Shown: positions 1-42,708 of the stretch, piece by piece
How the letters are laid out: each line of letters begins with the position of its first letter
How positions within the stretch are numbered: the first letter of the stretch is position 1
Virus record (IMG/VR): IMGVR_UViG_3300036715_000385
Location: 1-42,708 of that record
Direction: 5' to 3' (one strand)
DNA: 42,708 nucleotides
From: a virus
Position numbers and translations under genes: made by a program
Notes under the pieces: generated by a model
Databases searched by the model: none
Seen by the model: the letters and a program-made list of their open reading frames with translations, nothing else
Told to the model about the DNA's origin: nothing

Positions 1-140
1 TCTTATTAGTATGCCTAATATCCTTTAATACTTTTTGCATAGCAAGATCGTTAGAGTCATACATATCAGCATACTTAGCAATACGCTTAATAAGTGGTGA
101 CTTAAGGTCAAACTTACCTTCAACGTTACGCTCTTGGTTT
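1..140. repeat. Left copy of terminal overlap (circular joint)
   Basis: Bases 1-140 match 42569-42708 at every position except one (G at 125, A at 42693). The repeat lies inside one reading frame. Removing one copy leaves a 3264-nt frame that is a multiple of three. This is the signature of a circular or circularly permuted molecule read past its start. A T7-type direct terminal repeat is possible but less likely, because such repeats usually lie outside genes. Confidence 0.93.
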
Positions 141-1660
141 AGAATATCCTCGTGTAGTTGTCTCCAGTTAACAGCAATACCATCATCTTCTGTACCTTTA
201 CGGTTTTTCTTAATTAGCTTACCTAATGGTGACTTAGCATGAACTTTATCTAGCTCTTTAGCTCTAGATGTGAAAGCATCTTTAACACGTTTAACAGTCT
301 GAGGGTTACTTAGCACTGTATTATCATAGATAGATCCAAGTTTACCTTTATATCCTTCTTTAGCTAAATGCTTATTAGCAATAACATGCATTAGGAAGTT
401 ACTAGCTATTGTATCACTATCTACACCCTCAACCTTAAACTCTTTAGAATATGCTTTAAGCATTTCTTGTAGTTCGCTATCACTTAGACCTGTCTTAGAC
501 TTAACTGAATTCCATACCTGCTTTGTTTCACTATCCATCTCTTTGACAGTCTTATTAAGCATCTTAGGTGCATATTTAGCTACACCAGCTAAAGCTCCCA
601 ATGAAGCCATAGTAAGTCCAGATAGTGCTATGGCTTGGGTAGTATCATACCCTTCAGTCTTAGCTGATGGCATAGCTAGTGCTCCACCTACAATTGCAGC
701 CTTAGCCAGGGATGTAGGGTTATACATTGAAGTAGCTATGTCTGGCCCATATCTACCAGCAAAGTCAAGAAATGACCCTGCCCCACCACGCTGGCGTTTG
801 TACTCAGCAGTAGCAGCATCATGTTGTGCTCTAGTCTTATCAAAGAAGTCCTGTAAAGCTGCACTTCTATCTAGTGGCATTCTACCATGTGCCATATTAT
901 TAACCATATTAAGAGGGTGATATTCAGATAGAGTATCTGCTAGTCCATTAAGTGAAGCGCCTAGTCCATTAATGAACTCTCCACCCCATTTACCTACCTC
1001 TTTACCAGCATCTTTGGCTAGGTTAGCCATAGCAACAGCATCATCCATTAGTGTGTCAGTTTCTCCAGTATCCCCAGAGCGATATCGTATGGTCTTACGT
1101 AAATCAGAGTCACTAACACCTAAAGAACTTAAAGTCTTTTTAATATCTACATCATTATTACCTTGTGCTGCAAGTCTATTCCACTTTCTACTTATAGAGT
1201 CTACAGTGTAATCACTATTAGTAAAGAACCCGCTAAGTGAGTTAGTTTTCTCTAACTCTCCCTCATCCTTACGAGCACGTTCTTTACGATGAGCATATCG
1301 TTGCTTAGTTAGTTCTGAGTTATAAGCATCATCGGCTGCTTTGTTGGTTTCATACTCATTTTTAAGTCTTGACTCCTCTGAGGCTTTCTCATTAATATAG
1401 GTTTGATGTAGGTTAGCTCTAGGTGTAAAGAACGATGTATCATCTTCCTTAGTAGACTCATCTGTCTCAATATCCTCATCAGGTATATCTACTGATTCAA
1501 TATCCTCCTTAGGTATATCCACTGCCTCAATATCTTTATTAGGAGTATTAGGATCCTCTACAGCCCCATTAGGTTTTACAGGAGCATTAGGAGTTGATGG
1601 TGTCCTTGAAAAACTTAAAGTGTTTTCAATATCACTTGGGTTAATATCAACTTCTTCCAT
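1..1660 (-). CDS. Large ejection protein with C-terminal ADP-ribosyltransferase, N-terminal part (residues 1-553)
   Basis: This is the 5' half of a 1087-aa gene. The frame starts at ATG 1660, is open to base 1, and continues across the circular joint at 42568 down to 40965. The ATG lies 3 nt beyond the stop of the 751-aa gene, with GGAG about 7 nt upstream of it. The N-terminus is acidic, with about 2.3 copies of a 10-residue repeat (DIExVDIPxE). Then come a charged helical part, a DUF-like helical core, and Gly/Ala-rich hydrophobic stretches near residues 285-330 (AIVGGALAMP, LSGLTMASLGALAGV) that could insert in a membrane. Size, position after portal and internal protein, and composition suit a podovirus internal protein ejected with the DNA. 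This role is inferred from context. The catalytic domain is in the other half. Confidence 0.8.
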   Translation of the reverse strand, partial: MEEVDINPSDIENTLSFSRTPSTPNAPVKPNGAVEDPNTPNKDIEAVDIPKEDIESVDIPDEDIETDESTKEDDTSFFTPRANLHQTYINEKASEESRLKNEYETNKAADDAYNSELTKQRYAHRKERARKDEGELEKTNSLSGFFTNSDYTVDSISRKWNRLAAQGNNDVDIKKTLSSLGVSDSDLRKTIRYRSGDTGETDTLMDDAVAMANLAKDAGKEVGKWGGEFINGLGASLNGLADTLSEYHPLNMVNNMAHGRMPLDRSAALQDFFDKTRAQHDAATAEYKRQRGGAGSFLDFAGRYGPDIATSMYNPTSLAKAAIVGGALAMPSAKTEGYDTTQAIALSGLTMASLGALAGVAKYAPKMLNKTVKEMDSETKQVWNSVKSKTGLSDSELQEMLKAYSKEFKVEGVDSDTIASNFLMHVIANKHLAKEGYKGKLGSIYDNTVLSNPQTVKRVKDAFTSRAKELDKVHAKSPLGKLIKKNRKGTEDDGIAVNWRQLHEDILNQERNVEGKFDLKSPLIKRIAKYADMYDSNDLAMQKVLKDIRHTNK

Positions 1661-1663
1661 AAT

Positions 1664-3919
1664 TTACTCCGCTAATCTATATTTGCCATTGGCTTGTTTG
1701 ATATAGTATTTACCATCTCTCTTATTAAGAACTTTTTGTTCAGGTGGATAATACTTATCAGCTTGACCAACTTCATAGTGCTGTTTACTATCCTTTAGGC
1801 GCTGTCTAGTATTTTGATAGTCTTGATCCATATTCTTATAGAATTGGTTAAATAGCCCTTGGCGGTACTCCTCTTGAAGACCACTGCCTCCAAAGATGTT
1901 CTCTAACTGTCGTTGAGCCTCTTTGTCGGATGCTGACTTACCATTAGAGTCCTGAACAGCTCTAATAACATAGTCCTTAATCTTAGCTGTAGCCATAGCT
2001 TGGTCAATAGAATTATTCTTAAATGGAACAACCTCACCAATAGACTGGAAGAAGTCATCTACATAACCAGCATTCATCTTACCATTCTTATAAAGTTTAT
2101 TTATCTTAGCAGTAAAATCTTTAAGGTTCTTCATACTCTGAGCACGTTTACCTAGTTCTAAACCTTCTTTCTTAATTGATTCAACAGTCTTTTTGTCCAT
2201 ACCTGTATCAAAGGCTCGTTCTTCAGCAGCCTTATCAGCTGTTATTGTACCAGGGGTATGTAATGGTTGGTGAGCATTAGGAACAACCGTTCCAGTAGGA
2301 CCAACTAATGGTCCAGTACCGGGCTTACCATTAGGAGGTACTTTACCAAGCTTAGCTACATCATACTGAGTACCTGTACCCATTGGGTTATTACTAGGAT
2401 GTACTCCGCCGCCAGTAGAAGGTGGAGTACCGCCTACTGCGTTATAATATGCCTCATTGCCTTTCTGTTCGTTATAATCCATATTACGCATAGTGGTTGT
2501 AGCCCTGTTAGGGTTATGTGATTCCATCCAGTTTTTAGCTGCCTTAACCTCAGTAGGAGTATACTTACCCTCTTTGTTATCAGCCATCTCTGCCATCTGC
2601 TCCATAGTTCTAATAGTAGCAGTCTCTCCACTACCAGCTCCTACCTTACCAAACAGTTTTGTATGTAGGTCTATGTACTCTTTCTGACCCTCAGTAGTAT
2701 TAATATCCTTATTTTTCATAAGTCCTTTAACTATCTCATCCCTAACCTCTTCTTGAAGCTTATGAACTTTCTGTATAGGTGGTGCATCTTTATACCCAGC
2801 TATTCTACGTACTAACTCCATGTTGAGATTAGTTTGAGCTAACTTAGCAACTGTAGCCTGAGCCTCTGCTGTAGGAGAAGCATTAAGCTCTTTAAGACTA
2901 GTCTCTAGGGCAGCCCTAGGGTTATTATTAGCCTTAGCCATCTCATCTACTAATGCATCAGTTACCTTATTTGTATATACATCAGCAGCCTTTTGAGACT
3001 TATCAGCCTCAGCAAAGTCAATATCTTCTAGCTTAGGTGTAGTACCTTCTGGTGTAGGTGGAGTAGTACCTACTGGTGTAGGTGGAGTAGTACCTACTGG
3101 TGCTTGTGCTGGAGGTGGATTAACCGCGTTCATAGCCTTATCTACTGGTGTAGACTCAGAACCTAGTTCAAATGGTTTAGATTCACCACTATTAACCTCA
3201 TCAGCTACAGCTGTAGTCTGAGCCTTTACATCAGGTTTTATACCTAAAGTCTTCTCTCCAGCATCCTGTGTTTGTTTACCAAATGCCTTATTAAGCTTAT
3301 CTTCCATAGCTTGCTTTTGCTCTACAGTAGCTGTCTTATAAGCCCCAGTAGCAATACCTACACCAGTTAGGTCTATAAGAGTACCATCCTTATTGATAAG
3401 CAAATTACCATGGTCTACAGCATTCTTAATACTCTCATCATTGATAGGTAATCCAGCCGATGATAGGTACTTACTAACAGCTTGTCTATCGCTAGGTATA
3501 TCAGAACTGACTGGTCTCCCAGCATCACCAAACTGCTTAACAAATGTAGGGTTAGCCATTAGCTTCGTACTAGTTGCCTCGAAATTCTCCCTCCATTTAG
3601 GGTCAGCTGAAACTTGGTTGATAGTGCTATTAATATCCTGACCATGCGATGCAGTTAACTGCTTTTGAAGGTCAGCTGTTTGCTGCTGAGCTTCAGTTAC
3701 CTGATTCTTAAGTTCTTGATAATATGGTATATTTGATGCATCAAATACTGCATTCCTAGCTGCATTTTGTCTACCAGCATCATCTAACGCATATTGGTCC
3801 ATTTTTACCTTATTGGCTCTATCTTCAGCATCTTGTTTGAGTTTTAGGGCTCTATCTTCTCTAGCATTAGCCCATGTATCCCCCTGCATTACTCCATCTA
3901 CAAATTGGTTAAAGTTCAT
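1664..3919 (-). CDS. Internal virion / DNA-ejection protein (751 aa)
   Basis: This is a large, mostly helical hydrophilic protein without a recognised enzyme motif. Residues about 15-110 are rich in charged residues and Gln (coiled-coil-like). Around residues 270-300 there is a Thr/Pro linker made of VGTTPPTP repeats, and around residues 505-560 a second Pro/Gly-rich linker. The C-terminal 180 residues are helical and basic. The ATG overlaps the portal stop as ATGA, so translation is coupled to portal. It is followed 3 nt later by the ejection-protein gene. By place and architecture it is probably an internal core or ejection protein like T7 gp15/gp16. No sequence match is claimed, and a transglycosylase motif was looked for and not seen. 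Confidence 0.65.
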   Translation of the reverse strand: MNFNQFVDGVMQGDTWANAREDRALKLKQDAEDRANKVKMDQYALDDAGRQNAARNAVFDASNIPYYQELKNQVTEAQQQTADLQKQLTASHGQDINSTINQVSADPKWRENFEATSTKLMANPTFVKQFGDAGRPVSSDIPSDRQAVSKYLSSAGLPINDESIKNAVDHGNLLINKDGTLIDLTGVGIATGAYKTATVEQKQAMEDKLNKAFGKQTQDAGEKTLGIKPDVKAQTTAVADEVNSGESKPFELGSESTPVDKAMNAVNPPPAQAPVGTTPPTPVGTTPPTPEGTTPKLEDIDFAEADKSQKAADVYTNKVTDALVDEMAKANNNPRAALETSLKELNASPTAEAQATVAKLAQTNLNMELVRRIAGYKDAPPIQKVHKLQEEVRDEIVKGLMKNKDINTTEGQKEYIDLHTKLFGKVGAGSGETATIRTMEQMAEMADNKEGKYTPTEVKAAKNWMESHNPNRATTTMRNMDYNEQKGNEAYYNAVGGTPPSTGGGVHPSNNPMGTGTQYDVAKLGKVPPNGKPGTGPLVGPTGTVVPNAHQPLHTPGTITADKAAEERAFDTGMDKKTVESIKKEGLELGKRAQSMKNLKDFTAKINKLYKNGKMNAGYVDDFFQSIGEVVPFKNNSIDQAMATAKIKDYVIRAVQDSNGKSASDKEAQRQLENIFGGSGLQEEYRQGLFNQFYKNMDQDYQNTRQRLKDSKQHYEVGQADKYYPPEQKVLNKRDGKYYIKQANGKYRLAE
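3051..3098. repeat. 24-bp tandem repeat encoding VGTTPPTP
   Basis: Two exact 24-bp units (3051-3074 and 3075-3098) are followed by the start of a third, and a partial degenerate unit precedes them. Each encodes eight residues of the Thr/Pro linker in the 751-aa protein, so gain or loss of units keeps the frame. Confidence 0.85.
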
Positions 3920-5886
3920 GGTTGTCCTCCTTCTTTTCCTGGTTTAGGTATTCCTAATGTTGGGCTTTGTGGCCCTATCTGTGGGTTACTATTCTGACTT
4001 CCTTGACTAGGCATATTCTGAGCATTACCAGTAGAACCTCCCATAGCAGCACCCATGATAGCTTGTAAATCACCACCTACCATTGCAAGTCTAGGGTCTA
4101 TTCTACCTTGCTCTACTCCTAATGCTGTTTCCATAAGTAGGCGTGCAATCTCAATAGAGTGCTTAGTACCAAACTCACTAACTTGCATAGCTAGGGTACG
4201 TAGATAAGCTCCAGGATTCGTCTGCATAAGTATTTGCCCAGCAGGTCCATTGATAACTGTCTCTAGCAATAACTGGTTACGCTCTGCTGCGTTCTGAGCA
4301 CGAGAACCCACTACCTTAATCTTAACATTACTAAACTCTAAGGCTGTATCAGGGTCATTAACTGGAGTGACTATAATATTACCATACTCATCTTCCATAG
4401 GCTTACCTGTCTCAGGGTCCATTTCCTCATCAAATACCGGCTGGGTTACTAATTGACCATTAGGTCCAACCTCACCAGTAGGCATCTGAATAGGTACATT
4501 AACTTGAATATAGTGCTCAGTATTAAGAGGTTCAGCAATTCTAAACACTTGATTAGCGCGATAGTATTGCTTGGCAAGTCCTACAATATCCTCACCTATC
4601 ATCTTATACATAAAGCTAATTCTATCAACTACCATGGTTAGTTGAGAGGCTGAACTAGCTTGGTTAAGTGATACCTTACGTCCACTATCAGAGGCGAATG
4701 TATTACCAAGGAATGAGTCATTGATACCTAGAACCATCTTAATACGGCTAAGGGCTTGGTCAATGATTAGATACTGTTGTTGAACATCTCTACTCATATC
4801 TTCTACTCGAATACCAGCTAGATTACTAACTGGGATGATGGCATTGATACGGTTAAACAACTCTTTAAACTCTTCCAAGTTATCTACGGCATTATCTTCC
4901 ACAAATGCCTTAGAAGTGTTAACCAAGAGTTGAATTTGTAGTAGTGCCTGATTAATAGCCTTCTGTGTCTCGGAGATATCACGGAATGGACCATAATACT
5001 CAGCAACATCAGAACTACTAAGCTTAATAATACGATAAGGGAATCTAACATTCTTAAATGTAATCTCCTTCTTCTCAAGCATAACCTCATTAGACCAAAT
5101 ACAAGACCAAATCTTACCTTCAAACTCAATGATGGTTTTGACTATTAGATAGTTATTGTATTGTCGATAACGTCCTACATCTCTACCTACAGTGAACTGA
5201 CGATCATAATTAGCTTGTTGATCTCCGTCCAAAAAGTTATAATACTCAGTTAGCATCTGCTTCTTTTTCTTACCAAAAACTAAGTCTACCTCTTCTTCAG
5301 GCATCCATTTAAAGTCATGAATATATCGTGCATCACTATAATCATCTAACATAGACTGAGGGTCAATACGAACCTGCCATGATGGTTTATGAGCCAATTT
5401 AATATCATAGATTTTACGACCATACTTATCTTTTTGCCCTGTATCTACAACATCCTCATGTATAACCATAAGTCCAGTTAATAGTCCATCAAGCTTCAAT
5501 CGTTTACTAAGTGCTTCAAAGTCATTATCATCTAACGTATACTTAACAATATCATTAAGAAGTAGTGCAGTAGCTGGAGATGACATATACCGTGGCTCTA
5601 CGTTTACCTCATTGATAGTAGTATCAAGATACCCTATGATAGCATTGGTTAACATCTTGATGACATTAAATGTCTCAGCAGGTTGACCATTCTGAGCTAT
5701 CTTCTCAAGTTGTGCAGCTGTGTATTGACGGTTGTTAAAAAGGTCAATAATCTCCTGACCCTCTTTAATACAAGGACCATATTGTAACTCTGAGATTTTA
5801 TAAGCATCTCTACAAGCCATAAGAAGTGGAGACATTGAGATTGTATTTGGTAAGGTTAATTGACCTATTGCAGTTGGATTAGCCAT
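3916..5886 (-). CDS. Portal protein (656 aa)
   Basis: This is the dodecameric head-vertex ring through which DNA is packaged and ejected. Portal features are the long N-terminal helical part with paired hydrophilic helices, a central region reading KPSWQVRIDPQSMLDDYSDA (the 'route to fixed positions' typical of P22/N4-like portals), helices around ETQKAINQALLQIQLLVNTS, and a Gln/Asn/Gly-rich C-terminal tail. An upstream in-frame ATG at 5910 exists. ATG 5886 is preferred because it overlaps the previous stop (TAATG) and has GGGAG correctly spaced. The stop overlaps the next ATG (ATGA). The length is usual for podovirus portals. The assignment rests on pattern and on neighbours. Confidence 0.82.
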   Translation of the reverse strand: MANPTAIGQLTLPNTISMSPLLMACRDAYKISELQYGPCIKEGQEIIDLFNNRQYTAAQLEKIAQNGQPAETFNVIKMLTNAIIGYLDTTINEVNVEPRYMSSPATALLLNDIVKYTLDDNDFEALSKRLKLDGLLTGLMVIHEDVVDTGQKDKYGRKIYDIKLAHKPSWQVRIDPQSMLDDYSDARYIHDFKWMPEEEVDLVFGKKKKQMLTEYYNFLDGDQQANYDRQFTVGRDVGRYRQYNNYLIVKTIIEFEGKIWSCIWSNEVMLEKKEITFKNVRFPYRIIKLSSSDVAEYYGPFRDISETQKAINQALLQIQLLVNTSKAFVEDNAVDNLEEFKELFNRINAIIPVSNLAGIRVEDMSRDVQQQYLIIDQALSRIKMVLGINDSFLGNTFASDSGRKVSLNQASSASQLTMVVDRISFMYKMIGEDIVGLAKQYYRANQVFRIAEPLNTEHYIQVNVPIQMPTGEVGPNGQLVTQPVFDEEMDPETGKPMEDEYGNIIVTPVNDPDTALEFSNVKIKVVGSRAQNAAERNQLLLETVINGPAGQILMQTNPGAYLRTLAMQVSEFGTKHSIEIARLLMETALGVEQGRIDPRLAMVGGDLQAIMGAAMGGSTGNAQNMPSQGSQNSNPQIGPQSPTLGIPKPGKEGGQP

Positions 5887-6698
5887 TATACACTCCCAAA
5901 CATTTGCCACATAGAGCCCATAATGCCTCCACCTGAACTACCACCAGAACCCCCGCCTAGAAGCCCAGAAACGGCTCCTAATCTACTTGATGAATTATCT
6001 CTATTAGCTCTATCCTCATACATATTAGCTTGACCATTATAGGCATTAGCTAACCCAGTATTAGCATTAGCTCTAGCTTGCTCTCCTAGTGAAGCATAGT
6101 TAGCTTGATTACCTATAGCCCCTACCATTGTTTGATTAGCAAGATTCTTCTGACCTATACCTTGATTATACCAAGATTGTTTCATCTGTGCTACTTGTTC
6201 TGGTGCTGCCATGTCAATAGAGGCATTAGCTTGAGCCTTATTAAACATAGCTTCTTTCTCTAGTTGCTCTCTCTGACCACTTGTTTGTAGCCCTCTTTGA
6301 GTCATAGTCTCATTAAACTGCTTTAGTTGCTTATCTAAACTATCTGCATACTGAGTCTTAGCTTGCTGTGAGAACTTAGCTGGGTCTAGGTTATTATAGT
6401 AATCACTTAGGTTACTCTCAATACTACCAAATGCTGTCTCCCAGTCATTCATCATACCTTGAGCGTGCTCTATACCCTTCTCTCCTTGAGCCATTAAGAA
6501 GTTATCCAAGTTTTTTGAAAGTCCTATATTACCTGCTTGAGATGCTACTGCTAGGTTAGTGCTCTGGGTAGAATTTTTTGAGTTGCCTGAAGGACCATCA
6601 ATCATTCCACCTACACCCCCTCCAATCATAGCACCTACTGGACCACCAAATGCCCCTCCAGCTATTGAGCCTACAATGCCACCTAACCCTTTACCCAT
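5886..6698 (-). CDS. Glycine-zipper internal virion protein (270 aa)
   Basis: The first 35 residues are a glycine-zipper-like hydrophobic segment (GGIVGSIAGGAFGGPVGAMI) of the kind that inserts into membranes. A long Gln/Asn/Ala-rich helical body (residues 45-230) and a Gly/Ser-rich tail ending near MWQMFGSV follow. Small ejection proteins next to the portal gene in short-tailed phages (P22 gp7/gp20 type) have this build: helical, low complexity, with a membrane-active end. The gene is coupled to portal by TAATG, and its start overlaps the end of the GNAT-like gene by 8 nt. An ejection or channel role is likely but not proven from sequence. Confidence 0.6.
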   Translation of the reverse strand: MGKGLGGIVGSIAGGAFGGPVGAMIGGGVGGMIDGPSGNSKNSTQSTNLAVASQAGNIGLSKNLDNFLMAQGEKGIEHAQGMMNDWETAFGSIESNLSDYYNNLDPAKFSQQAKTQYADSLDKQLKQFNETMTQRGLQTSGQREQLEKEAMFNKAQANASIDMAAPEQVAQMKQSWYNQGIGQKNLANQTMVGAIGNQANYASLGEQARANANTGLANAYNGQANMYEDRANRDNSSSRLGAVSGLLGGGSGGSSGGGIMGSMWQMFGSV

Positions 6699-7122
6699 TG
6701 TGTGTCCTTTTAATACTGTATACTTTTGAGATAAGCTTATGTCGCTTATCTAAAACCTTAATGTGTTCACTATTTGCTTCAGTAACTCCTATTATCTCAC
6801 TTGTTGGAAAAGTGTCAAACAACTTTTCATAGAAGTGATATAGTAGTTTACTATGCCTCTTATTAGGAGTTATATATACATTGGTAGCTTCAACCCTATC
6901 CACTAATGGAGTAAGTGGAGACCATCTTCTCTCCACCATAAAAAACCCATTTAATTCCTCATCTACGAATATAAACTTACTTGTGTCAGAGTAAATTTTA
7001 AAAACTTCTACTAGATAGTCATGTGGGTTTTCACTAGCCTTAGCACCAAAAACCTCAGTGTACATTAAATGTAACATCGAAGAAATTTTTGGGATCTCTG
7101 ATGGATTGGCTAGTCTTATCAT
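6691..7122 (-). CDS. GNAT-fold acetyltransferase-like protein (143 aa)
   Basis: The start MIRLANPSEIPKISSML and the order of elements (helix pair, FIFVDEELNGFFMVERRW beta hairpin, VEATNVYITPNKRHSKLLYHFYEKLF, EIIGVTEAN) follow the GNAT pattern: strand 4, then a strand leading to the acetyl-CoA loop and helix alpha-3. The usual Q/RxxGxG/A pyrophosphate loop is replaced by NKRHSKL, so activity is doubtful. T7 gp13 and other podovirus head genes near the portal have a GNAT fold without known activity, and this may be the counterpart. It overlaps the next gene by 8 nt and follows the 61-aa gene after 18 nt. Confidence 0.6.
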   Translation of the reverse strand: MIRLANPSEIPKISSMLHLMYTEVFGAKASENPHDYLVEVFKIYSDTSKFIFVDEELNGFFMVERRWSPLTPLVDRVEATNVYITPNKRHSKLLYHFYEKLFDTFPTSEIIGVTEANSEHIKVLDKRHKLISKVYSIKRTHNG

Positions 7123-7140
7123 TTTCTATTATACCCAATA

Positions 7141-7326
7141 CTATCTTAAACGAGTATTAAGAATCTTAATTAATTCATTTATTTTAGCTACCACATCACC
7201 AAAACTAGCCGTACTAAGAAGAGGGGTTACTTGTGACTTTAAGTTACTTCCACCTATTGCGTTCTCTATATCTATAAGCCTACGCTTTAATTGAGTTATA
7301 TGCTCATCTTCATTGGTACTAATCAT
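7141..7326 (-). CDS. Small helical protein, unknown (61 aa)
   Basis: The ATG overlaps the stop of the tail-nozzle gene (ATGA), giving translational coupling in the late operon. Two helical stretches, residues 8-25 (HITQLKRRLIDIENAI) and 43-60 (FGDVVAKINELIKIL), have heptad-like hydrophobic spacing and could form a small bundle. No family is recognised. Its place between tail nozzle and GNAT-like protein suggests a minor virion component or assembly factor, which is inference only. Confidence 0.6.
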   Translation of the reverse strand: MISTNEDEHITQLKRRLIDIENAIGGSNLKSQVTPLLSTASFGDVVAKINELIKILNTRLR

Positions 7327-8951
7327 GGTAAACTCCTAGGTACAGTTGAATATTGTATTGAGCGTATCTCCCCCACACCACTAATGGTGAACTGTATACC
7401 ATATCCCTTATTTCTAGATTTTGGTATACCAAGTACTATAAACCCATCTTTACTATCTGCATTAGTAATCTTGGTACGTAGCACTATGCCCGTACCATCT
7501 AATATTATGCTTACTTCAAATGCACCATTATAGATAATACGTACTTTCTCATACTCTTTTAGGGTAGCATATGAACCATCTACCATCATAGCTGAGGTAT
7601 ATTTAAAGCTGCGTAGTCCTGTTGACTCACGATATATATCGTATAAACCTCCATAACTATCTCTCATAGCACTGTGCATAAGTACACTATTAACTATACC
7701 TAGATTACCTATCCCTGAGCCTGATAATAGGCTATATGAATATAGTCTACCAAAGTTGAAGTTTATTACAACTATACCCTCTCCCATACCACTACCATCA
7801 ATAACATCATTAGGGTAGAATGATGTAGATGGTAATAATTCTGTGGATGGTGTCAGCATAGGGCTAAAACTCATTAGGTATGATAAGTTCTTAACTACTG
7901 TACCACGAGGATACATACCATTAATGTTCTTTACCTTATGAGATGTTAAGTCTTTTATGGAAAATCCATCAGTCATATTAAAAGCATCTGTACTAAGCCA
8001 TATAATGGAGTCCTGATATTGAGCAATGGAGAAATGACTAATACACCCTACATTGGAGCTAAGTTCTTTCATAAAGAAGTTAGATGGGTCACTACCTCTA
8101 AGTACATTTGTGGCATTAGCTGAGAAGATAACAAGCCCTGCTCCACAGGTAGCTAAACCTGTTATGGTATCCGATACAATATAATAATCATCTACATACC
8201 ATGAGTCTGGAGTGCCTAATGAAGCATAATACACATAGTTATCAACAGCTCCAAACAATCGTCCATTCAATTCAACTAAGAACTTAAGTCCAGTAGGGGG
8301 TACTCCAGTCCGTAATGTTTGCAATAGTCTACCATCTATTTGTGTAACATCTAAGCCATCTAAGTATGTTAAAGATCCTACCGGTATAGTATCTACAAGA
8401 GTAAACTCTGATAAATAGCCTCCTATGCGATATAGCCTAAAGTGTGTTGCCTCTGCTGGCCACGTAGTAGGGAACCCTCCAACATTTATATCTGCATTTG
8501 TAACAGTTAGATAATTACTAAGTGCACTAGGGGCAGACTCTACTCCTAAAACACTATCATAGAATGTAAATACATAGGTAAAGTTACCAGTAAGTGGGTG
8601 TGTTGCTGTCCCTTGAGTAAGTGTTAGGATATTAGTAGGTGTATCCATACCTAAGTCTTTAACAGTTCCATCAGGTAGCATCTTCTTTGTTTCAGCTCCA
8701 TCAGCCCAGTACCAAGTATTATTCCATTTGACATTGCTACGTAGTGTGTTATACGAGTATACTACCCCATTAAATAGATAGAAGTATCTACCATCTAAGG
8801 GCTTTACAAGTGTGGATAGTGGTATAGACCTTAAAGTACCTCTACGTATGTCAATATCTATGTTTACTACTGACTCATTACTAGGCAATAGGTGTGGAGC
8901 TATTGCTGTAGCTATTCCTCCAGTAAAGTCTGATATTTCAGCTAATCCCAT
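7323..8951 (-). CDS. Tail nozzle / tail tubular protein B-like (542 aa)
   Basis: This beta-rich protein has features of the T7 gp12 / P22 gp10-type tail nozzle family. These are an N-terminal 'GGIATAIAPHLLPSNESV' segment with the early-strand pattern (recipe for listing values from a file of virion data), a fibronectin-like insert with RLYRIG and TYLDG, and a propeller-like stretch with ELNGRLFGAVDNYVYYASLG followed by GLVIFSANATNVLRG. The product would form the distal tube of the short tail, between adaptor and fibres. It starts directly after the collar-fibre stop (TAAATG), and its stop overlaps the next start. The family call is by eye and the sub-family is uncertain. Confidence 0.62.
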   Translation of the reverse strand: MGLAEISDFTGGIATAIAPHLLPSNESVVNIDIDIRRGTLRSIPLSTLVKPLDGRYFYLFNGVVYSYNTLRSNVKWNNTWYWADGAETKKMLPDGTVKDLGMDTPTNILTLTQGTATHPLTGNFTYVFTFYDSVLGVESAPSALSNYLTVTNADINVGGFPTTWPAEATHFRLYRIGGYLSEFTLVDTIPVGSLTYLDGLDVTQIDGRLLQTLRTGVPPTGLKFLVELNGRLFGAVDNYVYYASLGTPDSWYVDDYYIVSDTITGLATCGAGLVIFSANATNVLRGSDPSNFFMKELSSNVGCISHFSIAQYQDSIIWLSTDAFNMTDGFSIKDLTSHKVKNINGMYPRGTVVKNLSYLMSFSPMLTPSTELLPSTSFYPNDVIDGSGMGEGIVVINFNFGRLYSYSLLSGSGIGNLGIVNSVLMHSAMRDSYGGLYDIYRESTGLRSFKYTSAMMVDGSYATLKEYEKVRIIYNGAFEVSIILDGTGIVLRTKITNADSKDGFIVLGIPKSRNKGYGIQFTISGVGEIRSIQYSTVPRSLP

Positions 8952-9602
8952 TTAGGCAGCCTTTATTACAAACATTAGAGCGATATTTTTCATACGGGTC
9001 TCATAGGATTGTTTAGGCGCTCCACTTGTCCCATCGGTAACCATTGTGACTGCACCTGTGAAAGATGTCCCAAACCCAGCATATTTATGTGTGCCTTGAG
9101 TAGCATCTACATTTATATAGCCAAGTTTCTCAGAACCAGTCCCGAAAGTATGCCCCTGAAGTGCATCATCCTGCATACTTCCAAGTGATCTACCACCATC
9201 TACCCCTCTACCATGATCCCATGCTCTAGGAGCAAACCCACGCATATCAGGAATGTTAAAAGTGGTTACCCCGTCACCAATACCCCATACTGTACCTAGT
9301 ACAGAAAATAAGGCATGAGTTCTAGGTAGTGTTTGCCCATTACACTCAATATAATCAGCTGGAGGGGTAGCTGAGCCCCACATAATAATGGAGCCAATAG
9401 GTGCTCCACTAGATGTACCGCCTCCTACACTACCGCTTGCAATAGTATCAGCCTTAGCAGCATATCCTACCTTAACGGCTCCACTGATAATATCCGTAAG
9501 TAAAGTATCATTGGAGGCTATTCCTTCCTCGATATGGTTTAGATTAACAGCATCTATAGCTGGGGCTTGATTATCTACCCAAACAGTTTTAACATAGCTC
9601 AT
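8952..9602 (-). CDS. Short tail fibre with phage tail-collar domain (216 aa)
   Basis: The N-terminal 50 residues (VWVDNQAPAIDAVNLNHIEE) match the usual attachment start of phage fibre proteins. A Gly/Ser linker follows. The tail-collar fold runs from about residue 68, GSIIMWGSATPPADYIECNG, to the signature FNIPDMRGFAPRAWDHG. The C-terminus (SYETRMKNIALMFVIKA) is the standard collar-protein ending. It is a minor fibre or receptor-contact protein. The gene abuts the nozzle gene, and a hairpin lies in the 55-nt gap upstream. Confidence 0.85.
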   Translation of the reverse strand: MSYVKTVWVDNQAPAIDAVNLNHIEEGIASNDTLLTDIISGAVKVGYAAKADTIASGSVGGGTSSGAPIGSIIMWGSATPPADYIECNGQTLPRTHALFSVLGTVWGIGDGVTTFNIPDMRGFAPRAWDHGRGVDGGRSLGSMQDDALQGHTFGTGSEKLGYINVDATQGTHKYAGFGTSFTGAVTMVTDGTSGAPKQSYETRMKNIALMFVIKAA

Positions 9603-9629
9603 AGTTTATCCTTTTATTGTAGTGTACCA

Positions 9630-9651
9630 TAGAGCCACCTAAGTAGCTCTA
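9630..9651 (-). promoter_or_regulatory. TTAG-loop hairpin between collagen-like and collar-fibre genes
   Basis: On the minus-strand transcript this reads as a 9-bp stem with one G-U pair, closed by a TTAG tetraloop (inner stem GAGCTAC/GTGGCTC). It lies between two late genes and has no T-run, so transcript processing or stability is more likely than termination. The same loop recurs at 16733-16750 and 22163-22178. Confidence 0.6.
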
Positions 9652-9657
9652 GCTATA

Positions 9658-10272
9658 CTAGAAACCTTTGGTAATACCTACTGACATACCATTGTTTCCA
9701 CCCTCAGCTTGATATGCTTTGACGTTTACACCTAACGACCCATCGAATCCATATTGGATACCAATTGCTCCAGCTGATACATTTGATGCTTGAGAAAGAC
9801 CAAGTCCTGCACTCCATCCTTGATGATCAGGGTTAAAGTCAACACTTGATACTGCGCTTAATGAGCTACGTAGCTTATTAAAGTCATCCTGATTATAGTT
9901 AGTTTTAGTAACTACAGTAGTAACTCCATCAACTCCATTTATACCGTTTGTACCATTCAGACCATTTACTCCATTAGTACCATTAGTACCATTAGTACCA
10001 TTAGTACCATTTATACCATTAGTACCATTCATTCCATGAGCGCCATTTATACCATTAGTACCATTCATTCCATTAGTACCTGCTGGTCCTATCGGTCCTT
10101 GCACACCCTGTGGTCCTTGCATACCCTGTGGTCCTATCGGTCCTTGCACACCCTGTGGTCCTTGCGGTCCTACTGGACCTTGTTCACATTTTGGTCCTTG
10201 TGGAATATGATCTTCCAAGCTTGTAGCTAATGCCATTGTAGCCATTAGTAACAGTGTAAGTAATAGTTTCAT
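9658..10272 (-). CDS. Secreted collagen-like protein with YadA-type membrane anchor (204 aa)
   Basis: The domains in order are a signal peptide at residues 1-17 ([16 protein letters not shown]), a collagen-like stretch of Gly-X-Y triplets (GPQ/GPI type, residues about 25-65, then GTN/GIN/GMN type, about 65-120), a short helix ([16 protein letters not shown]), and a last 55 residues with four alternating strands ending [10 protein letters not shown]. This is the layout of a trimeric autotransporter: Sec export, trimeric stalk, and a C-terminal YadA-like beta-barrel quarter with terminal Phe. ATG 10272 is chosen over an upstream ATG because AAGGAGG precedes it and the signal peptide starts there. 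It sits among tail genes but looks made for the host surface. Incorporation in the virion cannot be excluded. Confidence 0.78.
9971..10006. repeat. 9-bp tandem repeats encoding Gly-Thr-Asn
   Basis: Four perfect copies of CCATTAGTA (minus strand: GGT ACT AAT shifted) lie in a longer degenerate array from about 9936 to 10078. Slippage would change stalk length by whole triplets without a frameshift. Confidence 0.85.
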
Positions 10273-10353
10273 ATTAGTGCCCTCCTTGGCAGTATATATG
10301 GGTCTTACATCATCCATGAAAGCCCTAGAACGCTGTTAAGCCAATGTTTATAA

Positions 10354-10521
10354 TTATGGTAGAGGTATAGGTGCATCAGTGCTCAGCCCTATACCATTTG
10401 TTGTTGATGTAAAGACACCATTCTTAATATCACAGGTACTCGTACAGTTGAATGGTGTATTACGTGACGCACATCCCTGCTGAACTAACGCTAGTATAGC
10501 TAATAGTAATACTTTATACAT
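10354..10521 (-). CDS. Small putative lipoprotein (55 aa)
   Basis: The start MYKVLLLAILALVQQGCASRN is a short basic-hydrophobic signal followed by Gly-Cys at the expected lipobox place. The -3 residue is Gln, which is unusual for a lipobox. The mature part is short, with two further Cys (NCTSTC), and ends in APIPLP. ATG 10521 overlaps the previous gene by 8 nt. An in-frame ATG at 10536 would spoil the signal. An outer-membrane spanin (Rz1-like) or a superinfection-exclusion lipoprotein are possible. The sequence does not decide. Confidence 0.55.
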   Translation of the reverse strand: MYKVLLLAILALVQQGCASRNTPFNCTSTCDIKNGVFTSTTNGIGLSTDAPIPLP

Positions 10522-10840
10522 GACCGATAACTGCATTAGCTGATGCTCTACCTAGAACTACATCACTAGGTATAGGCTCTCCGGTCTCTATCGTTCTAAG
10601 TACATACCACTCAGTATCAGCTAGATAGGTTATTGAATTACTCATATCTACACTATCTTGTGATACAGTTGGTAGTTCAGCATGCAATATTCCTGCTGAG
10701 TATACAATCTCATACCCTAATTCTTGTTGTTCCAATAAGTGGTCATATAACCCTTGAGATACTTGAATAGCATCTACTGGAATAACGTCACTTATACCTT
10801 GAATATATAAACCTTTAGTTGAGGGGGAGTAAAATATCAT
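10514..10840 (-). CDS. Tail fibre assembly-like protein (108 aa)
   Basis: The N-terminus MIFYSPSTKGLYIQGISDVI followed by IPVDAIQVSQGLYDHLLE is the characteristic opening of phage tail-fibre assembly chaperones, which directly follow fibre genes. The C-terminal part has WYVLRTIETGEPIPSDVV. It follows fibre A by 1 nt. The expected role is to help fibre A trimerise or attach, possibly by capping its C-terminal domain. Confidence 0.7.
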   Translation of the reverse strand: MIFYSPSTKGLYIQGISDVIPVDAIQVSQGLYDHLLEQQELGYEIVYSAGILHAELPTVSQDSVDMSNSITYLADTEWYVLRTIETGEPIPSDVVLGRASANAVIGHV

Positions 10841-10841
10841 T

Positions 10842-12731
10842 TTAATATCCTATTGTTAGCCAGTTGCCAGCTGCTGATACAGCTGCCCCAGCATAGTTCC
10901 ATGTTCTAACTACTAATTGTGTTGTAGAAGTACCTACCCCAGTAGAACAAAATGCAGCTGTATCATAATTTAGCGATACTTGTGCGGATAGCCCACTACT
11001 CGATGTAAAAGCAAGAGGATATGTAATAGTTACAGTTCCAGAAGAACTTGTAAGAAAGCTGCCCCACTGCATTATAATTCCACTTGGAAACTTAACATAC
11101 CCAGATGTTGCCTTCTGATATGTAAATGGAACTGCATAGTTACCCAGCATCTTAACTACGTATGCAGTTGTAGCTATTGATGTATCATTATCAGTGGTTG
11201 CTGGTGTAGGTGCTTTAGGGTCTCCAGTGAATGTTGGAGAGTCTAAACTTACAGTATTAGCCTTAACAAATGCTGTAGTGGCAAGCTGGGTTGTATTAGT
11301 ACCTAGGGCTGCGGTTGGACCTGATGGAGTACCAGTAAACAAGGGACTATTAAGGTTAGCCTTAGCTGCCAATGCAGTATCAATCTCACTTCTACGCGGC
11401 ACTTGATTACCTGATGCCCCAGCTGGTACAGATATATGCCCAGTAACAGTACCTCCTGTTAGTTGCAAGTATCTAGCGTCATTAATGGCTGTACTAGCTG
11501 TAAGTAAGTACCATACATTATGCACTAATGAGTATACAATAAGCTGCCCTGACTGGACAGCTGTAGGTACAGGGATATTATTAACTCCAGTAGGAGGAAC
11601 TACTACAAGAGTACCTGATGTTGTTAGACTAAATACCTCGCCACCTACAAACCCAGCAGTACTAGGCAGTGTGCCAGCAGTAGCACTCCACCCTCCAATA
11701 TATGTTAGTCCACTAATGTTGATATACTCACCTGAAATATATCCAGCCGAGTTAAGTGGTACAATACCATCTGGTACACCTTTATCTTGTGTACGTATAT
11801 ATCGTAGGTCACCCCTATCCTGATTAAGATATTGGGTATGGTCATCATCACCTAACCCTGTCAAAGCACCATGGTCTGTGACACCTCCACCTCCACCACT
11901 ACCGGTGGTTCCAAATACTGCATGTACGAAGGCTGTAGTAGCAAGTACTGTACTAGCGTCAGATACACTTTGAGTAGGGGCTGTAGGTAGCCCAGTAAAT
12001 GCAGGTGAGTTTATATTAGCCTTAGTTGCTAGGGCTGAGTCTATCTCACTTCTACGGGGTGCTTGGCTTCCTGCTGCCCCTGCTGGTACCGAGATATGTC
12101 CAGTAACAGTTCCTCCTGTTAGTTGTAAGTATCTAGCATCGTTGATGGCTGTATTAGCTGTAAGTGCATACCAATAGTGAGTACCACTTGAATATACTAT
12201 CAGCTCTCCCTCATTTACAACCGTAGGTACAGGGGTACCAGCTACTTCCCCAGGAGGTACAACTGATAGTGTTCCTCCAACGGTTATAGAGTATAGGTCT
12301 CCACCATCGGGATTAGCTGGAAGTGTACCACTTGACGCATTCCACCCACCTTCATATACTAAACCTGCCCAAGGGAGGTATTTACTATCTACCATGTTAC
12401 TAGCATTAAGAGGTGTTACTCCATAAGGGACACCCTTAGTATCTAGTCTAACATATCTAGCATCCCCTCTAGCTTGCATTAAGTATTGTGGGTGGTCATC
12501 ATCACTAAGACCAAATAATAGTCCATGATCAGCAGTTCCACCTCCACCACTACCTCCACCACCGTTTACAAGAAGATACTCTAATATCTCTTGAACGGAT
12601 GTATTTGAGTCATAAGGGATAGAGCCTGAATTGATTTGATGCCCTACACCACGACTTTGTAGGACTGTGGACATACCAAATTCTACATCCTCTTCTACTA
12701 ATAATTCTTTATGTAGTGTTACTGAGGTCAT
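10842..12731 (-). CDS. Tail fibre A with internal duplication (629 aa)
   Basis: The N-terminal 60 residues are the adaptor shared with two other genes here (QSRGVGHQINSGSIPYDS then SVQEILEYLL). Two homologous modules of about 210 residues follow, each with DHG-LxGLxDDDHxQYL, GGWxAxxGTLP, xxxxYWYxLTAxTAINDARYLQL and PRRSEIDxALA. Phage-fibre repeats of PTAPT/TTAFV type come next. A C-terminal domain (YVKFPSGIIMQWGSFLTSS to the end) resembles the gp53-like tip domain of tail fibres. It is a trimeric receptor-binding fibre. At DNA level the two modules are clearly related (compare 11387-11510 with 12048-12170). Confidence 0.85.
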   Translation of the reverse strand: MTSVTLHKELLVEEDVEFGMSTVLQSRGVGHQINSGSIPYDSNTSVQEILEYLLVNGGGGSGGGGTADHGLLFGLSDDDHPQYLMQARGDARYVRLDTKGVPYGVTPLNASNMVDSKYLPWAGLVYEGGWNASSGTLPANPDGGDLYSITVGGTLSVVPPGEVAGTPVPTVVNEGELIVYSSGTHYWYALTANTAINDARYLQLTGGTVTGHISVPAGAAGSQAPRRSEIDSALATKANINSPAFTGLPTAPTQSVSDASTVLATTAFVHAVFGTTGSGGGGGVTDHGALTGLGDDDHTQYLNQDRGDLRYIRTQDKGVPDGIVPLNSAGYISGEYINISGLTYIGGWSATAGTLPSTAGFVGGEVFSLTTSGTLVVVPPTGVNNIPVPTAVQSGQLIVYSLVHNVWYLLTASTAINDARYLQLTGGTVTGHISVPAGASGNQVPRRSEIDTALAAKANLNSPLFTGTPSGPTAALGTNTTQLATTAFVKANTVSLDSPTFTGDPKAPTPATTDNDTSIATTAYVVKMLGNYAVPFTYQKATSGYVKFPSGIIMQWGSFLTSSSGTVTITYPLAFTSSSGLSAQVSLNYDTAAFCSTGVGTSTTQLVVRTWNYAGAAVSAAGNWLTIGY

Positions 12732-12732
12732 A

Positions 12733-12936
12733 TTAATTCCCTGCTAGTAATTGGTCTAGCACATCTTTAACACTACGAGTACTATCATAAGGGATAGTTG
12801 CAGCATTAATATATGTAACCTTGACAGTTACGCCCTCTCTAAGCTGAGATGTTGAGCCTAAGCCAAATAAAAGGTCTTCAGCACCACCTAATTGTTTTAT
12901 AAATACCAATGAGTCCGTATCAGTTGTAGTTGCCAT
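12733..12936 (-). CDS. Orphan fibre-adaptor protein (67 aa)
   Basis: The whole protein matches only the N-terminal module of fibres A and B: an acidic start (GGAEDLLFGLG), STSQLREG, INAATIPYDSTRSV and KDVLDQLL. It has no fibre shaft or tip. It may occupy a fibre-binding site on the tail, act as an adaptor onto which another fibre docks, or be a remnant of a lost third fibre. The frame is intact, and the stop lies 1 nt from the next gene, which suggests it is maintained. Confidence 0.65.
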   Translation of the reverse strand: MATTTDTDSLVFIKQLGGAEDLLFGLGSTSQLREGVTVKVTYINAATIPYDSTRSVKDVLDQLLAGN

Positions 12937-13922
12937 TATATTCTCCTGTAGTTTGTTGTAAGTTGACTTAATACGCCAGATGAGAACTGTTTAGATGACA
13001 GCTCTCTAGCCTTAAGAACCTCTTGGGTGAATGTTGCAAGCTCACTTGCCCCTCTAGCCATATTATTTGCATCATTATCATCTTGTAGGGCTGTACCTAC
13101 AGTGAACTTAACCATAGCATCTAACCATAGATCAGGTATAACTAGCTCAGACGTAGGTGTAAGTACTCCTAGAGGTGTAGCCTCATAGTATACCTTAATA
13201 GCACATGATGTAGTGGCTACATTAGTAGCTAACCCATATACACCACTAACCTCTATACCTAGGTTTGCACTTGTAATAAACCCATAGTTAGCCTCTATCT
13301 CATTAACACCTATGTCTACTACTACGCCGTAGTTACCAGTTGTTGTTCCTACGGTAAGTGCAGTAACAAGGTTAGAGTCTGCGATACTACCATACCCATT
13401 AGATATAGCTGTTTCTAGGTTTATATTGATTTCCCTAGAGATCGATGTAACCTCTCCATATAGGGGGTCTACTACTATAGGTGAGTCACCTGAAGTGATA
13501 ACTCCATAGGTAGGTAATACTACAAAGTCTAGAGATGCCTCTATACCACGTAGTACCACTATATTATCGCACGTAACAGCCTTAGGGTAAATCTCCAGTA
13601 ACCCCATATCTAAGTTTGTTTTAACTCCCACTATGGTTGTAGGCATAGATACTAAAACATCAAGCTCACTACGAGTCAGTATAGGCATAGCAAGGTTATC
13701 ATACTCCAAGCGGTGTATAGACTGACAGTCGGGAGGTAGTGTGTATAGTGTTATATCCTTACCCATCGGTATATAGATATTTTTACGTAATATACCAGCT
13801 AGTTTGCATATTGCCCTCTGACCTTGACTAACTATGAATGTCAATCGGTTATCAGTCCACCTATGCTTATCTTCATCACCTAACCTAGACCTAGCCTGGG
13901 CTATAATATCTTGTACATTCAT
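12936..13922 (-). CDS. Head-tail adaptor (gatekeeper) with inserted YG-repeat domain (328 aa)
   Basis: Residues 1-60 (VQDIIAQARSRLGDEDKHRW then TDNRLTFIVSQGQRAI) and 250-328 (VIPDLWLDAMVKFTVGTALQ and the following helix) match the ends of the podovirus adaptor family typified by DUF6682-like proteins, which sit under the portal. Between them, at about 135-235, is an insert with six Tyr-Gly pairs at residues 139, 155, 177, 198, 213 and 229, mostly in the context YGxIxS. It looks like a repeated beta-hairpin domain. Its stop overlaps the next start by one base (TAATG). Confidence 0.68.
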   Translation of the reverse strand: MNVQDIIAQARSRLGDEDKHRWTDNRLTFIVSQGQRAICKLAGILRKNIYIPMGKDITLYTLPPDCQSIHRLEYDNLAMPILTRSELDVLVSMPTTIVGVKTNLDMGLLEIYPKAVTCDNIVVLRGIEASLDFVVLPTYGVITSGDSPIVVDPLYGEVTSISREININLETAISNGYGSIADSNLVTALTVGTTTGNYGVVVDIGVNEIEANYGFITSANLGIEVSGVYGLATNVATTSCAIKVYYEATPLGVLTPTSELVIPDLWLDAMVKFTVGTALQDDNDANNMARGASELATFTQEVLKARELSSKQFSSGVLSQLTTNYRRI

Positions 13923-14626
13923 TACATTACCTCCACTAATACTAGAGTGCTACTTGCTTTATTACTTACTATATACGTTTTAGTTCCAAATGTAGAGCTA
14001 TAAAAAACTCTCCATGAGTAATTAATAGTTATATAGCTAGAAGTATCTACCTCACTAGATGCTGTCCAAGTAACGTTACTATACTTTGTTATTGGAACGC
14101 CTACAACTAGGGAATTATGTATAGTTTGATCTATTGTGCCTTGTATTTGAGTAACAGTATTACTTGGTTCATTAGATAAAACTATATTACCTATTGGAGA
14201 CGCTTTTTGCCCTCTAAAAGTAAGCAAGGCCACGGAACTCTGCGCCCCTGATGAGTTGGAGAATGTATATGAAGTATCCCCTGATTCTCTTACCTTATAT
14301 TGAAAATAATGGCGTATATCAGTAGAAGTCCCAGACCATCCATTAGATACTGTAGTAAACCCACTAGATAGGTTTAAGACTATAGTACCATCAGTATCTA
14401 AGGATGAAAAAATAGCTAGTATTAAGTCTCCAGTAGCTGTAGAGTCATGGGGACTAATTGTCTTTGGTGTGGTAGTATTATTTACTACTTCAGATGATCC
14501 AACATAGAAGATATTGGACTCTTGTACAGATGTATATACAGAAATACCATTCATAAATGCCTCAGTGATTGGTACACCATTAGCCTCTATTGCTGTAATA
14601 TCTATTCCATTTACTATTAGGCTCAT
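13922..14626 (-). CDS. Beta-sandwich virion protein, unknown (234 aa)
   Basis: The start LIVNGIDITAIEANGVPITE followed by FMNGISVYT is the opening seen in many phage structural proteins (xVNGxxI...xVNGxxVW). The rest is beta-rich with repeated Ser/Thr strands and a jelly-roll-like order (GDLILAIFSSLD, VALLTFRG, NSLVVGVPIT). No catalytic motif is seen. It lies between fibre B and the adaptor and overlaps both genes by 1-4 nt. It is probably a virion decoration or tail-associated domain protein. Confidence 0.6.
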   Translation of the reverse strand: MSLIVNGIDITAIEANGVPITEAFMNGISVYTSVQESNIFYVGSSEVVNNTTTPKTISPHDSTATGDLILAIFSSLDTDGTIVLNLSSGFTTVSNGWSGTSTDIRHYFQYKVRESGDTSYTFSNSSGAQSSVALLTFRGQKASPIGNIVLSNEPSNTVTQIQGTIDQTIHNSLVVGVPITKYSNVTWTASSEVDTSSYITINYSWRVFYSSTFGTKTYIVSNKASSTLVLVEVM

Positions 14627-16068
14627 GCGTCTGTACCATCATTAGTTATGTATAGAGTAGTACCATCTAGACGCATCTTAACTGTGCCTCCTACCGTACT
14701 TGTTGAGTATTCAGTTGCTTGAATACTATTAGCTAAGACAAACGCAGTAGTAGCCAGCTGAGTTGTATTAGTACCAGCACCAGCTGTTGGAGCAGTAGGT
14801 GTACCAGTTAGCGCTGGGGATGCTAGTGGTGCTTTAAGATTATCTGCATCCGTTACAAATTTAGTAGTAGCTATCTGTGTTGTATTTGACCCAGCTACTG
14901 CGGTAGGTGCCACTGGTATACCAGTTAATGTAGGAGAGTCTAAGGGTGCTTTGAGTGCTAGTGCAGTATCAATCTCACTTCTACGAGGTACTTGATTACC
15001 TGAAGCATTAGCTGGTACTTCTAAGAACCCAGTCATAATACTACCTGATAGCTGTACATATCTAGCATCATTGACAGCCGTATTTGCGTTCATTAAATAC
15101 CAATATGTAGCATTAGCTGAGTATGTTATAAGTTCTCCTACTTTTACTAAGGTACTCTCTGGAACACCAGTAGAAGATCCAGGAGGTACTACCAATAATG
15201 TACCAGCTACTGTGATAGAGTATAGGTCTCCATCACTTGGTGAGGATGGTAAAGTGCCTGTAGATGCATCCCACCCTCCTTGATAGGATAGACCCGTCCA
15301 AGGCAGATAAGCACTATCTATAGTATTACTTGCATTAAGTGGTACTACTCCATTAGCTACTCCCTTAGAATTCAGAGTAACGTATCTACTATCAGCTCTA
15401 GCCTGATTATAGTATTGCTTATGGTCATCGTTGGTTAGGCCAGTCAAAGCACCATGGTCTGTTACTCCTCCCCCTCCTGAACCGCCATTAGCAAGAACAA
15501 AAGCTGTAGTTGCTATTTGTGCAGAGTTATCACCTATAGGAGCAGTTGGAGCAGTAGGTACCCCAGTAAACGCTGGAGAGTCATAACTTATTGCAACTAC
15601 TAAGTCACCACTACCTAGTAGTGTATCCCCATTAATAGATTTAATGTTTACTGTGTTTACTAATGTATCTTGCTTTCCATGCTCAAGACCGTCTACGTAT
15701 GTTTTATCAGCCTTAAGTAGCAGTGCATCATAAGTACCACCACTAGATACTGCATTAATAGAGCCTTCAACTGGTGTAGGGTCTACTGTGATACCCCCAC
15801 CTGGTCCACCTATATTATCATCAACATATTTCTTAGTTGCAGGGTTATAATCCTCATAAGGGGTATACGCCTCTGTATTATTAAGCTCTAGGACATTAGT
15901 AGAAATGGCTCTAAGCTCTACTTGGTCTTTAATAGTAGTAAACCCATCATAGGAGAGATTGCTCGCATTAATACGGTCACCTATCCCACGAGACTGGTCT
16001 ACTTGACCTATACCAGTCTCGATATCTTGAACTACAATAAGTTCTTTATTAAGGGTTACTACACTCAT
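14623..16068 (-). CDS. Tail fibre B (481 aa)
   Basis: It has the same N-terminal adaptor as fibre A (VVTLNKELIVVQDIETGIGQ, then QSRGIGDRINASNLSYDG). A different segment with KYVDDNI and TYVDGLEHGKQDTL comes next. One copy of the 210-residue module found twice in fibre A (DHGALTGLTNDDHKQYYNQA onward) follows, and then three TTQ(I/L)ATTxFV repeats. The C-terminus is short and stops after an MRLDGTTLYITNDGT tip, so it lacks the gp53-like tip of fibre A. The pair suggests a branched or two-fibre apparatus built by duplication and tip exchange. Confidence 0.82.
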   Translation of the reverse strand: MSVVTLNKELIVVQDIETGIGQVDQSRGIGDRINASNLSYDGFTTIKDQVELRAISTNVLELNNTEAYTPYEDYNPATKKYVDDNIGGPGGGITVDPTPVEGSINAVSSGGTYDALLLKADKTYVDGLEHGKQDTLVNTVNIKSINGDTLLGSGDLVVAISYDSPAFTGVPTAPTAPIGDNSAQIATTAFVLANGGSGGGGVTDHGALTGLTNDDHKQYYNQARADSRYVTLNSKGVANGVVPLNASNTIDSAYLPWTGLSYQGGWDASTGTLPSSPSDGDLYSITVAGTLLVVPPGSSTGVPESTLVKVGELITYSANATYWYLMNANTAVNDARYVQLSGSIMTGFLEVPANASGNQVPRRSEIDTALALKAPLDSPTLTGIPVAPTAVAGSNTTQIATTKFVTDADNLKAPLASPALTGTPTAPTAGAGTNTTQLATTAFVLANSIQATEYSTSTVGGTVKMRLDGTTLYITNDGTDA

Positions 16069-16185
16069 CTACTTATCCTTAGGTGTCTTAGGTGTCTTAG
16101 CATCTACCGCTAGGACTACCTTTGCTTCCGCTTCTTCTAGCGTTTCGTATGATGAGCCTGGAATTTCTGGGTTATGGTATGCCAT
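16069..16185 (-). CDS. Small protein, unknown (38 aa)
   Basis: ATG 16185 has an AGGAG ribosome site just upstream, and the stop directly abuts the fibre B start (TAGATG). The sequence begins MAYHNPEIPGSSYETLEEAE and ends in a Lys/Thr/Pro tail (TPKTPKDK). Tight packing on both sides (1 nt gap upstream) supports a real gene. The function is unknown. Confidence 0.6.
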   Translation of the reverse strand: MAYHNPEIPGSSYETLEEAEAKVVLAVDAKTPKTPKDK

Positions 16186-16186
16186 G

Positions 16187-16708
16187 TTATACTCCTGTGT
16201 AAATGTTAAATGGTTGAGTGGCTAATCCAAACCCATCATCAGTCTGCTCTAGGTGATTATACGAGAATATAATGCGTAATGCACCAGCAGTAGGAGCACT
16301 ACCGCCCTTCCATATTACACTATAATTAACCCCATCATCCTTATTCCAAATGACTGGTTTATCTCCAATGAATGTAGTACCATCTGGGTTATATGCAGTT
16401 GTTCCTATATTACCTAATATAATAATACCTTGTTTAGACACATTAATACCTGTGATAGTTACTACTAATGACCCATCAGCATTCACTACATTAATATCTA
16501 TTGCTGGAGCAGTACCTATGAATGCAGTATCTACTGCTATCATCATATCAGTAGTGATAGTGTCAGGGGGCAATATACCTAAGTCTACCACATCATTGAC
16601 CTGAAGGGCTGAACCATTAGCATCATTCCAAAATAGGTGCTTGATTGCTGCACTTGTAGTGAACTCAGCATTATTCTTGTACTTAGTATCATTTTTATAC
16701 TTTGCCAT
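16187..16708 (-). CDS. Virion accessory protein, beta-rich (173 aa)
   Basis: This small soluble protein has a basic N-terminus (MAKYKNDTKYKNNAEF) and a beta-rich body with Ile/Val/Thr strands separated by Asp/Gly turns. It sits downstream of the capsid and the 151-aa protein in the late operon. Its build recalls capsid decoration or head-fibre proteins. No family is firmly recognised. A strong AAGGAGATAG ribosome site precedes the ATG, and a hairpin lies in the gap upstream. Confidence 0.6.
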   Translation of the reverse strand: MAKYKNDTKYKNNAEFTTSAAIKHLFWNDANGSALQVNDVVDLGILPPDTITTDMMIAVDTAFIGTAPAIDINVVNADGSLVVTITGINVSKQGIIILGNIGTTAYNPDGTTFIGDKPVIWNKDDGVNYSVIWKGGSAPTAGALRIIFSYNHLEQTDDGFGLATQPFNIYTGV

Positions 16709-16732
16709 ACTATCTCCTTATTAACTTATTAA

Positions 16733-16750
16733 TACCCACCTAAGTGGGCA
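16733..16750 (-). promoter_or_regulatory. TTAG-loop hairpin between two late genes
   Basis: On the minus-strand transcript there is a 7-bp stem (CCCAC/GTGGG extended by G-U and U-A pairs) closed by TTAG. It sits between the 151-aa and 173-aa genes. There is no T-run, so it is more like an mRNA stability or processing hairpin than a classical terminator. Confidence 0.6.
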
Positions 16751-16757
16751 CTATTAG

Positions 16758-17213
16758 TTAAACAGCGTTAACCGAGTAACGACCATTCTTAACATTGAAT
16801 GGAATAGTATCAATTACTACCTTTACTTTACCAGTCAAGATATTACCTGGAGTTGCATTGAGGATTGATACTACAACGTCTCCTCCTGTAGTCATTAACT
16901 TATCTACAATTGTAGAGATTGTGAGACCAGTTGCTGTTCCTACTACTGCATTAAACAGTGTTGCACCATATCCTGTTACTGTGATAGTAGTCCCTGCTGG
17001 GAACGCTTCCTCAATTACAAGATAGGCTTTACCCATAATTGACTTCTCAGGAACAATAGATGCTGTAAGAGTGTCATTTGCTTGGATATATTGTGGAGCT
17101 GCATTAGTACGTCCTGATGTAGGTACGATTACAGCTGGGACTGTGACTACGAGAGACTCATGCTCTCGTTTGTCTTTGTTTAGAAATTGTCCAGTGATGT
17201 TAATGTTTGCCAT
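16758..17213 (-). CDS. Virion accessory protein next to the capsid gene (151 aa)
   Basis: This beta-rich protein (LVVTVPAVIVPTSG, KAYLVIEEAFPAGTTITVTG, GKVKVVIDTIPF) lies 10 nt after the major capsid gene, where many phages keep head decoration or completion proteins. The regular pattern of strands without helices and the moderate size fit a capsid-cementing or head-fibre base protein. This is a position-based inference and the sequence family is not recognised. Confidence 0.6.
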   Translation of the reverse strand: MANINITGQFLNKDKREHESLVVTVPAVIVPTSGRTNAAPQYIQANDTLTASIVPEKSIMGKAYLVIEEAFPAGTTITVTGYGATLFNAVVGTATGLTISTIVDKLMTTGGDVVVSILNATPGNILTGKVKVVIDTIPFNVKNGRYSVNAV

Positions 17214-17223
17214 CTACTCTCCC

Positions 17224-18390
17224 TTATACTGTACGGTTGTAAGTGTCAACACAAACAACTCCGTAGTCAAATCCACCAACCTTAGCTTGGTTATAGTCTG
17301 TATTTTCTACGGTTAGGATAGTTTTTTGAACGTTCATCCATACCTCAAGAGCACTCTCTGACTTAATATCAAAGTCTTGTGATGTTTTGAACTTATAGTC
17401 AGGCATCAAACCGAAACCAATTTGAATAGCTGCTTTACCAAGAACCAATGAGCGGTCTGCAACAATTTGACCTGTTGTATTAGCAAATCCAGTTTCACCT
17501 GAGTATAAACCAGCTGAGTCAAGTTTACGAAGCCCGCATACCTCAGTAGATGTCTTACCAATCAAACGACTTGAAGAATTACCGAAGAAGTCTTGAGCTT
17601 CAATAACCATAAATGCACCGAATGTACCGATTACACCTTTAATAAGACGGTTATCTTCACCACGAATGTCACCTTGTGCTACTACTGATACGAAGTTACT
17701 ATCTGCTCGAAGGTCACGAGAAACACGGCTAGGTACTACCAATAGGAATACTTTACGACCATCTTGAAGCTTATACGGCTCTAATGGACGACGAGTTCCG
17801 CCAGTAGAATACCCTAGACCTGACTTAATAACATCTTCAACTTGTAGCATAAATTGGTAATTCATAACATCGGTAGAGACTAGGTTAGCGATTGCTGCCT
17901 TACCGTTTGGACGGACGATATGTGTTGCACCTTCATTGTTAAGACGACCTTGTAGCGCATCAAAAATGAACTGATCTTTTGCACGAATAAATAGGTCACT
18001 CAACTTAGTAAGTGAATCACCGTGCTCTGCTAGTGCTAAATCGCCAACGTTCTTAGCGTCAAAACGGTCTCCATTATCTACAGACCAACGAAGACGACGA
18101 ACACGCAAAGTAGAGCTGAACAATTTCTTCTCTTCTGAGTTACCCCATGCTTGTTCTTGGTCAACGTGAGCTTCTGATGCAAGATTACCGTCCATTTGGA
18201 AAGTTACTTCATGCCCTGCTGCAACGGCAAAGTCATTCTTTTGATAGATAACTGCTTCTTCTGATTGACCAGTTAGTCCATCCCAAAATGAAGTCGCTCG
18301 TGCTTGAAGAAGTCCTTGTAGGACCCAACCCTTACGTACTAAATCACTGTTATATGATACTACTGCTGTACCACTTGCTGATGTAGCCAT
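17224..18390 (-). CDS. Major capsid protein, N4-gp56-like (388 aa)
   Basis: The features are those of the N4 gp56 / DUF4043-type HK97-fold capsid family: an N-terminal arm, the segment GHEVTFQMDGNLASEAHVD, the strand set LRVRRLRWSVDNGDRFD, a spine-like helix KLSDLFIRAKDQFIFDAL, and VFLLVVPSRVSRDLRADSNF in the middle. Codons are cleaner and more C-rich than in neighbouring late genes, as expected for the most highly made protein. It follows the scaffold gene after 11 nt with a good GGAG ribosome site. Confidence 0.85.
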   Translation of the reverse strand: MATSASGTAVVSYNSDLVRKGWVLQGLLQARATSFWDGLTGQSEEAVIYQKNDFAVAAGHEVTFQMDGNLASEAHVDQEQAWGNSEEKKLFSSTLRVRRLRWSVDNGDRFDAKNVGDLALAEHGDSLTKLSDLFIRAKDQFIFDALQGRLNNEGATHIVRPNGKAAIANLVSTDVMNYQFMLQVEDVIKSGLGYSTGGTRRPLEPYKLQDGRKVFLLVVPSRVSRDLRADSNFVSVVAQGDIRGEDNRLIKGVIGTFGAFMVIEAQDFFGNSSSRLIGKTSTEVCGLRKLDSAGLYSGETGFANTTGQIVADRSLVLGKAAIQIGFGLMPDYKFKTSQDFDIKSESALEVWMNVQKTILTVENTDYNQAKVGGFDYGVVCVDTYNRTV

Positions 18391-18401
18391 TATGGCTCCT
18401 T

Positions 18402-19139
18402 TTAAAATGTTATTTTACTATAATCTATCTGCGGAGCGTCCATTGTCGTCAGGCTAGCCGAACCACCTACTGGTAGCTTAGTGTCACCTGGTGCTTCTGG
18501 GTTAGCAACCACTCGTCCCTTGTCTAGGTAGGCTACTACCTCGGCAAGATACTGCTCAAATGTTATCTCACCCTTTAGCACCTTATTATTGATACGTGGT
18601 GGGATGTCATTATCTAACACATCAGGAGTAATAGGGTTGGCTCTACCATAGTTGACTGCATTAAGCGCATCTCGTCTGGCTCGTTGCTCCTGTTCCTTCT
18701 GTGTTAGTCCTTGAACTGCTTGGCTCTCAAGGCGTTTGCGCTCATTGTACCACTCCTCTGGGTCTGTGTACTTAAGCTCATCTAATCGCTCGATATCTTC
18801 GTCTGAAAGTCCCCTAGCTGGGTTAGAGCTGGCTACTTGCTGTCGCAAAGCCTCTAACTCTTCCCTAGCATCCTTCAACTCCTGATTTGTTCGTGTATAA
18901 CTGCTCTGAGTATCACGAAACTTCTTCTCTGCGCTTAGCGCCAACCGTAAATGTTCAGGTGTGTTATCTGGGTAAATAAACTTCCCATCCTCACTGACGG
19001 TGACTTGCTTTACTAACTCATTAATCTCTGATTGAAGCACATCTAAGGGCTTGGGAGCCGCTTTACCTGTTACTTTCTCTACCAGACCTAAGTAGTCTTC
19101 TGCCGTTTTGGGTGTATTTGCTTGAGATTGGGGGTCCAT
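18402..19139 (-). CDS. Scaffolding protein (245 aa)
   Basis: It is an acidic, Glu/Gln/Lys-rich, mainly helical protein with a coiled-coil centre (RTNQELKDAREELEALRQQV) and a short C-terminal capsid-binding-like tail ending QIDYSKITF. It is the first gene of the late operon and lies directly upstream of the major capsid gene, the standard place. Start ATG 19139 has AAAGGAGA upstream. It would guide procapsid assembly and leave or be lost before packaging. Confidence 0.8.
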   Translation of the reverse strand: MDPQSQANTPKTAEDYLGLVEKVTGKAAPKPLDVLQSEINELVKQVTVSEDGKFIYPDNTPEHLRLALSAEKKFRDTQSSYTRTNQELKDAREELEALRQQVASSNPARGLSDEDIERLDELKYTDPEEWYNERKRLESQAVQGLTQKEQEQRARRDALNAVNYGRANPITPDVLDNDIPPRINNKVLKGEITFEQYLAEVVAYLDKGRVVANPEAPGDTKLPVGGSASLTTMDAPQIDYSKITF

Positions 19140-19306
19140 AATCTCTCCTTTACTAATTTATAAAGGACTATATCATAGTAATCATTAATTATATCTTAAA
19201 AAATATAATTAAGTCTTAATCCTTTTCATTATATATAGAGTTTAATATCTTTCTAAGATTAAACGAGATAAAATTATTAAATATATTAAATATAAGGGAT
19301 ACACTA
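19140..19306. promoter_or_regulatory. Divergent promoter region; late leftward promoter
   Basis: This is the noncoding gap between the leftward virion operon and the rightward terminase operon. On the minus strand an extended -10 (TG-A-TATAGT, 19175-19167) is preceded by A/T tracts and leaves a leader of about 20 nt before the scaffold ATG. On the plus strand A/T tracts are present, but I cannot pick one -10 with confidence. No operator-like inverted repeat is obvious. Confidence 0.6.
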
Positions 19307-19444
19307 ATGCCTGTACACTCATTTTCCACTAAGCCTGGTAGCGAAGAGGACGTATTTATAGACAAATTGAAGAAATGGTGTCACGAAAACTCAATTAATT
19401 TCAGTTCCTACATACTTAAGGTGCTTATGAAGGGTAATAAATGA
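19307..19444 (+). CDS. Small protein upstream of terminase, unknown (45 aa)
   Basis: ATG 19307 has AAGGGA 8 nt upstream. The stop overlaps the next ATG as ATGA, so it is coupled to the small terminase gene. The sequence (VHSFSTKPGSEEDVFIDKLK then KWCHENSINFSSYILKVLM) reads like a small ribbon-helix-helix or ORF of the 'DKLKKWCxENxINFSSYI' type seen in phage and plasmid regulators. It is possibly a DNA-binding partner of the terminase. The function is inferred weakly. Confidence 0.6.
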   Translation: MPVHSFSTKPGSEEDVFIDKLKKWCHENSINFSSYILKVLMKGNK

Positions 19445-19962
19445 CTAAAGAAGAGTTATACACTAGAGTAGATGCAGAACTACTAACTGGAGTTAGTGCA
19501 AAAGACGTAGCAAATAAGTATGGTATGCCATATATTACCGTTATAGGTAGAAAAAACAATCTTACTAAGATAGAAGTCCCAGTAGAGCTTATAGATACTC
19601 CAGTAACTAGGGCTGCACTAGAGATTATACGTGATAAAATAGCCATTGAAGCTCCTAAAGCAGCCAAAACAGCAGATATGATTATAGATGGGATAGAAGG
19701 CCTAAAGGTACTTAACACTGATATACAAGATGCATTGGCTAAGGTGGTTAAGAAGGTCAATTATATGCTAGATAATGAAGAACTAGACGAAGATGGCAAT
19801 GTAGTACCTATGAGCAAGCGAGACCTACAGATACTATCTAACATCCTAACAAGTGTATATAGTGCTATAAACGCCAAGGGTACTACGGTTAATGTAGCTA
19901 CGGCTGTTACTACTGGAGAACAGAATATGTCGTTCTTCAAAGCCAACGTAAGGAGCGTGTGA
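19441..19962 (+). CDS. Terminase small subunit (173 aa)
   Basis: Residues 1-40 form a helix-turn-helix (TRVDAELLTGVSAKDVANKY then GMPYITVIGRKN). A long helical core (residues 60-150) for oligomerisation follows, and the end is short. This order (HTH, helical ring core, tail) and the position just before the large terminase fit the DNA-recognition subunit. The gene overlaps its neighbours on both sides (ATGA at each junction). Pac or cos sequences are not identified. Confidence 0.7.
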   Translation: MTKEELYTRVDAELLTGVSAKDVANKYGMPYITVIGRKNNLTKIEVPVELIDTPVTRAALEIIRDKIAIEAPKAAKTADMIIDGIEGLKVLNTDIQDALAKVVKKVNYMLDNEELDEDGNVVPMSKRDLQILSNILTSVYSAINAKGTTVNVATAVTTGEQNMSFFKANVRSV

Positions 19963-20039
19963 TGAGTATTAATGATTGGATAGTAAACTTATTTGTACTA
20001 CTATTAGTTGTAGTAGTGCTTTATATAGGTAGCAAGTAA
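19962..20039 (+). CDS. 25-aa single-pass membrane peptide
   Basis: The peptide (MSINDWIVNLFVLLLVVVV, then LYIGSK) is one transmembrane helix. Its ATG overlaps the small terminase stop (TGATG), and its stop overlaps the large terminase start (TAATG). Such exact nesting argues for translation. In T7 the holin lies next to the terminase genes, so a pinholin-like or regulatory role is conceivable, but the length is very short. Confidence 0.55.
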   Translation: MSINDWIVNLFVLLLVVVVLYIGSK

Positions 20040-21619
20040 TGTGGACTCTGCCTAATATAACTAAGCTAGAGTTCATAGAGCTGTTCCCTACAGCAGAAAC
20101 TAGCATCTATGAACGCCTACCAGTGGATGAGTATGACTTATGGAACAACTTCATGGTGTCTAAGCTGTGGAGACTAAACAACCTCTACACTATAACCGAC
20201 AAGCATGGCGCCGAGGTGCGCTTTAATATGAACTATGCACAGTTCTACACCTACAGTAAGAGCCTAGTGCACCCTCGCATCATAGTTCTTAAGAGCAGGC
20301 AGCAGGGCATAAGCACACTGTGGCTAGTCTCCTTCTTCGACGATGCTATGATTAACGACAACTACGAGATTGGACTAATGACACAGGGTCTTAAAGAGTC
20401 CAAGACACTGTTCAGACGTGTTAAGCGCCTATGGAACCTACTCCCCGATTTCGTCAAGGACTACCTAGGTATTAAACTCACCAAGGACACCTCTGAGGAG
20501 CTAGGGTGGAACAACGGAGCCGTCATCTACATCCAGTCATCGTTCCGATCGGGCACCCTACAGCGACTACACATCTCGGAGATGGGCAAGATATCAGCCA
20601 AGACCCCGGAGAAGGCGAGAGAGGTCAAGACCGGCTCCCTACAGGCCATTAAGGCAGGCAACACAGTAGTTGTTGAGAGTACAGCGGAGGGCCGCAAGAA
20701 CGAGTTCTACGTTATGTGGTATCAAGCCAGCGAGTTCCGCGGCATACGCTCGGGCAAGGACTTCCTACCTGTGTTCCTATCGTGGACCGTTGACCGCGAC
20801 TGTACCCTCGACGCGCAGCAGCCAGTGGATGATGAGGCCACTGCCTACTTCACCAAGGTTGAGCACTCTCTAGGTGTAAGCTTATCGGACGAGCAGAAGT
20901 GGTGGTGGATAGCCCAGAAGCGAGAGCTGGGCGATACTATGGGCCAGGAGTACCCGGGCACCCCGGAGGAGGCGTTCTCTGCTGTACGGGACGGCACCTA
21001 CTATGCAGTACTATACAGGCAGCTAGTGCAGGACCGTAACCGCGAGGTGGAGGGTCTCTACGACCCGGCCCTACCGGTAGAGGTTATGATGGACCTTGGG
21101 ATGAACGACGCCATGGTACTAGTCTTTGTACAGCGGTATATGCGCGAAGTCCGGTTAGTGGACTGCTATGCAAGTAGTGGAGAGGGCCTAGAGCACTATG
21201 TACGGGTAATGAACTCAAAGGACTATAAGTATTCTACGGTGTGGGTACCACACGATGCGCAGGTTAGAGAGCTAGGAACTGGGATGACTAGAGTGGCCAG
21301 GTTAAGAGAGCTAGGAGTAAGAACCAGGCTCCTACCAAGGGCAAATGTCAATGTGGGCATTGAGCAAGTGCGAAAGATGCTTGAGTGGGTCTATATAGAC
21401 CCTACTAAGTGTAAACTACTAGTGGATATGTTCTTTTCCTACACTAAGGAGTGGGACGACCGTGGCCAGGTGTGGAAGGATAAGCCATTGCACGACTACT
21501 GGAGTAACCCCGCTGATGCAGTGCGATACGTTGCTATGAGTAAAGGTAGTGGGTATGTGAAGGATGTAACTGGTAGAAGGAAGATTTCTAGCAATGTAGT
21601 GGATGGGCTATCTATGTAG
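20039..21619 (+). CDS. Terminase large subunit (526 aa)
   Basis: This is the packaging ATPase-nuclease. The Walker A-like loop KSRQQGIST is at residues 85-93, the Walker B position is RLHISEMGK, and coupling motif III is VVVESTAEG. The RNase-H-like nuclease acids are at VEVMMDLGMNDA, VWVPHDAQ and HDYWSNPADAV. The length is normal. The gene is visibly richer in C and G than its neighbours, most strongly at about 20,450-21,100, which suggests a separate origin. It ends about 600 nt before the next gene. It is on the opposite strand to portal and capsid. Confidence 0.92.
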   Translation: MWTLPNITKLEFIELFPTAETSIYERLPVDEYDLWNNFMVSKLWRLNNLYTITDKHGAEVRFNMNYAQFYTYSKSLVHPRIIVLKSRQQGISTLWLVSFFDDAMINDNYEIGLMTQGLKESKTLFRRVKRLWNLLPDFVKDYLGIKLTKDTSEELGWNNGAVIYIQSSFRSGTLQRLHISEMGKISAKTPEKAREVKTGSLQAIKAGNTVVVESTAEGRKNEFYVMWYQASEFRGIRSGKDFLPVFLSWTVDRDCTLDAQQPVDDEATAYFTKVEHSLGVSLSDEQKWWWIAQKRELGDTMGQEYPGTPEEAFSAVRDGTYYAVLYRQLVQDRNREVEGLYDPALPVEVMMDLGMNDAMVLVFVQRYMREVRLVDCYASSGEGLEHYVRVMNSKDYKYSTVWVPHDAQVRELGTGMTRVARLRELGVRTRLLPRANVNVGIEQVRKMLEWVYIDPTKCKLLVDMFFSYTKEWDDRGQVWKDKPLHDYWSNPADAVRYVAMSKGSGYVKDVTGRRKISSNVVDGLSM

Positions 21620-21639
21620 TGTAGGTACTTTAATAAATT

Positions 21640-21793
21640 ATTGAGTGCATTGGAACGTGGGGATACTTTTAATAAATGATTGAGTGCATTGGAACGTGTG
21701 GATACTTTTAATAAATGATTGAGTGCATTGGAACGTGTGGATACTTTTAATAAATTTAATAAATTATGGTATGATTGAGTGCATTGGAACGTG
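21640..21793 (+). repeat. Four-copy 20-bp direct repeat (iteron-like array)
   Basis: The core ATTGAGTGCATTGGAACGTG is found four times, at 21640, 21679, 21718 and 21774. The first three copies have an exact 39-bp period and also share the linker (GATACTTTTAATAAAT). The fourth is displaced by 17 extra bases that contain a promoter-like TGGTATGAT. Spacers are alike, so this is not a CRISPR array. Confidence 0.92.
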
Positions 21794-21948
21794 CATGACG
21801 GGTCGATCTTATTGATTCGTATTAAGGCCCACCCCTTTCGTAATATTGATAACCAGTATCGAAACGCTGGGAATATTAATAACAATAATCAATACACCAA
21901 GTTAGCGATAACGAGTATCGATATCACGATGACATTATGACAATGACA

Positions 21949-21969
21949 ATCAATATCAATGATATTGAT
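21949..21969. repeat. 10-bp-arm inverted repeat in AT-rich region
   Basis: ATCAATATCA and TGATATTGAT flank a single A. The arms are perfect. Neighbouring bases carry more GATA/TATC half-sites (for example around 21844-21870 and 21980-21992). It could be a dimeric protein site within the presumed origin or control region. Confidence 0.75.
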
Positions 21970-22033
21970 AATCAATACCAGTATCCCAGGAATATATTAA
22001 TATAATATCTTTAATTTAATTTAATATAACTTA

Positions 22034-22042
22034 TGGTATAAT
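22034..22042 (+). promoter_or_regulatory. Extended -10 promoter P1
   Basis: TG-G-TATAAT is preceded by an A/T tract AATTTAATTTAA about 15-25 bases upstream and has no TTGACA-like -35. It is one of five members of a promoter family in this genome with the same upstream tract. It would transcribe the early genes to the right. Confidence 0.65.
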
Positions 22043-22136
22043 AATATCATAAAAAGAGAGGTATTAAACCCACTCTAATAAGAGATAAATTAACTTGAAA
22101 CCTTCAATTTAATTTAATCTAACTTATGGTATAATT

Positions 22137-22145
22137 ATACTATAA
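22137..22145 (+). promoter_or_regulatory. Extended -10 promoter P2
   Basis: TG-G-TATAAT lies in a stretch nearly identical to P1 (shared AATTTAATTTAATnTAACTT just upstream). It is the proximal promoter for the 153-aa protein, with a leader of roughly 75 nt that contains two hairpins. Confidence 0.68.
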
Positions 22146-22162
22146 AGAGAGAGATACTAAGT

Positions 22163-22197
22163 AGCACCTTAGGGTGTTATCATAGTGACTCTATGAT
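22163..22197 (+). promoter_or_regulatory. Two adjacent 5'-leader hairpins
   Basis: The first is a 6-bp stem AGCACC/GGTGTT with a TTAG loop (22163-22178). The second is a 7-bp stem ATCATAG/CTATGAT with loop TGACT (22179-22197). They follow each other without a gap in the leader between P2 and the gene. They probably protect or time the early mRNA, as 5' hairpins do in other phages. Confidence 0.6.
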
Positions 22198-22225
22198 GAC
22201 ATAGACACTAATAAAAGGATATAAA

Positions 22226-22687
22226 ATGACAAAACACGAAATGCTTAATGCAGGATTGGCACTAATTGAGGCTTCTACAGTAGATAAAAAGAAAACAAAA
22301 GAACAACTCGCTGAGGCGTTCTTAGCACTAATGGCAGAATATAAAGGTCATAAAGAGAAACCAGCTTCTACGAAACGTGCATTGATTATTGAGCGTGATG
22401 GAAAAACGTATAAATATTGTAATCGCCATGAACAATATGAGCCTATTGAAACTTTTGGGATTCAGTCTAATAAAGATGGTGTGGTTACCTACAATCCAGA
22501 GTGCTCAGCGGCCACAGCAACTTGGAAGGCTTATAACCTAGAAATAGCTCGTGCGGAGAAACTAACTATGTCTCTAATTGATGATGTTGATGAACTACGT
22601 GCACATATCGCACATATCAACGACCTTAAGGTACTACGTGCAGGCAAATATGACAAGACAGGTATTGAAGGTATTGAGATTTCTTAA
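22226..22687 (+). CDS. Early protein with degenerate zinc-ribbon-like motif (153 aa)
   Basis: The N-terminal half is helical and the C-terminal part is helical and charged. The centre reads YKYCNRHEQYEPIETFGIQS then NKDGVVTYNPECSAATATWK. This is the spacing of the phage 'CxxC..KpxxxFxxxxxxKDGxxxxCxxC' zinc ribbon, with only one Cys left in each pair. The 139-aa protein at 29.5 kb has the same centre. AAAAGGA precedes the ATG, and P1/P2 with two leader hairpins suggest strong early expression. It may be a host-takeover or transcription-modifying protein, but its function is unknown. Confidence 0.72.
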   Translation: MTKHEMLNAGLALIEASTVDKKKTKEQLAEAFLALMAEYKGHKEKPASTKRALIIERDGKTYKYCNRHEQYEPIETFGIQSNKDGVVTYNPECSAATATWKAYNLEIARAEKLTMSLIDDVDELRAHIAHINDLKVLRAGKYDKTGIEGIEIS

Positions 22688-22690
22688 AGA

Positions 22691-22791
22691 TTTCTTAAAT
22701 CCATATAAGCCTCTCAGGAGGTCGATAATCTCTAGATGATGATATCTCTATCTAAAGAGAGATAATCATCTCTATCTATCTTAAAATGATT
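22691..22791 (+). repeat. Dispersed structured element, copy A
   Basis: This 101-bp element has two conserved blocks, TTTCTTAAAT...GGAGGTCGATAAT (first 39 bases) and ATAATCATCTCTATCTATCT...ATGATT (last 30 bases). The middle varies but can pair: GATGAT and ATCTCT against AGAGAT and ATCATC. The last block has a second option, AATCAT with ATGATT, which would compete with the first. Similarity to copy C starts 10 bases earlier (TTCTTAAAGA). Confidence 0.85.
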
Positions 22792-22810
22792 CTAATAAAG
22801 GAATATATAA

Positions 22811-23020
22811 ATGAAATTAGTAAATAGTAATGGACAAGTCCATATAGTGTACGTGAATGTTGAGACCTGCTTAGTGCAGATAACTAGAATGGGACATCCA
22901 ATGGTCTCTATGCAGTTTGACCTTACGATAGGGTTCGTTGAAGGTCTAAATAAGATTAAACGTGTTGTGAATCTTGATGATGAATTATACGATATGGTAT
23001 CCATTACACCCCTCTCTTAA
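22811..23020 (+). CDS. Early protein, unknown (69 aa)
   Basis: This small, probably compact alpha/beta protein (GQVHIVYVNVETCLVQITRM, FDLTIGFVEGLNKIKRVVNL) has AAAGGA upstream of its ATG. It is framed by copies A and B of the dispersed element, about 380 bp apart, so the gene with one element may be a duplicated or mobile cassette. A weak hairpin (ATCCC/GGGAT, 23020-23034) follows the stop. No family is recognised. Confidence 0.62.
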   Translation: MKLVNSNGQVHIVYVNVETCLVQITRMGHPMVSMQFDLTIGFVEGLNKIKRVVNLDDELYDMVSITPLS

Positions 23021-23071
23021 TCCCTCTGTGGGATAATTTATCTTAAAACCTTCTTAATCAATTCTTAAATA

Positions 23072-23172
23072 TTTCTTAAATCAATATAAGCCACTCAGGA
23101 GGTCGATAATCTTCAAATGATATCTTTATAGATTATAGATAGATAATCATCTCTATCTATCTTAAAATGATT
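23072..23172 (+). repeat. Dispersed structured element, copy B
   Basis: It has the same length (101 bp) and orientation as copy A. Both outer blocks are conserved with only two or three changes in the first and none in the second. The middle is different in sequence, but ATGAT/ATCAT and ATCT/AGAT pairing is kept, which is the pattern expected when structure rather than sequence is selected. Confidence 0.85.
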
Positions 23173-23274
23173 CTGATGATGATATAGAGAGATAGAGATA
23201 ATCTCAATCTCTATCAAATCTCTATCAAATTCTCGGTACTATGGGTAAGATTATGGCGATATCTGAATTAAGAA

Positions 23275-23510
23275 AATTTTAAGATTCAATTATATAATCC
23301 TAAAATTATATGAGGCCTATATTTCTAGAGGATATTATCATTCTATAGAATGAATGTTTTCAGCTAGGAAGGCAGGCCCTCTATAATCTATAATTCCTAT
23401 AATTTTGGGGAATTCTTATAATGTTCTCTAATTTTCATCCCAAAACCTAGATAGCCGTAAACATTCCCTCAGACTATAATTCTATAATTATATAATTGAA
23501 TCTTAAAATT
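23275..23510. repeat. Nested inverted repeats with 24-bp perfect outer arms
   Basis: The outer arms at 23275-23298 and 23487-23510 are exact reverse complements over 24 bases. Inside are AAAATTATA/TATAATTTT (23302-23310 and 23398-23406) and a 16-bp palindrome TCATTCTATAGAATGA (23338-23353). The whole 236 bases could fold as an extended hairpin or cruciform. It may be an origin, a structured RNA or a strong transcription block, and the sequence alone does not decide. Confidence 0.85.
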
Positions 23511-23604
23511 CTAAAATCGATAATATTCTCATTAATCTATATTCTTTATAATAGATTAAAGATTTTTATGATAAAATTCTAAATCTAAAAAAGAGGTTAA
23601 CTAA

Positions 23605-23826
23605 ATGTCATTTAAAGAATTACTACACGAACTACACAATTCATACCCACAGCCCAATCCAATGTATTATCACACATTATTAGATAATGCAGCAATCATC
23701 TTAATGGAGACTGCACGTAGGAACCAGAGTGTAGTGGCACGCGACCTAGGCATGACGTACCAGAGCTTTAATAGATTATTCCCAGTGCTTAAGGAATACT
23801 CAGTTACACAAGGGCACCAACAATGA
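23605..23826 (+). CDS. Small helix-turn-helix protein (73 aa)
   Basis: Residues 30-62 (DNAAIILMETARRNQSVVAR then DLGMTYQSFNRLFPVLKEY) fit a helix-turn-helix (VARDLGMTYQSFNRL) of the phage Cro or Fis type. Its stop overlaps the PrimPol start (ATGA), so the two are co-translated. It could bind the adjacent inverted repeats and act as an origin-recognition or regulatory partner for the primase-helicase. Confidence 0.62.
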   Translation: MSFKELLHELHNSYPQPNPMYYHTLLDNAAIILMETARRNQSVVARDLGMTYQSFNRLFPVLKEYSVTQGHQQ

Positions 23827-26201
23827 TAGAGTTTATTAAGACATTCCAAGAGCACAACATAACTCTACACCCCGCAGGTATATGGGAGATGAAAACCATA
23901 GTAGACTCAGGAACAACAACCAAGAAGAAGAATGCAGTAGATGCCATACGTAAGCACAACCTAGCCTGGGCAGAATATCCTAACGATAATATGGCTAAGC
24001 ACCAGCTCACAGAATCATCACTGCTACTTGTTGTAGATATCGACGGAGAGCCCATCACCAAGAACTACACAGACGGCTCTCACTATATCCCATCATTAGA
24101 ACTCACATTGCCTGCAACACTGTATTCAACTACAACACAGCTAACCAAGCATCACTTCTACTACTCTATACCAAGCCCACATAGGGCACGTGCCATAGGA
24201 GTGGCACAGACAAAGGTAGATATGTTTACATACGGCACAGTATTTGAGGCGCATACGTTCTCCTCAGCATCTCAAGTGCATAACCACCCTATAGCACCTG
24301 CAACACAAGAGATGCTTGACATACTGCTGCATAGCCCCACCACAACATCTCACACCAACAGTAGGACGCCTACCACAAACATACAGAGGTATAACCTAGT
24401 TAGGATGTTTCTAGCAGATGAGCTGTTATCTCAGAAGCAGTGGAACGCGTTCTTCCGTAGTATAATGCCTCAGGATGATACACCCAAGCATGCTAATAAG
24501 CTAACAATAAAGCACTATCCAATGTCTTATGACTTAGTTAATAAGATAGCAGTTAAGCTAACTCTCACAGCAGAGTTGGACCATTACACTCACACAATAC
24601 CAACGCTGTATAAGCTGATTACTATGTGGGGTAGAAACCCTCAGTCTACAACATCACAGTCCATACTGTTTAAGAACATTCTGCCGTCCTTGCCTGAGCA
24701 TAAGTCCATAATGCCCTATAGCATAGACTATGATACAATGACGATACAGGAGCACTTAGACGCTCAAGAGGACACCCCATATCCAATATTCCGAGTTCTT
24801 GATGGGACAGTTAGGTACATAGAGGTAGACAAGGTTACACAGGCACCATTACCGCACAATGGGGCGTTCTTCCTAGACCAAAACTCGGCACAGTCACTAC
24901 ACCCAGAGCGCAATATCACCACAGAGGATGGTAAGGTTATAGGGTGGGACTCGAACGTTCCAATACTATACTATATGAACGACCCATACATGCCACAGTA
25001 TGTGTTTGATATGGACTATTATAGGCACACTATAAACTTATATACACAGTCGCGATATATAAAGCAGGCAGAACAGTCCACATCGGTAGATAACGTAGTA
25101 TCACGTATAGTGGCCTCAACAGTAGGGCCTAAGTGGTTACCGTACGTTCACGCGTTTCACGCACACGTTCTGTTCGGGAAGGTCTCGCTAAATATGGTGT
25201 TGTGGGTGGCGTCACTGCCTACTATGATAGGGGGTAGTGGGAAGAGTATCATCACAACAGAGCTACTGTCTATAATCGCGGGAGGGTGCATACAGAGCAT
25301 AAATGAGAAGACTGCAATGTCGGGATGGGGCGATGTAGTAGCCTCTTCACGTCTTATAAGCTTGGAAGATATGACTGACCTAGGGAAGAAGGAGTGGGAC
25401 CAGGTGTATGCTATGATAAAGCAGCAGACGTCTAACAGCTATAGGAAGCTAAATATGAAGGGAGCATCTATGGATACTAAGAGGGTATCAGTGTCCATAA
25501 GCGGGTCGTCTAACCATAGGCCCATGCTACCACCTTCAGACCGTAGGTTCCTCTGCTTAGAGCCTGCACACCTACACGGGGTTACAGAGCCAGTATCCGC
25601 AGAGGATAGTAAGCACATGTCTCAGCTTCTACGCTCTAGGGACCATCAGGATGAGATACAGGAGTACGTTAACTACTTGTACTATGTTTACCACCAGGAG
25701 CTGTCAGATGAGATGAGGGAGGCACTGTTTGAGCGTAGTCCTCAGACGGAGTATCGACACAAGTGGGTATCAGAGGGTGCTACTAACACTCAGAACATCA
25801 TCCATGCACTGCCGTATGCTAACGAGCTTATAGAGCTGATGCGCATAGATGAGATGAACAGGCTGCACATAGGGGATATGATAGAGTTGATATGCCTAGC
25901 CTATAGGAGTGATACACAGAAGAGCGCAGTGTCATGGAAGTGGTTTAGTGAGGTACTACCATACATTGTATCTGAGAGGTATAAGGATAGGGAGTACTCT
26001 AAGGCATCACTGGCACACATGCTAGAGATAGACTTTAAGAACGTAGGGAGCATATACTCTAACGCGTGGAGAACACTCCCTGACAATAGGGCAAACATGC
26101 CTCACGAGGGGTATGTGTTTAAGCTGGAGGAGGACCAGTATAGAGAGTATAGAGCTATACTAGATGAGCTACGGTCTAAGGTAGATGATATAAATCTTTA
26201 A
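23823..26201 (+). CDS. Primase-polymerase fused to SF3 helicase (792 aa)
   Basis: The N-terminal AEP/PrimPol domain has all three catalytic motifs: VVDIDG (D72, D74), TKHHFYY (H110/H111) and VDMFTYG (D133). The C-terminal superfamily-3 helicase has Walker A GGSGKS (470-475), Walker B RLISLEDMTD (E515, D516), motif C SISGSSNHRP (N564) and the SDRRF arginine finger (R574/R575). It would unwind and prime the phage fork and replaces the T7 gp4 type. The middle 300 residues are unassigned. Composition is richer in G/C and ATA/AGG codons than neighbours, hinting at acquisition. The start overlaps the HTH gene. Confidence 0.87.
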   Translation: MIEFIKTFQEHNITLHPAGIWEMKTIVDSGTTTKKKNAVDAIRKHNLAWAEYPNDNMAKHQLTESSLLLVVDIDGEPITKNYTDGSHYIPSLELTLPATLYSTTTQLTKHHFYYSIPSPHRARAIGVAQTKVDMFTYGTVFEAHTFSSASQVHNHPIAPATQEMLDILLHSPTTTSHTNSRTPTTNIQRYNLVRMFLADELLSQKQWNAFFRSIMPQDDTPKHANKLTIKHYPMSYDLVNKIAVKLTLTAELDHYTHTIPTLYKLITMWGRNPQSTTSQSILFKNILPSLPEHKSIMPYSIDYDTMTIQEHLDAQEDTPYPIFRVLDGTVRYIEVDKVTQAPLPHNGAFFLDQNSAQSLHPERNITTEDGKVIGWDSNVPILYYMNDPYMPQYVFDMDYYRHTINLYTQSRYIKQAEQSTSVDNVVSRIVASTVGPKWLPYVHAFHAHVLFGKVSLNMVLWVASLPTMIGGSGKSIITTELLSIIAGGCIQSINEKTAMSGWGDVVASSRLISLEDMTDLGKKEWDQVYAMIKQQTSNSYRKLNMKGASMDTKRVSVSISGSSNHRPMLPPSDRRFLCLEPAHLHGVTEPVSAEDSKHMSQLLRSRDHQDEIQEYVNYLYYVYHQELSDEMREALFERSPQTEYRHKWVSEGATNTQNIIHALPYANELIELMRIDEMNRLHIGDMIELICLAYRSDTQKSAVSWKWFSEVLPYIVSERYKDREYSKASLAHMLEIDFKNVGSIYSNAWRTLPDNRANMPHEGYVFKLEEDQYREYRAILDELRSKVDDINL

Positions 26202-26220
26202 ATTTAATTTAAGATTATTA

Positions 26221-26229
26221 TGATATAAT
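26221..26229 (+). promoter_or_regulatory. Extended -10 promoter P3
   Basis: TG-A-TATAAT lies 30 nt upstream of the 75-aa gene and 20 nt after the PrimPol stop. It carries the same AATTTAATTTAAGATTAT upstream tract as P4 and the P1/P2 pair. It would start the small-gene operon at 26.26-29.42 kb. Confidence 0.66.
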
Positions 26230-26258
26230 ATCATCATATAAAAATAAAGAGGGATAAA

Positions 26259-26486
26259 ATGATTGAATACAAAGAGAACTACGGGGCCGATGCAGACGGC
26301 AATAGAGGTAGAATGATTACAGAGTATGAGCTAGAGCTTAGCGATGAGCCAGAGATTATACAACAGCTCACTGAACAGCTAGAAGGGATAGATAGAGATG
26401 AGTGGCCACTAACACTACCTGTATACCTACTAGATAGGAATGATGATGACGTTGAGTTTGAAGTAGACCCAAGGGATTACCTATGA
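26259..26486 (+). CDS. Acidic small protein, unknown (75 aa)
   Basis: It is strongly acidic and rich in Glu/Asp (QLTEQLEGIDRDEWPLTLPV, NDDDVEFEVDPRDYL). GAGGGAT precedes the ATG. It is first in a run of small overlapping genes and is coupled to the next by ATGA. A DNA-mimic inhibitor would have this charge pattern, but so do many small phage proteins. No family is recognised. Confidence 0.65.
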   Translation: MIEYKENYGADADGNRGRMITEYELELSDEPEIIQQLTEQLEGIDRDEWPLTLPVYLLDRNDDDVEFEVDPRDYL

Positions 26487-26599
26487 AGCTATTAGGTAAT
26501 TTACTATACTGGGGAGGTATTATAGGCCTCTGCATTGTATTCCCATGGTTGCTATTAATAATCCCAATAACTATAGGAGTATACCTTGCAAGTGATTAA
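26483..26599 (+). CDS. Small membrane protein, holin candidate (38 aa)
   Basis: Almost the whole protein is hydrophobic (GGIIGLCIVFPWLLLIIPIT) with a short basic-neutral start MKLLGNLLYW and an acidic end. It could cross the membrane once or as a tight hairpin broken by the Pro. The ATG overlaps the previous stop (ATGA). It is one of three small membrane proteins in 900 bp, next to a spanin-like one, so a lysis function is plausible but unproven. Confidence 0.55.
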   Translation: MKLLGNLLYWGGIIGLCIVFPWLLLIIPITIGVYLASD

Positions 26600-26735
26600 T
26601 AGAGCACATGAAGATTTTCGCCTATTGCTATACGCAAAGGCAATGTCATATCGCTACATAACTGTAGCCAACCAACGTATAAGTGTCATCAGTATTGGAG
26701 ACGCTTTGAAATTTATAGGCGCATCCAAATGGTGA
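26592..26735 (+). CDS. Possible small protein from GTG start (47 aa)
   Basis: An open frame from GTG 26592 to the stop at 26733 fills the otherwise empty gap between two coupled genes. It overlaps the previous gene by 8 nt and the next by 7 nt. The sequence (INRAHEDFRLLLYAKAMSYR, ITVANQRISVISIGDALKF) is amphipathic, globular-looking and free of low complexity. The ribosome site (AGGAG, about 13 nt away) is poorly placed. An inner ATG at 26643 would give 30 residues. Confidence 0.4.
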   Translation: MINRAHEDFRLLLYAKAMSYRYITVANQRISVISIGDALKFIGASKW

Positions 26736-27136
26736 CATTACACGGAACTAAGATTAACCTTGGGGATAGGGTTTGGGAACCACACCTAGGATGGGATGTA
26801 GTAACATGCCTGCATAGTGACACAGACTATAAAATAGAAACTAACTATGGATTCTATACTATTGATGGTAAGTATCACGTTAATGATACATATTCAAGTT
26901 TGTTTTGGAACAAGTTTGAAATTCCAAAAGAGGCATTTATTAAGCCATTAGAACCAGATACTAAAGTGCTAGTATGGGATGATGAGGGCATGTGCAAGGA
27001 AAAACGTTACTTCTCACACTTTGATAGTGACGGATGGATATGTTGCTTCAACAATGGCACTACATCATGGACGTCTAAGGATACAGCTACTTGCTGGAGA
27101 TATTGGGAATTATATGTAGAGGAGGAGACAAAATGA
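26729..27136 (+). CDS. Phage hypothetical with SH3-like C-terminal half (135 aa)
   Basis: Two similar beta-rich halves start with INLGDRVWEPHLGWDVVTCL and PDTKVLVWDDEGMCKEKRYF. The second half (VLVWDDxxxxxKRYFSHFDSDG then WICCFNNGTTSWT) is the pattern of a widespread phage protein of unknown function that seems built of small SH3-like barrels. Its stop overlaps the spanin-like gene start as ATGA. No catalytic residues are seen. Confidence 0.65.
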   Translation: MVTLHGTKINLGDRVWEPHLGWDVVTCLHSDTDYKIETNYGFYTIDGKYHVNDTYSSLFWNKFEIPKEAFIKPLEPDTKVLVWDDEGMCKEKRYFSHFDSDGWICCFNNGTTSWTSKDTATCWRYWELYVEEETK

Positions 27137-27357
27137 ATAGATTTTACATCACGGTTATAGTGCTACTACTAGGGTTGATAGTAGTGATAGTAGATACAGA
27201 AGAAGATAAGATTAATAAGCTAGAGCAAACAGTTTCAGAAATGAGTATGGAAGAGCGAGTATCACAAGATATGATAGACGACCAAATGGTACGTATTGAT
27301 GAGCTTAGTGGTGCTAATGAAGCCTTAGTTGGATTGACACCATGTCACGTCAAATAG
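27133..27357 (+). CDS. Membrane-anchored coiled coil, i-spanin-like (74 aa)
   Basis: The N-terminal segment FYITVIVLLLGLIVVIV is a membrane anchor or uncleaved signal, and residues 22-65 are a charged helix with coiled-coil heptads (EEDKINKLEQTVSEMSMEER). This is the build of an Rz-like inner-membrane spanin, though short. Start ATG 27133 overlaps the previous stop and puts the anchor at the N-terminus. An upstream in-frame start would bury it. The 3' end overlaps a 27-aa membrane peptide frame. Confidence 0.55.
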   Translation: MNRFYITVIVLLLGLIVVIVDTEEDKINKLEQTVSEMSMEERVSQDMIDDQMVRIDELSGANEALVGLTPCHVK

Positions 27358-27425
27358 TATGGTGCTTTATTGCACTAGGCACAGTGACGTTTTGGGTATT
27401 ACTTATTGCGTGGGTAAGCAAATGA
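27342..27425 (+). CDS. 27-aa membrane peptide
   Basis: The frame encodes MSRQIVWCFIALGTVTFWVL then LIAWVSK, a single transmembrane helix with a basic start. It overlaps the spanin-like gene by 16 nt and the next start as ATGA, as real genes in this operon do. It may be a holin or holin modulator, or a small membrane regulator. No direct evidence of function. Confidence 0.5.
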   Translation: MSRQIVWCFIALGTVTFWVLLIAWVSK

Positions 27426-27649
27426 AGAAGTCTGAATACTTTTATGGTGATTACTACAGCAAAGAGTTTATGAAAGAACACGCAGTAGTATTTATGCGCC
27501 AGGCTATATGGGCTGAAATGCTAGCTTTTGAGCTTATGATGAAGCCTATAGCGACTAGGGACATGCGACGTGTCAATGATTGCCTTAAGGCGGCTAAGTG
27601 GAATAGAGAAAAATACAATGAGATATATAATGACCCAGACGCAGATTGA
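27422..27649 (+). CDS. Small helical protein, unknown (75 aa)
   Basis: ATG 27422 (ATGA overlap) is chosen over an upstream start that would extend the frame through the membrane peptide gene. The sequence is helical (MKEHAVVFMRQAIWAEMLAF, CLKAAKWNREKYNEIYNDPD) with many Met and aromatic residues. It overlaps the next gene by 20 nt. No family is recognised. Confidence 0.55.
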   Translation: MKKSEYFYGDYYSKEFMKEHAVVFMRQAIWAEMLAFELMMKPIATRDMRRVNDCLKAAKWNREKYNEIYNDPDAD

Positions 27650-27893
27650 AGCTATATGTAGGGAAGAGAACCAGGTACTATACTATGAAGCATTAGATAT
27701 CCTAGGTAAACAGCAATACTTGGCTAGATACCTAGCCCAGAACAGTTCTAAGTTCCATAGTGTTAATAGTTGGGCTATGTTTTTATCACTAACTATGTGG
27801 TCAAAGAGTAATGATAAGCCAGTAAAGCCTCGTTATACAATGCAACAAGACTTTAATAAACTTGCTAAGGAGTTAATAAATGCTAACGTATGA
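27630..27893 (+). CDS. Small helical protein, unknown (87 aa)
   Basis: The start is taken at ATG 27630 (MTQTQIEAICREENQ), just downstream of GAGA. ATG 27618 is also in frame. The protein is helical and basic towards its end (DKPVKPRYTMQQDFNKLAKE). It overlaps genes on both sides by 14-20 nt and belongs to the P3 operon. The function is unknown. Confidence 0.58.
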   Translation: MTQTQIEAICREENQVLYYEALDILGKQQYLARYLAQNSSKFHSVNSWAMFLSLTMWSKSNDKPVKPRYTMQQDFNKLAKELINANV

Positions 27894-28134
27894 TAGATAC
27901 TGTAAGGATTTAAAGAAGTTTAACCAACCTATAATAATGACAGAGGCTGAGTTTGAGGTTAAGTATTCTAGGGTAGAGGATGAACTACATCGTAAGTTCT
28001 GTAACCCTACTATGGATGAGTTTAGTAAGGCAAAGCCTAAGCTACCTAAGAAGCCTCCCGTAGAGTTAACACCTAAGGAGAGGGCTAAGAGGGCTAGAAG
28101 GGCTGAATATATGAAGGAATATAGAAAACGATGA
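27880..28134 (+). CDS. Basic small protein, unknown (84 aa)
   Basis: The C-terminal half is very basic, with a Lys/Arg helix (PKERAKRARRAEYMKEYRKR) after a Pro-rich KPKLPKKPPVELT linker. The first half is a small helical unit. The stop overlaps the helicase start (ATGA). The repeated RAKRARRAEYMKEYR pattern is common in phage proteins next to HNH or helicase genes and suggests nucleic-acid binding. It may be a cofactor of the adjacent helicase. Confidence 0.6.
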   Translation: MLTYDRYCKDLKKFNQPIIMTEAEFEVKYSRVEDELHRKFCNPTMDEFSKAKPKLPKKPPVELTPKERAKRARRAEYMKEYRKR

Positions 28135-29420
28135 AATACAACGAAATAGTAAGCGCCTACGACCAACCAATTAGGTTCATAGTAGGGTTTGCAGGTAGTG
28201 GTAAGAGCACACGCCTAGTAGAACTATGTAAGGACGACCATACACTGGTAGTAGTACCTACTCACGAGGCAGGTAAGGTACTACAAGGCAAGGGTATTAA
28301 GAACGTGTTTACTATACATAGTATACTAAGGCTAGTACCTACAATAGATGAGAACTTCCGTAAGGGCCAAAAGCTTCAGAAGCTTAATAAGATTGGTAAG
28401 GTAGACTTATCTACCATAACAGAGATAGCTATTGATGAGTTCTCAATGATAAATACGAAGATACTAGATATGCTATTAGAGTTGCTACCATCTCATTGTG
28501 AGGTTATAGTGTTTGGGGATGCATCTCAACTACCACCTGTAGATGGTGACTCAATAGACCCCTATAACTATACTAGCGACATAGATAAACTAACGACTCA
28601 ACATAGAGCGGATAACCCATCCATAGTAGAGACGTTTATGAGGTTTCATCACTACATAGAAACTGGTACAGGTATGGACCTAACTGTAAAACTACCTACT
28701 GGTACAATTGAAGGGTTTGACCCTAATACTGACCGTATCCTTGCATACACTAACGATAGAGTTATGGAGTTAAACACTGCTGTTGCTGTACAGTTAGGAC
28801 TACCGGAAGCTATTTCCGTAGGAGAGTCTATACTTATGAATGGGATAACAGCTGAGCTAGTAGAGTTTAACGAAGATTATCCTACTATATATCCTACGTG
28901 CGTTAGTAAGGGTATGCTAATGGCAGAAGATAAGCTATACCTAGCTGTTGCTAAAACTCGTAATGATATAGATAAGTTTGGTACAGAGATACCATATAAT
29001 AGATACTCAGTAAGGGTTGAAGATGAGTACTATAACATACACATTAACTTCAAGCACTATAACAAATCAAAGGAGCTTAAGAAGGCAGTAGAAGATGCAC
29101 AGCATAATGTAATACAAGAGCATAACCTAGATAAAGACATACATTTACCTACGTGGTGTAGAGAACATAGTGGGTATAAAGGAGTTAAAGAACGTTCATG
29201 GGCGTGGTCTACATTCTTAACACATCAGAACTTAGTATTTGACGTTAGGCGCCCATTTGCCACAACGGTACATAAGGCACAAGGTAAAGAGTTTAATAAG
29301 ATATATTTAGACCAGGAGGATATTAAGAAATCAATTAGAAATAATTATTATCTAACCTATGCTAGATTAATGTATGTAGGCCTATCACGGGCCATTAAAG
29401 AGATAATTATATTAAGATAA
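28131..29420 (+). CDS. SF1B (Dda/RecD-like) DNA helicase (429 aa)
   Basis: The motifs in order are I GFAGSGKST (residues 19-27), Ia VVVPTHEAG, II AIDEFSM, III VFGDASQLPPV, IV LTTQHRAD, V TTVHKAQGKEF and VI YVGLSRA. The organisation, with a small SH3-like insert between IV and V, is that of the T4 Dda class of 5'-3' helicases. It probably helps fork restart, removes bound proteins or supports recombination-dependent replication. It ends the P3 operon, and P4 follows 18 nt later. Confidence 0.86.
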   Translation: MKYNEIVSAYDQPIRFIVGFAGSGKSTRLVELCKDDHTLVVVPTHEAGKVLQGKGIKNVFTIHSILRLVPTIDENFRKGQKLQKLNKIGKVDLSTITEIAIDEFSMINTKILDMLLELLPSHCEVIVFGDASQLPPVDGDSIDPYNYTSDIDKLTTQHRADNPSIVETFMRFHHYIETGTGMDLTVKLPTGTIEGFDPNTDRILAYTNDRVMELNTAVAVQLGLPEAISVGESILMNGITAELVEFNEDYPTIYPTCVSKGMLMAEDKLYLAVAKTRNDIDKFGTEIPYNRYSVRVEDEYYNIHINFKHYNKSKELKKAVEDAQHNVIQEHNLDKDIHLPTWCREHSGYKGVKERSWAWSTFLTHQNLVFDVRRPFATTVHKAQGKEFNKIYLDQEDIKKSIRNNYYLTYARLMYVGLSRAIKEIIILR

Positions 29421-29434
29421 ATTTAAGAAAATTA

Positions 29435-29443
29435 TGATATAAT
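29435..29443 (+). promoter_or_regulatory. Extended -10 promoter P4
   Basis: TG-A-TATAAT with upstream AATTTAAGAAAAT lies between the helicase stop and the 139-aa gene. The leader of about 25 nt carries AAAGGA before the ATG. It is the fourth member of the promoter family. Confidence 0.66.
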
Positions 29444-29469
29444 TATGATATCTAAATAAAGGAAATAAA

Positions 29470-29889
29470 ATGACAAAAGCAAAAATGAATGAAGAGGTAT
29501 TAACCCTTTGTGAGAAATTTGGGGCGTCTGTAGAATTGACTGCTGCGTTGAATGAGCTTACAGCTCCTAAAGTTGGTGGTGTTGCAGCTGATATTAATGA
29601 GTATACTCGTTTTGATGAAGAGGGTAACGTTTCAGAAATTTTCTGTAACACATTCAAACAATGGTTACCAGTATCTGAGTTCAATGCTTCTTCTACCAAT
29701 AAGAACGGATATAACCGTGACAGTAACCCTGGTATCAAAGCATCCCGTGAAGCAACAAAAGTATTTAAAGCTTCTGAAAAAGCTATTCTTAATGACGTTC
29801 TTGACGGTGTCATTACTGGTCCTGAAGCTAAAGCTGCTATTGAGGAACTTAAAGCTTCTCAGCCTGCATTGGTATACGTAGCTGAGTAA
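29470..29889 (+). CDS. Paralogue of the 153-aa early protein (139 aa)
   Basis: The centre (EIFCNTFKQWLPVSEFNASS then TNKNGYNRDSNPGIKASREA) aligns with the 22.2-kb protein at the Cys, the (Y/W)xPxxxF, NKxG and following Asn-Pro positions. The second Cys is lost here as well. Ends differ. Codons are the T-rich, frequent type (GCT, GGT, GTT) usual for highly expressed genes, and its own promoter P4 supports this. The zinc-ribbon fold has lost its metal site, so a protein- or nucleic-acid-binding role is more likely than a nuclease. Confidence 0.72.
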   Translation: MTKAKMNEEVLTLCEKFGASVELTAALNELTAPKVGGVAADINEYTRFDEEGNVSEIFCNTFKQWLPVSEFNASSTNKNGYNRDSNPGIKASREATKVFKASEKAILNDVLDGVITGPEAKAAIEELKASQPALVYVAE

Positions 29890-30036
29890 GCTGCATAGAG
29901 CCTATAATATAGGCTCTATTTAGCCCTGGGGTTTGCTACCTCTTTCACCAGGGTTAACTAGAGTTTATACCCAGAACATAGTAAGATACGTAATAACGGA
30001 AGCGTACACTCAAAACATTATAAAACAGGATAAAAC
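29890..30036 (+). promoter_or_regulatory. Structured intergenic region with two hairpins
   Basis: The first hairpin is a perfect 12-bp-arm repeat with one central A (29895-29919, ATAGAGCCTATA/TATAGGCTCTAT). The second is a 9-bp stem TAGCCCTGG/CCAGGGTTA (29921-29956) whose 18-nt loop can form a small inner GGT/ACC stem. A short T-run follows only the first. Partial termination after the highly expressed 139-aa gene, or mRNA 3'-end protection, is likely. About 80 unstructured bases lead to the SSB start. Confidence 0.6.
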
Positions 30037-30684
30037 ATGGCAGCACCTAAATTAACGTTTAAAACACCTCTTTGCCCACTTAGTTGGGTTAATATTAGCG
30101 GAATGGGAAAGAAGAAATATGACCCTACTAATCAGCTTGATGACACAGACCCATCCAATTTCCAGTACACAGCTACTGTTAAGCTAACTAAGGCACAAGC
30201 AGATGTAATCATCGCTCAGCTTAAAGAGTTTTGGAAAAACAACAAGCCTGTTGGAGCAACAAGTATGAAGTATGACTTGGTGAAGCCAGAGTTAGAGAAG
30301 GTTTTAGATAAGAACGGACAGCCTCAAGAAGATGAGGATGGAGCACCTATCACTAAAGAAACCGGCTTCTACCTAATGCAAGCTAAGACATCTACTGTAT
30401 GGGCTGATGGCAAGCCAAACATTATTAAGGTGATGCGAGCCAATGGTCAGCCTCTTGACCTACACGGTAAGGTTATCGGAGATGGTAGTGAGGGAGTGAT
30501 TCATGGTACAATCACAGTGAATGGCTTCAAGGGTAATGAAGGACTGAACTTCTACCTTACTGCAGTCCAGCTTAAGAAGTTTGTTGAGTACAGTGGTACT
30601 GACATAGAAGCTGACGACTTAGGTGAGGATGAGGGCTTAGACGACCTTGACCTAGATACAGCAGTTTCTGGACCTGCTATCTAA
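30037..30684 (+). CDS. ssDNA-binding protein, gp2.5-like (215 aa)
   Basis: The body is beta-rich and OB-fold-like (LTFKTPLCPLSWVNISGMGK, VIHGTITVNGFKGNEGLNFY, LTAVQLKKFVEYSG). The last 30 residues are very acidic (EADDLGEDEGLDDLDLDTAV), as in T7 gp2.5 and other phage SSBs, where the tail contacts polymerase and helicase. It lies between helicase and DNA polymerase genes. The segment SEGVIHGTITVNG is the usual late strand pair of this family. It has a weak ribosome site (AGGAT). Confidence 0.78.
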   Translation: MAAPKLTFKTPLCPLSWVNISGMGKKKYDPTNQLDDTDPSNFQYTATVKLTKAQADVIIAQLKEFWKNNKPVGATSMKYDLVKPELEKVLDKNGQPQEDEDGAPITKETGFYLMQAKTSTVWADGKPNIIKVMRANGQPLDLHGKVIGDGSEGVIHGTITVNGFKGNEGLNFYLTAVQLKKFVEYSGTDIEADDLGEDEGLDDLDLDTAVSGPAI

Positions 30685-30926
30685 TGATAGAAGACATCAG
30701 TAATGATGAGATAGACCCGAGCCATAGTGCTCGTGTCACTTTAACATGACAAGAACAACACATAGAAGCATTAGAAGCTCGCATAGATGAGTTACTTCTT
30801 CAGCTATCCTCTACACGTAGTGTGATAGTTAAGGAGGTCACTCCTAAGGGCATGGTGTCACTGGAAACCTATAACAACTTATTAAAACTGTATAACGACC
30901 TATGGGACGATATACAGGCATGGTAG
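30684..30926 (+). pseudogene. Small coiled-coil frame interrupted by an in-frame UGA
   Basis: ATG 30684 overlaps the SSB stop (TAATG). The frame runs 21 codons to TGA (30747-30749), then continues open in the same frame for 58 codons to TAG 30926. The second part is convincingly protein-like (QHIEALEARIDELLLQLSS, then MVSLETYNNLLKLYNDLWDD). The stop context is UGA-C, the leakiest known. The alternatives are a nonsense mutation (CGA to TGA), programmed readthrough, or restart at an inner ATG (30854) that has AAGGAGG upstream. UGA is used as a normal stop elsewhere in this genome. Confidence 0.55.
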
Positions 30927-30958
30927 TGAGAGATACACTTAAAAACTGAAAGAATATT

Positions 30959-32695
30959 ATGGAATACAAAATAGTATACTCCTTAGAAGAGTTACCTAAC
31001 TTCACCTCAGAACCAGTATTTGCAGACATCGAAACAGATGATTTGTATGGCCCTCTACGTATGATACAATTATACCAACCATCTACTGACCCTATTGTAT
31101 ATATCTATGATATTGCACCCATTGGCTTTAATAGAGCTCAGTACCCTAGTATATATAAAGCCTTAAAAGACTTCTTAATGCCATTACATACTGTATGGTA
31201 CAATTCATCCTACGACTTAGGTACTATGAACATTGCTCCTGACAAGGTAGATGACCTATTCTATGCAGTTAAGAGTGCCTACCCAGAGTTTATGGAGTTT
31301 GGGCTTAAGAAGATAGTTAAGAAGCTTAGATATACTAGAGATATGTATCTAGGCATTAATACTGATGAGGCAGTAAAGGGTTTCTTATTAGGCTCTTATA
31401 TATCAGCACAGGCATATAAGTATGCTGCACTTGATGTATATGCTCTATCACTTATATGGCAGGATACTAAGGTTCAGAATATTGTACAGAATAACCTAGC
31501 CTATAAGGTAGATATGTTATCTCAACACTATGCATTGCAGTATCAGCAGAATGGACTGGTAGTAGATATAGATATGCGTGTTAAGTTCCTAGAAGAGTCT
31601 AAGGCTACAGTAGAGCGTCTAAAGCAGGAGTTTGCCCCGGGGTTTAATCCTAATAGTTTTATACAAGTACGTAAACTACTAGGGATTGAAAAATCAGATA
31701 GTGAGGCATTAATTTCATTTGCTCTTTCAGATAGTCCTATAGCCCATTATGCACGTAACATCATTGACTATAAAAGAGCTCTAAAAGAAGTTAGTTATTT
31801 GAATAGTATTGCCTTTGATAGAATGTATACTAAGTTTAATGTAGCTGGTGCTATTACTGGTAGATTTACCTCTGCTGGTGGCTCATTAGATGATGGGTTT
31901 AATTCTCAGCAGATACCTAAGAAGTTCCAATTGTTATTTAAACAGGATACAGAAGATACTACAGTAATACACCTAGATTACTCTACACTTGAACTACGTT
32001 TAGCATGTGCTATTTATAATGAGCCAGAGATGTATAGACAACTTAAAGAGGGTGAGGACCTACATACATCAATGGCTCTTATGGCATCAGGTAAGAAACT
32101 ACATCCTGATGGATTGTTAGGTTCAGAGTATGTAACTCAATCTGATAAGTTAGGGGGTATGGGAGGAGAGTTCCTTACTGTTCTAGATAGAACTACAGCT
32201 AAATCAATTAACTTTGGGTATGTATTTGGTATGAGTGCTGCTTCATATAAAGAGTATGCGTTCGTTAGTTATGGCGTAGAAGTAACAGATGCTGAGTCAT
32301 TAGTTCTACGTAATGCATATTTCAAGAAATACCCTAACTTCCGTAAGTACCATGACTATGTATGGAATAACTATAAAGACCCTAAGTTTGTATATACTAC
32401 TGCACTAGGTAGAAGGGTTAAGCCTAAGTTAGGTACAGATGGTATTAATGGACCAGTACAGGGCTCAGGGGCTGAGACTACTAAGTTAGCAGTTCACTAC
32501 CTTATTAAAGAATATCCAGAGGCAATCAAGTTAATATTCAACGTTGTGCATGACGCTATTGATTTAAGAGTTCCTAAAGTAGATAAGAAATTATGGTATG
32601 ATAGACTTTCATCCGCTATGGTTAAAGGATGGACTGAGATTAGTAAATGTCCTAATATGCACTTTAAAGATATTCCAATGCCAATAGGAGGCTGA
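30959..32695 (+). CDS. Family-A DNA polymerase with 3'-5' exonuclease (578 aa)
   Basis: It is the replicative polymerase. The exonuclease motifs are I ADIETDD (D23, E25), II WYNSSYD (D86) and III YKYAALD (D159). In the polymerase part there are TGRFTSAGG (300-308), QQIP, motif A HLDYSTLELR (D340), motif B RTTAKSINFGYVFG (R411, K415, F419) and motif C VVHDAI (D532). Motif C has Ala where nearly all family-A enzymes have Glu (HDE). It is shorter than T7 gp5, without an obvious thioredoxin loop. It is the first gene of the coupled pol-MazG-exo-GT-hydroxymethylase operon and has only AAGAATATT before its ATG. Confidence 0.9.
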   Translation: MEYKIVYSLEELPNFTSEPVFADIETDDLYGPLRMIQLYQPSTDPIVYIYDIAPIGFNRAQYPSIYKALKDFLMPLHTVWYNSSYDLGTMNIAPDKVDDLFYAVKSAYPEFMEFGLKKIVKKLRYTRDMYLGINTDEAVKGFLLGSYISAQAYKYAALDVYALSLIWQDTKVQNIVQNNLAYKVDMLSQHYALQYQQNGLVVDIDMRVKFLEESKATVERLKQEFAPGFNPNSFIQVRKLLGIEKSDSEALISFALSDSPIAHYARNIIDYKRALKEVSYLNSIAFDRMYTKFNVAGAITGRFTSAGGSLDDGFNSQQIPKKFQLLFKQDTEDTTVIHLDYSTLELRLACAIYNEPEMYRQLKEGEDLHTSMALMASGKKLHPDGLLGSEYVTQSDKLGGMGGEFLTVLDRTTAKSINFGYVFGMSAASYKEYAFVSYGVEVTDAESLVLRNAYFKKYPNFRKYHDYVWNNYKDPKFVYTTALGRRVKPKLGTDGINGPVQGSGAETTKLAVHYLIKEYPEAIKLIFNVVHDAIDLRVPKVDKKLWYDRLSSAMVKGWTEISKCPNMHFKDIPMPIGG

Positions 32696-32696
32696 T

Positions 32697-32972
32697 ATGT
32701 TTGTACATACCGATTTATATAAGAAAGCAGTAGAAAAGTTTGGTAAAGAGCATCAGCTTATAGTTACCTTTGGAGAGTTATCAGAGTGTTCATCTGAAAT
32801 AGCTAGGCATATTCTACCATATAGAGTACATAATGAGCAAGACTTAATAGATGAATTAGCTGATGTATGTATTATGATGGCACAAATGAAAGTTGTATAC
32901 GGCGAAGAGTTAATTAAAGCAATAAATAGAAAACTTATAAAACTTAAAGGACACATAGATGGAGTGGGTTGA
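32697..32972 (+). CDS. MazG-like nucleotide pyrophosphohydrolase (91 aa)
   Basis: It is an all-alpha NTP-pyrophosphatase. The metal-binding acids are in TFGELSECSSEIAR (E27, E30) and DLIDELADVCIM (E53, D56), with a final helix YGEELIKAINRKLIKL. The length is that of a single MazG unit. It starts 1 nt after the polymerase and overlaps the exonuclease by 14 nt. T4 uses a dCTPase of the same broad superfamily (gp56) to remove dCTP so that only hydroxymethyl-dCTP enters DNA. The partnership with the hydroxymethylase here suggests the same duty, though (p)ppGpp or dUTP are alternatives. Confidence 0.8.
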   Translation: MFVHTDLYKKAVEKFGKEHQLIVTFGELSECSSEIARHILPYRVHNEQDLIDELADVCIMMAQMKVVYGEELIKAINRKLIKLKGHIDGVG

Positions 32973-33849
32973 TATTAACTTAACAGCACAAGGGAATATA
33001 TGTGAGCCTAAGAACTCTAAAATTGCTTTGATTGATGCGGATACTATTATAGTAGGAGCTTGTAGTACTTGTGAGTATTATGAGGAACTTTTGCCTAGGT
33101 ATATGTATAATGATGAGGAGTGGGATAGTATAACATCCGAAGAGGGATATGACCCTATTACTAATATGATTGCATATATAGATATTGCAGAGGCCTATGC
33201 ACATGCTATGAACCGAATTGAAATGATTATGCAAGAAACTGGGTGTGCTGATTTTGAACTACACTTTACTGGCGGTAGAAAGTCATTTAGGTATACTATA
33301 GTAGCAGATAATTATAAGGCCAATAGACAGGTTGAAGGTGTTAGAACCATTTATGGAATTTGGCCTCTTAAGCAAGAGTTTCTACAGAAGCATGCTGGTA
33401 AGGCGTTCTTAAATGAGGAGTATGAGGCTGATGACGCTGTAGTAACATTAAAGAAGTTCCACCCAGATAAGTATATTCTATGCGCAGTAGATAAAGACGT
33501 TTTATACTCTCTACCCGGTAGACACTTTAATTACTACTCTAGTCTTAAGTATGGTATACAGATGAAGTTTATTGAAGTAGATGAGGATGTAGCATTAAAG
33601 CACCACTATCGTCAATGCCTTACAGGTGATGCTGGAGATAATATCATTGGTCTTAAAGGAATAGGACCTAAGACTGCAGATAAGTTATTAGCTAATTGTA
33701 CAACCCATCAAGAATGTTGGAATGTAGTAGTTGAGCAATATGCTTTAAAAGGTCGTGATGAATTAGATGCTATAACTAATATGAGATTAGCCAATATGCA
33801 ACAACTAAATGAGAATATGGAGGTAGTGTTATGGAAACCTTCTTTATAG
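32959..33849 (+). CDS. 5'-3' exonuclease / flap endonuclease (296 aa)
   Basis: The motifs of the FEN / T7 gp6 family are SKIALIDADTIIVG (first Asp pair), DNYKANR (bridge region), EEYEADDAV (metal site 1), CAVDKDVLYS (metal site 2) and the H3TH segment LTGDAGDNIIGLKGIGPKTA. Its job would be removal of RNA primers and host-DNA breakdown or processing of concatemers. It overlaps MazG at the start and the glucosyltransferase-like gene by 19 nt at the end. An ATG further in would remove the first 23 residues, which are less conserved. Confidence 0.87.
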   Translation: MEWVDINLTAQGNICEPKNSKIALIDADTIIVGACSTCEYYEELLPRYMYNDEEWDSITSEEGYDPITNMIAYIDIAEAYAHAMNRIEMIMQETGCADFELHFTGGRKSFRYTIVADNYKANRQVEGVRTIYGIWPLKQEFLQKHAGKAFLNEEYEADDAVVTLKKFHPDKYILCAVDKDVLYSLPGRHFNYYSSLKYGIQMKFIEVDEDVALKHHYRQCLTGDAGDNIIGLKGIGPKTADKLLANCTTHQECWNVVVEQYALKGRDELDAITNMRLANMQQLNENMEVVLWKPSL

Positions 33850-34853
33850 TAAGTCTATCAAAGCATCGCATAGATGAGCTATTAGCTGACTTATGTGAGC
33901 AGGCTCTAGTATCAGTCGGTGCAACCGTACATAGACGTCTCCCAGAGCCTAGTGAACTAGGAACTATGTTTGTATTTAATGGGGTATATGACAGTAAAGA
34001 TAAGTGGTGTAGAGAAGTAGTAAAGGCTATGAAACATACTACTACATACTATTTCATAGACGATATAACTACTGATATACCTGAAGAGGTTGACTATATA
34101 GTTTCACAGTTTACTAATGGGCATCCTCTACAAGATATTGGAAAGTATTCATATATGCAGATATCAGCTCTTGGTAGCCTATTACCAACTTATAACTCAC
34201 CTATTAAAGAGTATGACTATGTATACTGGGGTCACTACAAGGAAGAGCGTAGAGAGCAATACTTAGAGAACATACCTAACCATCCATCTACGTTGATAAT
34301 AGGTGATATTGATGAATGGTCACATAATGGTTTTTCTAGTTGTAGCTACTCTCCATACTCACGAAATATGGATAAGTTATATTCTACTATATCTAAGGGT
34401 AGAAGAACATCTGTATTTGGAGATAAGTACCATAATGGTGTTAATATTCCATTAAGAATTTATGAGGGTATTGCGTGTGGCTTATCAGTAGATATTGACA
34501 AAGACTTATTAGGAAGCCAAGACTTCCCTAAACTATATACAGAAAAGGAACTAGGAACAATGTTAGTAAACACTCAAGCTGAACATACTACTACGTGTGC
34601 AACAACTATATTAGCAGAAAGAGCTAAACTATATGGCTCTTATAAAGGAGGTGTAGACTGTAGAGCATCTATACTAAATGCACTTAAAGGTAAGTATTCA
34701 GAAACCCACTCTACTGAAATGCCTACTGAGTTAGTTGTTATGTTTAGTGACCTTGCATTAAAGCTTATGCGTATTGCATCTGACCCTACCCATATAGATA
34801 GTTATGTAGACCTAGAGGGGTATTCTAAACTTATTAAGGAGTCACAATGCTAA
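33831..34853 (+). CDS. Beta-glucosyltransferase-like DNA glycosyltransferase (340 aa)
   Basis: The GT-B fold pattern follows T4 beta-glucosyltransferase (351 aa). TYYFIDDIT (D77/D78) matches the YYLFTDIR region with the catalytic Asp. YVYWGHYKEERRE (133-142) matches YGGSFRSGQRE, which binds the UDP phosphates. FGDKYHNGVNIPLRIYEGIA (196-215) matches the GDKxYNDNFITLRVWETMA site with its Arg and Glu (here R209, E212). The predicted reaction is glucose transfer from UDP-glucose onto 5-hydroxymethylcytosine in DNA. It overlaps the exonuclease (19 nt) and the hydroxymethylase (7 nt). The sugar and linkage are not readable from sequence. The alignment is from memory of the T4 protein. Confidence 0.72.
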   Translation: METFFIVSLSKHRIDELLADLCEQALVSVGATVHRRLPEPSELGTMFVFNGVYDSKDKWCREVVKAMKHTTTYYFIDDITTDIPEEVDYIVSQFTNGHPLQDIGKYSYMQISALGSLLPTYNSPIKEYDYVYWGHYKEERREQYLENIPNHPSTLIIGDIDEWSHNGFSSCSYSPYSRNMDKLYSTISKGRRTSVFGDKYHNGVNIPLRIYEGIACGLSVDIDKDLLGSQDFPKLYTEKELGTMLVNTQAEHTTTCATTILAERAKLYGSYKGGVDCRASILNALKGKYSETHSTEMPTELVVMFSDLALKLMRIASDPTHIDSYVDLEGYSKLIKESQC

Positions 34854-35476
34854 GAGTAAATGATATCCGTGAGATGCTTAAAGATGCTCCAGTAAACGAG
34901 GATGGGTTAAAAGAGATTATAGGTGCTTCATTTATTGCGGACGAAGAGTCAATATTTGGTGAAGTTAATTATGACTATGTGCGCAGAGAGATAGAGTGGT
35001 ATCTATCAATGTCATTAAATGTAAATGAAATGGAAGCTCCAGTACCTACTATATGGAAGAATATTGCTAATGAAGATGGGATGATTAACTCTAACTATGG
35101 GTGGTGTGTATTCTCTAAAGAGAATGGTAGTCAATACCTACACGTACTTAGTAAGTTAATAAGTAACCCAAATAGTAGACAGGCTTCTATTATCTACAAT
35201 AGACCATCTATACACGAAGAAGCTGGTAAAGACTTCATTTGTACTAATGCTGTTACATACAACATTAGAGATGGTAAATTACACGTAGTGGTACAGATGC
35301 GCTCTAATGATGCTGTGTTTGGGTATAAGAATGATTATGCTTGGCAGAAGTATCTACAGCATAGGATAGCCTATGAATTGGATGTAGGAATAGGTGATAT
35401 TGTATGGCAGGTAGTATCATTACATATCTATCCAAGACATTTCGATTTATTATATAAAGAGAAATCTCTATTATAA
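34847..35476 (+). CDS. dCMP hydroxymethylase, T4 gp42-like (209 aa)
   Basis: It is a thymidylate-synthase-fold enzyme that adds a hydroxymethyl group to dCMP using methylene-THF. It is close to T4 gp42 throughout: EIIGASFIADEESIFGEVNY, NSNYGWCVFS, the substrate site NSRQASIIYNRPS (R111), the catalytic Cys in KDFICTN (C132), MRSNDAVFGYKNDYAWQKYL (R152, S153) and SLHIYPRHFDL (H193, Y195). D163 stands where thymidylate synthase has Asn177 and where T4 gp42 has Asp179, which marks dCMP rather than dUMP as substrate. The C-terminus is about 20 residues shorter than gp42. It is the last gene of the coupled operon. Confidence 0.9.
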   Translation: MLRVNDIREMLKDAPVNEDGLKEIIGASFIADEESIFGEVNYDYVRREIEWYLSMSLNVNEMEAPVPTIWKNIANEDGMINSNYGWCVFSKENGSQYLHVLSKLISNPNSRQASIIYNRPSIHEEAGKDFICTNAVTYNIRDGKLHVVVQMRSNDAVFGYKNDYAWQKYLQHRIAYELDVGIGDIVWQVVSLHIYPRHFDLLYKEKSLL

Positions 35477-35574
35477 TCATTTTAAGATAGATAGAGATGA
35501 TTATTTATCTTTAGATATAGAAATATCATCTTAATATTATCGACCTCCTTAGAGGCTTATATGGATTTAAGAAA
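35475..35574 (-). repeat. Dispersed structured element, copy C (inverted)
   Basis: Read on the minus strand it has the same two blocks as copies A and B in the same order, with the first block extended to TTCTTAAAGATTTCTTAAAT as in A. The middle again differs but keeps GATGAT/ATCATC and ATTT/AAAT pairing. It begins at the stop codon of the hydroxymethylase, so its sense relative to transcription is opposite to copies A and B. Confidence 0.85.
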
Positions 35575-35625
35575 TCTTTAAGAATTTATTAATCTATATT
35601 TAATTAAATTTAAGATATAATAAAT

Positions 35626-35631
35626 CAAAGG
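35626..35631 (+). promoter_or_regulatory. Promoter P5
   Basis: TATAAT is preceded by the family's A/T tract (TTTAATTAAATTTAAGA) but without the TG of the other four. It lies 8 nt upstream of the ATG of the 73-aa HTH gene, over AAAGGAG. A near-leaderless transcript for that gene would follow. Confidence 0.55.
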
Positions 35632-35638
35632 AGAAATA

Positions 35639-35860
35639 ATGACAATTAATAACGCAATGATTAAACTACTTAATGAGGGTAGTACTAGAATAGAGATAGC
35701 AGATACACTAGGTGTTAGTCCTGCTTTAATATCTACTTGGATAAATAAGGATAATGACTTTGTCCCTAGACTTAACCTAGCTAGGAAGATTTACCATAAC
35801 TATGGTATAGTTATTTACCCGTATGCTAAGAATGCAGTGGCTGAGTCTTATAAGGACTAA
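35639..35860 (+). CDS. Cro/XRE-like helix-turn-helix protein (73 aa)
   Basis: Residues 5-32 (AMIKLLNEGSTRIEIADTLG and VSPALISTWINKD) form a classical helix-turn-helix with recognition helix SPALISTWINK. The remainder is short and basic or aromatic. AAAGGAG precedes the ATG. It is a transcriptional regulator or a DNA-binding partner of the SNF2 protein that starts 1 nt later. No lysogeny genes are near it, so a repressor of a prophage switch is unlikely. Confidence 0.72.
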   Translation: MTINNAMIKLLNEGSTRIEIADTLGVSPALISTWINKDNDFVPRLNLARKIYHNYGIVIYPYAKNAVAESYKD

Positions 35861-35861
35861 T

Positions 35862-37046
35862 ATGGTACCTTACCAACATCAAATTAACATAGCTGAGGAA
35901 GCTCTTGCTATACTTAGGGAGTATGGACTAGTCTATCTCAGCATGGAAGAAAGAACGGGTAAGACACTTACATCAATACTCATGGCTGAGGATAGTACAG
36001 CTAAGAACATCTTGGTAGTGACTAAGAAGAAGGCATTGGATGGGTGGAATGATACACTAGCCAAGTTTAAACATACTAAGAACTACACAGTGACCAACTA
36101 CCATCAGGTAGGTAAGGTAGTTGGTTCATTCGACTTAATTATTTTGGATGAAGCACATAGCTATCTATCAGCTTATCCAAAGACTGGAAAGATTTGGAAG
36201 GATGTGTATTATATCACTAAGAGATTACCTATCATATATCTATCAGCAACTCCTAGTGCACAAGGATATCAACTACTATTTAATCAGCTTAGACTATCAT
36301 TTTGGACACCTTGGAAGTATAAGAACTTCTATGAATGGTTTAGAGTATATGGAGTACCTAGTATGGTTAGAACATCTTATGGACTTCAAGAAACATATAG
36401 CAAGTGTAAAGAGTCTACGTATGATAGTGTTAGTCACCTATTCATATCCTACACTAGGGAGGAGTTAGAGTTCGACCATGAGCCTAATGACGTTCTACAC
36501 TATGTAACGTTGGATGATAATACTAGGGGTATGTATAACTCAGCTATGAAGGATGAGATGCTTAAGATATGTGGTGAATTAACTATACCTCTTGATAGTG
36601 TAATGAAGCTTAGAACAGCTCTACATATGTTAGAGGGTGGGGTAGCTAAGATGGGAGATGATTATATACAGCTTGTGAACCATGAGAAGATTGATGCCAT
36701 ACTTAAGGACTTTGGGGACTCTCCACAGTTAGTTATAATGTATCAATACATAGCAGAGGGATTAAAGCTTAAATCACGGTTTAAGAAGGCTTTGATACTT
36801 CAAGCAACTAGCTATGCTGAGGGTATTGATTTGAGTATGTATAAACATCTTGTGGTATATTCAATGGACTTTAGTAGTGCTAGACACTCACAGAGACGTG
36901 CAAGACAGGCTAATAAGAATAGAGATAGTGCAATTGATGTACACTTCTATCTTGTTAAGGGAGGTATTAGTGAGCAAGTATATACTACAGTTGCTAAGAA
37001 TAAACAGAACTATATTGATAAGTATTTTAAGAGGGAAATGATATGA
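35862..37046 (+). CDS. SF2 / SNF2-like helicase (394 aa)
   Basis: The motifs are Q-like PYQHQINIAEEAL, I SMEERTGKTLTS, II IILDEAHS, III IIYLSATPS, V ILQATSYAEGIDLS and VI HSQRRARQANK. The middle contains the usual SNF2 insertion region. ATG 35862 (MVPYQHQ) is preferred over an upstream in-frame ATG at 35823 because it follows the HTH stop with AAGGA in place. The protein may act in branch migration or chromatin-type remodelling of DNA, like T4 UvsW. It overlaps the ligase start as ATGA. Confidence 0.82.
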   Translation: MVPYQHQINIAEEALAILREYGLVYLSMEERTGKTLTSILMAEDSTAKNILVVTKKKALDGWNDTLAKFKHTKNYTVTNYHQVGKVVGSFDLIILDEAHSYLSAYPKTGKIWKDVYYITKRLPIIYLSATPSAQGYQLLFNQLRLSFWTPWKYKNFYEWFRVYGVPSMVRTSYGLQETYSKCKESTYDSVSHLFISYTREELEFDHEPNDVLHYVTLDDNTRGMYNSAMKDEMLKICGELTIPLDSVMKLRTALHMLEGGVAKMGDDYIQLVNHEKIDAILKDFGDSPQLVIMYQYIAEGLKLKSRFKKALILQATSYAEGIDLSMYKHLVVYSMDFSSARHSQRRARQANKNRDSAIDVHFYLVKGGISEQVYTTVAKNKQNYIDKYFKREMI

Positions 37047-37876
37047 ATAAAGCACTAGACTATAATGGGCTATTAGAGGCTCATAAGGATAAAAAGCTTC
37101 TTAAGAAGAACCTTAACTTCCCATTATGGGCTGAAATAAAGTATGATGGCAACTACGTGTCTGTGAAGGTTCAGGACGGCAATGTTACGTTCATAACAAG
37201 TGGTAACCTATCGTACACACATACTGATGCCCATCCATTCTCTACTATATTAGATGGAGTCTATCTAGCTGAGAGGATTCATGGTGATGGTAAGTTAGGA
37301 GATAGAGTACGATGTAACCTAACTGGACCAAAGAACAATCAGAAGAGCACTGGGCATAACTATATTATTCACGACTGGTTACCAATTAATGACTGGGTTG
37401 AGGGTTATACTATTATGGACTACTCATCAAGAGTTATAAATATACCTAAAGAGTATTCTCCAATAGGTAAGATGATATATACTCACGATGAGCTAGATGA
37501 GTACCTAAAGACTGTGTGTAATAAAGGGTATGAAGGATTAATGCTTAAACAGCTTGACTGGAAGTGGAAACGTACATCGTCAAGAACTGTAGACCTATGT
37601 AAGTATAAGAAACGTAGAACAGCAGACCTACTATGTACAGATGCAACAGAAGGAGAAGGTAAGTACGTAGGTAAGATAGGAGCATTAGTACTACAAGATA
37701 GTATTGGGCGTATTGTGAGTGTAGGTAGTGGTCTATCTGATACTGATAGAGCTAAATCACCTACCACATATATAGGTAAGGTTATAGAGATTGAGTATGA
37801 GCAAATCATAGACACCTATATTCAACCTACCTTTATTCAAGTAAGGGATGATAAGGATGATTTACACATTGACTGA
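37043..37876 (+). CDS. ATP-dependent DNA ligase (277 aa)
   Basis: It is a small phage ligase that seals nicks after primer removal. The motifs are I EIKYDGNYV (adenylated Lys33), a middle LDGVYLAERIHGDGKLGDRV (motif III region), IV KGYEGLMLKQLDWKW and V VDLCKYKKRRTADLLC. The C-terminal OB domain starts near residue 205. The length is at the short end for T7-type ligases (about 359), so the OB fold is small. It belongs to a coupled set with the SNF2 helicase and lies 10 nt before a 45-aa frame. Confidence 0.85.
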   Translation: MNKALDYNGLLEAHKDKKLLKKNLNFPLWAEIKYDGNYVSVKVQDGNVTFITSGNLSYTHTDAHPFSTILDGVYLAERIHGDGKLGDRVRCNLTGPKNNQKSTGHNYIIHDWLPINDWVEGYTIMDYSSRVINIPKEYSPIGKMIYTHDELDEYLKTVCNKGYEGLMLKQLDWKWKRTSSRTVDLCKYKKRRTADLLCTDATEGEGKYVGKIGALVLQDSIGRIVSVGSGLSDTDRAKSPTTYIGKVIEIEYEQIIDTYIQPTFIQVRDDKDDLHID

Positions 37877-37886
37877 GATTAGAGAG

Positions 37887-38024
37887 ATGCAACTACACTG
37901 TATTAAACAACTCATAGAGCTTATAAAAAGTAATCCAAAGTGTGTTAGATTCATAGGTAGTTGTGAAGAAGAAATAGTATGGAGGAAGCATGTGTTTAAT
38001 AATCCAAAGGAAGTACAGATATGA
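37887..38024 (+). CDS. Small protein, unknown (45 aa)
   Basis: ATG 37887 lies 11 nt after the ligase stop. The stop overlaps the nuclease start as ATGA, so it is coupled to it. The sequence begins MQLHCIKQLIELIKSNPKCV and ends with KHVFNNPKEVQI. There are Cys at residues 5, 19 and 25, which might hold a metal. No family is recognised. Confidence 0.55.
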   Translation: MQLHCIKQLIELIKSNPKCVRFIGSCEEEIVWRKHVFNNPKEVQI

Positions 38025-38305
38025 GTGAACAAGACTATCAGAAGAAGATTATAAAGTACCTAGAGAGTGAAGGTGCTTATGTTGTTAAGGTTATAGCAGT
38101 GAGTAAGAAGGGTGTACCTGATGTCATAGCTTGTTATAACGGGCACTTCATTGGTATAGAGGTTAAGAAACCTGAGACTCGCAACCATACATCAGAACTA
38201 CAAAAGCACAACATAGTGCTTATTAGGAGTGCTGGAGGAATAGCTATGGTTGCTTGTATGGTTGATGAGGTTCGAGATGTTATCAACTCGCTTAAAACAG
38301 TATAA
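38021..38305 (+). CDS. VRR-NUC nuclease (94 aa)
   Basis: This is the minimal PD-(D/E)xK nuclease of the VRR-NUC family: a start helix SEQDYQKKIIKYLESEGA, then KGVPDVIACYNGHFIGIEVK with D34, E47 and K49, and ending TSELQKHNIVLIRSAGGIAM. Phage members act on branched DNA, so it is the likely Holliday-junction or replication-intermediate resolvase in place of T7 gp3. Start and stop overlap neighbouring frames. Confidence 0.85.
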   Translation: MSEQDYQKKIIKYLESEGAYVVKVIAVSKKGVPDVIACYNGHFIGIEVKKPETRNHTSELQKHNIVLIRSAGGIAMVACMVDEVRDVINSLKTV

Positions 38306-38480
38306 TAACACATCAGGATATAGAGGAGTATTTAGGTCAGGTAATAGGTGGATAGCTAGAGTTAGCAATAATAATACTAGGAACTATCTAGGTACATTTA
38401 ATACAGCTGAAGAAGCTAATGAAAGGATTTTAGAATGGAAGTTTTGTTTGAACAAACGTATTTGTCTGGACGTGTACTAA
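38277..38480 (+). CDS. Orphan AP2-type DNA-binding protein (67 aa)
   Basis: NTSGYRGVFRSGNRWIARVS followed by NNNTRNYLGTFNTAEEAN is the three-strand AP2/ERF fold as found at the C-terminus of phage HNH homing endonucleases. No HNH part is present. ATG 38277 has GAGG 6 nt upstream. Two further in-frame ATGs lie at 38250 and 38265. It overlaps the nuclease gene end by 29 nt. It could be a remnant of a homing endonuclease or a small DNA-binding factor. Confidence 0.65.
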   Translation: MLSTRLKQYNNTSGYRGVFRSGNRWIARVSNNNTRNYLGTFNTAEEANERILEWKFCLNKRICLDVY

Positions 38481-38644
38481 CGTTAGATGGTGAATGGGTA
38501 GTGCAGTTTGGAGTTTTAGGTGGAAAGACGGTAGAGCTATTATTTGATAAAGAGATAGATGCTAAAGTTATGTATGCTGAGTTAGAGAAGAAGTATCTTG
38601 AAGCTCTAAATAAGCTTCAAGAGGTAGTTATTTCTTTAGCTTAG
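38435..38644 (+). CDS. Small protein at the end of the rightward arm (69 aa)
   Basis: A beta-rich first half (EVLFEQTYLSGRVLTLDGEW, VVQFGVLGGKTVELLF) precedes a C-terminal helix with coiled-coil character (AELEKKYLEALNKLQEVV). AAAGGA precedes the ATG. It overlaps the AP2 gene by 46 nt and converges with the Lys-rich leftward gene by 17 nt. The function is unknown. Confidence 0.6.
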   Translation: MEVLFEQTYLSGRVLTLDGEWVVQFGVLGGKTVELLFDKEIDAKVMYAELEKKYLEALNKLQEVVISLA

Positions 38645-38735
38645 ACACTTTCTTTTTGTCCATAGCCATATCTTTCTTCATACCAGCCTTAGTGGTTGGT
38701 TCTTTTTCCATACCTTTTTTCTTAGCACATGCCAT
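38628..38735 (-). CDS. Lysine-rich small protein (35 aa)
   Basis: The sequence is MACAKKKGMEKEPTTKAGMK then KDMAMDKKKVSKLKK, about 40% lysine. It has AAGGAGG upstream of its ATG and is the last gene of the leftward virion operon. Comparable Lys-rich peptides occur near the ends of podovirus structural operons, where they may bind packaged DNA. It is too short and biased to judge by homology. The 3' end overlaps the last rightward gene by 17 nt. Confidence 0.55.
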   Translation of the reverse strand: MACAKKKGMEKEPTTKAGMKKDMAMDKKKVSKLKK

Positions 38736-38750
38736 ATCAGTATCCTCCTT

Positions 38751-40148
38751 TCATAGTATTGGTAATCCAGCTATTACTGTCTGTGCATCTGCCCATGATT
38801 TAGCTATGTCAAAGTTAGAATACTGAGCATCTTTATAGATTTTAATGCCAGCTATAATACCTAATGAATTTGCTCCATCAGTAATACCAATTAAGCATCT
38901 AGTCGCTGGTGAGGTTAGTCCTGACACAGATGGTTTTCCAACACCATCTAAATATCCAGTTGCAGTCCCACTACCATTATAGTTAAGAACAATATGAGTA
39001 TATGGTGCAGTAGTAGACCAAAGAAATCCACCACCTGCTGTTTGGTCATACTGTGCATAAGCACTTGACCCTGCTCTGATTAGTCTATAAGTATCAAACC
39101 CACCTCCTACTGTTGGGTTTCCACCAGTAGCATAAGGAAGTATTGCTTCAAGAACAAATGGAGCAGCATCGCTTGATATAAATTGTGTATCTACAAACTT
39201 CACACTCTTACCGGCATCAAAACTTAACCCACCACTCATGCCCAATGGTATCCCAAGGGCATCTCTATTCCAAGCTATACATTGAGCACCATACGACAGT
39301 TGCCTTGCTGAATTTACACAAGCTGATGTGAAGTTTGCTATCGATAGTTTTGTTGCAGGAGTTATAGCTATATTATATACATCGGCTAATGTATTATCAC
39401 TCTCACTCATAGGTAAGAATATCTTACAGTTATCTACACTCCCAATATCAGGAACAATACCCCCAGCAGTGTTTATAGTAATCTTCTCAGGGTATTGATA
39501 GAGTGATAGTATCTGTGCATCTGTTATGGCTATGTCGTAATAATAGACTTCACTTATAACACTATCAAAGAATAGGTCAGGAGTTGTTGCTGTTCGTCTT
39601 GCACCTAGACTCAATGGGAATGTAGTCATTGGATAGTCCATATTGAATGAGCCTACGTAATCAGCATCTATGTATACTTTTACAGCCACTCCAGTCCACT
39701 TTACAGCCACAAAATAACTTCTTCCACTAACCAAATCTCTTTGATCAGCAAATAGCGAGGAAGCTCCAATACGAGCGTAAATCTTACCATATACATCAAT
39801 ACCAATCATAAAGTTATTACCATCTGATTGACCAATAGCAAGTCTACTGTCACCTCCACCATAGGTGAATCGTACAATAAGTGTACCCTCTGTAGGATTT
39901 GGAACAATGCTTGTTGCTATGTATTGATTAGTTCCGTTAAATAACTTACCTTGTCCAGACTCAACTACAACATGGTTCTTATCTACCCCTAAGTCTTTAA
40001 GGTATCGATTGGTTGGATCTACTCCAGTACCTACAGGTAATAATGATCCATCATAGAATATAGATGAAGATGATGAAGACCCACCCTCAAATGGTGGAAA
40101 TGTACAGCTCTCAGACACATTAGTATCTAGAGGAGGGAAAGCTATCAT
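38751..40148 (-). CDS. Virion protein with two concanavalin-A-like (LamG) domains (465 aa)
   Basis: A short N-terminal segment with FPP motifs (IAFPPLDTN, CTFPPFEGG) and a Ser linker lead to two jelly-roll lectin folds. One runs from about residue 80 to 225 (LFNGTNQYIATSIVPNPTEG, FDSVISEVYYYDIAITDAQI) and one from about 255 to 450. The ends 'SEVYYYDIAITDAQI' and 'IAGIKIYKDAQYSNFDIAKS' are typical last strands of LamG modules. It is likely a carbohydrate-binding head or tail protein. The start ATG 40148 overlaps the previous stop (TGATG) and follows AAAGGA. Confidence 0.72.
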   Translation of the reverse strand: MIAFPPLDTNVSESCTFPPFEGGSSSSSSIFYDGSLLPVGTGVDPTNRYLKDLGVDKNHVVVESGQGKLFNGTNQYIATSIVPNPTEGTLIVRFTYGGGDSRLAIGQSDGNNFMIGIDVYGKIYARIGASSLFADQRDLVSGRSYFVAVKWTGVAVKVYIDADYVGSFNMDYPMTTFPLSLGARRTATTPDLFFDSVISEVYYYDIAITDAQILSLYQYPEKITINTAGGIVPDIGSVDNCKIFLPMSESDNTLADVYNIAITPATKLSIANFTSACVNSARQLSYGAQCIAWNRDALGIPLGMSGGLSFDAGKSVKFVDTQFISSDAAPFVLEAILPYATGGNPTVGGGFDTYRLIRAGSSAYAQYDQTAGGGFLWSTTAPYTHIVLNYNGSGTATGYLDGVGKPSVSGLTSPATRCLIGITDGANSLGIIAGIKIYKDAQYSNFDIAKSWADAQTVIAGLPIL

Positions 40149-40534
40149 CACTTAATCCTTTTAATACTTGCATTAGCATAGGTAACATTCATAGTATTGG
40201 AAGCTGTTTCTTTACGAGCCTCTAATATTATATGAAGTGGTGTTGTACTAGTCGCCACATAAGGGAACACATATGACCCATCATAATAGTCTGTAACATC
40301 ACTAAACTCATATACGGCTTCTTGCCATGTTATACCCCCATTAATAGAGAACCTAAAGAAGGCTGATTGGTTGGTTGAGTCGAATGTATATGCATAGCTG
40401 ATAACAATTTCATAGGTAGCACCAACAATTTGAGGGACACTAACAATTTCAGCAGCCTTGGTATAAGTTGTAGGTACGTTTAGAATGTTTTTTCTAATAT
40501 CAACCTGTGCCGCTATAATATCAAATAATTCCAT
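40148..40534 (-). CDS. Beta-rich virion protein, unknown (128 aa)
   Basis: The N-terminus is helical (MELFDIIAAQVDIRKNILNV). The rest is a beta-sandwich-like unit (ATYEIVISYAYTFDSTNQSA, FRFSINGGITWQEAVYEF) with the aromatic and Gly spacing of carbohydrate-binding modules. It is coupled to the LamG protein by TGATG. It is probably a companion of that protein. No family is recognised. Confidence 0.6.
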   Translation of the reverse strand: MELFDIIAAQVDIRKNILNVPTTYTKAAEIVSVPQIVGATYEIVISYAYTFDSTNQSAFFRFSINGGITWQEAVYEFSDVTDYYDGSYVFPYVATSTTPLHIILEARKETASNTMNVTYANASIKRIK

Positions 40535-40544
40535 AGTGTGTCCT

Positions 40545-40691
40545 TTATGGGGTGTAGGTGACTACTACACCCAAGTGATTTACTACTCCACCTATATATG
40601 TCACAGCATTAGCAGGTGGTGGAGGTACATTATGACCTGGAGGAGGGAACACTGTTCCTTCAACCTTAACTACTGGAGGAAAGTAAGTCAT
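40545..40691 (-). CDS. Proline-rich small protein (48 aa)
   Basis: ATG 40691 lies 1 nt after the stop of the 85-aa gene, 10 nt before the 128-aa gene. The sequence starts MTYFPPVVKVEGTVFPPPGH, with the same FPP...FPP spacing as the start of the LamG protein. It then has NVPPPPANAVTYIGGVVNHL. It may be a virion attachment peptide. An 8-bp-arm hairpin at 40550-40572 overlaps its 3' end. Confidence 0.58.
   Translation of the reverse strand: MTYFPPVVKVEGTVFPPPGHNVPPPPANAVTYIGGVVNHLGVVVTYTP
40550..40572 (-). repeat. Hairpin at the 3' end of the 48-aa gene
   Basis: GGGTGTAG and CTACACCC are perfect arms around a 7-nt loop, inside the last codons of the gene. There is no T-run. It may shape relative expression of the LamG genes or simply be coding coincidence. 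Confidence 0.5.
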
Positions 40692-40692
40692 A

Positions 40693-40950
40693 TCAGACTA
40701 CTTGCCACACAGCCAGCATGCCTGTGCCTTGACCATCATAAACCTTAGCATATATGTTAATAGAAGCATCACTGTTGGATACTTCATTACCATTTGCCTT
40801 GATAAATGCACCTGTTATTGTTAATGGAGTAGTAGTACCTAGTGTGATGTACATTGACTCTCCTTGAACTTGTACAACACCTGCACCAGCCAAAACTAAC
40901 TTAAACCCATCTGTATCCTGTACAGTTACTGTTGATACTGAAACACCCAT
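40693..40950 (-). CDS. Small beta-rich virion protein, unknown (85 aa)
   Basis: The gene follows the ejection protein by 14 nt with AAGGAG before ATG 40950. The protein is all-beta (VSTVTVQDTDGFKLVLAGAG, YITLGTTTPLTITGAF, INIYAKVYDGQGTGM) and ends in a hydrophobic strand. It might be a decoration or fibre-base protein. No family is recognised. Confidence 0.6.
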   Translation of the reverse strand: MGVSVSTVTVQDTDGFKLVLAGAGVVQVQGESMYITLGTTTPLTITGAFIKANGNEVSNSDASINIYAKVYDGQGTGMLAVWQVV

Positions 40951-40964
40951 CTTATTCTCCTTAA

Positions 40965-42708
40965 TTATAGTCTAACTTTACGAGCTCTAACTGTTTTATC
41001 AACAGGTATCTCTTGTAGTGTTAGTAATACTGTAGAGTCATCTACCTTCTTAATAACCTTAAATGCCTTACCACTATTTAGAACCACCTCAGCTTCTGAA
41101 GGGTCTACTGATACACTAGATATGTCATGCCCATTAGCATTCTTGATAAAGATAGCTACTGGCTTCTTACCTACAACCTTACCTCTCTTAAACTTCATAG
41201 CCTCTCTAGCACTCTTAGAAGTACTTAGAACATTATCATTGCTTATAACCTCACCCTCTTTTATACCAGCCAGTTCCTCCTCAGTCATTCTAGTGCCTCT
41301 ATGCACTGGACTATTGTGATAGTTGGTTGGTGCACTATTAAGGAAGTCTTTCATCTTCTTAGACGTAGCTAATCCATGAGAGTTACGACTATAATCCTGA
41401 ATGGTACTCTTATGTTCAGTATAGCTTAAGTCTTTCATGTACTGCTTAAAGTCATCTAGTTCTATACCAGAGTCTTTAAGTGATTTAAGTAACCTCTTAG
41501 CTGTACCTGTAACACCTGATATAGCTCCATCTGTTAGTTCAGTTATAGTACCTAAGCTAGCATTGGCATGGTAATACTTCATAATGTCCTCTTTAGACAC
41601 CTCGCCATCCCTAAGCTTCTGAGCTAAGAACTCACTAAATACCTTCTTCTTATCACCTGAGTGGAATTCTTCCATTAAGTTCTTACCAAAAATCTTATGG
41701 CCATTCTTCTCTCTTAATCCACGTTGGGCATCTCTTAACTTTTCTATATCTTCTTGACCCATCTTGGCCACTTCAGGCTTTGGCTTTACCATTTCTAATG
41801 GCTTATCTACCTTTGGCTCTTCAACCTTTGGCTTAACTGTTTGAGGTTTAGGTTGAACAACCTCAACGGGCTTTAGTAGGTCAGATGGCTTCTCAGGCAC
41901 TATTACCTTACCATGATTAGTAGGGTCTATCTTCTTTAGTATGGTATTCATACCTTGTTTAGGCACACTAGGTAGTTCACTATTGGATAGTTTCTGCGAT
42001 AACTCCTCATTAAGGTTTATCTCTTTACCGCTTTTAGCCTGTACAACTCTTTGGTCTCTCTTGGCTTGCTCAAGTGCCCTCTTAGCCTCTCTAACTCCTT
42101 CTCCAGCTTCTATGGAGTCATCTACTGCTACCTTTGCAAACTTAACTTTATTATCTGCTTCAGCCATAGCAAGCTTATGCTCTTTAGTAGATTTCTTAAG
42201 CTCATCTAGTTGAGACTTAAGCTTTGCTCTACGGGCTGAGATATCAGTTTGCTGTGAAACAGTTACTAAGTCCTCCACTATATCATCAACTTCTTTATCA
42301 CTCATACTAGCAATAGACTGAAACTTTCTAAGGTCATCGGCTAATACCTTAGCATTAAGAGGTGTACCTTTCTCTAACTGATTAACAATAAAGTTTTGTA
42401 CATTATATGTATCTCTACCTGAAGGTAACTTCTTAGCTACAAAGTTAATAATCCTAGCCACTGGGCTCATAGAAGGTAAGGCATTTGTACCTAGAAGACG
42501 ACTAAGTGTAACTGTTAACTTTGTCTTTATAGCCCCTACAGCTATTTCTTCCATTTCTTCCCTAGGAGTCTTATTAGTATGCCTAATATCCTTTAATACT
42601 TTTTGCATAGCAAGATCGTTAGAGTCATACATATCAGCATACTTAGCAATACGCTTAATAAGTGGTGACTTAAGGTCAAACTTACCTTCAACATTACGCT
42701 CTTGGTTT
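40965..42708 (-). CDS. Large ejection protein with C-terminal ADP-ribosyltransferase, C-terminal part
   Basis: This is the 3' half of the 1087-aa gene; its start is at 1660 across the circular joint. Residues 533-740 are helical with coiled coil. Residues 775-825 are a Pro/Lys/Glu linker (KPVEVVQPKPQTVKPK). Residues about 937-1077 are an ADP-ribosyltransferase domain: a lead helix and IQDYSRNSHG, then SPVHRGTRM (R977), NVLSTSKSAREAM (STS 1002-1004) and DPSEAEVVLNSGKAFKVIK (E1045-x-E1047). This is the complete R-STS-ExE signature of arginine-type toxins. Fusion to a virion protein would place the enzyme in the host at the moment of DNA entry, like T4 Alt. The target is unknown. Confidence 0.85.
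   Translation of the reverse strand, partial: NQERNVEGKFDLKSPLIKRIAKYADMYDSNDLAMQKVLKDIRHTNKTPREEMEEIAVGAIKTKLTVTLSRLLGTNALPSMSPVARIINFVAKKLPSGRDTYNVQNFIVNQLEKGTPLNAKVLADDLRKFQSIASMSDKEVDDIVEDLVTVSQQTDISARRAKLKSQLDELKKSTKEHKLAMAEADNKVKFAKVAVDDSIEAGEGVREAKRALEQAKRDQRVVQAKSGKEINLNEELSQKLSNSELPSVPKQGMNTILKKIDPTNHGKVIVPEKPSDLLKPVEVVQPKPQTVKPKVEEPKVDKPLEMVKPKPEVAKMGQEDIEKLRDAQRGLREKNGHKIFGKNLMEEFHSGDKKKVFSEFLAQKLRDGEVSKEDIMKYYHANASLGTITELTDGAISGVTGTAKRLLKSLKDSGIELDDFKQYMKDLSYTEHKSTIQDYSRNSHGLATSKKMKDFLNSAPTNYHNSPVHRGTRMTEEELAGIKEGEVISNDNVLSTSKSAREAMKFKRGKVVGKKPVAIFIKNANGHDISSVSVDPSEAEVVLNSGKAFKVIKKVDDSTVLLTLQEIPVDKTVRARKVRL
42569..42708. repeat. Right copy of terminal overlap
   Basis: It matches bases 1-140 with one difference (A at 42693, G at 125). 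On the coding strand the change is AAT against AAC, both Asn, so it is silent. It looks like a variant carried in the sequenced population or an error at one end. Confidence 0.93.

Follow-up and report, generated by a model that had tools for sequence, protein, structure and literature searches.

A putative mini trimeric autotransporter with a collagen stalk in the late operon of a Kafunavirus-like phage

The locus and its phage

We analysed a 42,708-nucleotide window, a whole virus record of 42.7 kb (IMG/VR record IMGVR_UViG_3300036715_000385). Its first bases recur at position 42568 (at least 100 bases), which implies a direct terminal repeat of ~141 bases and suggests a complete genome. The portal protein is 43–44% identical to the portals of Dickeya phage Amaethon, Edwardsiella phage KF-1, and Pseudoalteromonas phage PH1, identifying the phage as a Kafunavirus-like podovirus. 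No integrase family was matched among the window proteins scanned, and on this ground an Eib-like temperate conversion gene was rejected.

The gene of interest is an open reading frame of 204 codons plus stop, located exactly where it had been predicted (Table 1). The AAGGAGG ahead of ATG 10272 is the clearest ribosome site among nine gene starts compared. No ribosome site was found in the sequence upstream of a longer start, ATG 10317, and because AAGGAGG precedes only ATG 10272, we take the latter as the start. A second IMG/VR contig, 3300035661_000637, contains an identical 12.8 kb (0 mismatches), which rules out a one-off assembly error as the source of the gene. Within the late structural operon the gene is flanked by a tail-fibre-assembly-like gene and a collar gene, in line with the tail-gene-cluster location originally proposed.

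Directly upstream lies a small ORF with a signal-like start, an imperfect lipobox, LVQQGC (QQGC), and a weak PHROG spanin match (E = 0.039); no clear ribosome site was found in the sequence before its starts. Judging by these features, it may encode an o-spanin or an Llp-like lipoprotein, and it is an uncertain partner of the adhesin. Pfam and PHROG scans of most ORFs in the window recognised neither a holin nor an endolysin. The slot occupied by the adhesin gene varies in related phages, holding a Peptidase_M15_3 endolysin (locus L014) or an Amidase_2 endolysin (L049) with membrane genes, one single-TM gene in PH1 and others, and nothing comparable in L015. None of 80 related portal loci contained a relative of the adhesin gene.

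Three further minus-strand genes were noted in the window. An acetyltransferase-like gene in the late operon (6691-7122) has counterparts in the corresponding position of L013, L014, and L015. A late gene at 38751-40151 contains a Laminin-G/concanavalin-like domain (PF13385, E = 1e-12), and its product is probably a tail protein. A 555-aa protein (40965-42632) has an ADP-ribosyltransferase-like C-terminus with sub-threshold scores (PF03496, E = 3e-4; PF01129, E = 1e-3) and is possibly an injected virion protein.

Table 1. Features of the adhesin locus and of the genome ends
Feature	Position in window	Strand	Basis
Direct terminal repeat, exact over at least 100 bases	1-141 and 42568-42708		Sequence
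Tail collar-domain protein, downstream neighbour	8952..9602	-	PF07484, E = 1.5e-19
CDS, putative mini trimeric autotransporter (signal peptide, collagen stalk, YadA-like anchor)	9658..10272	-	Sequence, Pfam, custom HMM, AlphaFold2, Foldseek
Four predicted beta strands, residues 152-204, C-terminal Phe	9661..9819	-	Pfam, HMM, AlphaFold2, Foldseek
Short predicted helix/linker ahead of barrel, residues 128-142	9847..9891	-	AlphaFold2 with alignment A6; low-confidence single-sequence model
29 Gly-X-Y triplets, residues 32-118	9919..10179	-	Sequence, Pfam Collagen
Predicted Sec signal peptide, residues 1-16, cut ALA/TS	10225..10272	-	Sequence and rule test
Shine-Dalgarno AAGGAGG, 8-nt spacing to ATG 10272	10281..10287	-	Sequence
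Small signal-peptide/lipoprotein-like ORF, directly upstream	10354..10536	-	Sequence; 55 aa (ATG 10521) or 60 aa (ATG 10536)
Tail-fibre-assembly-like gene, upstream neighbour	10514..10840	-	phrog_188, E = 2e-5

Signal peptide, stalk, and C-terminal domain

The N-terminus consists of K2, a hydrophobic core, and A-L-A followed by T, and is predicted by rule to be a Sec signal peptide, as originally proposed. Among 1408 ORFs of 100 aa or more from the window and 91 other contigs, 35 satisfy the signal-peptide-shape rule, the adhesin ORF and its identical copies included; so do 13 of 14 YadA-anchor proteins of phages. Only ~15 residues, and no head domain, separate the signal peptide from the collagen stalk, where an uninterrupted run of Gly-X-Y triplets (Pfam Collagen, E = 1.4e-16) bears out the roughly 30 triplets first noted. 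The run consists of two blocks, 11 Pro/Gln-rich triplets and then 18 Asn/Thr-rich ones, mostly of the GTN/GIN/GMN type. The stalk implies a trimer, and would be ~25 nm long if triple-helical throughout.

Residues 117-204 comprise a short helix together with a glycine-rich domain whose terminal sequence is GITKGF, Phe being the last residue. The sole Pfam family listed for this segment was PF03895 (YadA_anchor; E = 0.14, or 0.079 with the last 70 aa), at 12.7–13.5 bits, below the gathering cut-off of 22.7, and in the correct register (profile positions 10-56 of 60 on the final 50 aa). A combined HMM of phage and bacterial anchors gave 14.9 bits over residues 11-86 of the 88-aa C-terminal domain, a score reached by none of 5000 shuffles and by none of 1597 control ORF C-termini. 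With an HMM from bacterial anchors alone, 8 of 2000 shuffles were as good (p ~0.004), and a C-terminus-anchored alignment to bacterial anchors gave z = 3.7, with 5 of 3000 shuffles and 0 of 1403 ORFs as good; the bacterial anchors in both comparisons were taken from gammaproteobacterial genomes. Taken alone, the bacterial-anchor comparisons are suggestive, and the signal becomes clear once phage anchors are added. The alternating hydrophobic strand pattern of the best four segments (p = 0.007 vs. shuffles) falls within the range of true anchors (p from below 0.002 to 0.13).

BLASTP against an IMG/VR anchor gave E = 6e-5 in a single comparison, and SAGAIG..GFD is common to the window C-terminus and one IMG/VR anchor; a search of IMG/VR with Hia-type anchors yielded one short contig. 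The AGIAGVAAMANIP linker motif of phage anchors is absent from the window protein in alignment A6, with A24 the only conserved column retained in that stretch. The lone window sequence gave no significant hhalign result, phmmer found no match to the protein among PDB sequences, and tblastn found none in phages (whole protein or C-terminus) or, for the C-terminus, in GTDB genomes, where the whole protein returned collagen-like matches only.

AlphaFold2, given an alignment of 14 anchor rows, predicted a helix (residues 12-26 of the 88-aa domain) and four strands (36-46, 49-61, 64-73, and 77-86) for a single chain, with pLDDT 69 and pTM 0.53. Since the alignment consists of YadA anchors, the fold is partly imposed, and this model is best read as a consistency test, not as independent proof. 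The single-sequence model was uninformative (pLDDT 46), though helix 128-142 also appears in it. The four strands per chain originally proposed are thus seen in the model with the anchor alignment. The helix before the anchor is predicted to be only ~15 residues long, where family members carry a coiled-coil stalk. In Foldseek searches, the anchors of AtaA, Hia (three entries), and YadA took the first five places in the PDB (TMq 0.63–0.72), and most named best viral matches were YadA-like phage proteins, including the agglutinating adhesins of phiEco32 and SP-076. The defining trait of the family, a C-terminal YadA-type anchor (PMC3297439), is thus seen with the custom profile and in the fold match, while the Pfam gathering score is missed; together these point to a divergent YadA-type anchor, as the original prediction had it.

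Phage proteins with YadA anchors

The combination of a signal peptide with an outer-membrane barrel had been thought unusual in phages. This did not hold up, and the idea of a unique oddity was rejected: a phage-wide tblastn search with a bacterial anchor matched 75 phage records, mostly of virulent enterobacterial phages, and at least six have collagen too. With a phage-contig anchor, 71 phage records were matched, among them the prophage record P-EibA. Seven of 14 genes inspected encode a signal peptide, a Gly-X-Y run, and an anchor, with 22 triplets in phiEco32, 12 in KM01, 41 in SP-076, 43 in Tr1, 31 in PCSE1, 17 in RF1, and 9 in fENko-Kae01. Collagen and anchor both score above the Pfam cut-offs in the first six of these, and the collagen match of fENko-Kae01 is slightly under its cut-off.

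Two papers describe such genes: yadA homologues occur in SP-058, SP-076, and phiEco32, not close to tail-morphogenesis genes (PMC3728262), and PF03895 is present in 19 N4-like genomes (PMC10654107). Both read the homologues as a possible virulence trait, and neither passage on them contains a functional test. The literature searched yielded no experimental test of superinfection blocking, aggregation, or debris binding. The named relatives that we checked for context have the gene among nucleotide-metabolism, RNA polymerase, dUTPase, tRNA, or Ter genes; lying outside the tail-morphogenesis genes, it fits a protein acting on the cell rather than a virion part, and such varied non-virion positions in virulent phages fit a role in the infected cell.

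Small trimeric autotransporters (TAAs), often collagen-stalked, thus occur in several unrelated virulent groups (Kuravirus, N4-like, Privateervirus, T4-like, and jumbo phages), and the window member extends them to one more, the Kafunavirus-like phages. Virulent phages gain nothing by altering a lysogen, so any benefit of a TAA gene must come in the course of infection or shortly afterwards. Because the window anchor falls below standard detection, phage TAAs are probably under-counted.

Possible roles and known systems

We propose that the product of the gene is a phage-encoded mini trimeric autotransporter residing in the outer membrane of the infected cell (probability about 0.7), with trimer, export, and topology all inferred. 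The type Vc route comprises Sec export, a trimeric outer-membrane barrel, and movement of the passenger to the outside (PMC3297439). The chain would be made late, probably abundantly, and exported by Sec with removal of its signal peptide; three chains of four strands each would then build a barrel of 12 strands, which BAM would insert into the outer membrane, and the collagen part would move out and fold into a rod of up to ~25 nm on the infected-cell surface. Such a rod could mask or crowd receptors, keeping superinfecting phage and released virions off the doomed cell and its debris, and this masking, on the infected cell or on debris, is our leading, if tentative, guess at the purpose. The Llp protein of phage T5 keeps new virions from becoming stuck to debris, and the late position of the window gene would by analogy fit the same task. 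Against the main reading stand the sub-threshold Pfam anchor score and the non-significant hhalign result, the uninformative single-sequence model beside a better one aligned to YadA anchors, and the loss of the AGIAGVAAMANIP linker. The late-operon position also suits early superinfection exclusion less well, and late surface display would be of little benefit to a virulent phage unless debris or neighbours matter.

The same surface trimer might instead be used for adhesion, making infected cells or debris stick together, to surfaces, or to new hosts and keeping progeny near targets, which we regard as a possibility nearly as likely as masking within the trimeric-autotransporter reading. Bacterial trimeric autotransporters are mostly adhesins (PMC3297439), Eib proteins make E. 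coli cells form chains and autoaggregate (PMC12511318) and the P-EibA record is related to the anchors studied here, and the phiEco32 and SP-076 homologues are annotated as agglutinating adhesins, although phage records assign such names by homology. With ~15 residues before the collagen, the window protein has no recognised binding module and, because it has no head domain, passive crowding or masking is somewhat likelier than specific adhesion. It is unlikely that the C-terminus is some other glycine-rich secreted beta domain, YadA-like by composition. The sub-threshold Pfam and hhalign results and the bacterial-only HMM, beaten by 8 of 2000 shuffles, would agree with such a domain, but none of 5000 shuffles or 1597 ORF ends reaches the combined HMM score, the C-termini align in register, the hydrophobic alternation lies in the true-anchor range, and the fold matches all solved TAA anchors.

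A part in lysis, with the trimer spanning the periplasm or perturbing the outer membrane in place of spanins and the small lipoprotein-like gene as its partner, is improbable. The slot holds lysis or single-TM genes in related phages, the collagen length is near the width of the periplasm, and the window yielded no recognisable holin or endolysin, although unrecognised lysis genes may just be highly divergent; the TAA genes of phiEco32 and KM01 are close to a cell wall hydrolase gene, but most other phage TAA genes are distant from lysis genes. A spanin has an inner-membrane TM segment or a lipoprotein, linked through the periplasm to the outer membrane. Despite the lysis-gene slot, the ALA/T cleavage site speaks against an inner-membrane anchor, the neighbour's lipobox is imperfect, and an autotransporter passenger ends up outside. 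A two-gene outer-membrane device, in which the small lipoprotein and the collagen-rod trimeric barrel replace the lysis/spanin step by bridging or disrupting the envelope, seems very improbable. Little more probable is a role in the virion, as a fibre or a decoration protein, with a hydrophobic N-terminus that is no working signal peptide. Collagen repeats are typical of phage fibres and tail genes flank the window gene, but the PHROG tail-fibre matches are confined to the collagen repeat, and tail-fibre identity was rejected on that account. A collagen tail fibre has no export signal and has a tail-attachment domain at the N-terminus or a receptor domain at the C-terminus; the window protein has a signal peptide, for which the fibre reading was set aside, and signal-like starts are kept in 13 of 14 homologues. 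Export and an outer-membrane-type C-terminus would divert the protein from cytoplasmic virion assembly. The collagen-bearing TAA of Klebsiella jumbo phage fENko-Kae01 (L154, 1005-2222) is annotated as identified by LC-MS/MS, a detection possibly due to contaminating membrane debris.

The closest counterparts of this putative surface trimer include the 'agglutinating adhesin' gp119 of phiEco32 and its KM01 homologue, from virulent E. coli phages of the genus Kuravirus. These are likewise single-gene proteins of similar size (about 196–227 aa vs. 204 aa) with a signal peptide, 12–22 triplets, and a YadA anchor, but they have a clear Pfam anchor (E about 3e-19) and a coiled coil between collagen and anchor. 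Their YadA-anchored gene adjoins a Hydrolase_2 cell wall hydrolase gene or lies one small gene away (L145, 2446-3743; L142, 3653-4743), whereas the window gene lies between tail-fibre and collar genes. SP-058 and SP-076 (N4-like Schitoviridae), Citrobacter phage Tr1, Salmonella phage PCSE1, and Erwinia phage RF1 share the signal peptide, a stalk of 17–43 triplets, and the anchor, but their proteins are longer (320–366 aa), with an extra N-terminal region and a coiled coil, and the SP-076 gene, unlike that of the window, lies among RNA polymerase and dUTPase genes. The mini-TAAs Privateer gp130, Cronobacter CsaP_009 gp58, and that of CGG4-1 are equally compact (140–194 aa), with a signal peptide, a stalk, and a YadA anchor ending in GF; they differ in having a coiled-coil stalk without collagen and anchors that score better (E = 5e-10, 4e-9).

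Eib proteins of E. coli prophages (P-EibA) are also phage-encoded trimeric autotransporters, but they belong to temperate phages, act in lysogenic conversion, and have a coiled coil and head in place of collagen. The solved anchors of YadA, Hia, and AtaA match the predicted window helix and four strands per chain at 15–19% identity, although these bacterial proteins have passengers with coiled coils and heads. A gammaproteobacterial TAA (L038) also has collagen stretches in a YadA-anchored stalk, but it is bacterial, with YadA-type head repeats and a 793-aa open frame. The phage collagen-stalk mini-TAA layout, with signal peptide, Gly-X-Y run, and YadA anchor in one gene, is present in the window gene. 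Its product appears to agree with the phiEco32 gp119 type in kind and architecture, outside the close sequence family of the latter. New in this member are the Kafunavirus-like group and a sub-threshold anchor without the AGIAGVAAMANIP linker; it also has no long coiled coil and occupies a late-operon slot beside a small lipoprotein-like ORF. The window protein thus ranks as a very divergent addition to a known, little-studied set of phage TAAs rather than as a new kind.
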